DNA from: Streptomyces durmitorensis
GTDB taxonomy: Bacteria; Actinomycetota; Actinomycetes; Streptomycetales; Streptomycetaceae
DNA: 64,000 nt
NCBI RefSeq assembly: GCF_023498005.1
Contig: NZ_CP097289.1
Location: 4,960,001-5,024,000 of the forward strand
Direction of reading: 5' to 3'
Position numbers and translations under genes: made by a program
Notes under the pieces: generated by a model
The model's database searches: none
Seen by the model: the letters and a program-made list of their open reading frames with translations, nothing else
What the model was told of the DNA's origin: nothing
In this document: positions 1-64,000 of the stretch, in pieces
How positions within the stretch are numbered: position 1 is the stretch's first letter
Layout of the letters: every line of letters starts with the position of its first letter

Positions 1-98
1 AGATCGACGCCGGGCGTGAGCCGATGATCCACACCCGGCGCGGTGCCGGATATCTGATCAAGGCCGCGCCTTCGACCGAGGTGGCCGCCGCCTCATGA
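1..98 (+). CDS. Response regulator, C-terminal end (partial)
   Basis: Only the last 31 codons are present, open at the left edge. The peptide contains PMIHTRRGAGYLI, the typical beta-hairpin end of an OmpR/PhoB-type winged-helix DNA-binding domain. Its TGA (96-98) overlaps the ATG of the following histidine kinase (ATGA), so the two are translationally coupled and form a two-component system. The receiver domain lies outside the window, so the regulon cannot be inferred. Confidence 0.85.
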   Translation, partial: IDAGREPMIHTRRGAGYLIKAAPSTEVAAAS

Positions 99-1669
99 GA
101 CGGCGGCGGCAGCCGCGGTCGCTGCGGACGCGGCTCGTCGTCTCGGCGGTGGCGCTGATCGCCGTCGTCTGCGCGGTGATCGGCACGGTGACGACCATCG
201 CGCTGCGCTCCCACCTGTACGACCAGCTGGACGGCACGCTCGGCACGGTCGCGATGCGCGCGTCGGGTCCGCTGCCGAAGCCGGGGGCCGACGACCACGG
301 TGCGCCTTCCCTGGACCAGGGCGATCCGCTGCGGTTCGTCTCCAAGGGGCCCCAGGAGATCGGCACCGTCGGGGCCGTCGTCGAGGACGACGGCTCGGTC
401 GGCCAGGCCCTGGTCAGCAGGGATCCGGACAGCGGCAGCTTCGAGCCGCGGACCGACCAGCTCGACGCGGCGCAGTCCGACGCGCTCGGCTCCGTGCCGC
501 GGGACGGGCAGGAGCACAACGTCGAGATCCCGGGCCTCGGCGACTACCGCGTGAAGTACGCGACAGGACCCAACGGCGACTTCCTCGTCGGCATCCCCAC
601 CACCAAGGTGCAGAACACCCTCGAAACGCTGATCATCGTCGAGGTCAGCGTCACCGCCGCGGGCCTGGTCGCCGCCTCGCTCGCCGGTGCGGCCATGGTC
701 GGCGTCGCCCTTCGCCCGCTGCGCCGGGTCGCGACGACCGCGACCCGGGTCTCCGAACTCCCGCTGCACAGCGGCGAGGTGACGCTGTACGAACGCGTCC
801 CCGACACGGAGCCGAACACGGAGGTCGGGCAGGTGGGCGCCGCGCTCAACCGCATGCTCGACCATGTGCACTCCGCGCTGCACGCGCGCCAGGAGAGCGA
901 GACGCGGGTACGCCAGTTCGTCGCGGACGCCAGCCACGAGCTGCGTACGCCGCTTGCCTCGATCCGCGGATACGCCGAACTGACGCGCCGGGGGCGGGAG
1001 TCGACGGGACCCGACACGCGGCACGCGCTCGGCCGGATCGAGTCCGAGGCACAGCGGATGACGGGGCTTGTGGAGGACCTGCTGCTGCTCGCCCGGCTCG
1101 ACGAGGGGCGCGGTGGTGGCGACACCGGCGGACCAGGTGCCCGACTGCCGCTCTCGTACCAGAGCACTGATCTCTCACCGCTGGTCGTGGACACCGTGAG
1201 CGACGCGCGCGCCGCGGGTCCCGAGCACGTCTGGTCCCTTGAACTGCCGGACGAGCCCGCGCTCGTCCTCGCGGACGCGGCCCGCCTCCAGCAGGTCGTC
1301 GTCAACCTCCTCGCCAACGCGCGTACGCACACGCCCCCTGGCACGAAGGTCACCGCACGCGTGCGCCGTGCCGGACCCGGCGTCTGCCTGGAGGTCGAGG
1401 ACGACGGCCCCGGCATCGCCCCCGCCCTCCTCCCCCACGTCTTCGAACGCTTCGCCCGCGGCGACGCCTCGCGCTCCCGCAACGCCGGATCCACGGGGCT
1501 CGGCCTCGCCCTCGTGCAGGCCATCGTCGCGGCGCACGGCGGTGGTGTGACGGTGGAGAGCGTGCCGGGGCGGACGGTGTTCACGGTGACGCTTCCTACG
1601 GAATCCGTGCAGGTCAGCGGCCCCGGGCGGGACTCACAGGCGGGCCACAGGCTCACCACACAGGCCTGA
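95..1669 (+). CDS. Two-component sensor histidine kinase (HAMP, HisKA, HATPase)
   Basis: 524 residues, an integral membrane kinase that autophosphorylates and passes phosphate to the response regulator just upstream. An N-terminal basic segment precedes a membrane helix at about residues 14-37. An acidic extracytoplasmic sensor domain spans about 38-177. A second helix (about 178-206) is followed by HAMP (about 207-265). The H-box ASHELRTPLASIRGYAEL carries the phospho-acceptor His281. The ATPase lobe shows N box (VVNLLANARTH), G1 (EDDGPGIAP), F box (VFERFARGD) and G2 (GSTGLGLAL). The start overlaps the regulator stop. The downstream glycosyltransferase genes may be part of the same transcript, suggesting a cell-envelope signal; that is inference. 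Confidence 0.93.
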   Translation: MRRRRQPRSLRTRLVVSAVALIAVVCAVIGTVTTIALRSHLYDQLDGTLGTVAMRASGPLPKPGADDHGAPSLDQGDPLRFVSKGPQEIGTVGAVVEDDGSVGQALVSRDPDSGSFEPRTDQLDAAQSDALGSVPRDGQEHNVEIPGLGDYRVKYATGPNGDFLVGIPTTKVQNTLETLIIVEVSVTAAGLVAASLAGAAMVGVALRPLRRVATTATRVSELPLHSGEVTLYERVPDTEPNTEVGQVGAALNRMLDHVHSALHARQESETRVRQFVADASHELRTPLASIRGYAELTRRGRESTGPDTRHALGRIESEAQRMTGLVEDLLLLARLDEGRGGGDTGGPGARLPLSYQSTDLSPLVVDTVSDARAAGPEHVWSLELPDEPALVLADAARLQQVVVNLLANARTHTPPGTKVTARVRRAGPGVCLEVEDDGPGIAPALLPHVFERFARGDASRSRNAGSTGLGLALVQAIVAAHGGGVTVESVPGRTVFTVTLPTESVQVSGPGRDSQAGHRLTTQA

Positions 1670-1695
1670 CAGACCACTTGGCGAATGTCGGTGTC

Positions 1696-3030
1696 ATGCA
1701 AACCGACTCTTCCCCGGGCGGCGCTTGCTCGGTCCCTCTGCCGGCGCGGGCCCACCTTCCCGCCGGATGGCGCGATGTGCCCGTCCTGGACATCGTGATC
1801 CCCGTCTACAACGAGGAGAAGGATCTGGGGCCGTGCGTGCTGCGCCTGCACGACCATCTCGTACGCACCTTCCCCTACCCCTTCCGGATCACCATCGCGG
1901 ACAACGCGTCCACGGACCGCACCCCCGAGGTGGCGGCGCGGCTCGCGGAATCGAGCGAGGAGGTCCGCTACACGCGCCTCGAACAGAAGGGGCGCGGGCG
2001 TGCCCTGCGCGCCGTGTGGTCCGCATCGGACGCCCCCGTCCTCGCCTACATGGACGTGGACCTGTCCACCGACCTCAACGCGCTGCTCCCGCTGGTGGCC
2101 CCGCTGATCTCCGGGCACTCGGACCTGGCGATCGGCTCCCGGCTCGCGCGCAGCTCGCGCGTGGTGCGCGGCCCCAAGCGGGAGTTCATCTCGCGCAGCT
2201 ACAACCTCATCCTGCGCGGCTCCCTGCACGCGCGCTTCTCCGACGCCCAGTGCGGTTTCAAGGCGATCAGGGGTGACGTGGCGGGGGTGCTGCTTCCGCT
2301 GGTCGAGGACACCGGGTGGTTCTTCGACACGGAGATGCTGGTACTCGCCGAGCGCGCGGGCCTGCGCATCCACGAAGTGCCGGTCGACTGGGTCGACGAC
2401 CCGGACTCCACGGTCCACCTGGTCAGGACGGCCACGGACGACCTCAAGGGGGTGTGGCGGGTCGGGCGCGCCCTCGCGGTCGGCGCGCTCCCGCTCGACC
2501 GCCTCGCGCGCCCCTTCGGGGACGACCCGCGCGACCGGCAGCTGACCGGCGTGCCGGGCGGCCTCGCCCGCCAGCTGGTCGGCTTCTGCGTGGTCGGCGC
2601 GCTCTCCACGCTCTTCTATCTGCTCCTGTACTCCGGCTTCCGTACGTTCTCGGGGTCGCAGGTGGCCAACGCGCTGGCCCTCCTGGTGTCCGCGGTCGCC
2701 AACACCGCGGCCAACCGCCGGCTGACCTTCGGGGTGCGTGGCCGTGACCGCGCGATGCGCCACCAGGCGCAGGGCCTGGTCGTCTTCGGCATCGGGCTCG
2801 CCCTGACCAGCGGCTCACTCGCCGCCCTGGGCGCGGCGTCGGGCGACCCGTCCCACTCCACGGAACTCGCCGTCCTGATAGCGGCCAACCTCGCGGCGAC
2901 GGTGCTGCGGTTCCTGCTGCTGCGGGCCTGGGTGTTCCCGGACCCGGACCGCGGCCCCGACACCGCGCCGCCGGACGCCCCGTCCTCGTACGAACCCACC
3001 TACGCACACGACCCGAGGAACGCACGATGA
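1696..3030 (+). CDS. Membrane glycosyltransferase, GT2 (DPM1-like) with C-terminal GtrA domain
   Basis: 444 residues from the ATG chosen here; an in-frame TTG at 1678 is an alternative and neither has a clear ribosome site. The N-terminal half is a GT-A fold (DIVIPVYNEEKDLGP; metal-binding YMDVDLSTD; FKAIRGD), typical of polyprenyl-phosphate sugar synthases. The C-terminal part (about 280-420) is a four-helix GtrA module that anchors or flips the lipid-linked sugar. It probably loads a sugar on polyprenyl phosphate. The next gene, a GT39-family transferase that uses such donors, overlaps it by 4 nt (ATGA at 3027-3030), arguing that the two act in sequence. Confidence 0.88.
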   Translation: MQTDSSPGGACSVPLPARAHLPAGWRDVPVLDIVIPVYNEEKDLGPCVLRLHDHLVRTFPYPFRITIADNASTDRTPEVAARLAESSEEVRYTRLEQKGRGRALRAVWSASDAPVLAYMDVDLSTDLNALLPLVAPLISGHSDLAIGSRLARSSRVVRGPKREFISRSYNLILRGSLHARFSDAQCGFKAIRGDVAGVLLPLVEDTGWFFDTEMLVLAERAGLRIHEVPVDWVDDPDSTVHLVRTATDDLKGVWRVGRALAVGALPLDRLARPFGDDPRDRQLTGVPGGLARQLVGFCVVGALSTLFYLLLYSGFRTFSGSQVANALALLVSAVANTAANRRLTFGVRGRDRAMRHQAQGLVVFGIGLALTSGSLAALGAASGDPSHSTELAVLIAANLAATVLRFLLLRAWVFPDPDRGPDTAPPDAPSSYEPTYAHDPRNAR

Positions 3031-5195
3031 CGACGACTTCCCACCCGCCCGCGCCGCTGCACGCGGCGCCGGGCGAGCGTGCCCACCGGAGTCCGCGCAC
3101 CCTGCCCGCGCGGCTCTGGCGCGGACGCCCCGACGACCCGCGCTGGGCGCGCCCCGCCTTCCTCGGCCTGCTGCTCGCGACCGCGGTCCTCTACTTCTGG
3201 AACCTCAGCGCGTCCGGCTACGCCAACTCCTTCTACTCCGCGGCCGTCCAGGCGGGCAGCCAGAGCTGGAAGGCGATGTTCTTCGGCTCGCTCGACGCGG
3301 GCAACGCGATCACCGTCGACAAGCCCCCGGCCGCGCTCTGGCCGATGGCACTGTCCGTACGCCTCTTCGGGCTCAACTCCTGGGCGGTGCTCGCCCCGCA
3401 GGTGCTCATGGGGGTCGCGACGGTCGGCGTCCTGTACGCGGCCGTGCGCCGCCGCTTCAGCCCCGCGGCCGGGCTCATCGCGGGCGCGGTGCTCGCGCTC
3501 ACGCCCGTCGCCGCGCTGATGTTCCGGTTCAACAACCCGGACGCGATCCTCGCGCTCCTGATGACCGTCACCGTGTACTGCGTGCTGCGCGCCCTGGAGA
3601 ACGGCCGCACCAAGTGGCTGGTGTGGGCGGGCGTCGCGGTCGGCGCGGCCTTCCTGGCCAAGACGCTCCAGGCGTTCCTGATCCTGCCGCCGCTCGCGGT
3701 CCTGTACGCGGTGTGCGCGCCCGTGCGGCTGCGCAAGCGCTTCGGCCAGCTCGCCCTCTCCGGCCTCGCGATGATCGCCGCCGGTGGCTGGTGGGTGGCG
3801 ATCGTGGAGCTGTGGCCCGCGTCCTCGCGCCCGTACATCGGCGGATCCCAGAACAACTCCTTCCTTGAGCTGACCTTCGGCTACAACGGCCTCGGCCGCA
3901 TCAACGGCGAGGAGACCGGCAGCGTCGGAGGGGGCGGCGGCCCCGGCGGTGGCGGCCAGTGGGGCGAGACCGGGCTCGGGCGGATGTTCGGCTCGGAGGT
4001 CGGCAGCCAGATCTCCTGGCTGATCCCCGCCGCGCTGATCCTCCTCGTCGGCGGCATCGTCCTCACCTGGAAGGCCCGCAGGACCGACACCGCGCGCTCG
4101 GCGTTCGTGGCGTGGGGCAGCGCCCTGCTGATGACGGCGGCCGTCTTCAGCTTCATGGCGGGGATCTTCCACCAGTACTACACGATCGCCCTCGCCCCCT
4201 ACATCGCGGCGCTGATCGGCATGGGCGCCACGGTCCTGTGGGAGGAGCGCGCCAAGTGGTGGGCGGGCGCGCTGCTCGGCGTGAGTGTCGCGGGGACGGC
4301 GTGGTGGGGGTACGTCCTGCTCGGCCGTACGCCCGACTACGTGCCGTGGCTGCGCTGGGCGGTGCTCGTCGGCGGCCTCGTGGGCGCGCTCGGCCTGCTG
4401 CTCGCGGCCCGGCTCGGGCGCCAACTGGCCATCGCGGCGGTGGGACTGAGCCTCGCCGCATCCGTGGCGGGTCCCGTCGCGTACACGCTCTCCACCGTGA
4501 ACAGCGCGCACACCGGGTCGATCGTGACCGCGGGGCCGGCTTCGGCGGGGCGGATGGGCGGCGGTCCCGGCGGGGGCGGTCCCGGCGGCGGCAAGGGCGG
4601 GGGCGGCGGGATACAGCCGCCCGGCCAGCAGGGTCAGCAGGGCCAGAACGGCAAGCAGGGCAACAACGCCATGCAGCCCCCGACGGGCGGTCAGAACGGC
4701 GGCGGCATGGGCCAGCCCCCCGGCCAGACCGGCAAGCAGGGCACCAACTCCCAGGGCCAGCAGGGCAAGCAGCAAGGCGGCCGTACCGGCGAGCGCGGCG
4801 GCATGGGCGGAGGCGGCGGCATGGGCGGCCTCCTCGACGGCGCCCAGGTGAGCAGCAAGGCCAAGAAGCTCCTGGAGGCGAACGCCGAGGACTACACCTG
4901 GTCGGCGGCGGCCATCGGCTCGCAGAACGCCGCGAGCTACCAGCTCGCCACCGGTGACCCGGTGATGGCCATCGGCGGCTTCAACGGCAGCGACCCGTCC
5001 CCGACCCTCGCGCAGTTCAAGCAGTACGTCGAGGACGGGAAGATCCACTACTTCATCTCGGGCGGCGGCATGGGAGGCGGCATGGGCGGCGACAGCGGCA
5101 CCTCCTCCAAGATCACCTCATGGGTGGAGGACACCTTCAAGAAGGTCACGGTCGGCAGCGCGACCTTCTACGACCTGACCCAGCCGAAGAGCTGA
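3027..5195 (+). CDS. ArnT/PMT-like membrane glycosyltransferase (GT39-type)
   Basis: 722 residues. The N-terminal part has about ten hydrophobic helices with the acidic first-loop pattern of GT-C enzymes (SASGYANSFYS; then NAITVDKPPAALW). Such enzymes transfer a sugar from a polyprenyl-phosphate donor on the outer membrane face. A long extracytoplasmic region (about 505-610) is almost pure Gly/Gln/Asn, with GGGPGGGGPGGG and QQGQQGQNGKQGNN stretches, followed by a compact C-terminal domain (about 615-722) rich in GGGMGGG loops. The acceptor is unknown. It overlaps the GT2-GtrA gene by 4 nt and is closed by a strong hairpin. Confidence 0.85.
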   Translation: MTTTSHPPAPLHAAPGERAHRSPRTLPARLWRGRPDDPRWARPAFLGLLLATAVLYFWNLSASGYANSFYSAAVQAGSQSWKAMFFGSLDAGNAITVDKPPAALWPMALSVRLFGLNSWAVLAPQVLMGVATVGVLYAAVRRRFSPAAGLIAGAVLALTPVAALMFRFNNPDAILALLMTVTVYCVLRALENGRTKWLVWAGVAVGAAFLAKTLQAFLILPPLAVLYAVCAPVRLRKRFGQLALSGLAMIAAGGWWVAIVELWPASSRPYIGGSQNNSFLELTFGYNGLGRINGEETGSVGGGGGPGGGGQWGETGLGRMFGSEVGSQISWLIPAALILLVGGIVLTWKARRTDTARSAFVAWGSALLMTAAVFSFMAGIFHQYYTIALAPYIAALIGMGATVLWEERAKWWAGALLGVSVAGTAWWGYVLLGRTPDYVPWLRWAVLVGGLVGALGLLLAARLGRQLAIAAVGLSLAASVAGPVAYTLSTVNSAHTGSIVTAGPASAGRMGGGPGGGGPGGGKGGGGGIQPPGQQGQQGQNGKQGNNAMQPPTGGQNGGGMGQPPGQTGKQGTNSQGQQGKQQGGRTGERGGMGGGGGMGGLLDGAQVSSKAKKLLEANAEDYTWSAAAIGSQNAASYQLATGDPVMAIGGFNGSDPSPTLAQFKQYVEDGKIHYFISGGGMGGGMGGDSGTSSKITSWVEDTFKKVTVGSATFYDLTQPKS

Positions 5196-5200
5196 CGCGG

Positions 5201-5258
5201 TTCGGACGACGACGACGGGGCCGACCGCAACCAGCGGTCGGCCCCGTCGTCGTCCGAA
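5201..5258 (+). terminator. Long rho-independent-type hairpin after the GT operon
   Basis: A 25-bp-class inverted repeat: left arm 5201-5228 (begins TTCGGACGACGAC), loop AACCA at 5229-5233, right arm 5234-5258. The left arm carries one extra GAC. It separates the glycosyltransferase operon from the MFS promoter. Confidence 0.85.
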
Positions 5259-5276
5259 TGTCTGCCGGAAACCGTC

Positions 5277-5334
5277 TTGTACGCCGTACGGGACATGCTT
5301 TACGGTGTACATCGCTGTCCGCACGTACACCGTA
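5277..5334 (+). promoter_or_regulatory. Promoter and TetR-type operator of the MFS efflux gene
   Basis: A promoter-like pair TTGTAC (5277-5282) and TACGGT (5301-5306) has an 18-nt spacer. An inverted repeat TACGGTGTAC (5301-5310) / GTACACCGTA (5325-5334) overlaps the -10, and a second small palindrome GTACGCCGTAC lies at 5279-5289. Placement over the promoter fits repression by the TetR protein encoded just downstream of the transporter; the pairing is inferred. Confidence 0.65.
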
Positions 5335-5355
5335 TAAGCAGAAGGAGAGGGAGGC

Positions 5356-6873
5356 ATGACGGCAACGACGACCGCCGAGACCCCCACAGCCCCACAAGGG
5401 CACCCCCAGCGCTGGCTGATCCTCGGCGTCATCTGCCTCGCCCAGCTCACCGTCCTCCTGGACAACACCGTCCTCAACGTCGCCATCCCCTCCCTCACCG
5501 AGGAACTGGACGCGTCCACGGCCGACATCCAGTGGATGATCAACGCCTACTCGCTCGTCCAGTCCGGCCTGCTGCTCACCGCGGGCAGCGCGTCCGACCG
5601 CTACGGCCGCAAGAAGATGCTCACCGCGGGCCTCGTGCTCTTCGGCGTCGGTTCGCTCGTCGCGGGCCTCTCCCAGTCCTCCGGGCAGCTCATCGCCGCG
5701 CGGGCCGGAATGGGCATCGGCGGCGCACTCCTGATCACCACCACGCTCGCGGTGGTCGTGCAGATCTTCGACGACAGCGAGCGGATGAAGGCGATCGGCC
5801 TCTGGTCGACCGTCAACTCCCTCGGCTTCGCGCTCGGCCCGCTGATGGGCGGGGTCATGCTCAACCACTTCTGGTGGGGCGCGATCTTCCTGATCAACAT
5901 CCCCGTCGTGCTGCTCGCGCTCGCCGCAGTCGTCAAGCTGGTCCCCGAGTCCAAGAACCCGCAGGGCGACCGTCCCGACCTGCTCGGCGCGCTGCTCTCC
6001 ACCATCGGCATGGCCTCGGTCGTCTACGCGATCATCTCCGGCCCCGAGCACGGCTGGACGTCGACGCAGGTGCTCGTCGCGGCGGCGGTGGGCGTGGTCG
6101 TCCTGGGCGTCTTCGTCTTCTGGGAGCTGCGGATCCCGTACCCCATGCTGGACATGCACTTCTTCCGCAACCAGCGCTTCATCGGCGCGGTCGCGGGCGC
6201 CATCCTGGTCGCCTTCGGCATGGGCGGCTCGCTGTTCCTGCTCACCCAGCACCTCCAATTCGTCCTCGGGTACGAGCCGTTGGAGGCGGGCCTGCGCACG
6301 GCGCCGCTCGCGGTGACCGTCGTGGCGCTGAACCTCACTGGCCTCGGCGCGCGCCTCCTCAAGCGCACGAGCACCCCCGCGACGATCGCCATCGGCATGA
6401 CCCTGCTCTCCGCGGGCCTCGCGGCGATCGCCCTGCTCGGCGGCGACAACTACACCGGGATGCTGACCGGCCTCATCGTGATGGGCGCGGGCATCGCGCT
6501 CGCCATGCCCGCCATGGCCAACGCGATCATGAGCGCGATCCCGCCGGAGAAGGCGGGCGTGGGCGCGGGCGTCAACGGCACGCTCGCGGAGTTCGGCAAC
6601 GGTCTGGGCGTCGCCGTGCTCGGCGCTGTCCTGAACTCACGGTTCGCCTCACTCGTCACGGTCTCCGCGGTCTCGCTGCCTGCGGCGCTCGCGGCCGCGG
6701 GATCGGACACCGAACGCACCAGGATCGCCGACGCGTTCTCCTCGGGCCTGGAGGCCAGCCAGCTGGTGGGCGCGGTGGCCGTGCTCGTCGGGGGTCTGCT
6801 GGCAGCCGCGTTGCTGAAGCGCGCGGAGAGGGCAGACTCAGCGAAGGCGGACCGCGCCGCGGCGTCCGCATAG
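5356..6873 (+). CDS. MFS drug-efflux transporter, DHA2 (14-TM) family
   Basis: 505 residues with a hydrophobicity pattern of 14 helices. Motif D-like LDNTVLNVAIPSL follows helix 1. Motif A (GSASDRYGRKK) is in the loop between helices 2 and 3, and the antiporter motif C region (LGFALGPLMGG) is in helix 5. The family exports cationic or hydrophobic drugs in exchange for protons. The ATG has a good ribosome site (AGAAGGAGAGGGAGGC). The promoter carries an inverted repeat, and a TetR regulator follows on the same strand, so the pair looks like an inducible efflux system. The substrate is unknown. Confidence 0.92.
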   Translation: MTATTTAETPTAPQGHPQRWLILGVICLAQLTVLLDNTVLNVAIPSLTEELDASTADIQWMINAYSLVQSGLLLTAGSASDRYGRKKMLTAGLVLFGVGSLVAGLSQSSGQLIAARAGMGIGGALLITTTLAVVVQIFDDSERMKAIGLWSTVNSLGFALGPLMGGVMLNHFWWGAIFLINIPVVLLALAAVVKLVPESKNPQGDRPDLLGALLSTIGMASVVYAIISGPEHGWTSTQVLVAAAVGVVVLGVFVFWELRIPYPMLDMHFFRNQRFIGAVAGAILVAFGMGGSLFLLTQHLQFVLGYEPLEAGLRTAPLAVTVVALNLTGLGARLLKRTSTPATIAIGMTLLSAGLAAIALLGGDNYTGMLTGLIVMGAGIALAMPAMANAIMSAIPPEKAGVGAGVNGTLAEFGNGLGVAVLGAVLNSRFASLVTVSAVSLPAALAAAGSDTERTRIADAFSSGLEASQLVGAVAVLVGGLLAAALLKRAERADSAKADRAAASA

Positions 6874-6884
6874 CATCGACGGGT

Positions 6885-6918
6885 GGGCGACGGACTGGCT
6901 GATTCCGTGTCGTCGCCC
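6885..6918 (+). terminator. Hairpin between the MFS and tetR genes
   Basis: GGGCGACG (6885-6892) can pair with CGTCGCCC (6911-6918), with further partial pairing inside. There is no T-run, as usual in this genome. It probably attenuates transcription into the regulator. Confidence 0.5.
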
Positions 6919-6928
6919 GCCCCGCACG

Positions 6929-6946
6929 ACCGGTATGAGTACCGGT
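6929..6946 (+). promoter_or_regulatory. Inverted repeat upstream of tetR
   Basis: ACCGGTA (6929-6935) and TACCGGT (6940-6946) are perfect 7-bp arms around TGAG, 30 nt before the start of the TetR gene. A likely operator for autoregulation; it is not the same sequence as the operator before the transporter. Confidence 0.5.
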
Positions 6947-6976
6947 GACAAGAGCTCATGACCAGGAAGGTGCGCC

Positions 6977-7747
6977 ATGGCGAAGGCAGCCGACCGCGCG
7001 AAGCGCCCCGCGCGGACCAGCGTCTGGCTGGAGGGCAAAGCCCCCCGGAACGGCGCGGGCCGCAGGAGTGATCAGCCGTCGGGCCTCGACCGGGACCGCA
7101 TCACCGAGGTCACGGTCCGCCTCCTGGACGAGGAGGGCCTCGCCAAGTTCTCCATGCGGCGCCTTGCGGCGGAACTGAACGTCACGGCGATGTCCGTGTA
7201 CTGGTACGTCGACACCAAGGACGACCTTCTTGAACTCGCCCTGGACGCGGCCGCCGGGGAGATGACCCTGCCCGACCCGGATGTGGACTCGTCCGAGGGG
7301 TGGCAGGAGAGGCTGCGCGAACTGGCGCAGGAGTACCGGGAGTTGCTGGTCAGGCACCCCTGGGTGTCGCCGCTCGTCGGCAACTTCCTCAACATCGGCC
7401 CGAACTGGATCAAGTTCGCGCTCGCCGTGCAGGTGGTGGTCCGCGGGACCGGCCTGCCGACGGAGAAGCAGGCCGGTGCGATCGCCGCGGTCTTCCAGTT
7501 CGTGTACGGATTCGGCACGGTCCAGGGCCACTACATCGCGCGGTGCACAGCGGCGGGGCTCACTCCCGAGGAGTACTTCAAGGAGGCCATGGGCGCGGTC
7601 AGCGCTCATCCGGGGCTTGAGGAGACCCTGCACAGCTCCGCCGACATGATGGAGGCGCGGGGCGGGTCCACGGTCGAGGAGATGTGGGAGCTGGACTTCA
7701 GGGTGGCGCTCGACCTGCTGGTGGCGGGCATCGAGGCCACCCTGTAG
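6977..7747 (+). CDS. TetR-family transcriptional repressor
   Basis: 256 residues. A basic, poorly conserved leader (1-33) precedes the helix-turn-helix (about 36-80, with FSMRRLAAELNVTAMSVYWYV). The remainder resembles the TetR_C ligand-binding domain seen in regulators of MFS pumps. The start has a ribosome site (AGGAAGG, 6 nt before ATG). It lies 103 nt downstream of the DHA2 transporter on the same strand, so it probably controls that gene and itself. The inducer cannot be told from sequence. Confidence 0.9.
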   Translation: MAKAADRAKRPARTSVWLEGKAPRNGAGRRSDQPSGLDRDRITEVTVRLLDEEGLAKFSMRRLAAELNVTAMSVYWYVDTKDDLLELALDAAAGEMTLPDPDVDSSEGWQERLRELAQEYRELLVRHPWVSPLVGNFLNIGPNWIKFALAVQVVVRGTGLPTEKQAGAIAAVFQFVYGFGTVQGHYIARCTAAGLTPEEYFKEAMGAVSAHPGLEETLHSSADMMEARGGSTVEEMWELDFRVALDLLVAGIEATL

Positions 7748-7750
7748 CGG

Positions 7751-7798
7751 ACCTCTGGACCTCTGGACCTCTAGGCCTCTAGGCCTCTGGACCTCTAG
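7751..7798. repeat. Six tandem copies of an 8-bp unit
   Basis: Six consecutive 8-mers of the form RCCTCTRG (ACCTCTGG, ACCTCTGG, ACCTCTAG, GCCTCTAG, GCCTCTGG, ACCTCTAG) fill the gap between the convergent tetR and PPOX genes and run through the PPOX stop codon (7795-7797). Confidence 0.9.
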
Positions 7799-8256
7799 GC
7801 CTTCGAAGCGGGGAAGCCCCCGGTGGCCACCGGGCCCCACCGCTCCGGGGTGATCCGGATGATGGACTTGCCCTGCTTCACCATGGCCTCGCGGTACTCG
7901 TCCCAGTCCGGGTGCTCACCGGAGATGTTCCGGAAGTACTCGACGAGCGGCTCCACCGACTCCGGGGAGTCGATGACCTCGGCCGTGCCGTCGATCTGGA
8001 CCCACGGGCCGTTCCACTCGTCGCTCAGCACGATGATGCTGACCCGCGGATTCCGCTTGGCGTTCCGCGTCTTGGCCCGCTCCGGATAGGTGGACACCAC
8101 GATCCGCCCGGAGTCGTCGACCCCGCAGGTCAGGGGGGATCCCTGCGGGGTCGCGTCCGCGCGGGCGGTCAGCAGGACGGCACGGTGCCTGGGCCGGACG
8201 AAGTCCAGCAACTCGTCCAGGGACACGGTGGTGTTGCTAGCGATATTGGGAGCCAT
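7795..8256 (-). CDS. PPOX-class F420/FMN-dependent oxidoreductase
   Basis: 153 residues, a small split-barrel flavin/deazaflavin-binding protein of the pyridoxamine-5-phosphate-oxidase superfamily. Recognisable parts are SLDELLDFVRPRHRAVLLTA, TPQGSPLTCGVDD, AKTRNAKRNPRVSIIV and WVQIDGTAEV, which match the actinobacterial TIGR03618-type enzymes. These usually bind F420; the substrate is unknown. There is no ribosome site, but TAGGGT ends 6 nt before the ATG, so the mRNA is probably leaderless. Its C-terminal codons fall in the 8-bp tandem repeat. Confidence 0.88.
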   Translation of the reverse strand: MAPNIASNTTVSLDELLDFVRPRHRAVLLTARADATPQGSPLTCGVDDSGRIVVSTYPERAKTRNAKRNPRVSIIVLSDEWNGPWVQIDGTAEVIDSPESVEPLVEYFRNISGEHPDWDEYREAMVKQGKSIIRITPERWGPVATGGFPASKA

Positions 8257-8262
8257 GAACGC

Positions 8263-8268
8263 ACCCTA
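8263..8268 (-). promoter_or_regulatory. -10 element of a probable leaderless promoter (PPOX gene)
   Basis: On the minus strand TAGGGT is followed by 6 nt (GCGTTC) and the ATG. The distance puts the transcription start at or next to the start codon. Confidence 0.5.
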
Positions 8269-8283
8269 ATCCCGCACGCACCG

Positions 8284-9102
8284 CTAGGCCTGGGGGAGGG
8301 AATCCCCTTGGACCGCCTGGATGTCCAGCTCCACCCGCAGCGTCGTGCCGATCGCCGAGATCCCCGCCTGCACCACCTGGTTGTAGTTCATCGCGAAGTC
8401 CTCCCGGCGCAGCTCCGCCGTGGCCCGGAACGCCGCGCGGGTCCCGCCCCAGGGGTCCGCCCCGGTGCCGAGGTAGCTCAGGTCCAGGTCGACCGGCCGT
8501 ACGACACCGTGCATCTGGAGTTCGCCGTGCACCGTCCAGCGGTCCGAACCCGCCGGGGTCAGGCCCGTCGAGCGGTACGTCAGCTCCGGGTACTGCTCGA
8601 CGTCCAGGAAGTCGGGCGACTTCAGGTGGCCGTCGCGCATGCCGTTGCCGGTGTCGATGGACGCCGACCGGATGACCGCCTCCACGCGCGACTTCTCCAC
8701 GTCCTCGGCGATCTCCACCCGCCCCCCGAACTCCGTGAACCGCCCGTGCACGCTGGTGATCCCCAGGTGCTGGGCGACCGCGCCCACGGTCGAGTGCGCC
8801 GGGTCGATGGTCCAGGGCCCTGGCGGCGGCAGCTCGGTGCCGCCCTGCCGGGCCAGGACGATGTTGCCCACATCGGCACGGCCGCTCGCCGTGACGAGGG
8901 CGGTCGAGGCCACGGGCGCGTAGCCGACCGCGGTGACGATCACGGTGTACGGGCCGGGAGGCAGGTCGGCCGCATCGCGCACCGCGCCTTCCTCGTCCGC
9001 CGCGGCGCGCAGCACCTGCGCGCCGGTCATGTCCGTCAGGGTGACGACGGCGTGCGACACCGCCCACCCGTCACGCGTCCGGATCCGAGCGCTGAGTCCC
9101 AT
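8284..9102 (-). CDS. YceI-family protein with N-terminal carboxypeptidase-regulatory-like module
   Basis: 272 residues. Residues about 1-80 form a beta-sandwich like CarboxypepD_reg (AVVTLTDMTGAQVLRA; LPPGPYTVIVTAVGYAPVA). Residues about 93-265 are a YceI lipocalin-like barrel (WTIDPAHSTVGAVAQHL; VHGRFTEFGG; DFLDVEQYPELTY; LQMHGVVRPVDLDL), a family that binds polyprenyl or other amphiphilic molecules. No signal peptide is visible, unlike classical periplasmic YceI proteins. The next gene upstream on the same strand is an MFS transporter ending in three copies of the same module, so the two products may interact. Confidence 0.87.
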   Translation of the reverse strand: MGLSARIRTRDGWAVSHAVVTLTDMTGAQVLRAAADEEGAVRDAADLPPGPYTVIVTAVGYAPVASTALVTASGRADVGNIVLARQGGTELPPPGPWTIDPAHSTVGAVAQHLGITSVHGRFTEFGGRVEIAEDVEKSRVEAVIRSASIDTGNGMRDGHLKSPDFLDVEQYPELTYRSTGLTPAGSDRWTVHGELQMHGVVRPVDLDLSYLGTGADPWGGTRAAFRATAELRREDFAMNYNQVVQAGISAIGTTLRVELDIQAVQGDSLPQA

Positions 9103-9277
9103 CCCGTTTTTCTCCTTGCCAAAGCTGAAAAGCCCAAAAGCTCAAAAAGAGTGCGGCCCCCGGCGGCGGTGACACGGCCGTCCCCTGCCGTGTACGTCAC
9201 CACCAACCCGGGGGCCCTTTCCACAACCGGCCCGTGCGCACTCATCCGCTCGAAGCGCGCGCACGGGCCGGGGTCAA

Positions 9278-11812
9278 TTACTCGCCGGGGTGGGCGAGTT
9301 CGATGTCGTGGTCGCCGACACCTTCACCGGAGACGGTCAGGCCCGTCGCCACCGGCGGGTAGCCGGTCGCGATGACCGTGTACTCGCCGTTGTCCAGGTC
9401 GGTGAAGGCGTACGCGCCGTCCGACCCGGTGGTCGCCGTGGAGACGACGTTGCCCGCCGCGTCCACGAGCGTGACCCGCGCGTCGTTCAGCGGCCCGCCC
9501 TTGGCCCGCACGGTGCCGAGCACCTGCGAACCGGCCTTGAGCTCGACCTCGACCCGGGTGACGCCGACCGCGCCGACCTCGACGGGCAGCGCCATCGGGC
9601 GGTGCCCCGCGGCGTTCACCGCGATGGTGACCTGTCCGGGCACCAGCTCGGCGAAGGTGAACTCGCCCTGCTCACCGGTGAGCCCGGTGGCCAGGACGTC
9701 GCCGCGGACGTCGGTCACGATGACCATCGCGCCGCCGACCGGCAGCTTGCCGTCGGAGGCCCGCACCACACCGCTGAGGCCGCTCGTGCCGCTCAGCAGG
9801 ATGTCGTACGCGAGGGCCTCGTCGGAGACGACGATCGTGGAGGCCTGCGGCTGGAAGCCGTCCGCCGAAGCGATCAGTACGTACGAACCGGCGCCGGGGG
9901 CGTCGACCGCGTAGGACCCGTCGCCCTGCGCGACCGCACGGCCGAGCTGGCGTCCCCCGAGGGAGATCAGCGTGACCGCGGCCCGCGGGACCGGAGCGCT
10001 CTCCGCGCCACGGACGAAGCCGTGCACCGGAGTGCCGCCGCCGGTGGTCTGCGGGGGCGCCTCACCGGTGGCCGACGAGGCCACGGCGGCGAGCTTCTGC
10101 GTGCCCTCGGGGCCCGTCTCGGTGTGGGCGCCGACGGAGGCGAGGACCGGCTGCTGGTCGGCGACCGTGGAGGCAGTGGTGGCCGCCGCCGGGGCGGTGT
10201 CCGGGGTCTCGGCCGACTCGCTGGCCTGGGCCAGCGCACCCGACGTACGCAACGGAACCTCCTTGATGAAGATCGTGATCAGGAAGGCCAGGAAGGCCAG
10301 CGGGGCGGCGATCAGGAAGACGTCGGCGATGCCGTGCCCGTAGGCGCTCTCCATGACCGTGCGGAACGGAGCCGGGAGCTTGTCCAGGTCCGGGATGGCG
10401 CCGCCACCCGTGCCGCCGTGACCCGCCTGCGCGGCCTTGGGGCCGAGGTCGGCCAGGCCGTCCTTCACGTAGTCGGTGATGCGGGTCGCCATCACGGCGC
10501 CGAGCGCCGAGACGCCGATGGCGCCACCGAGGGAACGGAAGAAGGTGACGACGGAGCTCGCGGAGCCGAGGTCCTCGGGAGCGACCTGGTTCTGCGTGGC
10601 GAGCACCAGGTTCTGCATCATCATGCCGATGCCCAGACCCATCAGGGCCATGAAGATCGCGATGTGCCAGTACTCGGTGTCGTACCGCATCGTGCCGAGC
10701 AGGCCGAGCCCCGCGGTCAGGAGCGCACCGCCGGCGACCAGCCAGACCTTCCACTTGCCGGTCTTGGTGATGATCTGGCCCGACACCGTCGAGGAGATGA
10801 ACAGGCCACCGATCATCGGGATCGTCATGACGCCGGACATCGTCGGCGACTTGTCGCGCGCCAGCTGGAAGTACTGGCTGAAGAACACCGTGCCCGCGAA
10901 CATGCCGACACCCACGAAGAGCGAGGCGAGCGAGGCGAGGGTGATGGTGCGGTTGCGGAAGAGGCGCAGCGGGATGATCGGCTCGCTCGCCTTGGACTCG
11001 ACGAGCAGGAAGAGCAGGCCGAGGACGATCGAACCGCCGACCATGGCGCCGGTCTGCCAGGACATCCAGTCGTACTTGTCGCCCGCGAAGGTCACCCAGA
11101 CCAGGAGCAGGCAGACGGCCGCCGTGATGAAGAAGGCGCCGCCCCAGTCGACCTTGACGTCCCGCTTCACGACGGGCAGCTTCAGGGTCTTCTGCAGCAC
11201 GATCAGGGCGATGATCGCGAAGGGCACACCGACGTAGAAGCACCAGCGCCAGCCGAGCCACGACGTGTCGGTGATGACACCGCCGAGCAGCGGGCCGCCG
11301 ACGGTGGCGACGGCGAAGGTCGCGCCGAGGTAGCCGGAGTAGCGGCCCCGCTCGCGCGGGGAGATCATCGCGGCCATCACGATCTGCGCGAGGGCGGAGA
11401 GACCGCCCACGCCGATGCCCTGCACGACACGGCAGGCGATCAGCATCTCGGCGCTCTGCGAGAGACCGGCGACGATCGAACCACCGACGTAGATGATCAG
11501 GGCTATCTGGACCAGGGCCTTCTTGCTGAAGAGGTCCGACAGCTTGCCCCACAGGGGCGTGGTCGCCGTCATCGCCAGGAGCGACGCGGTGACGACCCAG
11601 GTGTAGGCGGACTGGCCGCCGCCCAGGTCGCCGATGATTTCGGGCAGGGCGTTGGAGACGATCGTCGACGACAGGATCGCGACGAACATGCCGAGCAGCA
11701 GGCCGGAAAGGGCCTCCATGATCTGCCGGTGCGTCATCGGAGCACCGGAGTCATGAGCGGCTCCGTGCTTGGCGTGGCTGCCCCGCACACCGGATGGTGT
11801 GGTTGTTGCCAT
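9278..11812 (-). CDS. MFS efflux transporter (DHA2) with three C-terminal carboxypeptidase-regulatory-like repeats
   Basis: 844 residues, far longer than the usual 500 or so of the family. Residues about 25-545 form a 14-helix DHA2 transporter (motif A GKLSDLFSKKALVQ; motif C region VATVGGPLLGG). A Pro/Ala/Thr-rich linker leads to three beta-sandwich repeats of about 70-80 residues, starting near VHGFVRGAES, LSGVVRASDG and VLGTVRAKGG. Each carries a glycine-turn-plus-Y/F core such as GSYVLIASADGF. Fourteen helices would leave these domains in the cytoplasm, which is odd because they are usually extracellular. The ATG has AAGAGGAAG ahead of it. A MarR gene lies immediately upstream. Confidence 0.88.
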   Translation of the reverse strand: MATTTPSGVRGSHAKHGAAHDSGAPMTHRQIMEALSGLLLGMFVAILSSTIVSNALPEIIGDLGGGQSAYTWVVTASLLAMTATTPLWGKLSDLFSKKALVQIALIIYVGGSIVAGLSQSAEMLIACRVVQGIGVGGLSALAQIVMAAMISPRERGRYSGYLGATFAVATVGGPLLGGVITDTSWLGWRWCFYVGVPFAIIALIVLQKTLKLPVVKRDVKVDWGGAFFITAAVCLLLVWVTFAGDKYDWMSWQTGAMVGGSIVLGLLFLLVESKASEPIIPLRLFRNRTITLASLASLFVGVGMFAGTVFFSQYFQLARDKSPTMSGVMTIPMIGGLFISSTVSGQIITKTGKWKVWLVAGGALLTAGLGLLGTMRYDTEYWHIAIFMALMGLGIGMMMQNLVLATQNQVAPEDLGSASSVVTFFRSLGGAIGVSALGAVMATRITDYVKDGLADLGPKAAQAGHGGTGGGAIPDLDKLPAPFRTVMESAYGHGIADVFLIAAPLAFLAFLITIFIKEVPLRTSGALAQASESAETPDTAPAAATTASTVADQQPVLASVGAHTETGPEGTQKLAAVASSATGEAPPQTTGGGTPVHGFVRGAESAPVPRAAVTLISLGGRQLGRAVAQGDGSYAVDAPGAGSYVLIASADGFQPQASTIVVSDEALAYDILLSGTSGLSGVVRASDGKLPVGGAMVIVTDVRGDVLATGLTGEQGEFTFAELVPGQVTIAVNAAGHRPMALPVEVGAVGVTRVEVELKAGSQVLGTVRAKGGPLNDARVTLVDAAGNVVSTATTGSDGAYAFTDLDNGEYTVIATGYPPVATGLTVSGEGVGDHDIELAHPGE

Positions 11813-11826
11813 GGGCTTCCTCTTCG

Positions 11827-12306
11827 TTACGCGGGTGTACGGGTGGTCTCTTCGAAGGGGAGCCGGGCCGAAGCCGCACGGCAGTCCCCGAAGCTGTCGC
11901 GCAGTCGCGCGAGCAGCGTGCTGAGCTGGACGACCTCGTCGTCTGACCAGTCATGCAAGTAGTGGGTGAGCGTTTTGATCGACAGTTCGTTCAGCTCTTC
12001 GAGCTTGGTCCTGCCCTGGGGCGTGAGGCTCAGGATGCGGGAGCGCTTGTCGGCGGGGTCGGGATCCCGGCGGATCCACTCCTTCTCCGCGACATGGGCG
12101 ACGTGCCGGCTGGTCACCGACATGTCGACGGCGAGCAGCTCCGCGAGCCTGCTCATCCGCATCGCGCCGTGCCGGTCGAGCAGGACGAGTACGGCGGCCG
12201 ATCCACCGGGGCAGTCGTGGGGCAGGCCCCTTCCGAGGCCTCGCTTCACCGCACCGATGGCGCTGAGCTGTCGGGCCAGCTCCTCGTACTGACGCTGCGC
12301 GGCCAC
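11827..12306 (-). CDS. MarR-family transcriptional regulator
   Basis: 159 residues, GTG start with a strong ribosome site (AGGAGG). The winged helix occupies about 40-110: MRMSRLAELLAVDMSVTSRHVAHVAEKEWI, then the wing DPADKRSRILSLTPQGRTKL. The C-terminal helix completes the dimerisation domain. It ends 14 nt before the MFS gene on the same strand, so they form a marR-efflux operon and the regulator probably represses it in response to a phenolic or drug ligand. Confidence 0.92.
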   Translation of the reverse strand: MAAQRQYEELARQLSAIGAVKRGLGRGLPHDCPGGSAAVLVLLDRHGAMRMSRLAELLAVDMSVTSRHVAHVAEKEWIRRDPDPADKRSRILSLTPQGRTKLEELNELSIKTLTHYLHDWSDDEVVQLSTLLARLRDSFGDCRAASARLPFEETTRTPA

Positions 12307-12440
12307 GGCACCTCCTATGTTGTTGCTTAGGGCAACGATAGAGACAGTTGGTTGCCGCAGGCAAACTAAAACTGGACCAACGACCTAAAGAGTGGGCAAA
12401 GGTCTGGGGCCGCGCACGTAAAGTCAGTGGTCAGCGGGGG

Positions 12441-12470
12441 TTGGGCCGACCCCCGATGGTTCGCTAGGGT
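12441..12470 (+). promoter_or_regulatory. Probable leaderless promoter of the 67-aa membrane protein gene
   Basis: TTGGGC (12441-12446), an 18-nt spacer and TAGGGT (12465-12470) precede the ATG at 12479 by 8 nt; no ribosome site is present. Confidence 0.55.
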
Positions 12471-12478
12471 CCTGCGCT

Positions 12479-12682
12479 ATGGCACACAACCCCCAGGGCC
12501 CCCAGAACACCCCCGACCCCGCCGGCAGCACGCAGATGTTCCGCGCCTTCGTCGACGAGTCTCCGCAGGGCCGGGCACAGCAGCCGGCGGCGGCGCCCGC
12601 GGGCCCGCGCATCGGCCTGATCATCGGCGTCGTACTCGCGATCGTGGTGGTGGCGGGAGTGGCGTGGCTGGCCCTCAAGTAG
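12479..12682 (+). CDS. Small single-pass membrane protein (67 aa)
   Basis: A hydrophilic, Pro/Gln/Ala-rich N-terminal half (MAHNPQGPQNTPDP, QMFRAFVDESPQG) precedes one strong helix (about 45-65, GLIIGVVLAIVVVAGVAWLAL) and a final Lys. This suggests a cytoplasmic N-terminus with a tail anchor. It looks like a conserved Streptomyces protein of unknown function. Codon use and the clear promoter support it as real. It is divergent from the marR operon. Confidence 0.75.
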   Translation: MAHNPQGPQNTPDPAGSTQMFRAFVDESPQGRAQQPAAAPAGPRIGLIIGVVLAIVVVAGVAWLALK

Positions 12683-12771
12683 GAGACGCCCCGGAGCGCC
12701 CCCGCAGGGGCGCTGTAGGGGCGCGGGGGGCTGCGCGCCCAGCCACATACGGCCCGCAGGCGGAAGAGGAG

Positions 12772-13533
12772 CTACTCCCACTTAACGGAGACGTCCCGCG
12801 TCTCCACATGCATGCCCAGCGGCACCCGCCACGGGTCCACGCAAACAGGCCAGGTCTTCGTGAGCCGCTGACCGGCGTCCAGCGCGGGGAGCTTCTCCGT
12901 GGAATCAAGCGTGGCCCAATCCACGCCGAGGGCCCCGATCACATGCGTACCGAAGGTGACCGTGCCCGACCGCACCGGCGATCCGCCGGTGTTCTTGAAG
13001 GAGACGGTCACTTTCTCGCACCAGCGGTCGTCGGCGGGCTTCCGCTGCGGTTCGCCGACGCTGAGCTTCGCGGGGCCGGTGGGCGGGGCGCTGGAGCTCC
13101 CGCCGGGAGCGGAGGGCGTGCCTTCCGGGCTTCCACCCGAACTTCCACCCGAACTTCCCTCCGTGCGACCGGGCTTGGCGCCATCGGTCGAGGAGTCACC
13201 GCCGCTCGGGGTGTCTGCTGATCCCGAACCGGCCTTCCCGTCAGGGGACTTGCCGTCCGAGGCGTCAGAGCCGGGCTCCGACGGCTCGGAGCCGCTTGCC
13301 TCGCCCTCGGTGCCGCTCTTGCCACCGGGTGACTTCTCATCCCTGTCCAGCGGTACGAGCTCCACGTCCCCGGTCGGGGCCACGCCGGCGCCAGGAGTCC
13401 GCTGAGGCCCCGCGGCAGCCGGCCCCGTGGCCACATAGCCGTCGCCGTCCCCGCTGCCGCAGGCGGCAAGGAGCCCGCCCAGGCACAGGGCAGCCGTAGA
13501 CGCACCCAGTACGTTCCGTATGCCACGTCGCAT
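12772..13533 (-). CDS. Secreted lipoprotein with Ser/Gly-rich linker
   Basis: 253 residues. A lipoprotein signal peptide ends in the lipobox LLAAC (Cys25). Residues about 40-165 are a low-complexity Ser/Gly/Pro/Glu/Asp linker. The C-terminal globular part (about 165-253) contains two or more cysteines (WCEKVTVSFKNTGG; WPVCVDPWRVPLGM). It has an immunoglobulin-like beta pattern, with phrases such as NTGGSPVRSGTVTFGTHV resembling cellulose-binding or DUF4352-like sandwich domains. Function unknown; expected on the outer face of the membrane. Confidence 0.82.
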   Translation of the reverse strand: MRRGIRNVLGASTAALCLGGLLAACGSGDGDGYVATGPAAAGPQRTPGAGVAPTGDVELVPLDRDEKSPGGKSGTEGEASGSEPSEPGSDASDGKSPDGKAGSGSADTPSGGDSSTDGAKPGRTEGSSGGSSGGSPEGTPSAPGGSSSAPPTGPAKLSVGEPQRKPADDRWCEKVTVSFKNTGGSPVRSGTVTFGTHVIGALGVDWATLDSTEKLPALDAGQRLTKTWPVCVDPWRVPLGMHVETRDVSVKWE

Positions 13534-13586
13534 CGCGCCAGTGTGTCTGACGGGCCGTCAATTAGGAACCCCGTCAGCAACTCCTG

Positions 13587-13617
13587 TCCCCCTGCGGCGT
13601 GTTGAGCCACAGGGGGA
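13587..13617 (-). terminator. Terminator of sigN
   Basis: TCCCCCTG (13587-13594) pairs with CAGGGGGA (13610-13617), just past the sigN stop codon on the minus strand. Confidence 0.65.
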
Positions 13618-13623
13618 GTGCGA

Positions 13624-14484
13624 TCAGTCGGCGATGAGCCCTTCCCGCAGCTGCGAGAGCGTGCGCGTGAGCAGGCGCGAGACGTGCATCTGCGAGATGC
13701 CGACCTCCTCGCCGATCTGCGACTGCGTCATGTTCGCGAAGAAGCGCAGCATGATGATGCGGCGCTCGCGCGGCGGGAGCTTGGCGAGCAGCGGCTTGAG
13801 CGACTCGCGGTACTCGACGCCCTCCAGGGCGCTGTCCTCGTACCCCAGACGGTCCGCGAGGGAGCCCTCGCCGCCGTCGTCCTCCAGGGCGGGCGAGTCG
13901 AGCGAGGAGGCCGTGTACGCGTTCCCGACGGCCAGGCCGTCGACCACGTCCTCCTCGGACACCCCGAGCGCCTTGGCGAGTTCGGGCACGGTCGGCGAGC
14001 GGTCCAGCTTCTGGGCCAGCTCGTCGCTCGTCTTCGTCAGCGCGAGCCGCAGCTCCTGAAGGCGGCGCGGCACGCGCACCGACCAACTCGTGTCGCGGAA
14101 GAAGCGCTTGATCTCACCGACGACCGTCGGCATCGCGAACGTCGGGAATTCCACGCCCCGTTCGCAGTCGAAGCGGTCGATCGCCTTGATCAGGCCGATC
14201 GTGCCGACCTGGACGATGTCCTCCATCGGTTCGTTGCGGCTGCGGAAGCGGGCCGCCGCATACCGGACGAGAGGGAGATTGAGCTCGATCAGCGTGTCCC
14301 TTACGTAGACACGCTCCGGGCTGTCCTTGTCGAGTGCGGCGAGCCGCAGGAACAGGGAGCGGGACAGGGTGCGGGTGTCGATGGCGCCGGGAGCTCCGGT
14401 CACAACTGAACTCACAAGCGCGTCGGGCGCCGGTTCGCTCTTCGTGAGCGTGAGCACCTTCGAGCTGCCCTGGTCTGCGGACAT
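13624..14484 (-). CDS. sigN: SigB/SigF-type RNA polymerase sigma factor (SigN-like)
   Basis: 286 residues. Regions 1.2-2.4 are seen in [38 protein letters not shown] and [19 protein letters not shown]. Region 3 is [17 protein letters not shown]. Region 4 is [22 protein letters not shown] with the [23 protein letters not shown] has AAGGGGGTGG ahead. The group controls stress and late differentiation and is normally held by anti-sigma factors, none of which is adjacent. The next gene upstream on the same strand is a close paralog identified as sigF; in S. coelicolor sigN and sigF are neighbours, which is the basis for the name. Confidence 0.85.
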
Positions 14485-14593
14485 GCCACCCCCTTGAGGT
14501 CGCGGACGGTCACGGCGGGCGCTCCCGTCGGAGGAACGCAGCCTCCACCTGAATACCGGACGTGGGGCTGCGGCAAACGCGGTTCCAGCAGAA

Positions 14594-14648
14594 TGTCACA
14601 TGTCGGCAACACGCTGTAGTTACATGTCGACAAAGAAGGGTGACATCG
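14594..14648 (-). promoter_or_regulatory. Cluster of ACATGTCG-type repeats upstream of sigN
   Basis: ACATGTCG occurs at 14598-14605 and 14622-14629 (24-nt spacing), with a related GACATCG at 14642-14648. ATGTCAC (14594-14600) and GTGACAT (14640-14646) also form an inverted pair. The cluster lies in the 244-nt sigN-sigF gap and is a candidate regulator-binding region; no regulator is assigned. Confidence 0.4.
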
Positions 14649-14728
14649 ATGCAGGAAAGAGGGGGTCTGAGGCATTTCTGCTCGGGGGAACGTCGGGAAC
14701 CGCCGCGAGAGCAGTCCACTCGTTACGG

Positions 14729-15652
14729 TTACGCCTCGATACGATTTGCGGATCGAAGTCGCGCGAAGCTTCTGGCCAGCAGTCTTGACACATGCATCTG
14801 AGAAACGCCCAATTCGGCGCTGATCTGTGATTGCGTCAGATTGCTGTAGTAGCGCAGAAGCAGGATGCGCTGTTCGCGCTCGGGCAGTTGGACCAGGAGA
14901 TGGCGGACGAGGTCGCGGTGCTCGACACCGTCGAGCGCGGGGTCCTCATAGCCGAGCCGGTCGAGCAGGCCGGGCAGACCGTCGCCCTCCTGGGCCGCCT
15001 CCAACGACGTTGCGTGGTACGAGCGTCCGGCCTCGATGCAGGCCAGGACCTCCTCCTCGGTGATGCGCAGGCGTTCGGCGATCTCCGCGGTCGTGGGCGA
15101 GCGCCCGAACGCCGTGGTGAGGTCCTCGGTCGCCCCGGTCACCTGCACCCACAGCTCGTGAAGACGGCGCGGCACATGGACCGTTCGTACGTTGTCGCGG
15201 AAGTACCGCTTGATCTCGCCGACGACGGTGGGCATCGCGAAGGTCGGGAACTGCACGCCGCGGTCGGGGTCGAAGCGGTCGATGGCGTTGATCAGGCCGA
15301 TCGTGCCGACCTGGACGACGTCCTCCATCGGCTCGTTGCGACTGCGGAAGCGGGCGGCGGCGTACCGCACGAGGGGCAGGTTGGCCTCGATGAGCGCGCC
15401 GCGGACGCGGCCGTGCTCGGGGCTGCCCGGCTCGAGCTCCTTGAGCTCGCCGAAGAGCACCTGCGTCAGGGCCCGGGTGTCGGCGCCCCTGCTGCCGGGA
15501 GTGGACCGGGCGCTCTGCGCACCCTGCCCGCCCTGCGCGTCGTGCACGTCCTGGAGGCCCGGGGCGCCCTGGGTGCCCGGGGTGCTCGGTGCTTCGGGGC
15601 TGCTCGCTTGCGGGGTCACGGGTGGTGCTTCGGGCGCAGTACTGGCCGGCAC
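14729..15652 (-). CDS. sigF: Sporulation sigma factor SigF
   Basis: 307 residues from the GTG at 15652, chosen because GAAGGGGTGG lies just upstream; a TTG 36 nt further out is less likely. A low-complexity N-terminus ([10 protein letters not shown], then Ala/Gln/Gly-rich) precedes the conserved sigma core: region 2 ([20 protein letters not shown]), the [15 protein letters not shown] segment, region 3 and region 4 ([20 protein letters not shown] with [20 protein letters not shown]). The PASTAP start and the extended N-terminus match my recollection of Streptomyces SigF, required for late spore maturation. It is closely similar to the downstream sigN product. Confidence 0.87.
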
Positions 15653-15832
15653 GGTCAACGCCACCCCTTCTCGGTCAAGCTCAGTCAAGTCCTGTCGAGC
15701 TCAGTCAAGGTCAGCCGACCCTGGTCAACTCATCCGTCAAAAGCGGTCATAGCATCACAAGACATGTGCACTGTGTGCAAGCACCCGATAACTACGTGTT
15801 GAGGGGCAAGTTGGGGCATGAGACGCAGAAAA

Positions 15833-15857
15833 GCCCCTCACCGTTCCGGTGAGGGGC
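15833..15857 (-). terminator. Terminator of the Dabb gene
   Basis: Perfect 11-bp stem GCCCCTCACCG / CGGTGAGGGGC with loop TTC, followed on the minus strand by TTTTCTGC. Confidence 0.85.
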
Positions 15858-15889
15858 CCGCTTGGCGCAGGGCTGCTGAGCCGGCCGGC

Positions 15890-16183
15890 TCAGAACTCGT
15901 AGTCCGCGATCACCCACGTGGCGAACTCCCGCCACAGTGCCACGCCCGCCTGGTGAGCGGGGTGCTCGATGTAGCGCTTCAGCGCATCGGTGTCCTCGAC
16001 CGCCGAGTTGATGGCGAAGTCGTACGCGATGGGCCGGTCGGTGATGTTCCAGTCGCACTCCCAGAACGAGAGCTCCGGGATCTGCTCGCCGAGCGCGCGG
16101 AAGGCCTTGACTCCCTCGACGACGCGCGGCTCGTCGCGCTCCACACCGTCGTTGAGCTTGAAGAGGACCAGATGGCGGATCAT
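15890..16183 (-). CDS. Dabb-family (stress-responsive alpha/beta-barrel) protein
   Basis: 97 residues from ATG 16183 (AGGAG 5 nt upstream; a GTG two codons earlier is possible). The sequence MIRHLVLFKLNDGV, ELSFWECDWN, YDFAINSAVEDTDALKRYIEHPAH and VIADYEF is characteristic of small dimeric ferredoxin-like Dabb proteins. Members are implicated in stress responses or act as polyketide cyclases; the substrate here is unknown. Followed by a strong terminator. Confidence 0.9.
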   Translation of the reverse strand: MIRHLVLFKLNDGVERDEPRVVEGVKAFRALGEQIPELSFWECDWNITDRPIAYDFAINSAVEDTDALKRYIEHPAHQAGVALWREFATWVIADYEF

Positions 16184-16235
16184 GCGCACTCCTGGGAAAC
16201 GGGGAGAGGGGGGAGAAGGCGGCGGAATGAACCGC

Positions 16236-16415
16236 TCAGTCCTTGCCTCCGTTGGCGACCCACGTCATGAAGTCGCCGATGCTCCGAGCGGCGTCCGAAA
16301 CCGCCTCGAAGCCTATCTGCACATAGTCCGCGGCCTTGGCCGGGTCAGTGATGATCACGTAGAGCATGAAGACGACGAGCGTGAAGAGCCCGATCTTTTT
16401 CCACTGCACCGCCAC
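16236..16415 (-). CDS. Small membrane protein (59 aa)
   Basis: GTG start at 16415 preceded by GGGAGGCCGGGAGC. The product begins MAVQWKKIGLFTLVVFMLYV, giving one membrane helix (about 7-23), followed by an amphipathic tail (DPAKAADYVQIGFEAVSDAA, then RSIGDFMTWVANGGKD). Codon bias is that of a genuine gene and stop codons are absent only in this frame. It lies upstream of the Dabb gene on the same strand with a 52-nt gap, so they may be co-transcribed. Function unknown; the size and layout recall small envelope-associated proteins. Confidence 0.75.
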   Translation of the reverse strand: MAVQWKKIGLFTLVVFMLYVIITDPAKAADYVQIGFEAVSDAARSIGDFMTWVANGGKD

Positions 16416-16572
16416 GCTCCCGGCCTCCCCTTACCTGCTGCGCTCTGTGACCCCTGTGACGGGCGTGAGTCTAACCCGGCCCGTCCTCACGGGGTCTTTA
16501 AGGACCAACGGCCCGGCAGCAGAGGCCCTTTGCCGGGCCGCTCCCGGTTGCGCGAGGCGCAGGATTGGTGAT

Positions 16573-16775
16573 GTGCCCCAGCGGATCTGGCAGGAATCCG
16601 CGGGCACGGGACTGGCCCCACTGCGGGGTCACGCGCCGTCTGCTTCCCCCGAACGACGGCGCCGGCTTGAGGGTTCCAGTCCTCATCGGGGGAAGCGGCT
16701 TGTCCCCCCGATGCCGCTTCCCCCGTCCAACGCGGGTCAGAGCCCCGGCGCCTTCGCGGCGCCGGGGCTCTCGCG
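16573..16775 (+). ncRNA. Probable 6C-type small RNA
   Basis: The plus strand folds into three successive hairpins and a terminator. Hairpin 1 is GTGCCC/GGGCAC enclosing GCGGAT/ATCCGC (16573-16607). Hairpin 2 is GCGCCGTC/GACGGCGC (16633-16640 / 16655-16662) with a loop containing CCCCC. Hairpin 3 is an 11-bp stem GGGGAAGCGGC/GCCGCTTCCCC (16689-16699 / 16713-16723) with a loop containing CCCCCC. A 12-bp GC-rich terminator follows. Two adjacent stem-loops with C-runs in their loops plus a terminator is the defining layout of actinobacterial 6C RNA. Its promoter is not clear to me, so the 5' end is uncertain. Confidence 0.65.
16741..16769 (+). terminator. Terminator of the 6C-like RNA
   Basis: AGCCCCGGCGCC (16741-16752), loop TTCGC, GGCGCCGGGGCT (16758-16769): a perfect 12-bp stem followed by CTCGCG. 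Confidence 0.8.
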
Positions 16776-16805
16776 TGTGCGGGGGGCCGACCTGTCCCGG
16801 GAACG

Positions 16806-16839
16806 ACGAAGGCCCCGTCCTCGCGGACGGGGCCTTCGT
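16806..16839 (-). terminator. Terminator of tRNA-Ser(CGA)
   Basis: Perfect 15-bp stem ACGAAGGCCCCGTCC / GGACGGGGCCTTCGT with a 4-nt loop, 8 nt past the tRNA 3' end. Confidence 0.85.
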
Positions 16840-16847
16840 ATCAAGAG

Positions 16848-16932
16848 CGGTAGCGGTGGGATTTGAACCCACGGTGAGTTTCCCCACACTCGCTTTCGAG
16901 GCGAGCTCCTTCGGCCGCTCGGACACGCTACC
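16848..16932 (-). tRNA. tRNA-Ser (anticodon CGA)
   Basis: 85 nt with an acceptor stem GGTAGCG/CGCTACC and discriminator G. The anticodon loop reads CTCGAAA. The long variable arm (GTGTGGGGAAACTCAC) is typical of class II serine tRNAs, and the T-arm is GTGGGTTCAAATCCCAC. CCA is not encoded. Reads UCG codons, which are frequent in high-GC genomes. Confidence 0.97.
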
Positions 16933-16989
16933 GAGAGGAACTCTAGCCCAAAGTGGGCCGTGGTCCGAAATCCGTTTGGCCGATGCCGC

Positions 16990-17526
16990 TCAGCGCCCGC
17001 GGAAGAAGCGCGTGAGCAGCCCCGCGGCCTCCTGCGCGAGGACGCCCTCGATCACCTCGGGGCGGTGGTTCAGCCTTCTGTCGCGTACGACGTCCCAGAC
17101 CGAGCCCGCGGCGCCCGCCTTCTCGTCACGCGCTCCGTAGACGACCCGGTCGACGCGGGACTGGACCAGGGCGCCCGCGCACATCGTGCACGGCTCCAGG
17201 GTCACCACCAGCGTGCAGCCGGACAGGCGCCACTCGCCGAGCGCGGCGGCGGCCCGGCGCAGGGCGAGCACCTCCGCGTGCGCCGTCGGGTCGCCGGTCG
17301 CCTCACGTTCGTTGTGGCCCGCCGCGAGCACCGTCGTGCCGTCCGGGGACAGCACGACGGCGCCGACGGGCACATCGCCGCCCCGGACGGCCAGTTCGGC
17401 CTCGGCCAGGGCGAGCCGCATGGGCGCCCGCCAGCGGTCGCGTACGGGATCTGCTTCTCGGTCGGTTTCCCGGCCGGTTTCCCGGTCGGGATCGGGTGGG
17501 GTGATGTGGTCGTTCCGGTCGGTCAC
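16990..17526 (-). CDS. tadA: tRNA-specific adenosine deaminase TadA
   Basis: 178 residues. Deaminates A34 to inosine in tRNA-Arg(ACG), an essential wobble modification. Zinc-site motifs are TAHAEVLAL and EPCTMCAGAL, with the active-site Glu in HAE. Residues 1-35 are a charged extension with Arg-Glu-Thr-Asp repeats; the catalytic domain starts at MRLALAEAELA. The GTG at 17526 is chosen because TAGGTT ends 6 nt upstream, giving a leaderless transcript. That hexamer includes the TAG stop of the preceding gene. Confidence 0.93.
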   Translation of the reverse strand: MTDRNDHITPPDPDRETGRETDREADPVRDRWRAPMRLALAEAELAVRGGDVPVGAVVLSPDGTTVLAAGHNEREATGDPTAHAEVLALRRAAAALGEWRLSGCTLVVTLEPCTMCAGALVQSRVDRVVYGARDEKAGAAGSVWDVVRDRRLNHRPEVIEGVLAQEAAGLLTRFFRGR

Positions 17527-17535
17527 ACCCGGAAC

Positions 17536-18111
17536 CTAGCGGACCGCCTCGAGCACCTCCGCCGCCCCGAGGATCTCGGCGATGTCGCTGAGCGCGTCAC
17601 CGGGCTCAAGGCCGAGCAGCTCCTTCTCGGGCACGCCGAGGTCGGTCAGGAGCTCCAGGTCGCCGAGGGGCCCGTCGGGCACCGCGTCGCCCGGGGCTTC
17701 CCCCGTGTCATCGTCGTCGGCGGCGGAATCGGGGGCGGCGTCGGACTCGGCGGGTTCGCCGTCCTCCGTGCCGTCCAGGTCGAGGGCGTCCAGGTCGACA
17801 CCCGGGTCGTCGGTACCCGGCTCACGGCCGAGCATCTCGTCGGTGAGCAGGATCTCGCCGTACGAACTCTTGGCGGCCGCGGCCGCGTCCGAGACGTAGA
17901 TACGAGGGTCCTCCTCACCGTCGACGCGGACGACGCCGAACCAGGCGCCCTCCTGTTCGATGAAGACGAGGACGGTGTCGTCCTCAGCGCTGCCGGCCGT
18001 GGCCTCGCGGGCCAGGTCGGTCAGATCCGACAGGGTCTCCACATCGTCGAGCTCCGTGTCGCTCGCTTCCCACCCGTCTTCGGTGCGCGCGAGCAGTGCG
18101 GCGAAGTACAC
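17536..18111 (-). CDS. tRNA adenosine deaminase-associated protein
   Basis: 191 residues from GTG 18111, which has GGGAG at a 7-nt spacing; an ATG 21 nt upstream lacks a ribosome site. It begins MYFAALLARTEDGWEASDTE and is strongly acidic, with an internal Asp/Glu-rich low-complexity stretch (about 110-150). A C-terminal helical segment carries LGDLELLTDLGVPEKELL. This family is found next to tadA throughout actinobacteria and is named for that neighbourhood; its biochemical role is not known. The stop codon forms part of the tadA -10 element. Confidence 0.88.
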   Translation of the reverse strand: MYFAALLARTEDGWEASDTELDDVETLSDLTDLAREATAGSAEDDTVLVFIEQEGAWFGVVRVDGEEDPRIYVSDAAAAAKSSYGEILLTDEMLGREPGTDDPGVDLDALDLDGTEDGEPAESDAAPDSAADDDDTGEAPGDAVPDGPLGDLELLTDLGVPEKELLGLEPGDALSDIAEILGAAEVLEAVR

Positions 18112-18328
18112 CGTGACTCTCCCACTGGTCATAGACAGTGCCGGTTGACGGTCTGGGTGTCCCCCCGGCGAGTTCGGGGAGCGGGGGAGTTGCTGTTCCA
18201 AGCCCCGCCCACTCGGAATCGTGGCAGAAACCACGGCCCGAGGAGAGGTCTTCCGCGCGCTGTGTTCCGCGTCGCGTTTCCCGGACGGCTGTCCGACGCC
18301 TGCGTGAGGGGCGGCCAAGGCGTGGCGG

Positions 18329-18514
18329 CTACCAGCGGAACGTGCGCATGCGCATCTGCTGACGCATCCGTGCCGCCCGGGCGCGGCGCGGCTTCACACG
18401 GTCGCGGAGCTCGATGGCCTCGGCCCGCTCGTGCAGGAACTGGGCACGGCGGCGCCGGCGCTCGGCTTCGGTCTCGCGGTCCGGCTCTCGGCCGCCGGGC
18501 TCTCTGTCCGGCAT
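18329..18514 (-). CDS. Small highly basic protein (61 aa)
   Basis: From ATG 18514, preceded by GGGGTGG. The product [20 protein letters not shown] continues as an Arg-rich helix ([19 protein letters not shown]) and ends RMRTFRW. It is almost wholly charged, with heptad-like spacing, suggesting a helical nucleic-acid-binding or disordered peptide. Conserved placement beside upp supports a real gene, but I know no function. Confidence 0.6.
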
Positions 18515-18669
18515 GGGCAACACCACCCCAGGTCGTACGTCCACTTTCCCCCGTACGGCGGGTTTGATGCCAGCGCGAGGTGTTCTCAGGGGTTCGGAGC
18601 GGGGTACGGCCGACTGCCGCGGGGGAGCCTCGGCGGTCCCGGGAGCGGTCGGGGGGCTCAGGGCGCGGT

Positions 18670-18675
18670 TACTGT
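18670..18675 (+). promoter_or_regulatory. -10 element of a leaderless upp promoter
   Basis: TACTGT followed by 7 nt (TGACGGC) and the upp ATG; no ribosome site is present. Confidence 0.5.
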
Positions 18676-18682
18676 TGACGGC

Positions 18683-19318
18683 ATGCGGATTCACGTCGTC
18701 GATCACCCACTGGTGGCGCACAAACTCACCACGCTGCGCGACAAGCGCACCGACTCCCCCACCTTCCGGCGCCTCGCCGACGAGCTGGTCACCCTGCTCG
18801 CGTACGAGGCCACCCGGGACGTGCGCACCGAGCAGGTCGACATCGAGACCCCGGTCACCCCGACCACCGGCGTCAAGCTGTCCTACCCGCGCCCCCTGGT
18901 CGTACCGATCCTGCGCGCCGGGCTCGGCATGCTGGACGGCATGGTGCGGCTCCTGCCGACCGCCGAGGTGGGCTTCCTCGGGATGATCCGCGACGAGGAG
19001 ACCCTCCAGGCGTCGACGTACGCGACCCGCATGCCGGAGGACCTCTCCGGGCGCCAGGTGTACGTCCTGGACCCGATGCTGGCCACCGGCGGCACGCTCG
19101 TCGCGGCCATCCAGGAGCTGATCAAGCGCGGCGCGGACGACGTCACCGCCGTGGTGCTGCTCGCCGCCCCCGAGGGCGTCGAGGTCATGGAGCGCGAGCT
19201 GGCGGGCACGCCGGTGACGGTCGTGACGGCGTCGGTCGACGAGCGCCTCAACGAGAACGGCTACATCGTGCCGGGCCTCGGCGACGCCGGTGACCGGATG
19301 TACGGGACCGCGGAGTAG
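18683..19318 (+). CDS. upp: Uracil phosphoribosyltransferase
   Basis: 211 residues, the usual length. Converts uracil and PRPP to UMP in pyrimidine salvage. The start [20 protein letters not shown] is diagnostic. The PRPP-binding loop is [14 protein letters not shown], and the uracil-binding C-terminus is [19 protein letters not shown]. The ATG matches the family start and has a -10-like TACTGT 7 nt upstream rather than a ribosome site. It ends 3 nt before the convergent LytR_C gene stop. Confidence 0.97.
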
Positions 19319-19321
19319 CGC

Positions 19322-19969
19322 TCAGCAGTCCTTCTTGCCGCTGGACGGCGAGGACGTCGGCTTGGGCTCGGCGAGTACCGCCAGGGCCTTGTCGGCGTCC
19401 TCTTTCTTTGCCAGATCCTTGAACTTCGCGCCCAGGATGAGGTCGACCTCGCCGCCCTTGCGGGCGTCCGTGCGGCTCTCGGTGCCCGCGAGCTGCGTGC
19501 CGAGCACCGGCAGGGCGGTGTCCGTGGCGGTCTTGGCGCCGAGCAGTATCCCGGTGCCCTTGACCTTCTTGTCGTACGCCTTCGGGGCGTTGTCCACCTT
19601 GCCGACGGTGAAGCCGCGCTTCTTGAGCTCGGCCGCCACGTCCTTGGCGAGGCCGCCGCGGGGCGTCGCGTTGAAGACGTTGACCTTGACCTGGCCCGGT
19701 TTGGGCAGGGCCTTGGGGGCGGTCGGCTCGGCCGAGGGATCCGGCTTGGCGGCGCAGTCGCTGCGCGAGCTCGCCGCCGTGGCCTTGCTGCCGCCGGTGA
19801 AGACGTCGATGAGCTGCAGTGTTCCCCAGCCGATCAGGCCCACCGCGACGACGGACGCGACCACCGCGAGCACGATCCTGCGGCGGCCACGGGGTCGGCG
19901 CATACGCGGATATTTGGCCCCCGTGATGCGGTACTTGCCGCCCATGCCGGGGGGAGTGAGCATGCTCAT
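19322..19969 (-). CDS. LytR_C-domain membrane protein
   Basis: 215 residues. A basic cytoplasmic N-terminus (RMRRPRGRRR) is followed by one membrane helix (about 32-52). The extracytoplasmic C-terminal domain (about 90-205) contains VKVNVFNATPRGGLAKDVAA, then ELKKRGFTVGKVDNAP and LPVLGTQLAG, the pattern of the LytR_C fold that accompanies wall-polymer ligases. No LytR-CpsA-Psr catalytic domain is present, so it is a stand-alone version. Minus-strand TACGCT lies 6 nt before the ATG, suggesting a leaderless mRNA. Confidence 0.88.
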   Translation of the reverse strand: MSMLTPPGMGGKYRITGAKYPRMRRPRGRRRIVLAVVASVVAVGLIGWGTLQLIDVFTGGSKATAASSRSDCAAKPDPSAEPTAPKALPKPGQVKVNVFNATPRGGLAKDVAAELKKRGFTVGKVDNAPKAYDKKVKGTGILLGAKTATDTALPVLGTQLAGTESRTDARKGGEVDLILGAKFKDLAKKEDADKALAVLAEPKPTSSPSSGKKDC

Positions 19970-20089
19970 GGGCGCAGCGTAGTGCGACGACGCCGTGATG
20001 CCTACTAAATGATCATTGACTTGGGCTCAGTCCAACCCGAAAGGGTCAATGAGGGCGTGGGTGTCCCCTGTCGCGGCTGTTTGCCGGGT

Positions 20090-20386
20090 TCAGCCCAGTT
20101 CGAGGACGCGGGCGTGCAGCACCTGGCGCTGCTGGAGCGCGGCGCGGACCGCGCGGTGCAGTCCGTCTTCCAGGTAGAGGTCGCCCTGCCACTTCACCAC
20201 GTGCGCGAAAAGGTCGCCGTAGAACGTGGAGTCCTCCGCGAGGAGCGTCTCCAGGTCCAGCTGGCCCTTGGTCGTCACGAGCTGATCGAGGCGGACCGGG
20301 CGCGGCGCGACGTCCGCCCACTGCCGGGTGCTTTCCCGGCCGTGGTCGGGGTACGGCCGGCCGTTTCCGATGCGCTTGAAGATCAC
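20090..20386 (-). CDS. Minimal ParB/sulfiredoxin-fold-like protein (98 aa)
   Basis: GTG start with TAGGCT 6 nt upstream (leaderless). The C-terminal half GDLYLEDGLHRAVRAALQQR, then VLHARV, closely resembles the D-G-x-H-R core of ParB-like nuclease or sulfiredoxin domains. RPVRLDQLVTTKGQLDLETL resembles the preceding substrate-recognition strand and helix. No DNA-binding domain follows, so it is not a partition protein. I recall such proteins as conserved hypotheticals in Streptomyces, sometimes labelled as antitoxins; I see no toxin partner here. Confidence 0.7.
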   Translation of the reverse strand: MIFKRIGNGRPYPDHGRESTRQWADVAPRPVRLDQLVTTKGQLDLETLLAEDSTFYGDLFAHVVKWQGDLYLEDGLHRAVRAALQQRQVLHARVLELG

Positions 20387-20506
20387 ACGGAAAGCCTACC
20401 GGGCAAGGCTCTCCGGGCGCAGCCATGGAGACGGAGTGCGACTCTGGGAAATGACGCCGGAAATCGGGGCAAAACGGGAACACTCAAGCCGGGAACAGGG
20501 GCAGAA

Positions 20507-22255
20507 GTGAGCGACAGCCAGCCGATGCCGTCCACGACGGGGCGTGCGAACCCCTCTAACGAGTCTTCGCCGGTCGCGGGGGTGACGAGCGGAGTCGAGG
20601 GTTCCGGCGGGGTTTCCGGTGGGGTTTCTGGTGGGGTGGCCGCTGAGGTCGTCAGCGGGGGTGCCGCTCTGCCGCAGGAAGCCATGGAGATCGTCTCCGG
20701 GTACGCCTTCAGCGGGCCCGCGCTGGATCTCGGCGCGCTCCTGTGGGACGGGCGGTGTCTGCCCGACGCCCAGATCCGCATCCCGCTGGCCATGCTCAAC
20801 CGGCACGGGCTCGTCGCGGGGGCGACCGGCACCGGAAAGACGAAGACCCTCCAGCTCATCGCCGAGCAGCTGGCCGCGCAGGGAGTGCCGGTGTTCCTCG
20901 CCGACGTCAAGGGAGACGTCTCCGGGATCTCGCTCCCCGGGGAGAGCGGCGAGAAGGTCGCCGAGCGGGCGCGGGAGGTCGGGCAGACGTGGGAGGCGAC
21001 GGGCTTCCCCAGTGAGTTCTACGCACTGGGCGGGATCGGTACCGGGATTCCGGTGCGGGCCACGATCACGAGCTTCGGCCCCGTGCTGCTCTCGAAGGTG
21101 CTTCAGCTGAACCAGACGCAGGAGCAGTCGCTCGGGCTGATCTTTCATTACGCGGACCAAAAAGGGCTTGAACTGGTCGATCTGAAGGACCTGCGGGCCG
21201 TGGTGACGTTCCTGACGTCGGACGAGGGCAAGTCCGAGCTCAAGGGGATCGGTGGTCTGTCCACGGTCACCGCGGGCGTCATCCTGCGGGCGCTCACCGC
21301 CTTCGAGGCGCAGGGCATGGGCGACTTCTTCGGGGAGCCGGAGTTCGACACGAGCGAGTTCCTGCGGGCGGCGCCGGACGGGCGTGGGCTCGTGTCGGTG
21401 CTCGAACTGCCCGCCGTGCAGGACAAGCCGCAGCTCTTCTCGACGTTCCTGATGTGGCTCCTGGCGGATCTCTACAACGACCTGCCCGAGGTGGGCGACG
21501 TGGAGAAGCCGAAGCTCGTCTTCTTCTTCGACGAGGCGCATCTGCTCTTCAACGGGGCGTCGAAGGCGTTCCTTGAGGCGATCACGCAGACCGTGCGGCT
21601 CATCCGGTCGAAGGGGGTCGGCGTCTTCTTCGTGACGCAGACGCCGAAGGACGTGCCCGGCGATGTCCTCGCCCAGCTGGGCAACCGGGTCCAGCACGCG
21701 TTGCGGGCGTTCACGCCGGACGACCAGAAGGCGCTGAAGGCGACGGTCAGGACGTTCCCGAACTCGGCGTACGACCTGGAGGAGACGCTGACCGCGATCG
21801 GCACGGGCGAGGCGGTGATCACGGTCCTGAGCGAGAAGGGCGCGCCTACGCCGGTGGCGGTGACGCGGTTGCGGGCGCCGGAGTCGTTGATGAGGCCGGT
21901 GGAGGCGGGGGCGCTGGAGGGGGCGGTGAAGGGGTCGTTGTTGTACGGGCGGTACGCGGAGGCGGTGGATCGGGAGTCGGCCTACGAGAAGTTGACTGCG
22001 CGTCAGGCGGAGGCGGAGGCGGCCTCGGCTGCCGCCGAGGCGGAGAAGTCCGCGGAGCGGGGCAAGGGGCAGGGAGCTGGTTCCGGTTCCGGTTCCGGTT
22101 CGGGCTCTGGTTCTGGTTCTGGATCGGGCTCTGGTTCTGTCGTTGATCAGGTCGTGGGGAGCGGGATCTTCAAGTCGCTTGCGCGGTCGTTGGGGACGCA
22201 GATCGGGCGGGAGATCTCGCGGTCGGTGTTCGGAACGGCTCGGCGCAGACGCTGA
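20507..22255 (+). CDS. HerA-like ATPase (DUF853/helicase HerA-type)
   Basis: 582 residues from GTG 20507. The N-terminal 55 residues are Gly/Ser/Val-rich. The RecA-like ATPase starts near EIVSGYAFSGPALDLGALLW. Walker A is GATGTGKTKTLQLIAEQL (about 105-122), Walker B is KLVFFFDEAHLLF, and a sensor region is VTQTPKDVPGDVLAQLGNRV. The C-terminus has a run of alternating Gly-Ser (22079-22140) between two helical segments. Members of the family are hexameric translocases linked to DNA repair or conjugation; the bacterial DUF853 branch is uncharacterised. Confidence 0.87.
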   Translation: MSDSQPMPSTTGRANPSNESSPVAGVTSGVEGSGGVSGGVSGGVAAEVVSGGAALPQEAMEIVSGYAFSGPALDLGALLWDGRCLPDAQIRIPLAMLNRHGLVAGATGTGKTKTLQLIAEQLAAQGVPVFLADVKGDVSGISLPGESGEKVAERAREVGQTWEATGFPSEFYALGGIGTGIPVRATITSFGPVLLSKVLQLNQTQEQSLGLIFHYADQKGLELVDLKDLRAVVTFLTSDEGKSELKGIGGLSTVTAGVILRALTAFEAQGMGDFFGEPEFDTSEFLRAAPDGRGLVSVLELPAVQDKPQLFSTFLMWLLADLYNDLPEVGDVEKPKLVFFFDEAHLLFNGASKAFLEAITQTVRLIRSKGVGVFFVTQTPKDVPGDVLAQLGNRVQHALRAFTPDDQKALKATVRTFPNSAYDLEETLTAIGTGEAVITVLSEKGAPTPVAVTRLRAPESLMRPVEAGALEGAVKGSLLYGRYAEAVDRESAYEKLTARQAEAEAASAAAEAEKSAERGKGQGAGSGSGSGSGSGSGSGSGSGSVVDQVVGSGIFKSLARSLGTQIGREISRSVFGTARRRR

Positions 22256-22311
22256 GGCCTGGTGGGGACGTCTGGCGTCGGCGTCTGCGTCTGCGTCTGC
22301 GCCGAGTGGGG

Positions 22312-22470
22312 TCAGCGGCCGTTCTGCTCGGCGCTGTGCTTCTTCTCGTCGTGGTCCTCGTCGTCTTCTGTCTGTGACGGGGCCGGGGCGGTGGCCTCGG
22401 GGCCGGGAGCGTTGCGTACGGCTTCGGCGCGGAGGAGGGCGTGCAGGGCCGCGTACGGGTCGATGGGCAT
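22312..22470 (-). CDS. Small acidic protein (52 aa)
   Basis: MPIDPYAALHALLRAEAVRN, then a Pro/Ala-rich linker and a highly charged tail (TEDDEDHDEKKHSAEQNGR). The ATG has GAAGGA 8 nt upstream. It looks like a genuine Streptomyces small protein: the ordered N-terminal helix plus charged tail and the ribosome site are hard to get by chance. Function unknown. Convergent with the HerA-like gene. Confidence 0.65.
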   Translation of the reverse strand: MPIDPYAALHALLRAEAVRNAPGPEATAPAPSQTEDDEDHDEKKHSAEQNGR

Positions 22471-22536
22471 GGGTGTCTGTCCTTCGTCGGTTCGATGCTG
22501 CTGGTGGGGGGGGTGGTCAGTCCGGGGCGGGGACTG

Positions 22537-22851
22537 TCAGCAGCGGAGGACGACGGAGCGTGGGGCGGGGACGTGGATGCGGCCGCGGGTGGGGAGGGGG
22601 CGGCTTCGGCGGGGTTCGCGGGGGCGGGCGGCTGCGGTGGTGGTGACGGGGACGCGGCGCTTTGTGCTGACGCGGAGTGCGCTGTCGGAGGTGTCCTGGT
22701 GGGCCTCGCCGGTGGGCTCGGTGGAGACGGCCGCGGGTGGGGAGGGGGCGGCTTCGGTGGGGGCCGCGGGGGCGAGGACGGCACCCAGGAGGGCCAGCAG
22801 GATGAGGGCAGCGCGGAGCCACGCGGGGCGGGGTGACGCGGCGCGGCTCAT
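22537..22851 (-). CDS. Small secreted or membrane protein (104 aa)
   Basis: The N-terminus RPAWLRAALILLALLGAVLA forms a signal peptide or anchor ending near APTEAA. The mature part is basic (STKRRVPVTTTAAARPREP) and ends GRIHVPAPRSVVLRC with a single terminal Cys. GGGGGA lies 10 nt before the ATG. A 30-bp DNA repeat occurs twice inside the gene in different reading frames (see repeat entry), so part of the product may derive from a recent duplication. Function unknown. Confidence 0.6.
   Translation of the reverse strand: MSRAASPRPAWLRAALILLALLGAVLAPAAPTEAAPSPPAAVSTEPTGEAHQDTSDSALRVSTKRRVPVTTTAAARPREPRRSRPLPTRGRIHVPAPRSVVLRC
22580..22757. repeat. 30-bp direct repeat within the 104-aa gene
   Basis: An identical 30-bp stretch (starts CGGCCGCGGGTGGGGAGGGG) is at 22580-22609 and 22728-22757. 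Because the copies are 148 bp apart they are read in different frames of the minus-strand gene. Confidence 0.9.
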
Positions 22852-23026
22852 GAGGGGTCATGTCCCCCGGCTGAACCCCGTTGGCATGGCCCGACGCCGA
22901 GATCCGCCCTCTTGGGCTACGACCACTGCGGGCGGCTGACGCCGGGTCTGGGCGGTGCGGGTCTGTCTTGGGGGCGGGGCGGGGCGGGGCGGGCTGCTGG
23001 TGCGTGGGGGCGCTGCGGTGCGGGTC

Positions 23027-23341
23027 CGTCTGTGGGTGCGGGGCCGCGCCGGTATGTCCGTCCTCGCTATCGTCCGGTGGTCGCGGGGTTGCTTCGGTGC
23101 TGGAGTGCGGGGAACCGTGCTCCGGGCGGACATACCGGCACGTCCCCTTGCGTGCGTTCCCGGCTGCGGGTGCATTCGTGTTGCGGGGCTGGTGCGTCTG
23201 TGGGTGCGGGGCCGCGCCGGTATGTCCGTCCTCGCTATCGTCCGGTGGCCGTGTAGCTGCTTCGCTGCTGGAGTGCGGGGAACCGTGCTCCGGGCGGACA
23301 TACCGGCCCGTCCCCTCGCGAGCGTTCCCGGCTGCGGGTGC
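23027..23341. repeat. Two direct copies of a ~147-bp palindrome-containing element
   Basis: Copies at 23027-23173 and 23195-23341 are offset by 168 bp and nearly identical, including TCCTCGCTATCGTCCGGTGG and GGGGAACCGTGCTCCGGGCG. Each contains 13-bp inverted arms, GCCGGTATGTCCG and CGGACATACCGGC (23048-23060 / 23127-23139 and 23216-23228 / 23295-23307), that could close a large stem-loop. It has the look of a non-autonomous extragenic repeat rather than a gene. Confidence 0.85.
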
Positions 23342-23395
23342 GTGGGGGCCGACCTCCCTGGCTGCTGAGGGGAGGCGTCTCTGACGTCGCTCCCC

Positions 23396-23499
23396 ACCCA
23401 CCCCCGTCTCTGTCGTTCACCCACCCGCCCACCACGTGGACCTCTCCACCCACCCCCGTCTCTGTCGTTCACCCACCCGCCCACCACGTGGACCTCTCC
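23396..23499. repeat. Perfect 52-bp tandem duplication
   Basis: Two identical adjacent 52-bp units (23396-23447 and 23448-23499) begin ACCCACCCCCGTCTCTGTCG and contain CACCCACCCGCCCACC. A GGGCGGGTGGGTGGGAGAGG segment at about 23531-23550 is roughly complementary and could form a hairpin with it. Confidence 0.9.
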
Positions 23500-23606
23500 A
23501 CTTCGGGCAGGGGTGGATGCGGGGTGATCGGGCGGGTGGGTGGGAGAGGCTTGTTCGGTCAGGGGGGTGCCGGGGGTTGGAGAACAGGGCGGGGGCCCAG
23601 TAGTGG

Positions 23607-24191
23607 TTACTTGGCGGAGGCCTTTGCTGCTGCTTTTAGTTGTTGTTTGTGGGTGCGGACCCTCTGGAGGGATTCCGGGCCCGTGATGTCCGCGACCGAG
23701 CGATACGCCTCCGGCTCCCCGTACGCCCCCGCCGCCTCCCGCCAGCCCGAAGGCCGTACGCCCAGCTGCTTGCCGAGCAGGGCCAGGAAGATCTGGGACT
23801 TCTGCTTCCCGAAGCCGGGGAGGTCGTTCAGGCGCTTCAGGAGGTCCTTGCCGGAGGCGGCGCCCTCCCACAGGGCGGTGGGGTCGCCCTCGTAGTGCTC
23901 CACCAGGTAGGCGCAGAGCTGCTGGATCCGCTTCGCCATCGACCCGGGATAGCGGTGCACCGCCGGTTTGGTGGAGAGCAGCGCCGCGAACTCGTCGGGG
24001 TCGTACGCCGCGATCTCGTGCGCGTCGAGATCGTCCGCGTTCAACCGCCGCGCGATCGTATGCGGTCCTGCGAACGCCCACTCCATCGGAACCTGCTGGT
24101 CGAGCAGCATCCCGACGAGCGCGGCCAGCGGACTGCGGCCGAGGAGCTCATCGGCTTCCGGCTCCTGGGCCAGGTGCAGGGTGACGTCCAT
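23607..24191 (-). CDS. HhH-GPD-type DNA glycosylase-like protein
   Basis: 194 residues from ATG 24191, chosen because a GGGGGA ribosome site lies 11 nt upstream; further in-frame ATGs upstream are badly placed. Helical protein with DELLGRSPLAALVGMLLDQQ, MEWAFAGP, the helix-hairpin-helix LKRLNDLPGFGKQKSQIFLA and a terminal Lys/Ala-rich tail. Matches the actinobacterial HhH-GPD family of uncharacterised base-excision repair proteins. There is no 4Fe-4S cysteine cluster. Substrate lesion unknown. Confidence 0.88.
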   Translation of the reverse strand: MDVTLHLAQEPEADELLGRSPLAALVGMLLDQQVPMEWAFAGPHTIARRLNADDLDAHEIAAYDPDEFAALLSTKPAVHRYPGSMAKRIQQLCAYLVEHYEGDPTALWEGAASGKDLLKRLNDLPGFGKQKSQIFLALLGKQLGVRPSGWREAAGAYGEPEAYRSVADITGPESLQRVRTHKQQLKAAAKASAK

Positions 24192-24362
24192 GGAGTCGAT
24201 CATCCCCCGTGGGGCGGGCCTTCGCACGGTGCCCGAAATCCGCGTGCGGCCGCAGCGCCCGCCCCGTTAGCCTCGTCGTATGTCTACGCCCCGCATCTCC
24301 TAGCCAGGACACCGGTCTCCACGTCACCCGTGTGTCCATTCGCTACTGCGGAGCGTTACCTC

Positions 24363-25964
<1,602 letters not shown>

Positions 25965-25979
25965 GGCGGGTGCTCCGGC

Positions 25980-26017
25980 GGCGGCCCGGCCCGCATTCGA
26001 CATGGAGCCGGGCCGCC
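25980..26017. terminator. Bidirectional terminator between ABC-F and SPFH genes
   Basis: Perfect 11-bp stem GGCGGCCCGGC (25980-25990) / GCCGGGCCGCC (26007-26017) between convergent genes. Confidence 0.8.
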
Positions 26018-26025
26018 CCACGGGA

Positions 26026-27225
26026 CTACTGGATCTCCACGGGGCCGTCGCCCTTGCCGCCGTCCCCCCGGCCGTTGGCGGGGGCGCCCAAGTAGCGCTT
26101 GATGTCGACCGGTTCGCGCTCGCCCTGCGTCTGAGCCCGCGCGGTGGGCGTACCGAGGTTGTTGCGCACCGAGTCCAGGATCGTCAGGCCCTGCCCGACG
26201 AGTCCGGCCGCGATCTCGCCGAGGCCGTCCGCGCCGTTCAGTACGTTGACGTTGGCACCGGAGAGGCCCGTCGCCGCCTCCTTCACGATCAGCGGCAACT
26301 GGTCGATCAGCATCCGGTCCAGCGCGACACGGTCGTACGACGCGGCCGCCTCCGCCTGGATCTTCATCCGCTCGGCCTCGGCGAGGGCAAGGACCCGGAT
26401 GCGCTCGGCGTCCGCCTCCGCGGGCTTGACCACCTCGGCGACCAGCTGCTGCTGGCGCAACTGGGCGGCGCGCTCGGCCAGTTCGGTGCGCGCGTCGAGC
26501 ACCTCCTGCTGGGCGTGCGCCTCCGCGAGGGGGCCCGCCTGGGCGGCCTTGGCCTGGGCCCGCTCGACCTCGGCGGAGTACTGGGCCCGCACGATCGCGG
26601 TCTGCCGCGCGTACTCGGCCTGGTTCCGCGCCGCCTCCTGCTCGGCCTCGGCCGCGGCCTGGGTGGCCTTGGCCTGGGCGATCTGGGCCTGGCGCTGGAT
26701 GGCGGCCTTGTGCGGGGCGGACATGGCGTCGATGTAGCCGGTGTCGCCGTCGTCGATCGACTGGATCTGCAGCGAGTCCACGTGCAGGCCGATCTTCGCC
26801 ATCTCGGACTTCGAGGTGTCAAGGACCTCGGTGGCGAGCTTCTGCCGCTCGGTGACGATCTCCTCGACGGTCATCGAGCCGATGATGGAGCGCAGATGAC
26901 CGGCGAAGATACGGCCGGTCAGGACGGACATCTGGTCCTGGTCGGAGAGGAAGCGCTGGCCCGCGTTGACGATGCTCTCCTTGTCGTTGCCGACCTTGAA
27001 GGCGATCACCGCCCGCACCTTCAGGGCGATGCCCTGCCGGGTCACGCAGTGCTCGACGACCTCCGCCTCGCACATGGACAGGGTCAGGAAGCGGGTCTTG
27101 CGGAAGATGGGGAGCACGAACTTGCCGTGCCCCGTCACCACCCGGAACGGGGCGCCGCCGAGGCCTCGTCTGCCGCCGGAGATCAGCATCGCCTCGTCGG
27201 GGGCGGGAACGCGGTAACCGAACAT
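26026..27225 (-). CDS. SPFH/flotillin-like protein
   Basis: 399 residues from ATG 27225 (GAGGAG 7 nt upstream). An N-terminal beta-strand segment (MFGYRVPAPDEAMLISGG; FVLPIFRKTRFLTLSMCEAE) leads to the SPFH/band-7 domain (about 10-200). This is followed by a long Ala/Glu/Gln coiled coil (about 200-330, AKATQAAAEAEQEAARNQAE) and a C-terminal flotillin-type helix (LGEIAAGLVGQGLTILDSV). Such proteins form oligomeric scaffolds in membrane microdomains. An NfeD-like OB-fold protein is encoded 11 nt upstream in the same operon, the classical flotillin partner arrangement. Confidence 0.9.
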   Translation of the reverse strand: MFGYRVPAPDEAMLISGGRRGLGGAPFRVVTGHGKFVLPIFRKTRFLTLSMCEAEVVEHCVTRQGIALKVRAVIAFKVGNDKESIVNAGQRFLSDQDQMSVLTGRIFAGHLRSIIGSMTVEEIVTERQKLATEVLDTSKSEMAKIGLHVDSLQIQSIDDGDTGYIDAMSAPHKAAIQRQAQIAQAKATQAAAEAEQEAARNQAEYARQTAIVRAQYSAEVERAQAKAAQAGPLAEAHAQQEVLDARTELAERAAQLRQQQLVAEVVKPAEADAERIRVLALAEAERMKIQAEAAASYDRVALDRMLIDQLPLIVKEAATGLSGANVNVLNGADGLGEIAAGLVGQGLTILDSVRNNLGTPTARAQTQGEREPVDIKRYLGAPANGRGDGGKGDGPVEIQ

Positions 27226-27236
27226 GGATCGACTCC

Positions 27237-27527
27237 TCAGCCGGCGCCGTCGGCGCGGTCGCCGTCCAGCGATTTCAACGGGCCCAACGGGTCCAATGGG
27301 TCCAACGGATCCAACGGGTCTGCCCACTTGATGACATCGACCTGGCGGCTGCCCCGCGAATCGATCACGAGCACGGTGGCGCCGCGCGGCAGCGGCTCGT
27401 CGGACCAGGCGAGAAACGTCTCGGAACCTCCTCGGATCCGCACCAGGACCTCTCCGGGCCCCGCGGATCCGCGTGTACCGATGACGAGCTCACCGGTACA
27501 GCCGATCACAGCCTCATCCGGCGCCAT
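27237..27527 (-). CDS. NfeD-like short OB-fold protein with DPL repeat tail
   Basis: 96 residues from ATG 27527 (GGGGGAGG ahead; a GTG 24 nt further out is possible). The core (about 5-70) reads VIGCTGELVIGTRGSAGPGE, LVRIRGGSETFLAWSDEPLP and RGATVLVIDSRGSRQVDVI, a C-terminal NfeD-type beta-barrel without the membrane part. The tail is built from DPL repeats encoded by 9-bp tandem units. It precedes the flotillin-like gene by 11 nt and probably forms a complex with it. Confidence 0.8.
   Translation of the reverse strand: MAPDEAVIGCTGELVIGTRGSAGPGEVLVRIRGGSETFLAWSDEPLPRGATVLVIDSRGSRQVDVIKWADPLDPLDPLDPLGPLKSLDGDRADGAG
27276..27320. repeat. Five tandem 9-bp units in the NfeD-like gene
   Basis: CAACGGGCC, CAACGGGTC, CAATGGGTC, CAACGGATC, CAACGGGTC in direct succession; on the minus strand they encode the repeated Asp-Pro-Leu tail. 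Confidence 0.92.
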
Positions 27528-27721
27528 CGGCGGCCGCCTCCCCCATGTCACGCAGGCTCTGTCTGATCCTGACCATAGCGGCAGGCGGGCGGGTCGCCCA
27601 TGCCCGACAGGGTCATCCGACCGTCAAGAACGAGGGCTCCCTGCCCGCCCGTTCACCCCACGGCGCCCTTCTGAGGCAGGAGCGACCGCAGCCCTCTGCG
27701 CCCCTGTGCTTGCATACGTTG

Positions 27722-28279
27722 ATGCGCCACGACACCGCCCCTCGCATCCGCCCCCGCCGCGCCTCCGACCTCCCCGCCTGCGTGGAAGCCCTCGGCCAGG
27801 TGCACATCGCCGACGGGTACCCCACCAACTGGCCCGAGCGGCCGGGCGACTGGCTGGCCGGGGGATCGCTGATCGGGGCCTGGGTGGCCGAGCTCGGCGG
27901 TCGCGTCGTCGGCCATGTCGCGCTCTGCCGGAGCGGGGCGGATGACGTGGCCCCTGCCCTGTGGAGCGGGCGCGAGGGCCTGGCGGGGGAGCGGGTCGCT
28001 GTCGTCAGCCGGCTGTTCGTCGCGCCCGGGGCCCGCGGGCACGGGATCGGGGCGATGCTCCTTGACCAGGTCGTCGCCGAAGCACGGGAGTTGGGGCAGG
28101 CCGCCGTCCTGGACGTCGTCGCGTCCGACACCTCGGCCATCGCGCTCTACGCACGTACGGGCTGGCGATTCCTCGGCACCGGCGAGCAGTACTGGACTCC
28201 GGGGCAGACCGTCACCCTTCGGTCCTACGCCGCACCCGAAGCCGAAGTGGACGCCGCCCCCGAAGCCTCTGCCAGCTGA
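27722..28279 (+). CDS. GNAT-family N-acetyltransferase
   Basis: 185 residues from ATG 27722. Acetyl-CoA fold with the sequence ERVAVVSRLFVAPGARGHGI, then GAMLLDQVVAEAREL: motif A (R/Q-x-x-G-x-G/A) reads RGHGIG. Motif B is ALYARTGWRFLGTGEQYW. An Ala/Glu-rich tail follows. Acceptor substrate unknown. Its 3' end overlaps the convergent LysR gene by 55 bp. No strong ribosome site is visible. Confidence 0.9.
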   Translation: MRHDTAPRIRPRRASDLPACVEALGQVHIADGYPTNWPERPGDWLAGGSLIGAWVAELGGRVVGHVALCRSGADDVAPALWSGREGLAGERVAVVSRLFVAPGARGHGIGAMLLDQVVAEARELGQAAVLDVVASDTSAIALYARTGWRFLGTGEQYWTPGQTVTLRSYAAPEAEVDAAPEASAS

Positions 28280-29166
28280 GTCACCGCCGACCGCAGCGCC
28301 TCCAGGAGTCCCCCTACCGCCGGGCGGTCCGGCGCCGGGCCCCGTACCGCCGCGTAGATCGAGCGGATCGGCACCGGGTTGTGGACCTCGCGGACCACCA
28401 CGCCGGAGTGGGGCGTGTCCAGGCCGAGTTCGGGGACCAGGCTGACGCCGAGGCCCGCGGCGACGAAGCCCTGTGCCGTGGCGTAGTCCCCGCTCTCCAC
28501 CACGAAGTCCGGGCTGAAGCCGGCCGCGCCGCACGCCTCCAGGATGGGGTCGAGGCACGGCCCCGGCGACTCGCTGGCGACCCACGGCTCGTCGGCCAGG
28601 TCCGTCATGTCGAGCAGCCGCTTGGCGGCGAGCGGGTGCCCCGCGGGGAGCACGGCGTGGTAGCGGTCGTCCAAGAGATGCTCGAACCGGACCCCGTCCA
28701 CGCCCAGTTGGCCCCGCGGCCTGACCACCAGGGCCAGATCCGCCCGCCGGTCCCGCACCTCGGGCATCGGGTCGTCGGGATCCGACAGCTTCAACTCGAC
28801 CTGTACGCGGGGCTGCGCGCGCCGCAGCGCGGCCAGTGCGGGGGCGACGAGTGTCGAGCCCGCCGTCGTGAAGTACCGCATCGAGACCCGGCCCGTCCGC
28901 CCCTCCCGCAGCTCGGCGAGCGCGGTCTCCGCCTCGGCGATCTGCTTGCCGATCGTGACCGCGTACTCGGTGAGCAGCCGCCCGGCGTCCGTCGGCCGCA
29001 CCCCGCGGCCGGTGCGCTCCAGGAGGGCGATGCCCGCCTCCTTCTCCAGGGCGGCCATCTGCTGGCTCACCGCGGAGGGCGTGTACCCGAGATTGCGGGC
29101 CGCGGCCGTCACGGAGCCGCTGGTGACCACCGCCCGGAGGACCTGCATGCGCCGCGTATCAAGCAT
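28225..29166 (-). CDS. LysR-family transcriptional regulator
   Basis: 313 residues. The N-terminal HTH (about 1-65) reads MQVLRAVVTSGSVTAAARNL and GYTPSAVSQQMAALEKEAG. The effector-binding domain (about 90-295) shows the usual periplasmic-binding-like fold (MRYFTTAGSTLVAPALAAL; FVAAGLGVSLVPELGL). The ATG is preceded by TAAGCT at 7 nt, so the transcript is probably leaderless. It is divergent from a cupin gene 160 nt away, which may be a target. The C-terminus is encoded antisense to the GNAT 3' end. Confidence 0.93.
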   Translation of the reverse strand: MLDTRRMQVLRAVVTSGSVTAAARNLGYTPSAVSQQMAALEKEAGIALLERTGRGVRPTDAGRLLTEYAVTIGKQIAEAETALAELREGRTGRVSMRYFTTAGSTLVAPALAALRRAQPRVQVELKLSDPDDPMPEVRDRRADLALVVRPRGQLGVDGVRFEHLLDDRYHAVLPAGHPLAAKRLLDMTDLADEPWVASESPGPCLDPILEACGAAGFSPDFVVESGDYATAQGFVAAGLGVSLVPELGLDTPHSGVVVREVHNPVPIRSIYAAVRGPAPDRPAVGGLLEALRSAVTQLAEASGAASTSASGAA

Positions 29167-29326
29167 GCAGTCCAGCTTAACTCTCCCCCTGAATTCTTAC
29201 GCACAACTAATGAGGGGGGTGGGCGAGCGGTGGATAAAGTCAGCACCCGGTGCGCGACAAGTGCGCGACAGTGCGCGACGACCGACTGTGTCACCCACGA
29301 CCGTGTCACGGACGAAGGAGCGGAAC

Positions 29327-29812
29327 ATGTCCTACCCAGAGCCGCGCTATCTCGGCGAGGAAGGCGAGATCAACGCGGTGTTCAGGCCCGTCGACCAGGA
29401 GCCCGAGGTGGTCCGCCCCGGCGGGAACGCCACGCACTACCTCGCGACGCACGCCTCCACCGGCGGTGAATTCGGCCTCTACAAGGTGGATCTGGGCCCG
29501 AAGTCGCCCGGCCCGAGCACCCACTTCCACAAGTCGATCTCGGAGTCGTTCTTCGTCCTGTCGGGACAGGTCCAGCTCTACGACGGCGACCGCTGGATCA
29601 CCGGCGGCCCCGGCGACTTCCTCTACGTCCCGGTCGGCGGCCTGCACGCCTTCAAGAACGACAGCGACGACCCCGCCTCCATGATCATGCTCTTCTCGCC
29701 GGGCGCCCCGCGCGAGGAGTACTTCGAGCAGGTGGCGGAGATGGCCCAGAAGGGCGGCAAGGAATTCGGCGAGTTCCTCGTCAAGCACGACAGCTTCTTC
29801 GTCGACCGCTGA
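29327..29812 (+). CDS. Cupin-domain protein
   Basis: 161 residues, ATG with GAAGGAG 6 nt upstream. Single cupin barrel. Motif 1 is STHFHKSISESFFVLSGQVQ and motif 2 is PGDFLYVPVGGLHAFKN, giving probable metal ligands His, His, Glu and His. The C-terminal helix (EEYFEQVAEMAQ) resembles quercetinase-like or unknown-function cupins. Divergent from the LysR gene, so LysR control is plausible. Confidence 0.9.
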   Translation: MSYPEPRYLGEEGEINAVFRPVDQEPEVVRPGGNATHYLATHASTGGEFGLYKVDLGPKSPGPSTHFHKSISESFFVLSGQVQLYDGDRWITGGPGDFLYVPVGGLHAFKNDSDDPASMIMLFSPGAPREEYFEQVAEMAQKGGKEFGEFLVKHDSFFVDR

Positions 29813-29826
29813 GGGGAGAGAGCGGA

Positions 29827-30723
29827 TCAGCCTCCGTGTCCGGTCGCCCGTGCGTTGCGCCGGAAGTCCGACCAGACCGGCGAGGAGCAGGCACCGCAGT
29901 CGGTGCCGAAGAACTCGCCGCGCGCTTCCTGGTCGCCCATCAGGAAGTAGCGGAACCAGGCGGTGACCGGGCCGCGGAACCCGCCGCCGTCCCCGGCGGG
30001 GGTCACGTGCGTGGCGCCCGCCAACTCCCCGTAGACGGCGGGGATGTGATCCGCGCTCTCGTACCGGGGGATCACCAGGAGCTCGGGGGCCACCACCGGG
30101 TCGTGCTCGCCGCCGAGGATGAACATGGGCCCCTTGAGGTCGCCGACCCTGCCCAGGGGGCCCGGTTCGATGGGGACGGTGACGTCGACGCGCGGGTCGG
30201 CACCGGCGTTGATCGCTCCGCCGCCGCCCTGCGAGTGGCCCGCCGCGCCGACCTTCTCCAGGTCGACCTTGCCGTAGTACGGGCTCTTGGGGGCATCGGC
30301 GGCCTTCTTCACCACGTCGAGGCCGCCGAGCATGGCGTGGCCGGTCCCCGACTGCGTGGTGTTCGCGGCGACCACGATGAACCCGTGCGACGCGAGGTGC
30401 TTCAGGAGCCCGTCGTAGATGACCGGGGTCACGAACGTGCCGTTGCCCCAGATGATCACCGGGTGCTTCGCGCAGCCCCTGCTGCCCAGTTCGGTCGGGC
30501 GCAGAATGGTGTGGCTCAGCCCGGCGCGCTCCTTGGTCACGGCGAAGGGCCCTTCGTCGGCCCACCGGCCGCCCACCGAAGGGCAGTCGGCAGCCGCGCG
30601 GGCCGTCGTCGCCCCCGGCCGGGTATCCGGCTGCGCGAGCGACTGGCCCGTGAGAGCGGCCGACAGCGCGAGCGACGCGGCGAGCACGGCGGCGGACCGC
30701 CGGGCCCCGCGGATTCCTGGCAT
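29827..30723 (-). CDS. Secreted alpha/beta hydrolase (chlorophyllase/cutinase-like)
   Basis: 298 residues from ATG 30723 (AGGGGA upstream). A signal peptide (about 1-31, SAAVLAASLALSAALTGQSL) leads to the hydrolase. The oxyanion strand is PVIIWGNGTFVTP, the nucleophile elbow AAGHSQGGGGA (GHSQG), the acid GGEHDPVV, and the histidine GATHVTP. Four cysteines in the C-terminal part (FFGTDCGACSSP and CPSVGG, RGCAKH) may form disulfides. Related enzymes hydrolyse esters or polyesters. It lies upstream of the cupin gene in convergent orientation. Confidence 0.88.
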   Translation of the reverse strand: MPGIRGARRSAAVLAASLALSAALTGQSLAQPDTRPGATTARAAADCPSVGGRWADEGPFAVTKERAGLSHTILRPTELGSRGCAKHPVIIWGNGTFVTPVIYDGLLKHLASHGFIVVAANTTQSGTGHAMLGGLDVVKKAADAPKSPYYGKVDLEKVGAAGHSQGGGGAINAGADPRVDVTVPIEPGPLGRVGDLKGPMFILGGEHDPVVAPELLVIPRYESADHIPAVYGELAGATHVTPAGDGGGFRGPVTAWFRYFLMGDQEARGEFFGTDCGACSSPVWSDFRRNARATGHGG

Positions 30724-30776
30724 AGGGGTCCCCTGTCCTGAGGCGCGGGCGCAGGCGCGGGCGAGGGCGCGGGCCG

Positions 30777-31640
30777 TCACGGGCGCGTCGCGGCCTGGGC
30801 GACGGCCGTCCCGAAGGCGGCCATGCCGCGGGCGTTGGGGTGCAGCGGGGCCGCGACGCTGGTGGGCAGCAGGCCCTCGATGTAGCGCTCGGCCGGTGCG
30901 GCGCAGGTGTCGTGTCCGGCGCTGACGGCGGCGGTGTCGACGTAGGTGGCGCCGTGGGCCCGGCTCTGTTCGGCGAGCACGCCGTTGAGCTGGTTCACGC
31001 GCGCCTGGAGGTAGTTGGCGTCCTTGTCCCACAGGGGCTGGGTGGGCCAGCAGCCGTCCTTGCGGACGTAGGTGGCGTAACCCGCCACGACGACACGGGC
31101 GTTCGGCGCGCGCCGGTGCACCTCGTCCAGGGCCTGCCCGAAGGTGGCGCTCCAGGCGTCGATGGCCTTCGCGGTGGGGTCGCCCTCGGCGGCGGCGGTG
31201 TCGGCACAGGAGACGCCGGTGGGCTTCGGCAGGAGGTTGACGCAGCCGAGCGCCTTGGTGACGAGGCTGACGTCGTTGCCGCCGATGGTCAGGGTCACCA
31301 GGTCGGTGCCGGGCTCAAGAGCCTCGTACTGCGGCGCGAGCAGCCCGAACTGCCGCCCGGAGAAGTCGCTCACCTTCGCGCCCGAGCAGCTGACGTCGGT
31401 GAGCTTCGCGCCCAGCGCCTTGGCCGCCACGGCCGGGTAGTTGTGGTCGGAGCGCAGACAGGACAGCTGGCTCTGGCCGGGGATGAGAGGCCCCGCGGCG
31501 AACGAGTCGCCGATGGCGACGTACTCCAGGGGCTCGTCGGCCTTCGACGACACCGCCCCGGCGGCCGGAGCCGTTCCGATGACGCAGGCGGACAGGGCGG
31601 CGGCCATGACCGCGGTGGTACGGGCGCGTGTGGGGCGCAC
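30777..31640 (-). CDS. Secreted SGNH/GDSL-type esterase
   Basis: 287 residues from GTG 31640 (AGGAGAG just upstream). Signal peptide MRPTRARTTAVMAAALSACV with cleavage near APAAGA. Block I is YVAIGDSFAAGP (nucleophile Ser), block III is LTIGGNDVS and block V is PLHPNARGM (catalytic His). Six or more cysteines fit the disulfide-stabilised Streptomyces SGNH esterase/lipase group. It precedes the alpha/beta hydrolase by 53 nt on the same strand, so both may be exported together as an esterase pair. Confidence 0.92.
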   Translation of the reverse strand: MRPTRARTTAVMAAALSACVIGTAPAAGAVSSKADEPLEYVAIGDSFAAGPLIPGQSQLSCLRSDHNYPAVAAKALGAKLTDVSCSGAKVSDFSGRQFGLLAPQYEALEPGTDLVTLTIGGNDVSLVTKALGCVNLLPKPTGVSCADTAAAEGDPTAKAIDAWSATFGQALDEVHRRAPNARVVVAGYATYVRKDGCWPTQPLWDKDANYLQARVNQLNGVLAEQSRAHGATYVDTAAVSAGHDTCAAPAERYIEGLLPTSVAAPLHPNARGMAAFGTAVAQAATRP

Positions 31641-31747
31641 GGGCTCTCCTGTGTGGGGTGTACCGGGGGTAACGGACGCCCTTATGATCCGGGCCATCGC
31701 CGCCTCGGTGTCCTAGGCGCGCAACCAGACTTTCCGAGGGGTCAGTT

Positions 31748-32980
31748 GTGACCGGTGACAAAAGCGTGGGCCGCTTCCTGATCGCCGACGTACCGGGCCT
31801 CGCCGCGACGGTCACCCGGCGCATCGCGGACGGCCTCCCGGTCTACGGCCGGCTGCCCGCCGAGGAACTGCACGGAGACGTCAGGGCCATCGTCGTCATG
31901 ACGATCCGCGCCTTCGCCGAGGTGCTGCGCACGGAGCGGATGCCGCCCCCGGAGTTCCTGGAGACCGTGCGCCGCTCGGCGGCCAGACGGGCGGAGGAAC
32001 GCCTCCCCGTGGACGCGGTCGTCAGCGCCTATCACTACGGGGCCCGCATCTGCGTCGAGGAGGTCGCGGCGACGGCCGAACCGCAGGACCTGATCGAGGC
32101 CCACCGGCTGCTGCTCGACTGCCTGCGGGAGATCACTGCCGCCGTCACATCGGGATACGTGGAGGAGAGCCAGTCGCTGATCGGGGAGCGGGACGCGGCC
32201 CGGCACACGGCCCTGTCCGCGCTCCTCGACGGCCTCGACGACCGGGTGGACGCGGGCGGCGCCCGGCTCGACCCCGCCCACCTGGGGATACGTCTCCCGC
32301 CCTGCTATCTGGTGCTCGCCTTCACCATCGGCCGCCACCCCGACGAGGACCGCGAGGACGTCGACGCCACCGTGGCATCCCGGCGCAAGATCAGACGCCT
32401 GCGTACGGAGCTCGACCGCGCCCTCGGCCACCCCGTCCTCTCCCGCCTGTCCGCCGACGAGGGCCTCGCGCTCATCCCGTCCGAGACCGCACCGGACCGT
32501 GCGCCCGAAGCCGACCGGGCACGCCTCGAGAACCTGACGCGATCCCTGATCACCGTCAGCGGAGTGCCCCTGACCGCGGGCGTCGCCGCGAGCGCACCGG
32601 CCGACGTCCCGCACGCCGTCCGCCTCGCCACCGAACTGCGCGACACCGCGGTGGGCACGGGACGGCCGCCGGGCGTCTACCCCCTGACGGCGCTGCTCCT
32701 CGACTACCAGCTCACCCGCGCGAGCCCCGCCCGCGCCCACCTGGCCGCACTCCTGTCCCCCCTGGCGGAGGGGCCGGACCTGACGGCGACCCTGCGGACG
32801 TACTTCGCGTCGAACCTGGACCGCAGACGGACGGCGGCACGCCTGCACGTGCACCCCAACACCGTCGACTACCGCCTGCGCCGCATCGCGGCCCTGACCG
32901 GCCTCGACGTCGCCGCGCACACGGATCTGCTGACGCTGCGGGCGGCACTGACGGCGTACGACGCGTCGGGGACGTCCTGA
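31748..32980 (+). CDS. PucR-family transcriptional regulator
   Basis: 410 residues, GTG start with GAGGGG upstream. The N-terminal helical sensor (about 1-150) is followed by a GGDEF-like degenerate domain (about 180-300). The C-terminal PucR HTH reads TLRTYFASNLDRRRTAARLH, then VHPNTVDYRLRRIAALTGLD. Activators of this type sense small molecules to control catabolic genes. It is divergent from the esterase pair and 190 nt upstream of an FAD oxidoreductase on the same strand; either may be a target. Confidence 0.9.
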   Translation: MTGDKSVGRFLIADVPGLAATVTRRIADGLPVYGRLPAEELHGDVRAIVVMTIRAFAEVLRTERMPPPEFLETVRRSAARRAEERLPVDAVVSAYHYGARICVEEVAATAEPQDLIEAHRLLLDCLREITAAVTSGYVEESQSLIGERDAARHTALSALLDGLDDRVDAGGARLDPAHLGIRLPPCYLVLAFTIGRHPDEDREDVDATVASRRKIRRLRTELDRALGHPVLSRLSADEGLALIPSETAPDRAPEADRARLENLTRSLITVSGVPLTAGVAASAPADVPHAVRLATELRDTAVGTGRPPGVYPLTALLLDYQLTRASPARAHLAALLSPLAEGPDLTATLRTYFASNLDRRRTAARLHVHPNTVDYRLRRIAALTGLDVAAHTDLLTLRAALTAYDASGTS

Positions 32981-33169
32981 GGACGGGCGTGACGAGGGCA
33001 GGCGTGCCACTCGCGGATTGCGGGCCGGGCCGAGCGGCGGGATCCTGGAGAGGTCAGCTCTGCTGCTGGCGGGGGGCGCCAGGACGCCGGCGCACATCCG
33101 CTCACCGACGGCCCGACAGGGGAGAGGCCGGGTGGGAGAAGCGGTCCGCGTCTCGGCAAGGAGCCCGTC

Positions 33170-34549
33170 ATGGACGGCACCACCCTCGACGACATGAGGG
33201 CCGCGCTCCGCGGCCCGGTCATCGGCCCGCAGGACCCCGAGTACGACCGGGCCCGCACGATGTACAACGCGATGATCGACAGGCGCCCCGCCGCCCTCGT
33301 GCGGTGCTCCGACGCCGCGGACGTCATGGCCGCCGTCGACTTCGTCCGCGACCGGGACCTGGAACTCGCCGTCCGGGGCGGCGGCCACAGCGGTGCCGGG
33401 CTCTGCGAGGTCGACGACGGCGTCACCATCGACCTGTCGCCCATGCGCTGGGCACGCGTCGACCCGGTGGCGAGGACGGCCCGGGTAGGCGGCGGCAGCC
33501 AGCTCGGCGACCTCGACCACGCGGCCCACGCCTTCGGCCTCGCCACCCCCGCCGGAATCATGTCGACGACGGGCGTCGGGGGCCTCACCCTCGGCGGCGG
33601 CCACGGCCACCTCACCCGCAAGTACGGCCTGACGATCGACAACCTCGTCGCCGCTGACGTCGTCCTCGCCGACGGCAGCTTCGTCACCGCGAGCGAGTCC
33701 CAGCACCCGGACCTGTTCTGGGCCCTGCGCGGCGGCGGCGGGAACTTCGGCATCGTGACGTCGTTCCGCTTCCGGCTGCACCCGGTGGGCGACGTGGTCG
33801 TCGGACTCACCGTGTGGCCGGTGGACATGACCCGCGACGTGCTGCGCTGGTACCGCGACTTCCTGCCGCAGGCACCCGACGACCTGAACGGCTTCTTCGC
33901 CGCACTCACCGTCCCGCCGGGCCCGCCGTTCCCGGAGGAGATACACGGCCAGAAGATGTGCGGTGTCGTGTGGTGCTGGACGGGCGACCCGGACGACGCC
34001 GAGAAGGCCCTGGCCGCGGTGAACGAACCGGGCCCGCCCGCCTTCCACTTCACCGCGCCGATGCCCTACCCCGCGCTGCAGACCATGTTCGACGAGCTGA
34101 TCCCCACCGGACTCCAGTGGTACTGGCGCGGCGACTTCTTCGACCGGATCACCGACGACGCGATCGACGTGCACGCCAAGTACGCCGAGAACCTCCCCAC
34201 CGACCTGTCGACGATGCACCTCTACCCGGTCGACGGAGCGGCCGCCCGTGTCGACCAGGAGGACACCGCGTGGGGCTACCGTGACGCGGTCTGGTCAGGA
34301 GTCATCGGCGGCATCGACCCGGACCCGGCCAATGCGGGGACGATCAGGCAGTGGTGCGTCGACTACTGGGAAGAGCTGCACCCGCACTCCATGGGCGGCG
34401 CGTACGTCAACTTCATAGGCGAGGGCGAGAGCCAGAGCCGCGTGAAGGCCACCTACCGCGACCACTACGCCCGGCTCACCCGCATCAAGAACGCCTACGA
34501 CCCGGAGAACCTCTTCCACGCCAACCAGAACATCGCGCCGGCTTCGTGA
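33170..34549 (+). CDS. FAD-binding oxidoreductase (BBE/PCMH family)
   Basis: 459 residues, ATG with AAGGAG at 7 nt. The N-terminal FAD-binding PCMH domain carries RGGGHSGAGL; His73 is the likely covalent 8-alpha-histidyl FAD site. The position that is Cys in bicovalent berberine-bridge enzymes reads AGIMSTTGVGG, so a single covalent link is expected. LGGGHGHLTRKYGLTIDNLV follows. The C-terminal BBE motif (NAYDPENLFHANQNI) closes the active site. There is no signal peptide. Substrate could be an alcohol, sugar or alkaloid-like compound. Confidence 0.92.
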   Translation: MDGTTLDDMRAALRGPVIGPQDPEYDRARTMYNAMIDRRPAALVRCSDAADVMAAVDFVRDRDLELAVRGGGHSGAGLCEVDDGVTIDLSPMRWARVDPVARTARVGGGSQLGDLDHAAHAFGLATPAGIMSTTGVGGLTLGGGHGHLTRKYGLTIDNLVAADVVLADGSFVTASESQHPDLFWALRGGGGNFGIVTSFRFRLHPVGDVVVGLTVWPVDMTRDVLRWYRDFLPQAPDDLNGFFAALTVPPGPPFPEEIHGQKMCGVVWCWTGDPDDAEKALAAVNEPGPPAFHFTAPMPYPALQTMFDELIPTGLQWYWRGDFFDRITDDAIDVHAKYAENLPTDLSTMHLYPVDGAAARVDQEDTAWGYRDAVWSGVIGGIDPDPANAGTIRQWCVDYWEELHPHSMGGAYVNFIGEGESQSRVKATYRDHYARLTRIKNAYDPENLFHANQNIAPAS

Positions 34550-34584
34550 GCTCGTGCGGGGAAAAACGGGGCGGAGAACGTCGA

Positions 34585-34612
34585 AGGGCCCCACCGCGAA
34601 CGGTGGGGCCCT
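34585..34612. terminator. Bidirectional terminator (FAD oxidoreductase / tRNA-Ser)
   Basis: 12-bp stem AGGGCCCCACCG / CGGTGGGGCCCT with loop CGAA between the convergent FAD gene and tRNA-Ser(GGA). Confidence 0.85.
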
Positions 34613-34640
34613 GCAACGTTAGTGCCCGGTGAGGCACTGG

Positions 34641-34725
34641 CGGAGGATACGAGATTCGAACTCGTGAGGGGTTGCCCCCAACACGCTTTCCAAGCGTGCG
34701 CCCTAGGCCACTAGGCGAATCCTCC
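34641..34725 (-). tRNA. tRNA-Ser (anticodon GGA)
   Basis: 85 nt. Acceptor GGAGGAT/ATCCTCC with discriminator G, anticodon loop CTTGGAAAG, long variable arm (TTGGGGGCAACCCC) and T-arm ACGAGTTCGAATCTCGT. No encoded CCA. Reads UCC/UCU codons. Confidence 0.97.
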
Positions 34726-34857
34726 GCCGCAAACAATACAAGACGTTGAGGAGTGCTCGCGAACACGATCCGCCTCCGGTCCCAAGATCGCTTCCGAGAT
34801 CGTCCCGGGGCGGGTGCCGGGGCCGGACCGACGTGGCTTCCGGCCCAGGGGATCCGC

Positions 34858-34863
34858 TAGGGT
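34858..34863 (+). promoter_or_regulatory. -10 element of the SRP RNA promoter
   Basis: TAGGGT lies 6 nt before the first paired base region of the RNA, placing the start near 34870. Confidence 0.55.
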
Positions 34864-34869
34864 GGGCGT

Positions 34870-34958
34870 CAGCCCCTCACGTGGCGCTATCTGACTGAAC
34901 TCCCCCAGGGCCGGAAGGCAGCAAGGGTAGGTTGGCTCTGGCGGGTGCGTGGGGGGCG
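34870..34958 (+). ncRNA. ffs: Signal recognition particle RNA (small bacterial SRP / 4.5S)
   Basis: Closing stem GCCCCTCACGT (34872-34882) pairs with GCGTGGGGGGC (34947-34957). The apical domain IV sequence GGGCCGGAAGGCAGCAAGGG is the conserved Ffh-binding element with its asymmetric and symmetric loops. The position directly upstream of dnaX is the usual one in Streptomyces. It forms SRP with Ffh for co-translational membrane targeting. Confidence 0.95.
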
Positions 34959-34993
34959 CTTTGCGTTCGCGGTATGTGTTGTCAGTGGGCGCC

Positions 34994-34999
34994 TATAAC
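34994..34999 (+). promoter_or_regulatory. -10-like element before dnaX
   Basis: TATAAC ends 9 nt before the GTG start of dnaX, which lacks a ribosome site; a leaderless dnaX transcript is suggested. Confidence 0.4.
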
Positions 35000-35008
35000 C
35001 TCGTATGC

Positions 35009-37237
35009 GTGTCGTCTCTCGCGTTGTACCGCCGCTATCGCCCGGAGTCGTTCGCCGAGGTCATCGGGCAGGAGCATGTAACCGACCCGTTGCAGCAGGC
35101 GCTGCGCAACAACCGGGTCAACCACGCCTACCTGTTCAGTGGTCCGCGCGGCTGCGGCAAGACGACCAGCGCGCGCATCCTGGCCCGCTGCCTCAACTGT
35201 GAGCAAGGTCCCACTCCGACACCCTGCGGCGAGTGCCAGTCCTGCCGGGACCTGGCGAGGAACGGCCCGGGTTCGATCGACGTCATCGAGATCGACGCCG
35301 CTTCGCACGGCGGTGTGGACGACGCCCGTGACCTGCGCGAGAAGGCCTTCTTCGGCCCGGCGAGCAGCCGGTACAAGATCTACATCATCGACGAGGCCCA
35401 CATGGTCACGCCGGCGGGGTTCAACGCCCTGCTGAAGGTGGTGGAGGAGCCGCCGGAGCACCTCAAGTTCATCTTCGCGACGACGGAGCCCGAGAAGGTC
35501 ATCGGGACGATCCGCTCGCGCACGCACCACTATCCGTTCCGCCTCGTGCCGCCCGGGACGCTCAGGGAGTATCTGGCGGACGTGTGCGGCCGTGAGCAGA
35601 TGGCCGTCGAGGAGGGCGTGTTCCCGCTGGTCGTGCGGGCCGGTGCCGGTTCCGTGCGTGACTCGATGTCCGTCATGGACCAGCTCCTCGCGTCCGCGGC
35701 GACGGACGGTGTGACGTATGCCATGGCGACGTCCCTTCTCGGTTACACGGACGGGACGCTGCTCGACGCCGTGGTGGAGGCCTTCGCTTCCGGGGACGGG
35801 GGCGCCGCCTTCGAGATCGTCGACAGCATCATCGAGGGCGGCAACGACCCGCGGCGCTTCGTCGCCGACCTTCTGGAGCGGCTGCGGGACCTGGTGATCC
35901 TCGCGGCGGTTCCGGACGCGGCGGAGAAGGGGCTCATCGACGCCCCGTCGGACGTCGTGGAGCGGATGCAGGCGCAGGCGGGTGTCTTCGGCGGTGCCGA
36001 GCTCAGCCGCGCGGCCGACATCGTGAACGAAGGCCTGACGGAGATGCGGGGGGCGACCTCGCCCCGGCTGCAGCTCGAGCTGATCTGCGCGCGCGTGCTG
36101 CTTCCGGCCGCGTACGACGACGAGCGCTCGCTCATGGCCCGGCTCGACCGGCTCGAGCGGGGCGGCAACTTCATGGCGGGCGGTCAGGGCGGTCAGGGCG
36201 GCGGTCCTGGTCCCGCGATGGCGTACGTTCCTGGGCCCGACGCCCATGCGGGAGGGCAGCCGCAGGGGGGCGCGGGGCCGCAGGTCGCTTCGGGTCCGCC
36301 GGGTCCGCCGGTTCCGCCGGGGGGCGGGGCTGCGGCGGCGCGGGCGGCTGTGCGGGGCGGGGGGGCGGCGCCTGAGCCCGAGGCTCCTGCTGCTGCTCCT
36401 GCTCAGGCTGCGCCGCCGCCGGTGCAGGCGGCTCCTGCTACCGCTCCCGCTCCCGCGGCTCCGGCTGCCGCGCCGGCCGGTGAGCGCCGCCCCGGTGGGT
36501 GGCCCACGGCTTCGGCGCCGGGGAGCGGACCTGCGCAGGAGGCTCCTCGCCCGGGGGGCTGGCCCACGGCCGCGTCCGCGGGTGGCGGTGCTCCGGCGGC
36601 CCCGCAGCAGCCCGCGCCGGCTGCCCCTGCTCCGACGCCTGCTCCGGCTGCGGCTCCGGCTGCGCCTCAGGCCCAGGCTCCGGTGGGCGGGCCCGACCCG
36701 CGCACCCTGTGGCCGAACATCCTCGACGCGGTGAAGGGCCGCCGCCGCTTCACCTGGATCCTGCTGAGCCAGAACGCCCAGGTGGCGGGCTTCGACGGGA
36801 CGACACTGCAGATCGGCTTCGTCAACGCGGGCGCGCGGGACAACTTCGCCAGCAGCGGCAGCGAGGATGTGCTGCGGCAGGCGCTGTCCGAGCAGTTCGG
36901 GGTGCAGTGGAAGGTCGAGGCGATCGTCGACCCCTCGGGGGGCTCTGCGCCGCCGCCCGCGGCGGGCAACTTCGGAGGCAGCGCGCCGCCGCCGGCCCGC
37001 CCGGCTCCGCAGCAGCAGTCGCCGCAGCCTCCGCCGCCCGCCGCCGGCCGGGCGCAGGCGCAGGCGCCGACTCCCGCACCGGCCCCGGAGCGGCACGTCC
37101 CGGACCACGTGTCCGCGGAGGACGACATTCCGGCGGACGACGACCCCGACCTGGTCGAGTCGGCACTGTCCGGCCACGACCTGATCGTCCGTGAACTGGG
37201 CGCCACGATCGTCGAGGAATACAACAACGAACCCTGA
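35009..37237 (+). CDS. dnaX: DNA polymerase III subunit gamma/tau
   Basis: 742 residues from GTG 35009 (SSLALYRRYRPESFAEVIGQ follows, the standard family start). Clamp-loader ATPase: Walker A FSGPRGCGKTTSARILARCL, a four-Cys zinc module (CLNCEQGPTPTPCGECQSC), Walker B/DExx IIDEAHMVTPAGFNALLK and sensor TEPEKVIGTIRSRTHHYPFR. A long Pro/Ala/Gly linker (about 395-565) precedes the tau-like C-terminal domain (DPRTLWPNILDAVKGRRRFT), itself followed by another Pro-rich stretch and an acidic end. No slippery sequence for a gamma-producing frameshift was noticed. Essential replication gene. Confidence 0.96.
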   Translation: MSSLALYRRYRPESFAEVIGQEHVTDPLQQALRNNRVNHAYLFSGPRGCGKTTSARILARCLNCEQGPTPTPCGECQSCRDLARNGPGSIDVIEIDAASHGGVDDARDLREKAFFGPASSRYKIYIIDEAHMVTPAGFNALLKVVEEPPEHLKFIFATTEPEKVIGTIRSRTHHYPFRLVPPGTLREYLADVCGREQMAVEEGVFPLVVRAGAGSVRDSMSVMDQLLASAATDGVTYAMATSLLGYTDGTLLDAVVEAFASGDGGAAFEIVDSIIEGGNDPRRFVADLLERLRDLVILAAVPDAAEKGLIDAPSDVVERMQAQAGVFGGAELSRAADIVNEGLTEMRGATSPRLQLELICARVLLPAAYDDERSLMARLDRLERGGNFMAGGQGGQGGGPGPAMAYVPGPDAHAGGQPQGGAGPQVASGPPGPPVPPGGGAAAARAAVRGGGAAPEPEAPAAAPAQAAPPPVQAAPATAPAPAAPAAAPAGERRPGGWPTASAPGSGPAQEAPRPGGWPTAASAGGGAPAAPQQPAPAAPAPTPAPAAAPAAPQAQAPVGGPDPRTLWPNILDAVKGRRRFTWILLSQNAQVAGFDGTTLQIGFVNAGARDNFASSGSEDVLRQALSEQFGVQWKVEAIVDPSGGSAPPPAAGNFGGSAPPPARPAPQQQSPQPPPPAAGRAQAQAPTPAPAPERHVPDHVSAEDDIPADDDPDLVESALSGHDLIVRELGATIVEEYNNEP

Positions 37238-37345
37238 TCCACTGCGTGGCTGACCCGGGGCGGTGCTGCCCCGCTCGCCGGACCGGGGGCCCGGCCAGGC
37301 CTAGCCCTGTCGGTGCCTTCGCCTGCGGCCCGGGGCCCGGACAAG

Positions 37346-37525
37346 CCCGCCGCTTCGCGCCGGATCTCTCCCGCCCACCCACCCGTTACCCCGCAGCGCG
37401 GTTCGGGTGCGGGAGTGCCGCTGCCCTATCCCGCCGCTTCGCGCCGGATGCTCCCCGCCCACCCACCCGTTCACCCCGGGGCAATCGGGTGGGTGGGCGG
37501 GAAAGATCCGCCGCGGAGCGGCGGG
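37346..37525. repeat. Three copies (two direct, one inverted) of a 40-bp element
   Basis: Direct copies at 37346-37387 and 37430-37471 share CCCGCCGCTTCGCGCCGGAT, then CCCGCCCACCCACCCGTT. An inverted copy at 37486-37525 (CGGGTGGGTGGGCGGGAAAG, ATCCGCCGCGGAGCGGCGGG) can pair with either, giving alternative large hairpins. The inner CCCGCCCACCCACCC core resembles the repeat at 23396-23499. Confidence 0.88.
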
Positions 37526-37854
37526 CCAGTCCGAAGACGGCCCGCAGGCGAAGGCACGGCACTCCCGGCGAAGGACAGCGAAGGGAGCGCCGGGTCGGGT
37601 GAGGGGCGCCCCGGACGCCGGACCCGCGGGCGAAGGCACGGCGCCCCCAGCCAGGGAGAGCCAATCGAGCGCCGGGCAGCGGGACCGCCCGCGCGGTGCC
37701 CGAAGCCAGGGCGAGCAAGGGCAAGTCAGGGGCCGCCCCCCGCGGCCCCGCAGCCGTGGAGAGCCGCAGAAGCCCTCCCCAGCCTGGAGGAACGTACAAC
37801 CGCCGGAGGCTTCCCCGCTGGGGCTCCCGTACGAACGCACCGGCCCGCGCCAGC

Positions 37855-37860
37855 TAGGCT
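37855..37860 (+). promoter_or_regulatory. -10 element of a leaderless purD promoter
   Basis: TAGGCT followed by 7 nt (GACGCCC) and the GTG start; no ribosome site. Confidence 0.5.
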
Positions 37861-37867
37861 GACGCCC

Positions 37868-39121
37868 GTGAAGGTCCTCGTCATCGGCAGTGGTGCCCGC
37901 GAACACGCCCTGTGCCGCTCTCTGTCCCTCGACCCCGACGTCTCCGCCCTGTACTGCGCCCCCGGCAACGCCGGCATCGCGGACGTGGCCGAGCTGCACC
38001 CGGTCGACGCCCTCGACGGCAGCGCGGTGTCCGCCCTCGCCACCCGGCTCGGCGCCGATCTGGTGATCGTGGGCCCGGAGGCGCCGCTCGTCGCCGGAGT
38101 CGCCGACGCCGTACGCGACGCCGGTATCCCCTGCTTCGGGCCCTCCGAGGAGGCCGCCCAGCTGGAGGGCTCCAAGGCCTTCGCCAAGGACGTGATGGCG
38201 GGCGCCCAGGTCCCCACCGCGCGGTCCTACGTCTGCACGACCCCCGAAGAGATCGATGAGGCGCTCGACGCCTTCGGTGCGCCCTACGTCGTCAAGGACG
38301 ACGGGCTCGCCGCCGGGAAGGGCGTCGTCGTGACGGACGACATCGACGCCGCCCGCACCCACGCCCTCGCCTGCGACCGCGTCGTCATCGAGGAGTTCCT
38401 CGACGGCCCCGAGGTCTCCCTCTTCGCCATCACGGACGGCGTCACCGTCGTACCGCTCCAGCCCGCGCAGGACTTCAAGCGCGCGCTCGACGGCGACGAA
38501 GGCCCGAACACGGGCGGCATGGGCGCGTACTCCCCGCTCCCCTGGGCCGACCCGAAGCTGGTCGACGAGGTCATGCAGAGCGTGCTCCAGCCGACCGTCG
38601 ACGAGCTGCGACGGCGCGGCACCCCGTTCTCGGGGCTGCTCTACGCGGGCCTTGCGATCACCAGCCGCGGCGTACGCGTCATCGAGTTCAACGCCCGCTT
38701 CGGCGACCCCGAGACGCAGGTCGTCCTCGCCCGCCTGAAGACCCCGCTCGCCGGTGTCCTGCTGGCCGCGGCGAACGGCACCCTCGTCGACCTGCCCCCA
38801 CTGCGCTGGAGCGACGACGCCGCGGTGACCGTGGTCATCGCCTCGCACAACTACCCGGAGACCCCGCGCACCGGCGACCCCATCGAAGGACTCGACGATG
38901 TCGCGGCACAGGATGCCCCCGACGCGTACGTCCTGCACGCGGGGACGAAGCGCGACGGCGACGCCGTGGTCAGCGCGGGCGGCCGTGTGCTCTCCGTGAC
39001 GGCGACCGGCACGGATCTGACCGCGGCGCGCGAGCGCGCGTACGCGGCGCTGTCCCGCATCCGCCTCGACGGCTCCCAGCACCGCACGGACATCGCGGCG
39101 AAGGCGGCGTCGGAGGCGTGA
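37868..39121 (+). CDS. purD: Phosphoribosylamine-glycine ligase
   Basis: 417 residues from GTG 37868; [18 protein letters not shown] is the standard start. Second step of IMP synthesis: joins phosphoribosylamine and glycine using ATP. ATP-grasp features are [33 protein letters not shown], the glycine-binding [13 protein letters not shown] and the metal site [14 protein letters not shown]. Monocistronic, with a leaderless-type promoter and a strong terminator. The other pur genes lie within 24 kb but in separate units. Confidence 0.97.
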
Positions 39122-39189
39122 CACAAGCCCCGTAAAGGTCTCCCTCGCGTCTCCCTCGCATCACCTGCGCGTCACCCGCGAAACGCTCT

Positions 39190-39223
39190 CAGGCCCCGGA
39201 TCCAACACTGGATCCGGGGCCTG
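39190..39223 (+). terminator. Terminator of purD
   Basis: 14-bp perfect stem CAGGCCCCGGATCC / GGATCCGGGGCCTG with loop AACACT. Confidence 0.88.
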
Positions 39224-39493
39224 ATCGTCATCCACCCCGTCATCCACCTTTACCCAAAGCCATTCCATCGAGTGACCGCTGGCCCATCCGGCTGACGATG
39301 CCCGGCGCCCCAACTAGGGTGCGGCGCAAGCGGTTAAGGGTGCCCAGAGCCAAACAGACCACCGGCATTGCGATGTCAGTGGCGGGTGCCACAGTGGGGG
39401 AGTGAGCAAATCCATCGGCGGCTGCCGTCCGCCCGCGGTCCCGGCCCTCGGCCGGGGAGCAGGCGGCACAGGCAGCAGGGGGTGACATCGGTC
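39224..39493. other. Upstream region of the M48-like gene
   Basis: About 270 nt with no gene called. It should hold the promoter of the following gene; I could not identify convincing -35/-10 elements. A frame upstream of the chosen start is open but lacks a start signal. Confidence 0.5.
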
Positions 39494-41392
39494 GTGTCAG
39501 GTACGGGTGTGGAGGTGGGCGTGCAGTCCGCACGTTCCCAGGCGCTCGCCGTGCTGCGCATCCGCAGCAGGGCGCTCGCCGTCGCACTGCTGCCCGCTGC
39601 CGTCGCCGTCGTGCTGATCGCGGGCGGGGCCACGGGCCATGCCACCGGCGGGAGTTGGGACGTCGTGCGCGGCGTCGTGACGGTCGTCGCCGTCCTCGTG
39701 CTGATCGCCGCCGCGGGCATCGCGCTCGTCGTCGCGCGGTCCAGGCCCGCCGTCAGCCCGACCGTCCCGATCGCAGAGGGCTCGGCCCCCGATCTGTATC
39801 GCCTGGTGCGGGACCTCGCCGACCGCCTGGACGTGCCCGCGCCCTCGGCGATAGCGCTCACCCCGGACTGCGACAGCTGGCTGGAGGACCGCACGCACCC
39901 CGCGCACGGCCCGCCCGCGGAGGCCCCCGCGGACGCGGCTGAGCCGGTGGGCAACGGCGTACGTGACAGTCGCCCCGCCCCGCGCCGCCAGGCCCCCGTG
40001 GCTCCGGTGCTCGTCATCGGCTCCCCGTTCCTGTGGTGGATGCGGGTCGGCGAGCTCCGCGCGGTGCTCGCCCCGGTCGTGGCAGGCACGGGCCCCTCGG
40101 CGCACCCCGACATAGCCGCGGCCCGGCGCTTCATCCGCGGTCTCGACGCCGCGGTCGCGGTCACCTCCGCCCCGGGGCGCGGTCCGCTCGTGCGTGCGGT
40201 CCTCGGCGGCGCCGGCTGGGTGGTGCGGCTGCTCCTGCGCAGCTGCCGCGGGCATGCGGGCGAGATGGAGCGCGGGGTCGCGGCGGCCGCCGCCGAGCGC
40301 GCCCAGGCCGTGGACTACGGGGTGCGGATCGTCGCCCAGGAGCAGGTGGGCCTGGCGTATGCCGGGTGGGACCGGCTCCTGACCAAGGTCGCGCTGCCCG
40401 CCTGGCGGATGGGGCGCTGGCCGTCGCGTCTGGACGCGGGCGTCGTCTCCGCCCTCACCGAGCTCTCCCGCAGGGACCGCCTGGCCGAGGGCTTCACGTC
40501 CCGCCTGGGCGAGCGCCCCGCCTGTGACCTCCTGGAGGAGCCGGGTTCGGTGGACGAGGCGGCTTCGCTGCTCGCCGCCCGCCTCTTCCACGGCGGCCCC
40601 GCCGAGCAGGGCCCGGACTGGGCGCCGGTGGCGTGGCAGGAGTATCCGGACGAGGTCGTCGACCGCAAGTGGCGCATGGACGCCGCCCGCCTCCACCGGG
40701 TCCTCGACTCCCTGGGCGTCAGCCACTCCGCCGACCCGACGGCCCCCGACTCCGAGGGGCCGACGCTGGGCCGCGTACTGGACCATCTGACGGCGCAGGA
40801 CAGCGGACCAGCTCTCGCGACCGAGCCCACCGCAGCGCCCCTCATCCCGGGCAGCGCAGAGCCCCTGGACGCCGAATTGCCCTCGTACGGCGAAGAGTCC
40901 GCGTACGGCGAAGAGTCCGCGTACGGCGAAGGGCCCGCGTACGGCGAAGAGTCCTCGTACGGCGAAGAACCCGTCGACCCCGAGGAGTCCACCGACGGCC
41001 CCGGCGGACTCCTCGCCGCGGGCCTCAGTGCGGAGATCGCCCGCGAGGAAGCCGCCGCCCCGCCCCGCCCCGCGCCCACGGGACAGGGCCCGGACGACGC
41101 GCTCTGGGACGACGGCATGCTGCCGCTGTTCCCGCTCCAACCGCCGCGTACGGGACGGGAGTTGCTGGCCGATCACGTCACGGCGCTGGTCTGCTGCGCG
41201 GCCGTGGACACGGCGGACGCGGCCCCCGGTCTCGACTGGCTGGACGGCCCGTCCCTCCTGATCGACGGCGTGCGGGCGGCGGACCTCACACCGCACGTCC
41301 GGAGCCTCGTGGAGGACGGCGACTCCATCCCGCTGCGCGGCTGGCTGGCCCGCCTGGGCGTCCGCCCGGAGAAGCCGGTCCGGCTGGTCTGA
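39494..41392 (+). CDS. M48-like membrane protein lacking the HExxH zinc site
   Basis: 632 residues from GTG 39494 (AGGGGGTG upstream; GTG 39482 is an alternative). Two N-terminal helices (about 20-75) precede a domain reading PVLVIGSPFLWWMRVGELRA, then VLAPVVAGTGPSAHPDIAAA. This aligns with M48 peptidases, in which the second part would be a HELGHH-type motif followed by HPDI. Here the zinc-binding His and catalytic Glu are missing, so it is probably inactive. A third hydrophobic helix (LVRAVLGGAGWVVRLLL) follows. A C-terminal low-complexity region includes five YGEE repeats (about 464-493). Function unknown. Confidence 0.75.
   Translation: MSGTGVEVGVQSARSQALAVLRIRSRALAVALLPAAVAVVLIAGGATGHATGGSWDVVRGVVTVVAVLVLIAAAGIALVVARSRPAVSPTVPIAEGSAPDLYRLVRDLADRLDVPAPSAIALTPDCDSWLEDRTHPAHGPPAEAPADAAEPVGNGVRDSRPAPRRQAPVAPVLVIGSPFLWWMRVGELRAVLAPVVAGTGPSAHPDIAAARRFIRGLDAAVAVTSAPGRGPLVRAVLGGAGWVVRLLLRSCRGHAGEMERGVAAAAAERAQAVDYGVRIVAQEQVGLAYAGWDRLLTKVALPAWRMGRWPSRLDAGVVSALTELSRRDRLAEGFTSRLGERPACDLLEEPGSVDEAASLLAARLFHGGPAEQGPDWAPVAWQEYPDEVVDRKWRMDAARLHRVLDSLGVSHSADPTAPDSEGPTLGRVLDHLTAQDSGPALATEPTAAPLIPGSAEPLDAELPSYGEESAYGEESAYGEGPAYGEESSYGEEPVDPEESTDGPGGLLAAGLSAEIAREEAAAPPRPAPTGQGPDDALWDDGMLPLFPLQPPRTGRELLADHVTALVCCAAVDTADAAPGLDWLDGPSLLIDGVRAADLTPHVRSLVEDGDSIPLRGWLARLGVRPEKPVRLV
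40883..40972 (+). repeat. Five tandem 18-bp coding repeats
   Basis: Five in-frame 18-bp units (consensus GCGTACGGCGAAGAGTCC) encode Ala/Ser-Tyr-Gly-Glu-Glu-Ser repeats in the M48-like protein. Confidence 0.95.
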
Positions 41393-41565
41393 GCCCCCAC
41401 TCTCCGGAACGCTCCCTTCCGTTCTCGTCGATTAGCGACGAACGGTGACGGAGTGCGTGCGTAATGTGATGTGCTGGGATCGACCGCCGGTCCGGACATG
41501 TCAGCGGCACCACACAGGGACAGCGCGCAGAGCAATCTCGGGGGAGCAGCGAGGGAGGGGTACAC

Positions 41566-43059
41566 ATGGGGTCGGAGCAGATCCGCAGGTGGGAATCGGG
41601 CGCCTTGGCGCACGCCGTGACCGACCCCTTCGGCCAAGGGCCTCTGCCCTGGCTCCGAGGCGCCGAGCACTACTTCGACGACACGGGCCAGGTCGTCCCC
41701 TGGTACGTCGACCACGCTCCGTCACCCGGCGCGCAGAACATCCCCGCGCCCCGCAACCGCACCCGTACGAACGGCCCCCGCACCGCCGACGACGTGCACG
41801 GCCAGATCAAGGGCTTCGCGTCCACCGGCGCCGCGGCCCCCGGCGAGGCGATCGACTTCCACGTGACGGTGGACCCGCCCCAGCAGTTCAGCGTCGACAT
41901 CTACCGCATCGGGCACTACGGCGGAGACGGCGCCAGCAAGATCACCACGAGCCCGCGCCTCTCCGGCATCGTCCAGCCGCCCCCGCTCACCGCCGACCGC
42001 ACGGTCTCCTGCCACCACTGGTGGCTCTCCTGGCGTCTGCAGATCCCGAGTTACTGGAGCGTCGGGGCGTACGTGGCGGTGCTCACGACGGTCGACGGCT
42101 ATCGCTCGCACGTCCCGTTCACGGTCCGCGACGACCACCGGGCCGATCTGCTCCTGCTCCTGCCGGACATCACCTGGCAGGCGTACAACCTCTACCCCGA
42201 GGACGGCCGCACGGGCGCCAGCCTCTACCACGCATGGGACGAGAAGGGCCGCCTCCTGGGCGAGAGCGAGGCCGCCCACACGGTCTCCTTCGACCGTCCG
42301 TACGCGGGCGCGGGCCTGCCCCTGCACGTGGGCCACGCCTACGACTTCATCCGCTGGGCCGAGCGGTACGGCTACGACCTCGCGTACGCCGACACCCGCG
42401 ACCTGCACGCGGGCCGCATCGATCCGACCCGCTACCGAGGCCTGGTCTTCCCGGGCCACGACGAGTACTGGTCGTCGAACATGCGCCGCACCACGGAGAA
42501 GGCCCGCGAGCACGGCACGTCCCTCGTCTTCCTCTCCGCCAACACGATGTACTGGCAAGTGGAGTTGGGCCCTTCCCCGTCCGGCGTGGCGGACCGCCTG
42601 CTGACCTGCCGCAAGCGGGGCGGCCCCGGAAAGCCGACCCTCTGGCGCGAGCAGGACAAGGCCGAACAGCAACTCCTGGGCATCCAGTACGCGGGCCGGG
42701 TCCCTGAGCCCGCACCCCTCGTCGTGCGCAACGCCGACCACTGGCTGTGGGAGGCGACCGGCGCGCACGAGGGGGACGAGATCGAGGGCCTGGTCGCGGG
42801 CGAGGCCGACCGCTATTTCCCGCGCACCGCGCTCCCGGAGCACCAGGGCCGCATCCTCCTCGCGCACTCTCCGTACGAGGACTCCGACGGCGCCACCCGC
42901 CACCAGGAGTCGTCCCTCTACCGCGCGCCCTCCGGCGCCCTGGTCTTCGCCTCGGGCACCTTCGCCTGGTCCCCGGCGCTCGACCGCCCCGGCCATGTGG
43001 ACACCCGTGTCCAGCGCGCCACGGCCAACCTCCTGGACCGCATCTGCAAACGGGACTGA
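41566..43059 (+). CDS. N,N-dimethylformamidase beta-subunit-like protein
   Basis: 497 residues, ATG with GGAGGGG 5 nt upstream. The N-terminal beta-rich part (about 75-190, HGQIKGFASTGAAAPGEAID and VGAYVAVLTTVDGYRSHVPF) precedes the DMFase large-subunit C-terminal-like domain. Markers are DITWQAYNLYPEDG, HAYDFIRWAERYGYDLAYAD, LVFPGHDEYWSSNMR and FLSANTMYWQVEL. The fold resembles glutamine amidotransferases. Dimethylformamidase cleaves DMF, but this branch in Streptomyces is uncharacterised and no small subunit is adjacent, so the substrate is unknown. Confidence 0.85.
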   Translation: MGSEQIRRWESGALAHAVTDPFGQGPLPWLRGAEHYFDDTGQVVPWYVDHAPSPGAQNIPAPRNRTRTNGPRTADDVHGQIKGFASTGAAAPGEAIDFHVTVDPPQQFSVDIYRIGHYGGDGASKITTSPRLSGIVQPPPLTADRTVSCHHWWLSWRLQIPSYWSVGAYVAVLTTVDGYRSHVPFTVRDDHRADLLLLLPDITWQAYNLYPEDGRTGASLYHAWDEKGRLLGESEAAHTVSFDRPYAGAGLPLHVGHAYDFIRWAERYGYDLAYADTRDLHAGRIDPTRYRGLVFPGHDEYWSSNMRRTTEKAREHGTSLVFLSANTMYWQVELGPSPSGVADRLLTCRKRGGPGKPTLWREQDKAEQQLLGIQYAGRVPEPAPLVVRNADHWLWEATGAHEGDEIEGLVAGEADRYFPRTALPEHQGRILLAHSPYEDSDGATRHQESSLYRAPSGALVFASGTFAWSPALDRPGHVDTRVQRATANLLDRICKRD

Positions 43060-43176
43060 GGACCGTCCATCCGCTCCCGGGGCAGCCCCTGGCGCCTTCG
43101 GGACAACCCCTGGCCAAAAGCTGCCTCCCCATGCGGGAGAATCAGCAGCATTCAGTCAGAACCACGGGGAGGAACC

Positions 43177-44073
43177 GTGTCCGGATTCGTAGAAAAGCCC
43201 GAGCCGCTTCAGGTGCCGGGCCTGGTGCATGTGCACACCGGCAAGGTGCGCGACCTGTACCGGAACGAGGCGGGCGACCTCGTGATGGTCGCGAGCGACC
43301 GCATGTCCGCCTACGACTGGGTGCTGCCCTCGGAGATCCCTGACAAGGGCAGGGTCCTCACGCAGCTCTCCCTGTGGTGGTTCGACCAGCTCGCCGACCT
43401 CGTCCCGAACCATGTCATCTCCACCGAAGTACCGGCCGGCGCCCCCGCCGACTGGGAGGGCCGCACCACGGTCTGCAAGTCCCTGGCGATGGTCCCGGTC
43501 GAGTGCGTCGCCCGCGGCTACCTCACGGGCTCGGGCCTGGTCGAGTACAACGAAACCCGCACCGTCTGCGGCCTCGCGCTGCCCGACGGCCTCAGCGACG
43601 GCTCGGAGCTGCCCGCCCCGATCTTCACACCCGCCACGAAGGCGGAGGTCGGCGAGCACGACGAGAACGTGAGTTACGAGGAAGTGGCCCGCCAGGTGGG
43701 CGCGGACACGGCGGCCCAGCTCCGCCAGGCGACCCTCGCGGTCTACGGCCGGGCCCGCGACATCGCCCGCGACCGCGGTGTGATCCTCGCCGACACGAAG
43801 TTCGAGTTCGGCTTCGAGGGAGAGGACCTCGTCATCGCCGACGAGGTTCTCACCCCGGACTCGTCCCGCTTCTGGCCCGCGGACAGCTGGCAGCCGGGCC
43901 GCGCCCAGCCGTCGTTCGACAAGCAGTTCGTCCGCGACTGGCTGACCTCGCCGGCCTCCGGCTGGGACCGCAAGAGCGAGCAGCCGCCGCCCCCGCTCCC
44001 GCAGGACGTGGTGGACGCCACGCGCGCCAAGTACATCGAGGCGTACGAGCGTCTGACGGGCATGGCCTGGTAG
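43177..44073 (+). CDS. purC: SAICAR synthetase
   Basis: 298 residues, GTG start with GGAGG 4 nt upstream. Phosphoribosylaminoimidazole-succinocarboxamide synthase of IMP synthesis. Diagnostic segments are GKVRDLYRNEAGDLVMVASD, RMSAYDWVLPSEIPDKG, VPVECVARGYLTGSG and LADTKFEFGFEGEDLVIADE, then DSSRFWPAD. Length fits the longer eukaryote/actinobacterial type. Separate transcription unit closed by a strong terminator. Confidence 0.97.
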   Translation: MSGFVEKPEPLQVPGLVHVHTGKVRDLYRNEAGDLVMVASDRMSAYDWVLPSEIPDKGRVLTQLSLWWFDQLADLVPNHVISTEVPAGAPADWEGRTTVCKSLAMVPVECVARGYLTGSGLVEYNETRTVCGLALPDGLSDGSELPAPIFTPATKAEVGEHDENVSYEEVARQVGADTAAQLRQATLAVYGRARDIARDRGVILADTKFEFGFEGEDLVIADEVLTPDSSRFWPADSWQPGRAQPSFDKQFVRDWLTSPASGWDRKSEQPPPPLPQDVVDATRAKYIEAYERLTGMAW

Positions 44074-44087
44074 CGACAAGCACGAAG

Positions 44088-44119
44088 AAACCCCCGGCGC
44101 CGAGAGGCACCGGGGGTTT
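44088..44119. terminator. Bidirectional terminator (purC / tRNA-Gly)
   Basis: 10-bp stem AAACCCCCGG / CCGGGGGTTT with a 12-nt loop; T-rich on both sides (TTTTCTC on the plus strand). Confidence 0.88.
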
Positions 44120-44128
44120 TCTCTGTGG

Positions 44129-44201
44129 AGCGGACGACCAGGTTCGAACTGGCGACCTCAACCTTGGCAAGGTTGCGCTCTACCAACTGAGCTACGTCCG
44201 C
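44129..44201 (-). tRNA. tRNA-Gly (anticodon GCC), copy 1
   Basis: 73 nt, acceptor GCGGACG/CGTCCGC with discriminator T, D-arm GCTCAGTTGGTAGAGC, anticodon loop TTGCCAA, T-arm GCCAGTTCGAACCTGGT. No encoded CCA. Confidence 0.97.
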
Positions 44202-44224
44202 GCTGCGCCGAAGCGCGAGGACAA

Positions 44225-44833
44225 CTATACCCAACCCCGCTCGCGTGCGAGACGCACCGCGGCATGACGGTTCTCCGCCCCGGTCTTCGTGACGGCCGAC
44301 GAGAGGTAGTTGCGGACGGTCCCCTGGGACAGCGCGGCCCGCTCGGCGATCTCCGCGACGGGCGCGCCGTCGGCGGCCAGTTCGAGCACTTCGGCCTCGC
44401 GGGCGGTCAGTGGCGAGTCCCCGGCGGAGATCGCGTCGGCGGCCAACTCCGGGTCCACATAGCGGTTACCAGCGTGAACGGTGCGGATGATCTCGGCGAG
44501 GCGCTGCGCGCTCACGGTCTTCGGCACGAAGCCCCGCACCCCCACCGCGAGCGCCCGCTTGAGATGCCCCGGTCTGCCATGACTCGTCACGATCATGGTG
44601 CGGCAGTGCGGCAGTTCGTCCCGCAGCGATGTGGCCACCGTCACACCGTCGGCGCCCGGCATCTCCAGGTCGAGCACGGCCACATCGGGCCGGTGGGCCC
44701 GCGCCATGGCGAGCGCCTCGGGCCCCGAGGCGGCCTCGGCGACCACGACAAGATCGTCCTCAAGCGCGAGGAGCGCGGCGAGTGCGCCGCGGATGAGGTG
44801 CTCGTCGTCGGCGAGCAGCACACGCAGGCTCAT
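44225..44833 (-). CDS. NarL/LuxR-type response regulator
   Basis: 202 residues from ATG 44833. Receiver domain MSLRVLLADDEHLIRGALAA with phospho-acceptor Asp55 (VAVLDLEMPG) and Lys in FVPKTVSAQ. LuxR HTH (about 140-195) LTAREAEVLELAADGAPVAE and LSQGTVRNYLSSAVTKTGAE. The ATG overlaps the sensor kinase stop (ATGA). It probably controls the adjacent ABC exporter operon, of which it is the last gene. Confidence 0.95.
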   Translation of the reverse strand: MSLRVLLADDEHLIRGALAALLALEDDLVVVAEAASGPEALAMARAHRPDVAVLDLEMPGADGVTVATSLRDELPHCRTMIVTSHGRPGHLKRALAVGVRGFVPKTVSAQRLAEIIRTVHAGNRYVDPELAADAISAGDSPLTAREAEVLELAADGAPVAEIAERAALSQGTVRNYLSSAVTKTGAENRHAAVRLARERGWV

Positions 44834-46110
44834 GGCGCGACCCTTTCGGCTTCCTGATGGCGGACCCGTCGGGGGCCGTCCTGCCCGGGGCGGGCGAGCG
44901 GCACCTGTGCGGCGAGGCGGAACCGTCCGTCCCGTGACGCGAAGTCCAGCGTCCCGTCCACCGCGGCGAGCCGCTCCCGGAGCCCGGCGAGGCCGGACCC
45001 CTTGCTGCCCTCCGGCATGGCCTCGGGCACCCCGTCGTTCTCGACGACCAGCGTCGTACGGTCGTCGCTGATCGCCAGGGTGATGTCGCACCGCTGCGGA
45101 TCCCCGTGCCGCAGCACATTGGTGGTCGCCTCCCGCACGACCCACCCCAGGGCGGACTGCACGGCAACCGGAAGCCCCGCCGACGACCCGCTCACCCGGC
45201 AGTCGATCCCCGCCGCCTCAAGGACTCCTTGCGCACCGGCGAGTTCGGCCGCGAGGTCGGCCTCCCGATACCCCCGCACCACTTCCCGTACCTCCCGCTG
45301 TGACTCCTGCGCGATCCGCTGCACCTCGACCATCTGGTCGACGGCCTCGGGCCGCCCCCGCTTCGCCAGCTGCACGGCCAGCTCGCTCTTCAGCGCGATG
45401 ACGGCGAGGTTGCGCCCCATCACGTCGTGCAGGTCACGCCCGAACCGCAGCCGCTCCTCGGCGACCGCGAGCCGCGCCTCGACCTCGCGGGCCCGGTCGG
45501 CCTCCCACATCACGGAGAGCGTCCAGGCGCCGCAGCGCGAGGACAGCAGGGAGACCAGCGCGCCGAAGGCGACCAGAAGGGCCGTGCCCACGAGCCGCCC
45601 GTCGCGTACGCCGACCGCGGCGAACCCGGCCACGATCGCGGTGTCGATCACGGCGAACCGGATGAGGAAGGTGCGGATCGGAACGGCGAAGGCCAGCGAC
45701 TGTCCGTAGGGCATCACCACGAACATCGTGGCGAGGACGAGCGTCTCCTCCTTGACCCCGCCCACGGCCTGCAGGGCGAGCACGAGGCCCAGCACGACGA
45801 CCATGAGCGCGAACGCCACGGCGAGGTCGAGGCGCGGTGGCTCCGCGCGCTTCAAGTAGTGATCGAGGGAGCGGCGCAGTGTGCGGTTGACGTGGACGCA
45901 ACTCAGGACGGCCACCCCGATCAGCGAGCAGCCGAGGACCAGCGGCAGTGTCTCGTGCCGCAGGCTCACGCCCAGCGGCACCGAGCCCCAGCTGAAGAAG
46001 AAGAGCCAGGGCATGGCGTGCCACATGGCCATGCTCTGGAACTCGACCTTCTCGATCTTGCTCCGCTCATGCCAGCCGCGCTTGAGCCCCCGGATTCGGC
46101 CGACCACCAC
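44830..46110 (-). CDS. Sensor histidine kinase (HisKA_3, DesK/LiaS type)
   Basis: 426 residues. Five to six predicted helices in residues about 30-190 with little extracytoplasmic sequence, as in intramembrane-sensing kinases. H-box FGRDLHDVMGRNLAVIALKS with His228. C-terminal HATPase (about 310-410) with VVREATTNVLRHGDPQ and GSKGSGLAGLRERLAAVDG. Gene order ATPase-permease-kinase-regulator is that of membrane-stress or peptide-antibiotic sensing modules. GTG/ATG choice at 46110 is uncertain by a few codons. Confidence 0.93.
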   Translation of the reverse strand: MVVGRIRGLKRGWHERSKIEKVEFQSMAMWHAMPWLFFFSWGSVPLGVSLRHETLPLVLGCSLIGVAVLSCVHVNRTLRRSLDHYLKRAEPPRLDLAVAFALMVVVLGLVLALQAVGGVKEETLVLATMFVVMPYGQSLAFAVPIRTFLIRFAVIDTAIVAGFAAVGVRDGRLVGTALLVAFGALVSLLSSRCGAWTLSVMWEADRAREVEARLAVAEERLRFGRDLHDVMGRNLAVIALKSELAVQLAKRGRPEAVDQMVEVQRIAQESQREVREVVRGYREADLAAELAGAQGVLEAAGIDCRVSGSSAGLPVAVQSALGWVVREATTNVLRHGDPQRCDITLAISDDRTTLVVENDGVPEAMPEGSKGSGLAGLRERLAAVDGTLDFASRDGRFRLAAQVPLARPGQDGPRRVRHQEAERVAP

Positions 46111-46122
46111 GTGACCCCTTCC

Positions 46123-46926
46123 TCAACGCCGGGGTTCCCAGCGGAACCACCGTCGTACAGCAAACACCGAGACCACGGTCCAGGCCACAGCGGTCGCCAG
46201 GGCGCCGAGCGTCTCGGCCCCGGAGAGCTCCCCGGTCCAGCCGCCGCGCACCAGCGTGATCACCGGGCTCAGCGGAAGGAGCTCGCAGACCGCTGCGAGC
46301 TTGTCGGGCATGACCTCGAAGGGGACGAACAGGCCCGAGCCGAACATCGACGCGAACGTCAGGGGCATGGCCATGACCTGCGCCGACTCCACGGACCTGC
46401 TGAAACTGGCGGTGACCGCGCCGAGGGCGCCGAACATCACCAGGCCGAGGAGCACGCCGATCACGGCGAGATGAGGTGCGCTCGGCGCCCCGGCGTCGAG
46501 CAGCGCGGCACAGGCGATCGCGAGGACGACGCACTGCGTCAGGCCGATGGCGACGGAGGGCAGCGCGGCCCCGGCAAGGATCTCCGGATCCCGCAGCTCA
46601 CCGGTGCGCAGCCGCTTCAGTACGAGCTCCTCGCGGCGGGCGGCGAAGACGGTGACCAGCGCGGAGTAGACGGCGAAGAGCAGGGAGAAGCCGATGGCTC
46701 CGGGCACCACGACGGCCCCGATGGAGAGCCCGTTGCCCTTCAGGTCCATGCTGTCGGCGACCTGGCGCAGGCTGAACGGCATCGCGAGCGGCACGAAGAG
46801 GGCGGCGAACAACGTCCCCTTGGTGCGCCCGAGCAGCGTCAGCTCGGCCCGCGCCAGCGCCCGCATCCTCCCCACGGGGGTCGTCGTCGCGGCTCTCGCC
46901 ACCGTCGCCGTACTGATGCCACTCAT
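46123..46926 (-). CDS. ABC-2 type transporter permease
   Basis: 267 residues from ATG 46926, which overlaps the ATPase stop by ATGA. Six predicted helices, with LFAALFVPLAMPFSL, AVVVPGAIGFSLLFAVYSAL, GLTQCVVLAIACAALL, LAVIGVLLGLVMFGALGA, FASMFGSGLFVPFEVMPDKL and a last helix near VAWTVVSVFAV. The LFVPFEVMP stretch is typical of ABC-2 exporters. It pairs with the upstream ATPase. Substrate probably a lipid or peptide, by analogy. Confidence 0.93.
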   Translation of the reverse strand: MSGISTATVARAATTTPVGRMRALARAELTLLGRTKGTLFAALFVPLAMPFSLRQVADSMDLKGNGLSIGAVVVPGAIGFSLLFAVYSALVTVFAARREELVLKRLRTGELRDPEILAGAALPSVAIGLTQCVVLAIACAALLDAGAPSAPHLAVIGVLLGLVMFGALGAVTASFSRSVESAQVMAMPLTFASMFGSGLFVPFEVMPDKLAAVCELLPLSPVITLVRGGWTGELSGAETLGALATAVAWTVVSVFAVRRWFRWEPRR

Positions 46927-47894
46927 GCCACCGTCTCCTTCCGCGCCACACCGGCCACACCAGCCGCATCCGCGGCACCCTCGGCGTCCCGCGCGATGCG
47001 CAGGAACGCCTCCTCCAGCGAAGCCGCCCGTACGTCGAGCCGGCCGAGTTCGACGTTCGCGTCCCGCGCCCACAGCAGCAGCCCCGTGGCCGCCCGCTGC
47101 AATTCGTGCGTACGCAGCCGGACCCGCTGCCCGACCACCTCGTGGTCGCTCACGCCGAGCTCGCCCAGCGGCGGCAGATCCCCGACGAAGTACCCGGTGG
47201 GCAGTTCGAAGGAGACCTGCGAGGGCTGCTGTGCCACCACGTCGGCGACCCGTCCCTCGGCAGCGATCCGCCCCTCGTGCATGATCGCGAGCCGGTCGGC
47301 GAGGTTCTCGGCCTCTTCGAGGTAGTGCGTGGTGAGCAGCACGGTCGTGCCGTTGTCGCGCAGGGCCCGCACCAACTCCCAGGTCTCGCGGCGCCCTTCG
47401 GCGTCGAGTCCGGTCGTCGGTTCGTCGAGGAAGAGCACCTCGGGCCGGCCGATGAGCGCCGTCGCGAGATCGAGCCGCCGCTTCTCACCCCCGGACAGCA
47501 TCTTCACGCGTACGCCGGCCCGCTTGCCGAGCCCCACGATCTCCAGGGCCTCCGCGGCGGGACGGGCGCCGCTGGTGCACCCCGCCCACATCCGCACGGT
47601 CTCCGTGACCGTCAGTTCGGAGGGAAAGCCGCCCTCCTGGAGCATCACACCGATCCGGTGGCGCACGGCACCCCGCGCGGCGTACGGATCGTGCCCGAGC
47701 ACCCGCACCCGCCCCCCGGCGGGTGCGGCGAGCCCTTCGAGGAGTTCGAGGGTGGAGGTCTTGCCGGCGCCGTTGGTCCCGAGCAGTGCGAAGAGCTCAC
47801 CTCGTCCGACGGAGAACGAGACTCCCCGGACCGCCTCGAAACCGCCCCCGTACACGCGCCGCAGATCGGTCACGTCGATCACTTGGTCAGTCAT
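46923..47894 (-). CDS. ABC transporter ATP-binding protein
   Basis: 323 residues. Walker A GTNGAGKTSTLELLEG, Q-loop IGVMLQEGGFPSEL, signature LSGGEKRRLDLATALIG, Walker B VLFLDEPTTGLD, H-loop TTHYLEEAE. C-terminal extension (about 220-320) is of the drug/lipid exporter type. First gene of a four-gene operon with the permease, kinase and regulator. Confidence 0.95.
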   Translation of the reverse strand: MTDQVIDVTDLRRVYGGGFEAVRGVSFSVGRGELFALLGTNGAGKTSTLELLEGLAAPAGGRVRVLGHDPYAARGAVRHRIGVMLQEGGFPSELTVTETVRMWAGCTSGARPAAEALEIVGLGKRAGVRVKMLSGGEKRRLDLATALIGRPEVLFLDEPTTGLDAEGRRETWELVRALRDNGTTVLLTTHYLEEAENLADRLAIMHEGRIAAEGRVADVVAQQPSQVSFELPTGYFVGDLPPLGELGVSDHEVVGQRVRLRTHELQRAATGLLLWARDANVELGRLDVRAASLEEAFLRIARDAEGAADAAGVAGVARKETVA

Positions 47895-48002
47895 GAGAAG
47901 AGCGTCCCCCGGCCCCGGGCGCCGGAGCAGTGCGCGCTGTCACCGGCTCGCATGACAAATGTCAGAAGGCGATCAACAGAGAGGAGGCAGGGGGCACACA
48001 CG

Positions 48003-48037
48003 AAGAAGGCCCCGGTCGTGATGACCGGGGCCTTCTT
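48003..48037 (-). terminator. Terminator of the tRNA-Gly operon
   Basis: 15-bp perfect stem AAGAAGGCCCCGGTC / GACCGGGGCCTTCTT with loop GTGAT, 7 nt after the tRNA-Gly(GCC) 3' end. Confidence 0.88.
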
Positions 48038-48043
48038 CTCTGG

Positions 48044-48116
48044 AGCGAACGACGAGGTTCGAACTCGCGACCTCAACCTTGGCAAGGTTGCGCTCTACCA
48101 ACTGAGCTACGTTCGC
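48044..48116 (-). tRNA. tRNA-Gly (anticodon GCC), copy 2
   Basis: 73 nt. Same as the copy at 44129 except for two compensated base-pair changes: acceptor GCGAACG/CGTTCGC and T-stem GCGAG/CTCGT. Anticodon loop TTGCCAA. It lies 79 nt downstream of a tRNA-Gly(UCC) on the same strand and probably shares its transcript. Confidence 0.97.
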
Positions 48117-48195
48117 ATTGCCTCCGACCAGCTCTCACTGATCGGCGCGAGCACCAGCCTACCGCACTCGAAAGAGTGCCTGATCGGCGATGCAG

Positions 48196-48267
48196 AGCGG
48201 GTGACAGGAATTGCACACTGCGCCTTCCCCCTGGAAGGGGGATGTTCTACTACTGAACTACACCCGC
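48196..48267 (-). tRNA. tRNA-Gly (anticodon UCC) with atypical D- and T-loops
   Basis: 72 nt. Acceptor GCGGGTG/CACCCGC, discriminator T. Anticodon stem TCCCC/GGGGA with loop CTTCCAG (anticodon TCC). The D-loop reads AGTAGTA, so the invariant G18-G19 pair is not intact. The T-loop reads G-TGCAATT-C instead of G-TTCRANN-C, i.e. GUGC replaces the GT-psi-C consensus. The T-stem pairs only with a bulged T (CAG-T-G / CCTG). These departures match features of the staphylococcal tRNA-Gly used for peptidoglycan bridges. It may be a non-translational tRNA or a decaying gene. Confidence 0.85.
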
Positions 48268-48393
48268 AAGACTCCGTGAGGTTCGGGCCTTTCGGCCTTG
48301 CCCCTCGGCGTGCTCCAGACTTTAGCCGACCGTCGGGGGTGCAGGTCAAGTCGGTTGCCGAGGGGCCCTCCTGGCCGGGCGTCGGCCCAGGTC

Positions 48394-48437
48394 GGTCGGC
48401 CGTCCTCCGAGCGTCGGTCGGCCGTCCTCCGAGCGTC
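48394..48437. repeat. 22-bp tandem duplication at the lsrL 3' end
   Basis: GGTCGGCCGTCCTCCGAGCG plus TC occurs at 48394-48415 and 48416-48437; the second copy touches the lsrL stop codon. Confidence 0.9.
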
Positions 48438-48753
48438 AGTTGGCCGCCTCGAAGGCTTCGTAGACCTTCTTCGGGATGCGGCCGCGCGGCGGCACGTCCA
48501 TCTGGTGCGAGCGGGCCCAGGCGCGTACGGCCGCCGGGTTCGCGGCCACCGTCGTGTGCTTGAAGGCCTTGCCGGACTTGGACTGCTTGCGGGCGGCGTC
48601 CAGGTACGGGGCAAGTGCCTTGCGCAGTTTCTTGGCATTGGTTTGATTGAGGTCGATCTCGTACGACCTGCCGTCAAGACCGAAGGCGATCGTCTCCGCC
48701 GCATCCCCGCCGTCGATGTCGTCAGAGAGAGTGACCACGACACGCTGCGCCAC
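48436..48753 (-). CDS. lsrL: Lsr2-family nucleoid-associated protein
   Basis: 105 residues, GTG start with GAAGGGA upstream. The N-terminal dimerisation domain (AQRVVVTLSDDIDGGDAAET; YEIDLNQTNAKKLRKAL) is followed by a basic linker. The C-terminal AT-hook-like DNA-binding domain contains VRAWARSHQMDVPPRGRIPK, with the Arg-Gly-Arg minor-groove motif. Lsr2 proteins silence AT-rich DNA. Streptomyces carry two paralogs; position near purSQL corresponds to the LsrL paralog as I recall it, hence the symbol with reservation. Confidence 0.85.
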   Translation of the reverse strand: MAQRVVVTLSDDIDGGDAAETIAFGLDGRSYEIDLNQTNAKKLRKALAPYLDAARKQSKSGKAFKHTTVAANPAAVRAWARSHQMDVPPRGRIPKKVYEAFEAAN

Positions 48754-49098
48754 GAATATCGGTCCCTTCGTGCGGCTCTACCGCGTTGACGTGCGGTGAT
48801 GCCGACTGTCCGGCTGTTATGGGGCACTGTTATGTGCAAAGCATCGGCTAATGCCTTTTCCTTTGTACAGTGCCCGGCATTGCATTGTGAAGCCCGACTA
48901 AATCCGCCCGCGTGTCCGGACGCAATGGTGATGCGTGATCTTTTCCGGGATTTTTCGCGAAGGTGCCCTGTTCGATACATGAGTAGGGGTAGGAACGTGA
49001 CCGTCCTCACGTAGGTTTCTACGAATCTACGCGAGTAGAATTTTTGTGCGGGTAGTCTGAAGGGACCGCTCAGCCAGCACCACACACCGGGAGTGCCA
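48754..49098. other. Low-GC intergenic region between lsrL and purS
   Basis: About 345 nt, visibly more AT-rich than its surroundings, with no gene I can support. It must carry the divergent promoters of lsrL and purSQL; being AT-rich it is itself a plausible Lsr2-type target. The purS-proximal part has a palindromic cluster, listed separately. Confidence 0.6.
49010..49056 (+). promoter_or_regulatory. Candidate operator/promoter of purSQL
   Basis: TTCTAC (49017-49022) and GTAGAA (49035-49040) are inverted, with further CGTAG (49010-49014) and CTACG copies between. A -10-like TAGTCT follows at 49053-49058. The regulator is unknown. Confidence 0.4.
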
Positions 49099-49350
49099 GT
49101 GGCACGCGTCGTAGTCGACGTCATGCTCAAGCCGGAGATCCTCGACCCCCAGGGCCAGGCGGTGCAGCGTGCACTGCCGCGCCTCGGATTCAAGGGGATC
49201 GCCGACGTACGTCAGGGAAAGCGCTTCGAACTCGAGGTGGACGGGCCCGTCGATGACGCGGCCCTCGCCCGTATCCACGAGATGGCGGAAACCTTCCTCG
49301 CCAACACCGTGATCGAGGACTTCTTCGTAAAGGTGGAGGAAGAGAAGTGA
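49099..49350 (+). CDS. purS: Phosphoribosylformylglycinamidine synthase subunit PurS
   Basis: 83 residues from GTG 49099 (GGGAG 5 nt upstream). [20 protein letters not shown] and [20 protein letters not shown] are diagnostic. PurS bridges PurQ and PurL in the heteromeric FGAM synthetase complex. Its stop overlaps the purQ start (GTGA), showing translational coupling. Confidence 0.97.
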
Positions 49351-50027
49351 CTGCTCGAATCGGAGTCGTCACTTTCCCCGGAACGCTCGACGACCGCGAC
49401 ACCCAGCGCGCCGTCCGCGTCGCCGGCGCCGAAGCCGTGCCGCTCTGGCACCGGGACAAGGACCTGAAGCAGGTCGACGCCGTGGTGCTTCCCGGTGGAT
49501 TCTCGTACGGCGACTATCTGCGGGCCGGGGCCATTTCACGGTTTTCGCCCGTCATGGAGTCGGTCATCGAGCAGGCGAAGGCCGGTATGCCGGTTCTCGG
49601 CATCTGCAACGGCTTCCAGGTGCTCACCGAGTCGCACCTGCTGCCCGGCGCGATGCTGAAGAACAACCACCTGCACTTCATCTGCCGCGACCAGAAGCTG
49701 CGCGTGGAGACGGCCGACACCGCCTGGACCGCCGATTACGCGGCCGGCCAGGAGATCTCCGTACCGCTGAAGAACATCGACGGCCGTTACGTCGCCGATG
49801 AGCGGACCCTGGACATGCTCGAGGCCGAGGGGCGGGTCGTCTTCCGCTACCTGGACGTGAATCCGAACGGGTCGCTGCGCGACATCGCCGGTGTCTCGAA
49901 CGCCGCGGGCAACGTCGTGGGCCTCATGCCGCACCCCGAGCACGCCGTCGAGCCGCTGGTCGGGACCGGTGGCACGGACGGCCTGGGATTCTTCACCTCG
50001 ATCCTGAAGAAGCTGGTCAACGTCTGA
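49347..50027 (+). CDS. purQ: Phosphoribosylformylglycinamidine synthase glutaminase subunit PurQ
   Basis: 226 residues, GTG start overlapping purS. Class I glutaminase supplying ammonia to PurL. Catalytic Cys in [13 protein letters not shown], His and Glu in [11 protein letters not shown]. Starts [20 protein letters not shown] and ends [12 protein letters not shown]. The stop overlaps the purL ATG (TGATG). Confidence 0.97.
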
Positions 50028-52276
50028 TGACTCTGGACACCGTCAAGCACGCCGCCGAGACCCCCGAGGTCAAGCTGCCCTGGGCCGAACTGGGCCTGAA
50101 GGAAGACGAGTACGCGCGCGTACGCGAGATCCTGGGCCGCCGTCCCACCGGCGCCGAGCTCGCCATGTACTCCGTCATGTGGTCCGAGCACTGCTCGTAC
50201 AAGAGCAGCAAGGTCCACCTGCGCCAGTTCGGCGAGAAGGCCCCCGAGAACGACGCGATGCTCGTCGGCATCGGCGAGAACGCCGGTGTCGTCGACGTCG
50301 GCAACGGCTATGCGGTCACCTTCAAGGTCGAGTCGCACAACCACCCCTCGTACGTCGAGCCCTACCAGGGCGCGGCCACCGGTGTCGGCGGCATCGTCCG
50401 CGACATCATCGCGATGGGCGCACGCCCGGTCGCGGTCGTGGACCCGCTGCGGATGGGCGCCGCCGACCACCCCGACACGAAGCGTGTCCTGCCGGGTGTC
50501 GTCGCGGGCATCGGCGGCTACGGCAACTGCCTGGGCCTGCCGAACATCGGCGGCGAGCTCGTCTTCGACGCCTGCTATCAGGGCAATCCGCTGGTCAACG
50601 CCGGTGCGATCGGTGTGATGCGGCACGAGGACATCCACCTCGCGAAGGCCAGCGGCCCCGGCAACAAGGTCATCCTCTACGGGGCCCGCACCGGCGGCGA
50701 CGGCATCGGCGGTGCCTCGATCCTGGCGAGCGAGACCTTCGACGACACCAAGCCGTCGAAGCGTCCCGCCGTCCAGGTCGGCGACCCCTTCCAGGAGAAG
50801 CTCCTCATCGAGTGCACCCTGGAGGCCTTCGCCGAGAAGCTGGTCGTGGGTATTCAGGACCTCGGTGCGGCCGGACTTTCCTGTGCGACCTCCGAGCTGG
50901 CGTCCAACGGCTCCGGCGGCATGCGCGTCGAGCTCGACGACGTACCGCTTCGCGACTCCACGCTCACTCCCGAGGAGATCCTCATGAGTGAGTCGCAGGA
51001 GCGCATGTGCGCGGTCGTCGAGCCGGAGAAGGTCGAGCGCTTCCTCGCCATCTGCGAGAAGTGGGACGTCATCGCCACCGTCGTCGGTGAAGTGACCGAC
51101 GGCGACCGGCTTGAGATCTTCTGGCACGGCGAGAAGATCGTCGACCTCGACCCGCGCACCGTCGCCCACGACGGCCCGGTCTACGAGCGCCCCTACGCGC
51201 GGCCGAAGTGGCAGGACGCCCTCCAGGCGGACGACGCCAACAAGCTGGCCCGCCCGGCGAGTTCGGACGAGCTGCGCGAGCAGGTCCTCGCGGTCGTCGC
51301 GTCGCCGAACCAGGCCTCCAAGGCGTGGGTGACGGACCAGTACGACCGTTTCGTGCAGGGCAACACGGTGCTCGCGCAGCCCGAGGACTCCGGCATGGTC
51401 CGCATCGACGAGAAGACCGGCCTCGGTGTCGCCCTCGCCAACGACGGCAACGGCCGCTACTCGAAGCTCGACCCGTACGCCGGCGCGCAGCTCGCCCTGT
51501 CGGAGGCGTACCGCAACGTCGCCGCGACCGGCGCCAAGCCGCTCGCCGTGTCGGACTGCCTGAACTTCGGTTCGCCCGAGGACCCGGACGTCATGTGGCA
51601 GTTCGCCGAGACCACCCGTGGCCTCGCCGACGCCTGCCAGATCCTGGGCACCCCGGTGACCGGCGGCAATGTCTCCCTCTACAACCAGACCGGTGAGGCG
51701 GCGATCCACCCGACGCCCGTCGTCTCCGTCCTCGGTGTGATCGACGACGTCGCGCGGCGCACGCCGATCGCCTTCGCCGAAGAGGGCCAGCTGCTCTACC
51801 TCCTCGGTGACACCACCGAGGAGTTCGGCGGCTCGGCCTGGTCGCAGGTCGTCCACGACCACCTCGGCGGGCTTCCCCCGAAGGTCGACCTGGAGCGTGA
51901 GCGGCTGCTCGCCGAGATCCTGATCTCGGGCTCGCGCGACGGCATGATCGACGCGGCGCACGACCTCTCGGACGGCGGCCTCGCGCAGGCCGTCGCCGAG
52001 TCCTGCCTCCGCGGCGGGAAGGGCGCGCGCCTGGTCGTCCCGGACGGTCTGGACGCGTTCACCCTCCTGTTCTCCGAGTCGGCGGGGCGCGCGGTCGTCT
52101 CCGTGCCGCGGAGCGAGGAGCTGCGCTTCACCGACATGTGCGGGGCGCGGGGCCTTCCCGCGACGCGCATCGGTGTGGTCGACGGTGACGCCGTGGAGCT
52201 GCAGGGCGAGTTCACGCTGACGCTCGGCGAGATCCGCGAGGCGCACGAGGGAACCCTTCCGGGGCTCTTCGCCTGA
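50027..52276 (+). CDS. purL: Phosphoribosylformylglycinamidine synthase PurL (small type)
   Basis: 749 residues, the short PurL that needs PurS and PurQ. Converts FGAR to FGAM with ATP. Two AIRS-like halves: [20 protein letters not shown] near the N-terminus, [51 protein letters not shown] and, in the second half, [19 protein letters not shown] and [14 protein letters not shown]. Last gene of the purSQL operon. Confidence 0.98.
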
Positions 52277-52290
52277 CGATCACTGCCGCG

Positions 52291-52323
52291 AGCCCCCGTT
52301 CGGACCTGGTCCGGGCGGGGGCT
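52291..52323 (+). terminator. Terminator of purSQL
   Basis: AGCCCCCG and CGGGGGCT form the stem base with further TTCGGACC/GGTCCGGG-type pairing inside; followed by TCGTG. Confidence 0.75.
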
Positions 52324-52331
52324 TCGTGCCC

Positions 52332-52360
52332 TTGCAGGCGATTACGTAATTACGTAATAC
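52332..52360 (+). promoter_or_regulatory. Leaderless promoter with embedded double palindrome
   Basis: TTGCAG (52332-52337), a 17-nt spacer and TAATAC (52355-52360) lie 7 nt before the ATG. The AT-rich operator ATTACGTAATTACGTAAT (52341-52358), two overlapping palindromes, occupies the spacer and -10, so its binding protein should block the promoter. Confidence 0.75.
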
Positions 52361-52367
52361 TTGCTCC

Positions 52368-52868
52368 ATGGATCTGGAAGAGCGCGTCGCCGAGCTGGAA
52401 CGGCGCATGGCGGAGCTGGAGAGCGCGGGGGCCAGTACGCCAGCCGTGGGCGAGGGTGACTTCTGGGCCCTGGAGGCGCTGAAGGCCCGACTGCCCGAGG
52501 CGCGGGTCCCGGACGGCGCCGTCGTGTTCACCGGAGCGGTGCGCGTGCCGACGGGCGAGCGGTACGAGTGGCAGTACGGCCACACCACCGAGCAGCTCCT
52601 CGGTGACGACTGGTCCGAGGCCGCGGAGTCGTTCGCCGCGCTCGGGCATCCCGTGCGGCTGAGGCTCCTGCGGGAGATCCTCGGCGGCCGGCGCACCGCG
52701 GCCGAGCTCGCGGAACTGGAAGAGATCGGCACGACCGGCCAGATCTACCACCACCTGCGCCAACTGACCGGCGCGGGCTGGCTGCACGCCACGGGGCGCG
52801 GGCGGCACGAGGTTCCCGCGGGGCGGGTCGTCCCGCTGCTCGTGGTGCTCTCCGCCTCGCGGCCCTGA
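52368..52868 (+). CDS. ArsR-like winged-helix protein with N-terminal coiled coil
   Basis: 166 residues. An N-terminal heptad segment (MDLEERVAELERRMAELESA) and a middle region are followed by a winged-helix domain (about 85-150, AALGHPVRLRLLREILGGRR, then TAAELAELEEIGTTGQIYHH and LRQLTGAGWLHATGRGRHEV). No ribosome site; a near-consensus promoter lies 7 nt upstream with a palindromic operator in it, so autorepression is likely. The next gene is an M23 peptidase 65 nt downstream, a probable co-target. Confidence 0.88.
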   Translation: MDLEERVAELERRMAELESAGASTPAVGEGDFWALEALKARLPEARVPDGAVVFTGAVRVPTGERYEWQYGHTTEQLLGDDWSEAAESFAALGHPVRLRLLREILGGRRTAAELAELEEIGTTGQIYHHLRQLTGAGWLHATGRGRHEVPAGRVVPLLVVLSASRP

Positions 52869-52933
52869 ACCGACCACTGACCACCGGCCGCCGATCACCG
52901 ATCACCGGCGCCACTGACACTGGGGGAACCATC

Positions 52934-53776
52934 ATGTCCGTACGTCTGCGCAAGATCGCGGTGCTGCTTCAGCGGCTGCTGTTGCTCGTCGTCCTCGTCC
53001 ACGTGATCGCCGGGCTCTTCGTGGAGCTGCCCTATCCCTCCTGGTGGGGCGTGATCCCCGCGGCCTGCTTCGTCGTCCTCACCGTCGTGCTCGGCCGGGC
53101 GGCCCGCCGGCACCGGGCCGCCCGGGCCGAGCCCCCGGCCCCCGTGGAGATCGCCCCGCCCGTCACCGGCCGCTGGACCGCCCTGAACAGCCCCGCCGAC
53201 AAGGTGCCGAGCCACGGCACGCACGGCCTCGGGCAGACCTACGCGATCGACATCGTGGCCGAGCCGGAGGGCGGGGAGCGTCCCGCCTTCGCCTGGCTCT
53301 GGCCCGTCGCGCGGGGCAACAAGGCCTTCCCCGCCTTCGGGGCCCCGCTCCTGGGCGTCGCCGACGCGACCGTCGTACATGCCGAGGACGGTCAGCGCGA
53401 CCACCTCAGCCGCAACTCCCTCCTCGCGTATGCCTACTTGTTCATCATCGAGGGCATCGGCAGGACCCTGGGCGGAGCCCGCCGCGTCGTCGGCAACCAC
53501 ATCGTGCTCGACCTCGGTGAGGGGACGTACGCCGTGTACGCCCACGTCCAGCAGGGTTCGCTCGCGGTCCGCGCGGGGGACAAGGTCGTCGCCGGGCAGG
53601 CCATCGCCCGCTGCGGGAACTCCGGCAACACCACCGAACCCCACGTGCACTTCCAGCTGATGGACGGCCCCGACCTGGACACCGCGCGGGGTGTGCCGTT
53701 CCGCTGGCGGGGGGTCGGAGTGCCCGCGAACGGCGAGACGTTCACGGTGGGGGAAGAAGCCGTCCCGGTACCGTGA
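52934..53776 (+). CDS. Membrane-anchored M23-family peptidase
   Basis: 280 residues. Two N-terminal helices (about 9-31 and 36-56) precede an extracytoplasmic LytM/M23 domain (about 80-270). Zinc-ligand regions are SHGTHGLGQTYAIDI and EPHVHFQLMDGPD; GNHIVLDLGEGTYAVYAHVQ gives the central sheet. Such enzymes cut peptidoglycan cross-bridges, although an inserted segment (SLLAYAYLFIIEGIG) is unusual and a non-wall role is possible. It follows the winged-helix gene and may be controlled by it. Confidence 0.87.
   Translation: MSVRLRKIAVLLQRLLLLVVLVHVIAGLFVELPYPSWWGVIPAACFVVLTVVLGRAARRHRAARAEPPAPVEIAPPVTGRWTALNSPADKVPSHGTHGLGQTYAIDIVAEPEGGERPAFAWLWPVARGNKAFPAFGAPLLGVADATVVHAEDGQRDHLSRNSLLAYAYLFIIEGIGRTLGGARRVVGNHIVLDLGEGTYAVYAHVQQGSLAVRAGDKVVAGQAIARCGNSGNTTEPHVHFQLMDGPDLDTARGVPFRWRGVGVPANGETFTVGEEAVPVP
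53769..53774 (+). promoter_or_regulatory. -10 element of a leaderless tetR promoter
   Basis: TACCGT, then 7 nt (GACCTGC), then ATG at 53782; it overlaps the end of the M23 peptidase gene. Confidence 0.45.
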
Positions 53777-53781
53777 CCTGC

Positions 53782-54420
53782 ATGACTGAGGAGCTGGGGC
53801 TGCGTGCGCGCAAGAAGAGACAGACCGCGTCGCGGATCTGGCAGGCGGCCGTGGACCTCTGTTCCGAGCGGGGCTTCGACCACGTCTCCGTAGCGGAGAT
53901 CGCCGAGGCGGCCGAGGTGTCGAAGATGACCGTCTTCAACTACTTCGGCACCAAGGAAGGCGTGATCGTCAGCCCCATGGAGGAGCACGTCGGCGATCCC
54001 GCTCGCGCGGTGCGCGAGCGGCAGCCGGGGGAGTCCGCGGTCGCCGCGCTGCGCGGCCAGTTCCTGGAGCAGGTCACCGGGCGTGACGCCTCGATCGGCC
54101 TCAGCGGCGACCCGCGCACCCTCAAGGTGCGCCAGCTCATCAGCGAGACACCGACCCTCGCGCACCGCATGGTGAGCTTCCACATGCGCAGCGTCCAGCT
54201 CCTCGCGGACGCCCTCGCCGAGGAGACGGGCGACATGCTCCTCGCCCGCGTCGCCGCCGCCCAGCTGATCGGCGCCCGGAACGCGCTCATCATGGAGAAC
54301 CACCAGCGCAGCCTCGTCGACGACCCGCTCGACGAGATCGCGAAGGACTGCGCCGCGTCCGCCGAGCGCGTCTTCGGCCAGGTGGAAAAGGGTCTCCAGG
54401 GGTACCCCGGGAAGAATTAG
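53782..54420 (+). CDS. TetR-family regulator
   Basis: 212 residues from ATG 53782. HTH (about 10-58) RKKRQTASRIWQAAVDLCSE, FDHVSVAEIAEAAEVSKMTV and FNYFGTKEGV. The ligand domain is helical with no recognised subfamily. No ribosome site; TACCGT lies 7 nt before the ATG. Its TAG stop forms the first half of the -10 hexamer of the next gene. Confidence 0.9.
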   Translation: MTEELGLRARKKRQTASRIWQAAVDLCSERGFDHVSVAEIAEAAEVSKMTVFNYFGTKEGVIVSPMEEHVGDPARAVRERQPGESAVAALRGQFLEQVTGRDASIGLSGDPRTLKVRQLISETPTLAHRMVSFHMRSVQLLADALAEETGDMLLARVAAAQLIGARNALIMENHQRSLVDDPLDEIAKDCAASAERVFGQVEKGLQGYPGKN

Positions 54421-54423
54421 GCT
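54418..54423 (+). promoter_or_regulatory. -10 element built on the tetR stop codon
   Basis: TAGGCT: the TAG (54418-54420) is the tetR stop; 6 nt later is the ATG of the DinB-like gene. Confidence 0.45.
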
Positions 54424-54429
54424 CGGCCC

Positions 54430-55224
54430 ATGCCACCGGCCAAGAAGCGCACACGCTCGTACGACGCCGCCAAGATCCGCACCGCCGTGCTCGCCCAGTT
54501 CGGGAACGTACGGGAAGCGGTCGGCGCCCTGGAGCCCGAGCAGCTCGCCCTGCCGACCCGGCTCGGGAGCTGGACCGTCCGCGAGCTGGCCGCGCACCTC
54601 ACGATGGCCCTCGGCGGCGCCACCCGCTTCCTCGCCATGCCCGAGCCAGCGGCACGCGAAGTGGCCCTGCTGGACTGGCCGTTCGCGACCGCCTCGGCCG
54701 CGGCGCAGGTCGACGAGGCGTCGCGGGCCTTCGCCGCGCAGGAGGATCTGGCGGGGCTGTACACGCGCACGCTCGCCGATTTCGAGGCCGCGCTGCCCGA
54801 CGTCACGGCCGGGCGCCTCATGCCCACCCGGTTCGGTGCGATGACCCTGGAGGACTTCCTGGTCACCCGGACCGTCGAACTCATCGTCCACACCGACGAC
54901 CTGAACGACGCGGTGCCGGGCCTGGACGTCCCGTACGACCGGCAGGCCCTGGCCGCCTGCACCCGGCTGCTCGCCGACGCCCTCGCCGTGAAGGTGCCCG
55001 GCGGCGCCGTCGAGGTCAGGATCCCGCCGTTCGCCGTGGTCCAGTGCGTGGAAGGGCCCCGGCACACCCGCGGCACCCCGCCGAACGTCGTCGAGACGGA
55101 CCCGCTCACCTGGATCCGCCTCGCGACCGGGCGCAGCGACTGGAAGACGGCCCTCGAAGCGGCGAAGGTCAGCGCGAGCGGGGAGCGGGCGGATCTCGCC
55201 GCGCTGCTGCCGGTCATGAGCTAG
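54430..55224 (+). CDS. DinB/maleylpyruvate isomerase N-terminal-type protein (TIGR03083-like)
   Basis: 264 residues. Four-helix metal-binding bundle with LTRLGSWTVRELAAHLTMAL, a second-half FLVTRTVELIVHTDDLNDAV containing the expected His ligands, and a C-terminal SCP-like part ending DWKTALEAAKVSASGERADL. Family members are mycothiol-dependent isomerases or transferases. The substrate is unknown. Leaderless-type start 9 nt after the tetR stop. Confidence 0.85.
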   Translation: MPPAKKRTRSYDAAKIRTAVLAQFGNVREAVGALEPEQLALPTRLGSWTVRELAAHLTMALGGATRFLAMPEPAAREVALLDWPFATASAAAQVDEASRAFAAQEDLAGLYTRTLADFEAALPDVTAGRLMPTRFGAMTLEDFLVTRTVELIVHTDDLNDAVPGLDVPYDRQALAACTRLLADALAVKVPGGAVEVRIPPFAVVQCVEGPRHTRGTPPNVVETDPLTWIRLATGRSDWKTALEAAKVSASGERADLAALLPVMS

Positions 55225-55284
55225 CCGGAACCGCCCGGCGGGCGGGAGGGGAACCAGATCACCCACTTGTCCCGTCACAGCGGC

Positions 55285-56085
55285 ATGCAGAAGCAACGAC
55301 TGACTCCGACCGTCATGGCCCTGGCCGCCGCGGGCATGCTCACCGCGTGCGGCACCGAGACCGGATCCGGCAGCGGGTCCGTCGGGTCCGAACCGTCCCT
55401 CACCGGCGTCCACTGGAGCGTCGAGAGCGTCACGGTGGACGGCAAGAAACAGCAGGCCCCGGCCGACGCCTACGTCAAGATCGGCGACAAGGGGAAGGCC
55501 GAGGGCAACTACGGCTGCAACGGCTTCTCCGCGGACGTCTCGACGGACGGCGACAGCGTCGACTTCGCCAACGCCATCTCCACCAAGCGGGGCTGCGACG
55601 AACTCGACTTCGAGGACGCCTTCAAGGGCGCTCTCGGCAAGGGCGGCCTGAAGGCCGCGGTCGACGGGGACAAGCTCACGCTGACCACCGACAAGGGAGA
55701 CCGCGTGGCCCTCACCTCGGAGCCGGACGTCCCGCTGACGGGCACCAAGTGGAAGGTGAACGCCATCGGCGACGAGAAGGCGGCGACGCCCCTGCCGAAG
55801 GAAGTGGAGGGCAAGGCCCATCTGACCTTCGGCAAGGACGGCACCGTTCGCGGCAACCTCGGCTGCAACACCGTCTCGGCCAAGGCGGAGGTGAAGGACG
55901 GGCAGATCACCCTGGGCGCCCCGCGGACCACCCGGATGATGTGCCAGGGGGCCGCGGGCGACACCGAGAAGAAGCTCCTCAAGCTCTTCGACGGCAAGGT
56001 GAGTTACCGCCTGAGCCACGGCGGGCTCTCGCTCACCGCGGCCGACGGCACGGTCGTCAGCGCGAACGCCGACCAGAAGAAGTAG
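55285..56085 (+). CDS. META-domain lipoprotein
   Basis: 266 residues from ATG 55285 (a TTG 18 nt upstream is less likely). Lipobox LTAC (Cys22). Two META/HslJ-like repeats: first about 45-140 (LTGVHWSVESVTVDGKKQQA; GNYGCNGFSADV), second about 155-260 (LTGTKWKVNAIGDEKAATPL; GNLGCNTVSAKA). Such domains occur in heat-shock HslJ and protease-inhibitor-like envelope proteins. Its 3' end overlaps the convergent metalloprotease gene by 29 bp. Confidence 0.9.
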   Translation: MQKQRLTPTVMALAAAGMLTACGTETGSGSGSVGSEPSLTGVHWSVESVTVDGKKQQAPADAYVKIGDKGKAEGNYGCNGFSADVSTDGDSVDFANAISTKRGCDELDFEDAFKGALGKGGLKAAVDGDKLTLTTDKGDRVALTSEPDVPLTGTKWKVNAIGDEKAATPLPKEVEGKAHLTFGKDGTVRGNLGCNTVSAKAEVKDGQITLGAPRTTRMMCQGAAGDTEKKLLKLFDGKVSYRLSHGGLSLTAADGTVVSANADQKK

Positions 56086-57397
56086 CGACGCGGCGGGTGC
56101 GGGACTTCAGCAGGAACGCCCCGCCGAAGGCGAGCATCAGGCCGCCGCCGATGGAGTAGGCGAGCGTGGTGTCGGAGTCGCCGCCGGTCTCGGCGAGTTC
56201 GGTGGAACCGCCTTCGGGGCGTGCGTCGTTGGGGGCTGCGGCGTCATCGGGTGCGGCAGCGTCGCCGGGGGCCGTCGCGGCCTCGTCCCGCACGGGCTCG
56301 GGCTCAGCGGCCTTCGCGGGAGCCGCAGGCGCCGCCACCCCGTCCAGGCTCACCTGCACCGTCGCCGCGTCCGCCGCCGCCTTGACGACCTTGACCTCGA
56401 CCTTCCTGGCCTTGTCCGTCAGCGTCGCCCCCGCCTTGAGCGCGTCCGCGTCGGCCGGGGCTTCGCCGCCGGTGGACTCGTCGGCGTCCGGCGTCGGGTC
56501 GATGAGCGCCGACTTCGTGTAGTCCTTCTCCGGCACCCGGTAGGCGTGCACGCCCTGGATCTCCCCGTCGACGGTGCCCGACTTGTGCCGAAGCTCCACG
56601 ACCAGGCGGTCGTCGCCCAGCGGGATGTCGAGCGCACGGACCCCGCCGCCACTCCCGTACAGCGGACGCAGCGTGTACGTCGCCGACTTGGTGACCTCTC
56701 CGACCTCGCCACCCGTCAGCCACTTGTTGTGGAGCAGCTCGGGCGAGGTGAGCCCGGCCTCCCAACCGCCGCCGCCCATCGGGGTCTTGTGGCTGGTGCC
56801 GTCCTCCTTGCAGCCGGCGCCCAGGTCGCCTTCGGGGCAGCGGAGCCGCATGTGGTGGCTGTAGCCGAAGTTGTGGCCGAACTCGTGGACCAGGGCCGTC
56901 ATCGACATCTTGCCGTCGGCGCCGATGGGCATCCAGGTGGTGCCGCCGCCGACGGTGCCGAGCGCGAGCCAGTCGCAGCCCGCCTTCTCCGAGGGGAAGA
57001 CGAGCGACAGGTGGTCGTAGCTGTCCTCGGGGACGCCCTTCGCGGCGAGGGCCTTGCGCGTCAGGTCGTTGATCTTGCCGGTGTCGCAGCCGGTGGCCGC
57101 GAGATCGATGTCGACGGGCCCGGTGACCCCGTCGCCCTCGGCGGCCTTGAAGGTGGTCGCGCCTCCGGTGACCTCGTTGTAGTACGAGGTGAGGGAGCCG
57201 GTGGAGCCGAAGTAGTTGTCCTTCAGGGCGATTTCGAGCTTGCCCGCGTCCGGGATACGGCTGTCCGTGAAGTTGACCATGGCGACCTGGACGCGCCGCT
57301 GAGGCTCGTCGGCGGCGGGCGCGGGCGCGGCTGCGGCAGCGGTCAGGGCGGCGGCCACGGCGGCCGGTATGAGGCAGAGGCGCGGGGACGGCTTCAT
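56057..57397 (-). CDS. Secreted zinc metalloprotease with LAETG sortase signal
   Basis: 446 residues. Signal peptide (about 1-29), a metzincin-type site VHEFGHNFGYSHH (HExxHxxGxxH, His171) and a following Met in TPMGGGGWEAG. A beta-rich C-terminal region (about 235-380) follows. An Ala/Pro/Glu-rich stalk leads to LAETGGDSD, a membrane helix (AYSIGGGLMLAFGGAFLL) and a basic tail. LAETG fits the LAXTG signal of class E sortases, so the protease should be attached to peptidoglycan. The overall type resembles gametolysin/M11-like peptidases. Substrate unknown. Confidence 0.9.
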   Translation of the reverse strand: MKPSPRLCLIPAAVAAALTAAAAAPAPAADEPQRRVQVAMVNFTDSRIPDAGKLEIALKDNYFGSTGSLTSYYNEVTGGATTFKAAEGDGVTGPVDIDLAATGCDTGKINDLTRKALAAKGVPEDSYDHLSLVFPSEKAGCDWLALGTVGGGTTWMPIGADGKMSMTALVHEFGHNFGYSHHMRLRCPEGDLGAGCKEDGTSHKTPMGGGGWEAGLTSPELLHNKWLTGGEVGEVTKSATYTLRPLYGSGGGVRALDIPLGDDRLVVELRHKSGTVDGEIQGVHAYRVPEKDYTKSALIDPTPDADESTGGEAPADADALKAGATLTDKARKVEVKVVKAAADAATVQVSLDGVAAPAAPAKAAEPEPVRDEAATAPGDAAAPDDAAAPNDARPEGGSTELAETGGDSDTTLAYSIGGGLMLAFGGAFLLKSRTRRVATSSGRRSR

Positions 57398-57580
57398 GGG
57401 GGGACCTTCCGAGTGGGGGTTCGCGCGGGCCTGTAGATCAACTTGGGCGCGCGCGAGGCACGTTAGCGATCACTTCGGTCCACGCGAACCCCCAAGAAGG
57501 CTTCTTAGGCCGCGCTTAAGGCTCAGTTCAGGCTGACGGCTCGGCTTCAGGCAGCCGGTCGGAGGCAGATCGGCAGCCGG

Positions 57581-58990
57581 TCACGCGGCCGGATACGGCA
57601 GCAGCCCCCCGTCCGTCTTCTCCCACGCCGCCTTCAGCTCGGCGAGCAGCTTCGGCTCGTCCGGCGCCCGGTCGGCCTGCTCCCGCTGGTCCGCCGCGAG
57701 GTTGAAGAGCTGGTCCTTGCCGCCCTTGCCCCGGTAGTACTTCCACTCCCCGCGCCGCAGCGCCCGCTCCCCGCGCACCCGCCAGAACAGCTCACGCTCG
57801 GCGAGCTCCTCGCCCTTGAGGAGATAGGGCGCGAGGCTGGTCCCGTCCAGTGCGTACGCGGGGTTGGGCCGCGCCCCGCCGATGTCGAGCAGCGTCGCCG
57901 TCCAGTCGGGGGTGAACACCGGCTCGTGGCTGACCTGCCCGCCGTCGAGCCGCGCGGGCCACCGCACGATGGTCGGCACGCGGATGCCGCCCTCCTGGAG
58001 CGAGGCCTTGTTGCCCGACAGGGGCCAGTTGTACGAGAAGCGCTCGCCGCCGTTGTCGGAGGCGAAGAACACCAGGGTGTCCCGCTCCTGCCCGGACTTC
58101 TTCAGGGCCTTCAGGACCTCGCCGACCGACCGGTCCAGGTCCTGCACCATCTCCGTGTACTTCTCGACGGAACCGCCGTCCTGGTGCCAGAGCGCACCCT
58201 TCTCGCCCGCCTTGATCCTGCGGACGATCTCGGCGCTCTCCTCCTTGTCGCCGTCCGCTATCCACGGCCAGTGCGGGGTGGTGAAGTTCAGATTGAGCAG
58301 CCACGGCTTGTCCCCGTGGTCCCGCCCGACGTACTCGCTCGCCCGCTCGGTCAGGATGCGCGTGTAGTAGCGCAGGTCCTTGTACTCCGCGTCGCCCTCG
58401 TAGAGGTCGTACTCACCGCCGAGCCCCAGCTTCGAGTAGTACTCAAGGGCCCCGCCGAAGTTCCCGAAGAACTCGTCCCAGCCCGATCGGGTGGGCGAGT
58501 AGTCCGGCAGATAGCCGCAGTGCCACTTGCCGATCAGGGCGGTCGCGTACCCGGCGTCCCGCAGCAGCGAGGCCAGCGTGGGGTGGGTCGGCTCCAGCCC
58601 CACGGACTTGTCCGCGATGGGCTCGGCGAGCCCGCCCTTCGTACGTCCCGGGAAGCGCCCGGTGTAGAGGCTGAAGCGGGTCGGCGAGCAGGTCGCCGAG
58701 CCCGAGTAGGCGTCGGTGAAGCGCACGCCCTGGCGCGCGAGGCGGTCCAGGTTGGGGGTCTTGATGTGCGGCGACCCGTAGGAGGAGAGGTCGGCCCAGC
58801 CGAGGTCGTCGCCGAGGATGAAGAGGATGTTGGGCCGCTTGGCGCCACGGCCCGGGGCCGCGCGGAAGGGCCGCTCGCGGGCCTCGGCGGCGGCGGGCAG
58901 GCCCACCGCGGCGGCGGCTCCGGCTCCCACGGCGCCCCCGAAGGCGCGTCGGGACAGGGCGGACGGGTGGTGCGAAGGCGTCGCTGACAT
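57581..58990 (-). CDS. Secreted (Tat) sulfatase
   Basis: 469 residues, ATG with AGGAG 7 nt upstream. Twin-arginine signal SRRAFGGAVGAGAAAAVG. The metal site starts NILFILGDDLGWADLSSYG. The formylglycine motif is CSPTRFSLYTGR with Cys101 to be oxidised by a formylglycine-generating enzyme. HPTLASLLRDAGYATALIGK, WHCGY and FFASDNGGERFSYNWPL complete the alkaline-phosphatase fold. Probably releases sulfate from environmental sulfate esters. A short leader-peptide ORF of the actinobacterial cysteine type lies 87 nt upstream, suggesting control by sulfur supply. Confidence 0.93.
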   Translation of the reverse strand: MSATPSHHPSALSRRAFGGAVGAGAAAAVGLPAAAEARERPFRAAPGRGAKRPNILFILGDDLGWADLSSYGSPHIKTPNLDRLARQGVRFTDAYSGSATCSPTRFSLYTGRFPGRTKGGLAEPIADKSVGLEPTHPTLASLLRDAGYATALIGKWHCGYLPDYSPTRSGWDEFFGNFGGALEYYSKLGLGGEYDLYEGDAEYKDLRYYTRILTERASEYVGRDHGDKPWLLNLNFTTPHWPWIADGDKEESAEIVRRIKAGEKGALWHQDGGSVEKYTEMVQDLDRSVGEVLKALKKSGQERDTLVFFASDNGGERFSYNWPLSGNKASLQEGGIRVPTIVRWPARLDGGQVSHEPVFTPDWTATLLDIGGARPNPAYALDGTSLAPYLLKGEELAERELFWRVRGERALRRGEWKYYRGKGGKDQLFNLAADQREQADRAPDEPKLLAELKAAWEKTDGGLLPYPAA

Positions 58991-59077
58991 GGCTGTGCTC
59001 CTGATCGGGGCACGGCGCGGCGAGGGGCACGTACCCGGAGACGGGAAAGGCGAGGAAAAGCGGGACGGAGAGTGAGC

Positions 59078-59179
59078 TCAGACAGCGCTGCGACAGATGG
59101 CGCTCGCGACACGGACCAGGTCGACGTGGCGGCGCTCCACAAGGATGACCGTCGGGTCACCGAGGGGCTGCAGGGGCAT
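59078..59179 (-). CDS. Putative regulatory leader peptide (33 aa, RRHVDL type)
   Basis: MPLQPLGDPTVILVERRHVD then LVRVASAICRSAV and TGA. The RRHVDLxRVxSAICR segment with a single Cys matches the short leader peptides that precede sulfur-assimilation genes in actinomycetes. It is 87 nt upstream of the sulfatase on the same strand. I infer ribosome-stalling or attenuation at the Cys codon. The start is uncertain because no ribosome site is visible; a GTG directly before RRHVDL's Glu is possible. Confidence 0.7.
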   Translation of the reverse strand: MPLQPLGDPTVILVERRHVDLVRVASAICRSAV

Positions 59180-59340
59180 GGACCAGGAGCTTCACGGGAC
59201 CCGCCCGCCCCTGTCAACGCTCCCGCTCACCTGTTCACAAGGGCTTCGTACTCCACGCGTACTCCACGGACGCACCGGGAGCGTCATCACGCTCCGTGCG
59301 GGGCCCGTATCCCCAATTCGGACCAGTGGTCGATCTCGCC

Positions 59341-59346
59341 TACACT
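59341..59346 (+). promoter_or_regulatory. -10 element of a leaderless purF promoter
   Basis: TACACT, then 7 nt (CGGTGTC), then the purF GTG. A weak -35 (TTCGGA, 59317-59322) is 18 nt upstream. Confidence 0.5.
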
Positions 59347-59353
59347 CGGTGTC

Positions 59354-60880
59354 GTGCCACGTGGTGACGGTCGACTCAATCATGATCTGCTCCCCGGCGA
59401 GAAAGGCCCCCAGGACGCTTGCGGCGTCTTCGGTGTCTGGGCTCCGGGTGAAGAGGTCGCCAAGCTCACTTACTTCGGGCTGTACGCCCTCCAGCATCGA
59501 GGCCAGGAGTCCGCGGGAATCGCGGTCAGCAACGGCTCCCAGATCCTTGTCTTCAAGGACATGGGGCTCGTATCCCAGGTCTTTGACGAAACCTCTCTCA
59601 GCTCGCTCCAGGGTCACATCGCGGTCGGTCACGCCCGCTACTCGACCACCGGGGCCTCCGTCTGGGAGAACGCCCAGCCGACGTTCCGTGCCACCGCGCA
59701 CGGCTCCATCGCGCTCGGGCACAACGGCAACCTCGTCAACACGGCCCAGCTCGCCGATCTTGTCGCCGACCTGCCCAAGGAGAACGGCCGCGCGACCCAG
59801 GTCGCGGCGACCAACGACACCGACCTGGTGACGGCTCTCCTCGCGGGCCAGGTGGACGACGACGGCAAGCCGCTGACCATCGAAGAAGCCGCCAAGAAGG
59901 TCCTCCCGGACGTGCAGGGCGCCTTCTCCCTCGTCTTCATGAACGAGCACACGCTGTACGCGGCCCGCGACCCGCAGGGCATCCGCCCGCTGGTCCTCGG
60001 CCGCCTGGAGCGCGGCTGGGTCGTGGCATCGGAGTCCGCGGCGCTGGACATCTGCGGCGCCAGCTTCGTCCGCGAGGTCGAGCCCGGCGAGTTCATCGCG
60101 GTCGACGAGAACGGACTGCGAACGTCCCGCTTCGCGGAAGCGAAGCCCAAGGGCTGTGTCTTCGAGTACGTCTATCTGGCGCGCCCCGACACCGACATCG
60201 CGGGCCGGAACGTCTACCTCTCGCGCGTCGAGATGGGCCGAAAACTCGCGAAGGAAGCTCCGGCGGAAGCCGACCTCGTCATAGCGACCCCGGAGTCCGG
60301 AACGCCCGCCGCGATCGGTTACGCGGAAGCATCCGGCATCCCCTTCGGCGCCGGACTGGTCAAGAACGCCTACGTCGGCCGGACCTTCATCCAGCCCTCG
60401 CAGACGATCCGCCAGCTCGGCATCCGTCTCAAGCTGAACCCCCTCAAGGAAGTCATCAAGGGCAAGCGTCTTGTCGTCGTCGACGACTCGATCGTCCGCG
60501 GCAACACCCAGCGCGCCCTGGTCAAGATGCTCCGCGAGGCCGGAGCCGCCGAGATCCACATCCGGATCTCCTCGCCGCCCGTGAAGTGGCCCTGCTTCTT
60601 CGGCATCGACTTCGCGACCCGCGCCGAGCTCATCGCCAACGGCATGACGATCGACGAGATCGCCACGTCCATGGGCGCCGACTCCCTCTCGTACATCTCC
60701 ATCGACGGCATGATCGAGGCCACGACCATCGACAAGCCGAACCTGTGCCGCGCCTGCTTCGACGGCGTGTACCCGATGGACCTCCCCGACCCCGAGCTGC
60801 TCGGCAAGCAGCTCCTGGAGACGGAGCTGGCCGCCGGTCCGGCGTCCACGGCAGCGGCCGACGCGATCCGTCGCCCGTAA
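59354..60880 (+). CDS. purF: Amidophosphoribosyltransferase
   Basis: 508 residues from GTG 59354 (PRGDGRLNHDLLPGEKGPQD follows). First committed step of purine synthesis: PRPP plus glutamine to phosphoribosylamine. A 22-residue propeptide precedes the catalytic Cys23 (DACGVFGVWAP), as in the B. subtilis type. The PRPP loop is VVVDDSIVRGNTQRALVKML. Cysteines in NLCRACFDGVYP and WPCFFGIDFATR are consistent with the 4Fe-4S subgroup. No ribosome site; leaderless-type promoter. purM follows after 37 nt. Confidence 0.97.
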   Translation: MPRGDGRLNHDLLPGEKGPQDACGVFGVWAPGEEVAKLTYFGLYALQHRGQESAGIAVSNGSQILVFKDMGLVSQVFDETSLSSLQGHIAVGHARYSTTGASVWENAQPTFRATAHGSIALGHNGNLVNTAQLADLVADLPKENGRATQVAATNDTDLVTALLAGQVDDDGKPLTIEEAAKKVLPDVQGAFSLVFMNEHTLYAARDPQGIRPLVLGRLERGWVVASESAALDICGASFVREVEPGEFIAVDENGLRTSRFAEAKPKGCVFEYVYLARPDTDIAGRNVYLSRVEMGRKLAKEAPAEADLVIATPESGTPAAIGYAEASGIPFGAGLVKNAYVGRTFIQPSQTIRQLGIRLKLNPLKEVIKGKRLVVVDDSIVRGNTQRALVKMLREAGAAEIHIRISSPPVKWPCFFGIDFATRAELIANGMTIDEIATSMGADSLSYISIDGMIEATTIDKPNLCRACFDGVYPMDLPDPELLGKQLLETELAAGPASTAAADAIRRP

Positions 60881-60917
60881 GCCACCCGTAGTAACGACAC
60901 GAAAGCTCTCATCCCCC

Positions 60918-61985
60918 ATGCCTGAGACCACTGGTGCCAGCTACGCCTCCGCAGGCGTCGACATCGAGGCGGGCGACCGCGCCGTCGAGCTGATGAAGGA
61001 GTGGGTGAAGAAGACGAAGCGCCCCGAGGTCCTCGGCGGCATCGGCGGCTTCGCCGGACTCTTCGACGCTTCCGCCCTCAAGCGCTTCGAGCGCCCGCTC
61101 CTCGCCTCCGCCACCGACGGTGTCGGCACGAAGGTCGACGTCGCCCGCCAGCTCGGCGTGTACGACACCATCGGGCACGACCTGGTCGCGATGGTCATGG
61201 ACGACATCGTGGTGTGCGGCGCGGAGCCGCTCTTCATGACCGACTACATCTGCGTCGGCAAGGTCCACCCCGAGCGTGTCGCGGCCATCGTGAAGGGCAT
61301 CGCCGAGGGCTGTGTACTCGCCGGCTGCGCCCTCATCGGCGGCGAGACGGCCGAGCACCCGGGCCTGCTCGGCCCGGACGACTTCGACGTCGCGGGCGCC
61401 GGCACGGGCGCGGTCGAGGCCGACCGCGTGCTCGGCCCCGATCGCATCCGTAAGGGTGACGCCGTCATCGCGATGGCGGCCTCCGGTCTTCACTCGAACG
61501 GGTACTCGCTCGTCCGGCACGTGGTCTTCGACCGCGCGGGATGGTCCCTGGACCGCCAGGTCGAGGAGTTCGGCCGCACGCTCGGCGAGGAGCTCCTGGA
61601 GCCCACCAAGATCTACTCCCTGGACTGCCTGGCGCTCACCCGCACCACGGACGTCCACGCCTTCAGCCACATCACGGGCGGCGGCCTTGCGGCGAACCTG
61701 GGCCGGGTCATCCCGGACGGCCTGCACGCGATCGTCGACCGCGAGACCTGGACGCCCGGCGCGGTCTTCGACGTCGTCGGCAAGGCGGGCCAGGTCGAGC
61801 GCCTCGAGCTGGAGAAGACGCTGAACATGGGCGTCGGCATGATGGCGATCGTCCCCGAGGAGTCCGCCGACGCGGCCCTGGCGACCCTCGCGGACCGCGG
61901 CGTGGACGCCTGGATCGCCGGTGAGATCACCGAGCGCGGGGACCACGCGACGGGCGCTGAGCTCATCGGTGACTACGCCAAGTAA
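60918..61985 (+). CDS. purM: Phosphoribosylformylglycinamidine cyclo-ligase
   Basis: 355 residues. Converts FGAM to AIR. MPETTGASYASAGVDIEAGD start, then LLASATDGVGTKVDVARQLG, DIVVCGAEPLFMTDYICVGK, GGETAEHPG and ITGGGLAANLGRVIPDGLHA. Co-transcribed with purF (37-nt gap). Its ribosome site is weak. Confidence 0.97.
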   Translation: MPETTGASYASAGVDIEAGDRAVELMKEWVKKTKRPEVLGGIGGFAGLFDASALKRFERPLLASATDGVGTKVDVARQLGVYDTIGHDLVAMVMDDIVVCGAEPLFMTDYICVGKVHPERVAAIVKGIAEGCVLAGCALIGGETAEHPGLLGPDDFDVAGAGTGAVEADRVLGPDRIRKGDAVIAMAASGLHSNGYSLVRHVVFDRAGWSLDRQVEEFGRTLGEELLEPTKIYSLDCLALTRTTDVHAFSHITGGGLAANLGRVIPDGLHAIVDRETWTPGAVFDVVGKAGQVERLELEKTLNMGVGMMAIVPEESADAALATLADRGVDAWIAGEITERGDHATGAELIGDYAK

Positions 61986-62004
61986 GCCCTCAGGGCAGCA
62001 CAAA

Positions 62005-62039
62005 ACCCGGTCCGGTGTGGTGACCACCCCGGACCGGGT
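62005..62039. terminator. Terminator after purFM (bidirectional)
   Basis: ACCCGGTCCGG / CCGGACCGGGT 11-bp stem enclosing a further GTGGTGACCAC palindrome; lies between convergent purM and the DUF3073 gene. Confidence 0.88.
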
Positions 62040-62095
62040 GAGGTGCAGTTGCTACGAGAACTGCGAATACTGCAAGTGCTGCGAATACAACGAGG

Positions 62096-62356
62096 TCAAG
62101 CGCCGCGGCGCTGCGGCGAAGAACCGGACTCGTCGGAAGAGTCCTCGTCTTCGTCGTCGTTATAGCGATCCGCGTACTGGGCGTACGGGTCGTCTTCTTC
62201 CTCGTCGTCGTCTTCGAACGGCTCGCTGTTAGGCGGCTGTTGCGAAGTCGAAGCGCCCAGCTCATTGGCCAGACGCGAGAGGTCAGTCCCGCCGCTGCTG
62301 TACTTCAGCTGGCGGGCGACCTTCGTCTGCTTGGCCTTTGCCCGGCCGCGCCCCAT
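62096..62356 (-). CDS. DUF3073 protein
   Basis: 86 residues from ATG 62356 (GAGGGGG 8 nt upstream). A basic N-terminus MGRGRAKAKQTKVARQLKYS and SGGTDLSRLANELG is the DUF3073 signature. The rest is disordered and very acidic (EPFEDDDEEEDDPYAQYADR). Widespread in actinobacteria next to purM; function unknown. The polarity, basic head and acidic tail, suggests an RNA/ribosome- or protein-binding role, but that is a guess. Confidence 0.92.
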   Translation of the reverse strand: MGRGRAKAKQTKVARQLKYSSGGTDLSRLANELGASTSQQPPNSEPFEDDDEEEDDPYAQYADRYNDDEDEDSSDESGSSPQRRGA

Positions 62357-62646
62357 GGCTCGACCCCCTCGGATATGGGGCTTGGTGACCCCAGAGTCTT
62401 GACACGCGTTCATGATCAGGAACGGGCTCTCCGTGGAGAGGCCGGTCCGTAGGGCTTCCACGGTACCTGCTCCTGCGGCCATACGGTACGTCGCCCGCAG
62501 GACGCGCCTCGGCGCAGAACCCGCGAGGAGCCCTGTCCTCGCTGGTCAACTGCGATTTTAACCTCTTCTTGCCGGGCGACCCGCCGACGGGGGTGAGTCT
62601 TGTCTCTCGCGCACGTCGGCGGGGCCCTCCCACGGCACCTGCGGGA

Positions 62647-63729
62647 TCAACGGAGGCGGGCCTCCGCCATCCGCTGCTCGGCGATCCTGTCGGCCGCGGC
62701 GGCCGGCGGAATGCCGTCTTCCTTTGCACGAGCGAATATGGCAAGAGTGGTGTCGAAGATCTTCGACGCCTTCGCCTTGCACCGGTCGAAGTCGAAGCCG
62801 TGCAGCTCGTCGGCGACCTGGATCACGCCGCCGGCGTTCACCACGTAGTCGGGCGCGTAGAGGATCCCGCGGTCGGCGAGGTCCTTCTCCACACCGGGGT
62901 GCTCCAGCTGGTTGTTGGCCGCGCCGCAGACCACCTTCGCGGTGAGCACCGGCACGGAGTCGTCGTTCAGGGCGCCGCCCAGCGCGCAGGGGGCGTACAC
63001 ATCGAGGCCCTCGACCCGGATCAGCGCCTCGGTGTCGGCGACGGCGGTCACGGACGGGTGCTTGTGGATGATCCGGTTCACGGACTCCTCGCGCACATCG
63101 GTGATCACGACCTCGGCGCCGTCCTCCAGGAGGTGCTCCACGAGGTGGTGGCCGACCTTGCCGACGCCCGCGACGCCGACCTTGCGGCCGCGCAGCGTCG
63201 AGACGCCCCACAGGTGCATGGCCGAGGCACGCATGCCCTGGAAGACACCGAAGGCGGTGAGCACGGAGGAGTCGCCAGCGCCGCCGTTCTCGGGGGAGCG
63301 CCCGGTCGTCCAGCGGCACTCGCGCGCGACGACGTCCATGTCCGCGACATACGTGCCGACGTCGCACGCCGTCACGTAGCGGCCGCCGAGCGAGGCCACG
63401 AAGCGGCCGTAGGCGAGGAGCAGCTCCTCGCTCTTGATCTGCTCGGGGTCCCCGATGATCACGGCCTTGCCGCCGCCGTGGTCGAGACCGGCCATGGCGT
63501 TCTTGTACGACATCCCGCGCGCGAGGTTCAGCGCGTCGGCGACGGCGGCTTCCTCGCTCGCGTAGGGGTAGAAGCGCGTGCCGCCGAGGGCGGGGCCCAG
63601 GGCGGTGGAGTGGATGGCGATGACGGCCTTGAGGCCGCTGGCACGGTCCTGGCAGAGCACTACTTGCTCATGGCCCCCCTGGTCCGAGTGGAACAGGGTG
63701 TGCAGGACGCCGTTGTCTGCTTCGGTCAC
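62647..63729 (-). CDS. vdh: Valine/leucine dehydrogenase (Glu/Leu/Phe/Val family)
   Basis: 360 residues, GTG start with GGGAG 9 nt upstream. NAD-dependent oxidative deamination of branched-chain amino acids. N-terminal catalytic domain [14 protein letters not shown] and [18 protein letters not shown], with the active-site Lys in [14 protein letters not shown]. The Rossmann domain reads [20 protein letters not shown], then [20 protein letters not shown] and [15 protein letters not shown]. In Streptomyces Vdh feeds acyl-CoA precursors for antibiotic synthesis. Confidence 0.95.
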
Positions 63730-63938
63730 TGTGGTGACTCCCGGTCAAGTGGCGGCGGTTGGGCGGGCGCCCGTGCGGGTGGCGGGGCCCGTTGGGCATG
63801 AGACTAGAGCCTGGAAGAACCCGGTGGCCGCGCAGTGCCGAGGATCACCCTCTCCCGGCGCAGTCAGGGGTACGGCGGAGTTCGGCCATGGCACGCTTTG
63901 CAGTGTTTTCCAGCCGGTACGCGGGGGAGGGAGCAGCC

Positions 63939-64000
63939 GTGCCCAAGGTGTCTTCGTTGGTCGTCCCGTACGCGTCCTACTTGCGCGTCTATGAGCCACT
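63939..64000 (+). CDS. Start of a conserved hypothetical gene (partial)
   Basis: GTG with GGGGGAGGGAG just upstream; the 20 codons present read MPKVSSLVVPYASYLRVYEP and run off the window. Divergent from vdh. I recognise the start as that of the conserved Streptomyces protein lying between vdh and bldC, but the rest is needed. Confidence 0.7.
   Translation, partial: MPKVSSLVVPYASYLRVYEP

Follow-up and report, generated by a model that had tools for sequence, protein, structure and literature searches.

Staphylococcus possesses non-proteinogenic tRNA-Gly species that carry a UCC anticodon and a GUGC T-loop. Streptomyces, for its part, has the developmental tRNA-Leu(UUA) encoded by bldA, which is the reader of a rare codon. 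For the glycine tRNAs, the precedent in Staphylococcus aureus (PMC4052509, PMC9976931, PMC3656896) includes two reported changes in the T-stem, one of them A51-U63 in place of G51-C63, and in staphylococcal tRNA-Gly the GG at positions 18-19 is described as being replaced by UU or CU (PMC4052509). EF-Tu has been reported to read three base pairs of the T-stem (PMC5409826, PMC9976931), and, according to a further report, U73 protects tRNAs of this kind against DTD (PMC6097841). The diversion of aminoacyl-tRNAs from the ribosome to the wall has been described as somewhat unclear in most instances (PMC4052509). No report of such a tRNA in Streptomyces was found in the open-licence literature, a search that older RNA sequencing work would escape.

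The window analysed here is a stretch of 64,000 nucleotides of the 9.86 Mb genome of Streptomyces durmitorensis (G000:C1:4960001-5024000), in which a first-pass annotation had proposed a glycine tRNA dedicated to the cell wall. The locus contains the following features:

48196..48267, minus strand: variant tRNA-Gly(UCC) gene, 72 nt, no encoded CCA, U73
48248..48254, minus strand: its D-loop, AGTAGTA, read as A14 G15 U16 A18 G19 U20 A21
48233..48235, minus strand: its anticodon, UCC, read from the sequence
48204..48221, minus strand: its T-arm, GCAG-U-G UGCAAUU CCUGU, read from the sequence
48041..48116, minus strand: ordinary tRNA-Gly(GCC) gene downstream of the variant (ARAGORN; Rfam, 71 bits)
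48002..48038, minus strand: strong inverted repeat (hairpin) beyond the GCC gene, with a below-threshold miRNA match
48319..48349, minus strand: promoter-like element, TTGACC (48349-48344), 19 nt, TAAAGT (48324-48319)
48436..48753, minus strand: open reading frame upstream, presumably encoding an Lsr2-like protein, whose synteny with the tRNAs and purQ extends to other genomes

The proposed gene is confirmed on the minus strand by a match to Rfam RF00005 of 53.5 bits (gathering score, 29), and model R1, whose building set includes the window sequence, gives it 104.5 bits. On the other hand, ARAGORN run on the window does not list it; this program calls the variant in 5 of 37 Streptomyces loci and overlooks it in the other 32, so that annotations relying on ARAGORN can omit the gene. 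Its acceptor stem is GCGGGTG/CACCCGC with T as the discriminator, its anticodon arm TCCCC-CTTCCAG-GGGGA and its D-arm GTTC-AGTAGTA-GAAC. The earlier description of a D-loop without an intact G18-G19 holds for G18, which is replaced by A (window position 48251), but not for G19, which is retained and can still meet C56. Both peculiarities described for the T-arm are present, namely the GTGC loop (48216-48213), in which U54-G55-C56 shows the change of U55 to G, and a bulged extra U in the stem (48217), which also contains the pairs G49-U65 and A51-U63.

Rfam matches in the genome amount to 67 tRNAs, and the anticodon was read for 59 of them. The glycine tRNA genes among these 59 are GCC genes, printed in three forms of which a pair is identical except at the printed 3' end, as well as one CCC gene, one canonical UCC gene and the variant. 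The canonical tRNA-Gly(UCC), with a GGTTCGA T-loop, lies at G000:C1:6200864-6200934, which answers the question of whether a second UCC gene exists. The two UCC genes share the acceptor stem, the anticodon and the discriminator, whereas G18-G19, G51-C63 (replaced by A51-U63 in the variant), a UUCGA T-loop and an unbulged T-stem are found only in the canonical one. Since the canonical pattern, from the anticodon loop to the T-arm, was matched in all of the 121 Streptomyces drawn, the variant is not the sole reader of GGA. Like bldA, it is a non-housekeeping tRNA conserved through Streptomyces; unlike bldA, which reads its rare codon, it corresponds to a codon that already has a canonical reader.

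Sixty-one genomes were searched at the DNA level, and the variant was present in 37/37 Streptomyces, as 42 copies representing 15 distinct sequences, a sixteenth string being a chance match; the expression used to collect them demanded GTGTGC, a requirement that cost none of the genomes. The unusual loop is thus not absent from close relatives. Three of these 37 genomes carry two or three tandem copies. With model R1, 249 Streptomycetaceae genomes were cleanly split into 174 with a match at E 6e-21 or better, including all 105 Streptomyces of this draw, and 75 with values of 2.5e-15 or worse, which score like ordinary glycine tRNAs. These 75 consist of 70 genomes of g27, a genus taken as Kitasatospora and including a genome whose FemX is identical to that of a named Kitasatospora, three genomes of g24, G087, and G197, of 71% completeness. 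A strict pattern requiring A18, the bulge and G55 was matched in 163 of the 249 genomes and in 12 of 17 genera (reversed control, 0), as well as in 41/41 of a further Streptomyces draw made up partly of the same genomes. Eleven genomes were positive with R1 and negative with the strict pattern: three of g15, four of g18, G069, G102, G106 and G126. Four of them were read: three, belonging to g15 and g18, combine G18 and U55 with a retained bulge, and in G069 the bulge is displaced by one pair. Among 35 named genomes, some of them also in the 249-genome draw, 22 have the variant, including 6/6 Streptacidiphilus and 3/3 Actinacidiphila, and 13 do not: Peterkaempfera griseoplana, Streptomyces sp. 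CB01881, Streptantibioticus parmotrematis and 10/10 Kitasatospora. The count for Kitasatospora is therefore 0/70, with both R1 and the strict pattern, and 0/10 in the named genomes, these sets being overlapping. Streptantibioticus parmotrematis (G087, L204) lacks the variant and G075, of the same genus group, has it; the absence could be a recent loss or an assembly gap. The variant is amplified in tandem in some lineages, with four copies in S. sparsogenes (L341) and three or four in several others (also L063, L064, L346 and L347).

At the scale of the class, in draws whose only members of the family were Streptomyces, R1 with stricter filters rendered nothing better than E 1.0e-17 outside 28 Streptomyces among 296 genomes. 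A GUGC tRNA-Gly pattern was matched in 40/40 Streptomyces and in three others among 394 genomes; the strings of those three, and one extra string in a Streptomyces, are not tRNA-like, and the reversed control matched 8/394. A wider actinobacterial family of the variant is thus rejected for the genomes drawn, the variant being confined here to one family, the Streptomycetaceae.

Its conservation across Streptomyces and the family likewise rules out decay or a sequencing oddity. The odd loops, the ARAGORN miss and the absence from Kitasatospora and a few others are what a decaying or neutral tRNA copy might show, but the occurrence of the strict form in most genera, the covarying stems and a conserved promoter-like element already contradict such an origin, which we regard as extremely improbable.

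That element, a TTG[AC]NN-19 nt-TANNNT layout starting 75-90 nt before the gene, was found in 93 of the 112 distinct regions upstream of first copies, which are related to one another, compared with a mean of 0.005 and a maximum of 1 in base-shuffled regions. A general promoter scan with spacers limited to 16-18 nt found none. The normal tRNA-Gly(GCC) noticed in the same unit is indeed ordinary, and a GCC gene follows the variant in 36 of the 37 Streptomyces, the contig ending at this point in the 37th. The inverted repeat beyond it is possibly the terminator; a scan for T-run terminators found none. Elsewhere in the window, a small SRP RNA (34868-34966, plus strand) lies close to a tRNA-Ser(GGA) (34638-34725, minus strand).

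The variant has the cloverleaf and the C2-G71, C35, C36 and U73 of a functional bacterial tRNA-Gly, with a bulged T-stem, and these four elements are kept in the variant sequences. Paired cells amount to 99.4% over the 15 sequences, a value reached in 0/500 shuffles, and four pairs, in the D- and anticodon stems, are changed on both sides, which was equalled in 4/500 shuffles, although kinship between sequences can by itself, with no structure behind it, give values above those of such shuffles; further pair types were not raised (6 vs a shuffled mean of 7.2). In 42 distinct sequences from the family the UCC anticodon is always present, U34 being invariant, even though the search expression left the anticodon free. 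The bulge is also present in 42/42, as U in 40, as C in one (Streptacidiphilus melanogenes) and shifted by one pair in one. A51-U63, U8, A14, G15, G19, U54, C56 and A58 are constant in the 42 sequences; several of these letters, including G19, had been fixed beforehand in the expression, yet none of 87 tested hit loci failed, and 22 of 23 sequences taken from model coordinates agree, G19 included, the remaining one being misplaced at a contig end. Positions 18 and 55 are A/G in 39 of the 42 sequences and G/U in three, with no mixed case. Since this switch was possibly a single event, the coupling is suggestive rather than a statistical proof. The tertiary contacts besides 18/55 are kept. In Actinacidiphila alni (L342) and five g20 genomes, G48 replaces C48, giving a G15/G48 pair of the kind that has been reported in E. 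coli tRNA-Cys (PMC7566577).

When five variants were folded by energy alone, only one had the T-arm of the cloverleaf as its minimum; two, including that of the window, had a hairpin GCRC-AGN-GUGC in their minimum-energy fold and the other two folded otherwise. In the canonical control the T-arm was formed and the cloverleaf was missed elsewhere, so that the T-arm of the variant looks weak on its own. The hairpin, which can form fully in 37 of the 42 sequences, could be taken to indicate an RNA with the body of a tRNA but a regulatory or decoy function, acting as a GlyRS sink, as a source of fragments or as a switch to this structure. It is broken, however, in the other five (L167, L171, L172, L173 and L342), and these include all three sequences whose loop is GTTC, whereas 41/42 retain an intact T-stem fold and the 42nd re-forms it with a shifted bulge. 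The hairpin is thus not preferred as the main fold and, since the elements for GlyRS and the CCUGU of the 3' strand are also retained, a decoy function seems quite improbable.

Comparison with the staphylococcal tRNAs rendered several common features. In both cases a UCC species exists beside a separate ordinary UCC species, and the GUGC T-loop is shared, with G55 in the window and in 39/42 variants (U55 in three). A51-U63 is found in 42/42 of the Streptomycetaceae variants, and position 18 is altered, the discriminator is U73 and a Fem ligase is encoded in the genome. There are also differences: in the variant only position 18 is replaced, G19 being kept in 42/42; the A49-U65 of S. aureus is absent from the window, G49-U65 being kept in Streptomyces and A49 occurring in four of the 42 sequences; and the T-stem is bulged, a feature not mentioned in those parts of the S. 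aureus papers that bear on these tRNAs. The presence of an ordinary UCC gene, a T-stem expected to weaken EF-Tu binding together with an altered elbow, the GlyRS elements with U73, and FemX are what a dedicated non-ribosomal Gly-tRNA would be expected to look like. We therefore consider it somewhat probable, by this analogy, that the variant is a dedicated non-ribosomal Gly-tRNA(UCC) that is poorly passed to EF-Tu and acts as a glycine donor for FemX.

FemAB genes were found in 58 of the 61 genomes, including 37/37 Streptomyces. The co-occurrence with FemX-type ligases that was to be checked thus stands within the genus, but it is not exclusive, since FemAB is also present in 21 of the 24 non-Streptomyces genomes in which the search at the DNA level revealed no variant. 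Likewise, it was found in 20/20 Streptomycetaceae genomes tested, seven of them without the variant. The closest solved relative of the S. durmitorensis protein is 6snr, a lipid II:glycine glycyltransferase from S. aureus (113 bits); against the NCBIfam FemX model it scores 92 bits, under the cut-off of 500. In S. coelicolor, femX corresponds to SCO3904 (PMC3123327). The variant might instead donate glycine to a different enzyme that depends on tRNA, for example a Fem-like ligase acting in antibiotic production or resistance (VanK, or Orf11 of BD-12), given that users of Gly-tRNA are known in Streptomyces (PMC12945691, PMC4052509) and that two or more FemAB genes occur in many of the genomes. 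This has a slim chance of being the case, because the tRNA is present in every Streptomyces examined and S. durmitorensis has a single FemAB gene.

Kitasatospora sets a limit to the proposed wall role. The order purQ - Lsr2 - two tRNA-Gly(GCC) - purC or an ABC gene is intact in seven genomes without the variant, five Kitasatospora and two of g24, and no UCC gene lies between those markers in them. The tandem GCC pair of Kitasatospora and g24 (L339, L200-L203, L205 and L206) stands where Streptomyces have the UCC variant and a GCC gene. As Streptacidiphilus, which has the variant, has been reported to be the sister group of Kitasatospora (PMC6113628), the absence from the latter is best read as a loss. 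Streptacidiphilus has also been reported to contain DL- and LL-DAP, like Kitasatospora (PMC6113628), and because it keeps the tRNA, a simple link of the variant to the DAP isomer is ruled out. FemX is kept in 4/4 Kitasatospora examined, with 75-77% identity to the S. durmitorensis protein. In the walls of K. viridifaciens almost every stem peptide bears glycine, tri- and tetrapeptide monomers without glycine representing 0.69% and 1.00% in wild-type mycelium (PMC8092295), it being understood that these wall data come from K. viridifaciens and the absence of the tRNA was established in other Kitasatospora genomes. With FemX and glycylated walls but no variant in this genus, the variant is not required for the bridge, and FemX does not need it. 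Hence the idea of a cell-wall-dedicated tRNA retains the staphylococcal likeness, including A51-U63, in its favour, but not an indispensable function in the bridge.

The loss in Kitasatospora without loss of FemX would also fit a role outside the wall, and the variant could be a specialised translational isoacceptor which does enter the ribosome and, somewhat like bldA, decodes GGA (and possibly GGG too) either at a slow rate or under particular growth conditions. The conservation of UCC in 42/42 sequences, the anticodon stem kept paired by compensatory changes and the retained tertiary contacts are all consistent with such a function. A canonical UCC gene is nevertheless always present in Streptomyces (121/121), and A51-U63 and the bulge sit where EF-Tu has been reported to read the T-stem (PMC5409826, PMC9976931), so that we regard this alternative as possible, though rather unlikely. 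The invariance of U34 counts against the donor reading, given that GlyRS also charges the GCC and CCC species; it hints at decoding, and neither a pure donor role nor charging alone explains it. As an idea, pairing with a rare codon might keep the variant off ribosomes.

If the variant is indeed a glycine donor for the wall, it would be transcribed from its own promoter and probably charged by GlyRS, as C2-G71, C35, C36 and U73 are kept. The T-arm, with A51-U63, the bulged U and the A18/G55 elbow, would then make the handover to EF-Tu weak, and the uncaptured Gly-tRNA could be used by FemX, which adds a single glycine to the DAP of the stem peptide. In this way the wall would be provided with additional Gly-tRNA, of which the variant would not be the sole source. 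A broader proposal, which we put forward tentatively, is that Streptomycetaceae, independently of staphylococci, withdrew a glycine tRNA from the ribosome by a different device, consisting of a T-stem bulge and a rebuilt A18/G55 elbow, and that this tRNA may supply glycine to the peptidoglycan bridge, perhaps along with other glycylation outside the ribosome, Kitasatospora representing a natural loss.

Because the tRNA is conserved in a genetically tractable and non-pathogenic genus and missing from a sister lineage, the question of diversion from the ribosome to the wall can be tested directly. Moreover, the coupled change at positions 18 and 55 bears on the structure of the elbow and on recognition by EF-Tu. 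If the wall role is true, Kitasatospora would show what the wall can do without a dedicated tRNA.
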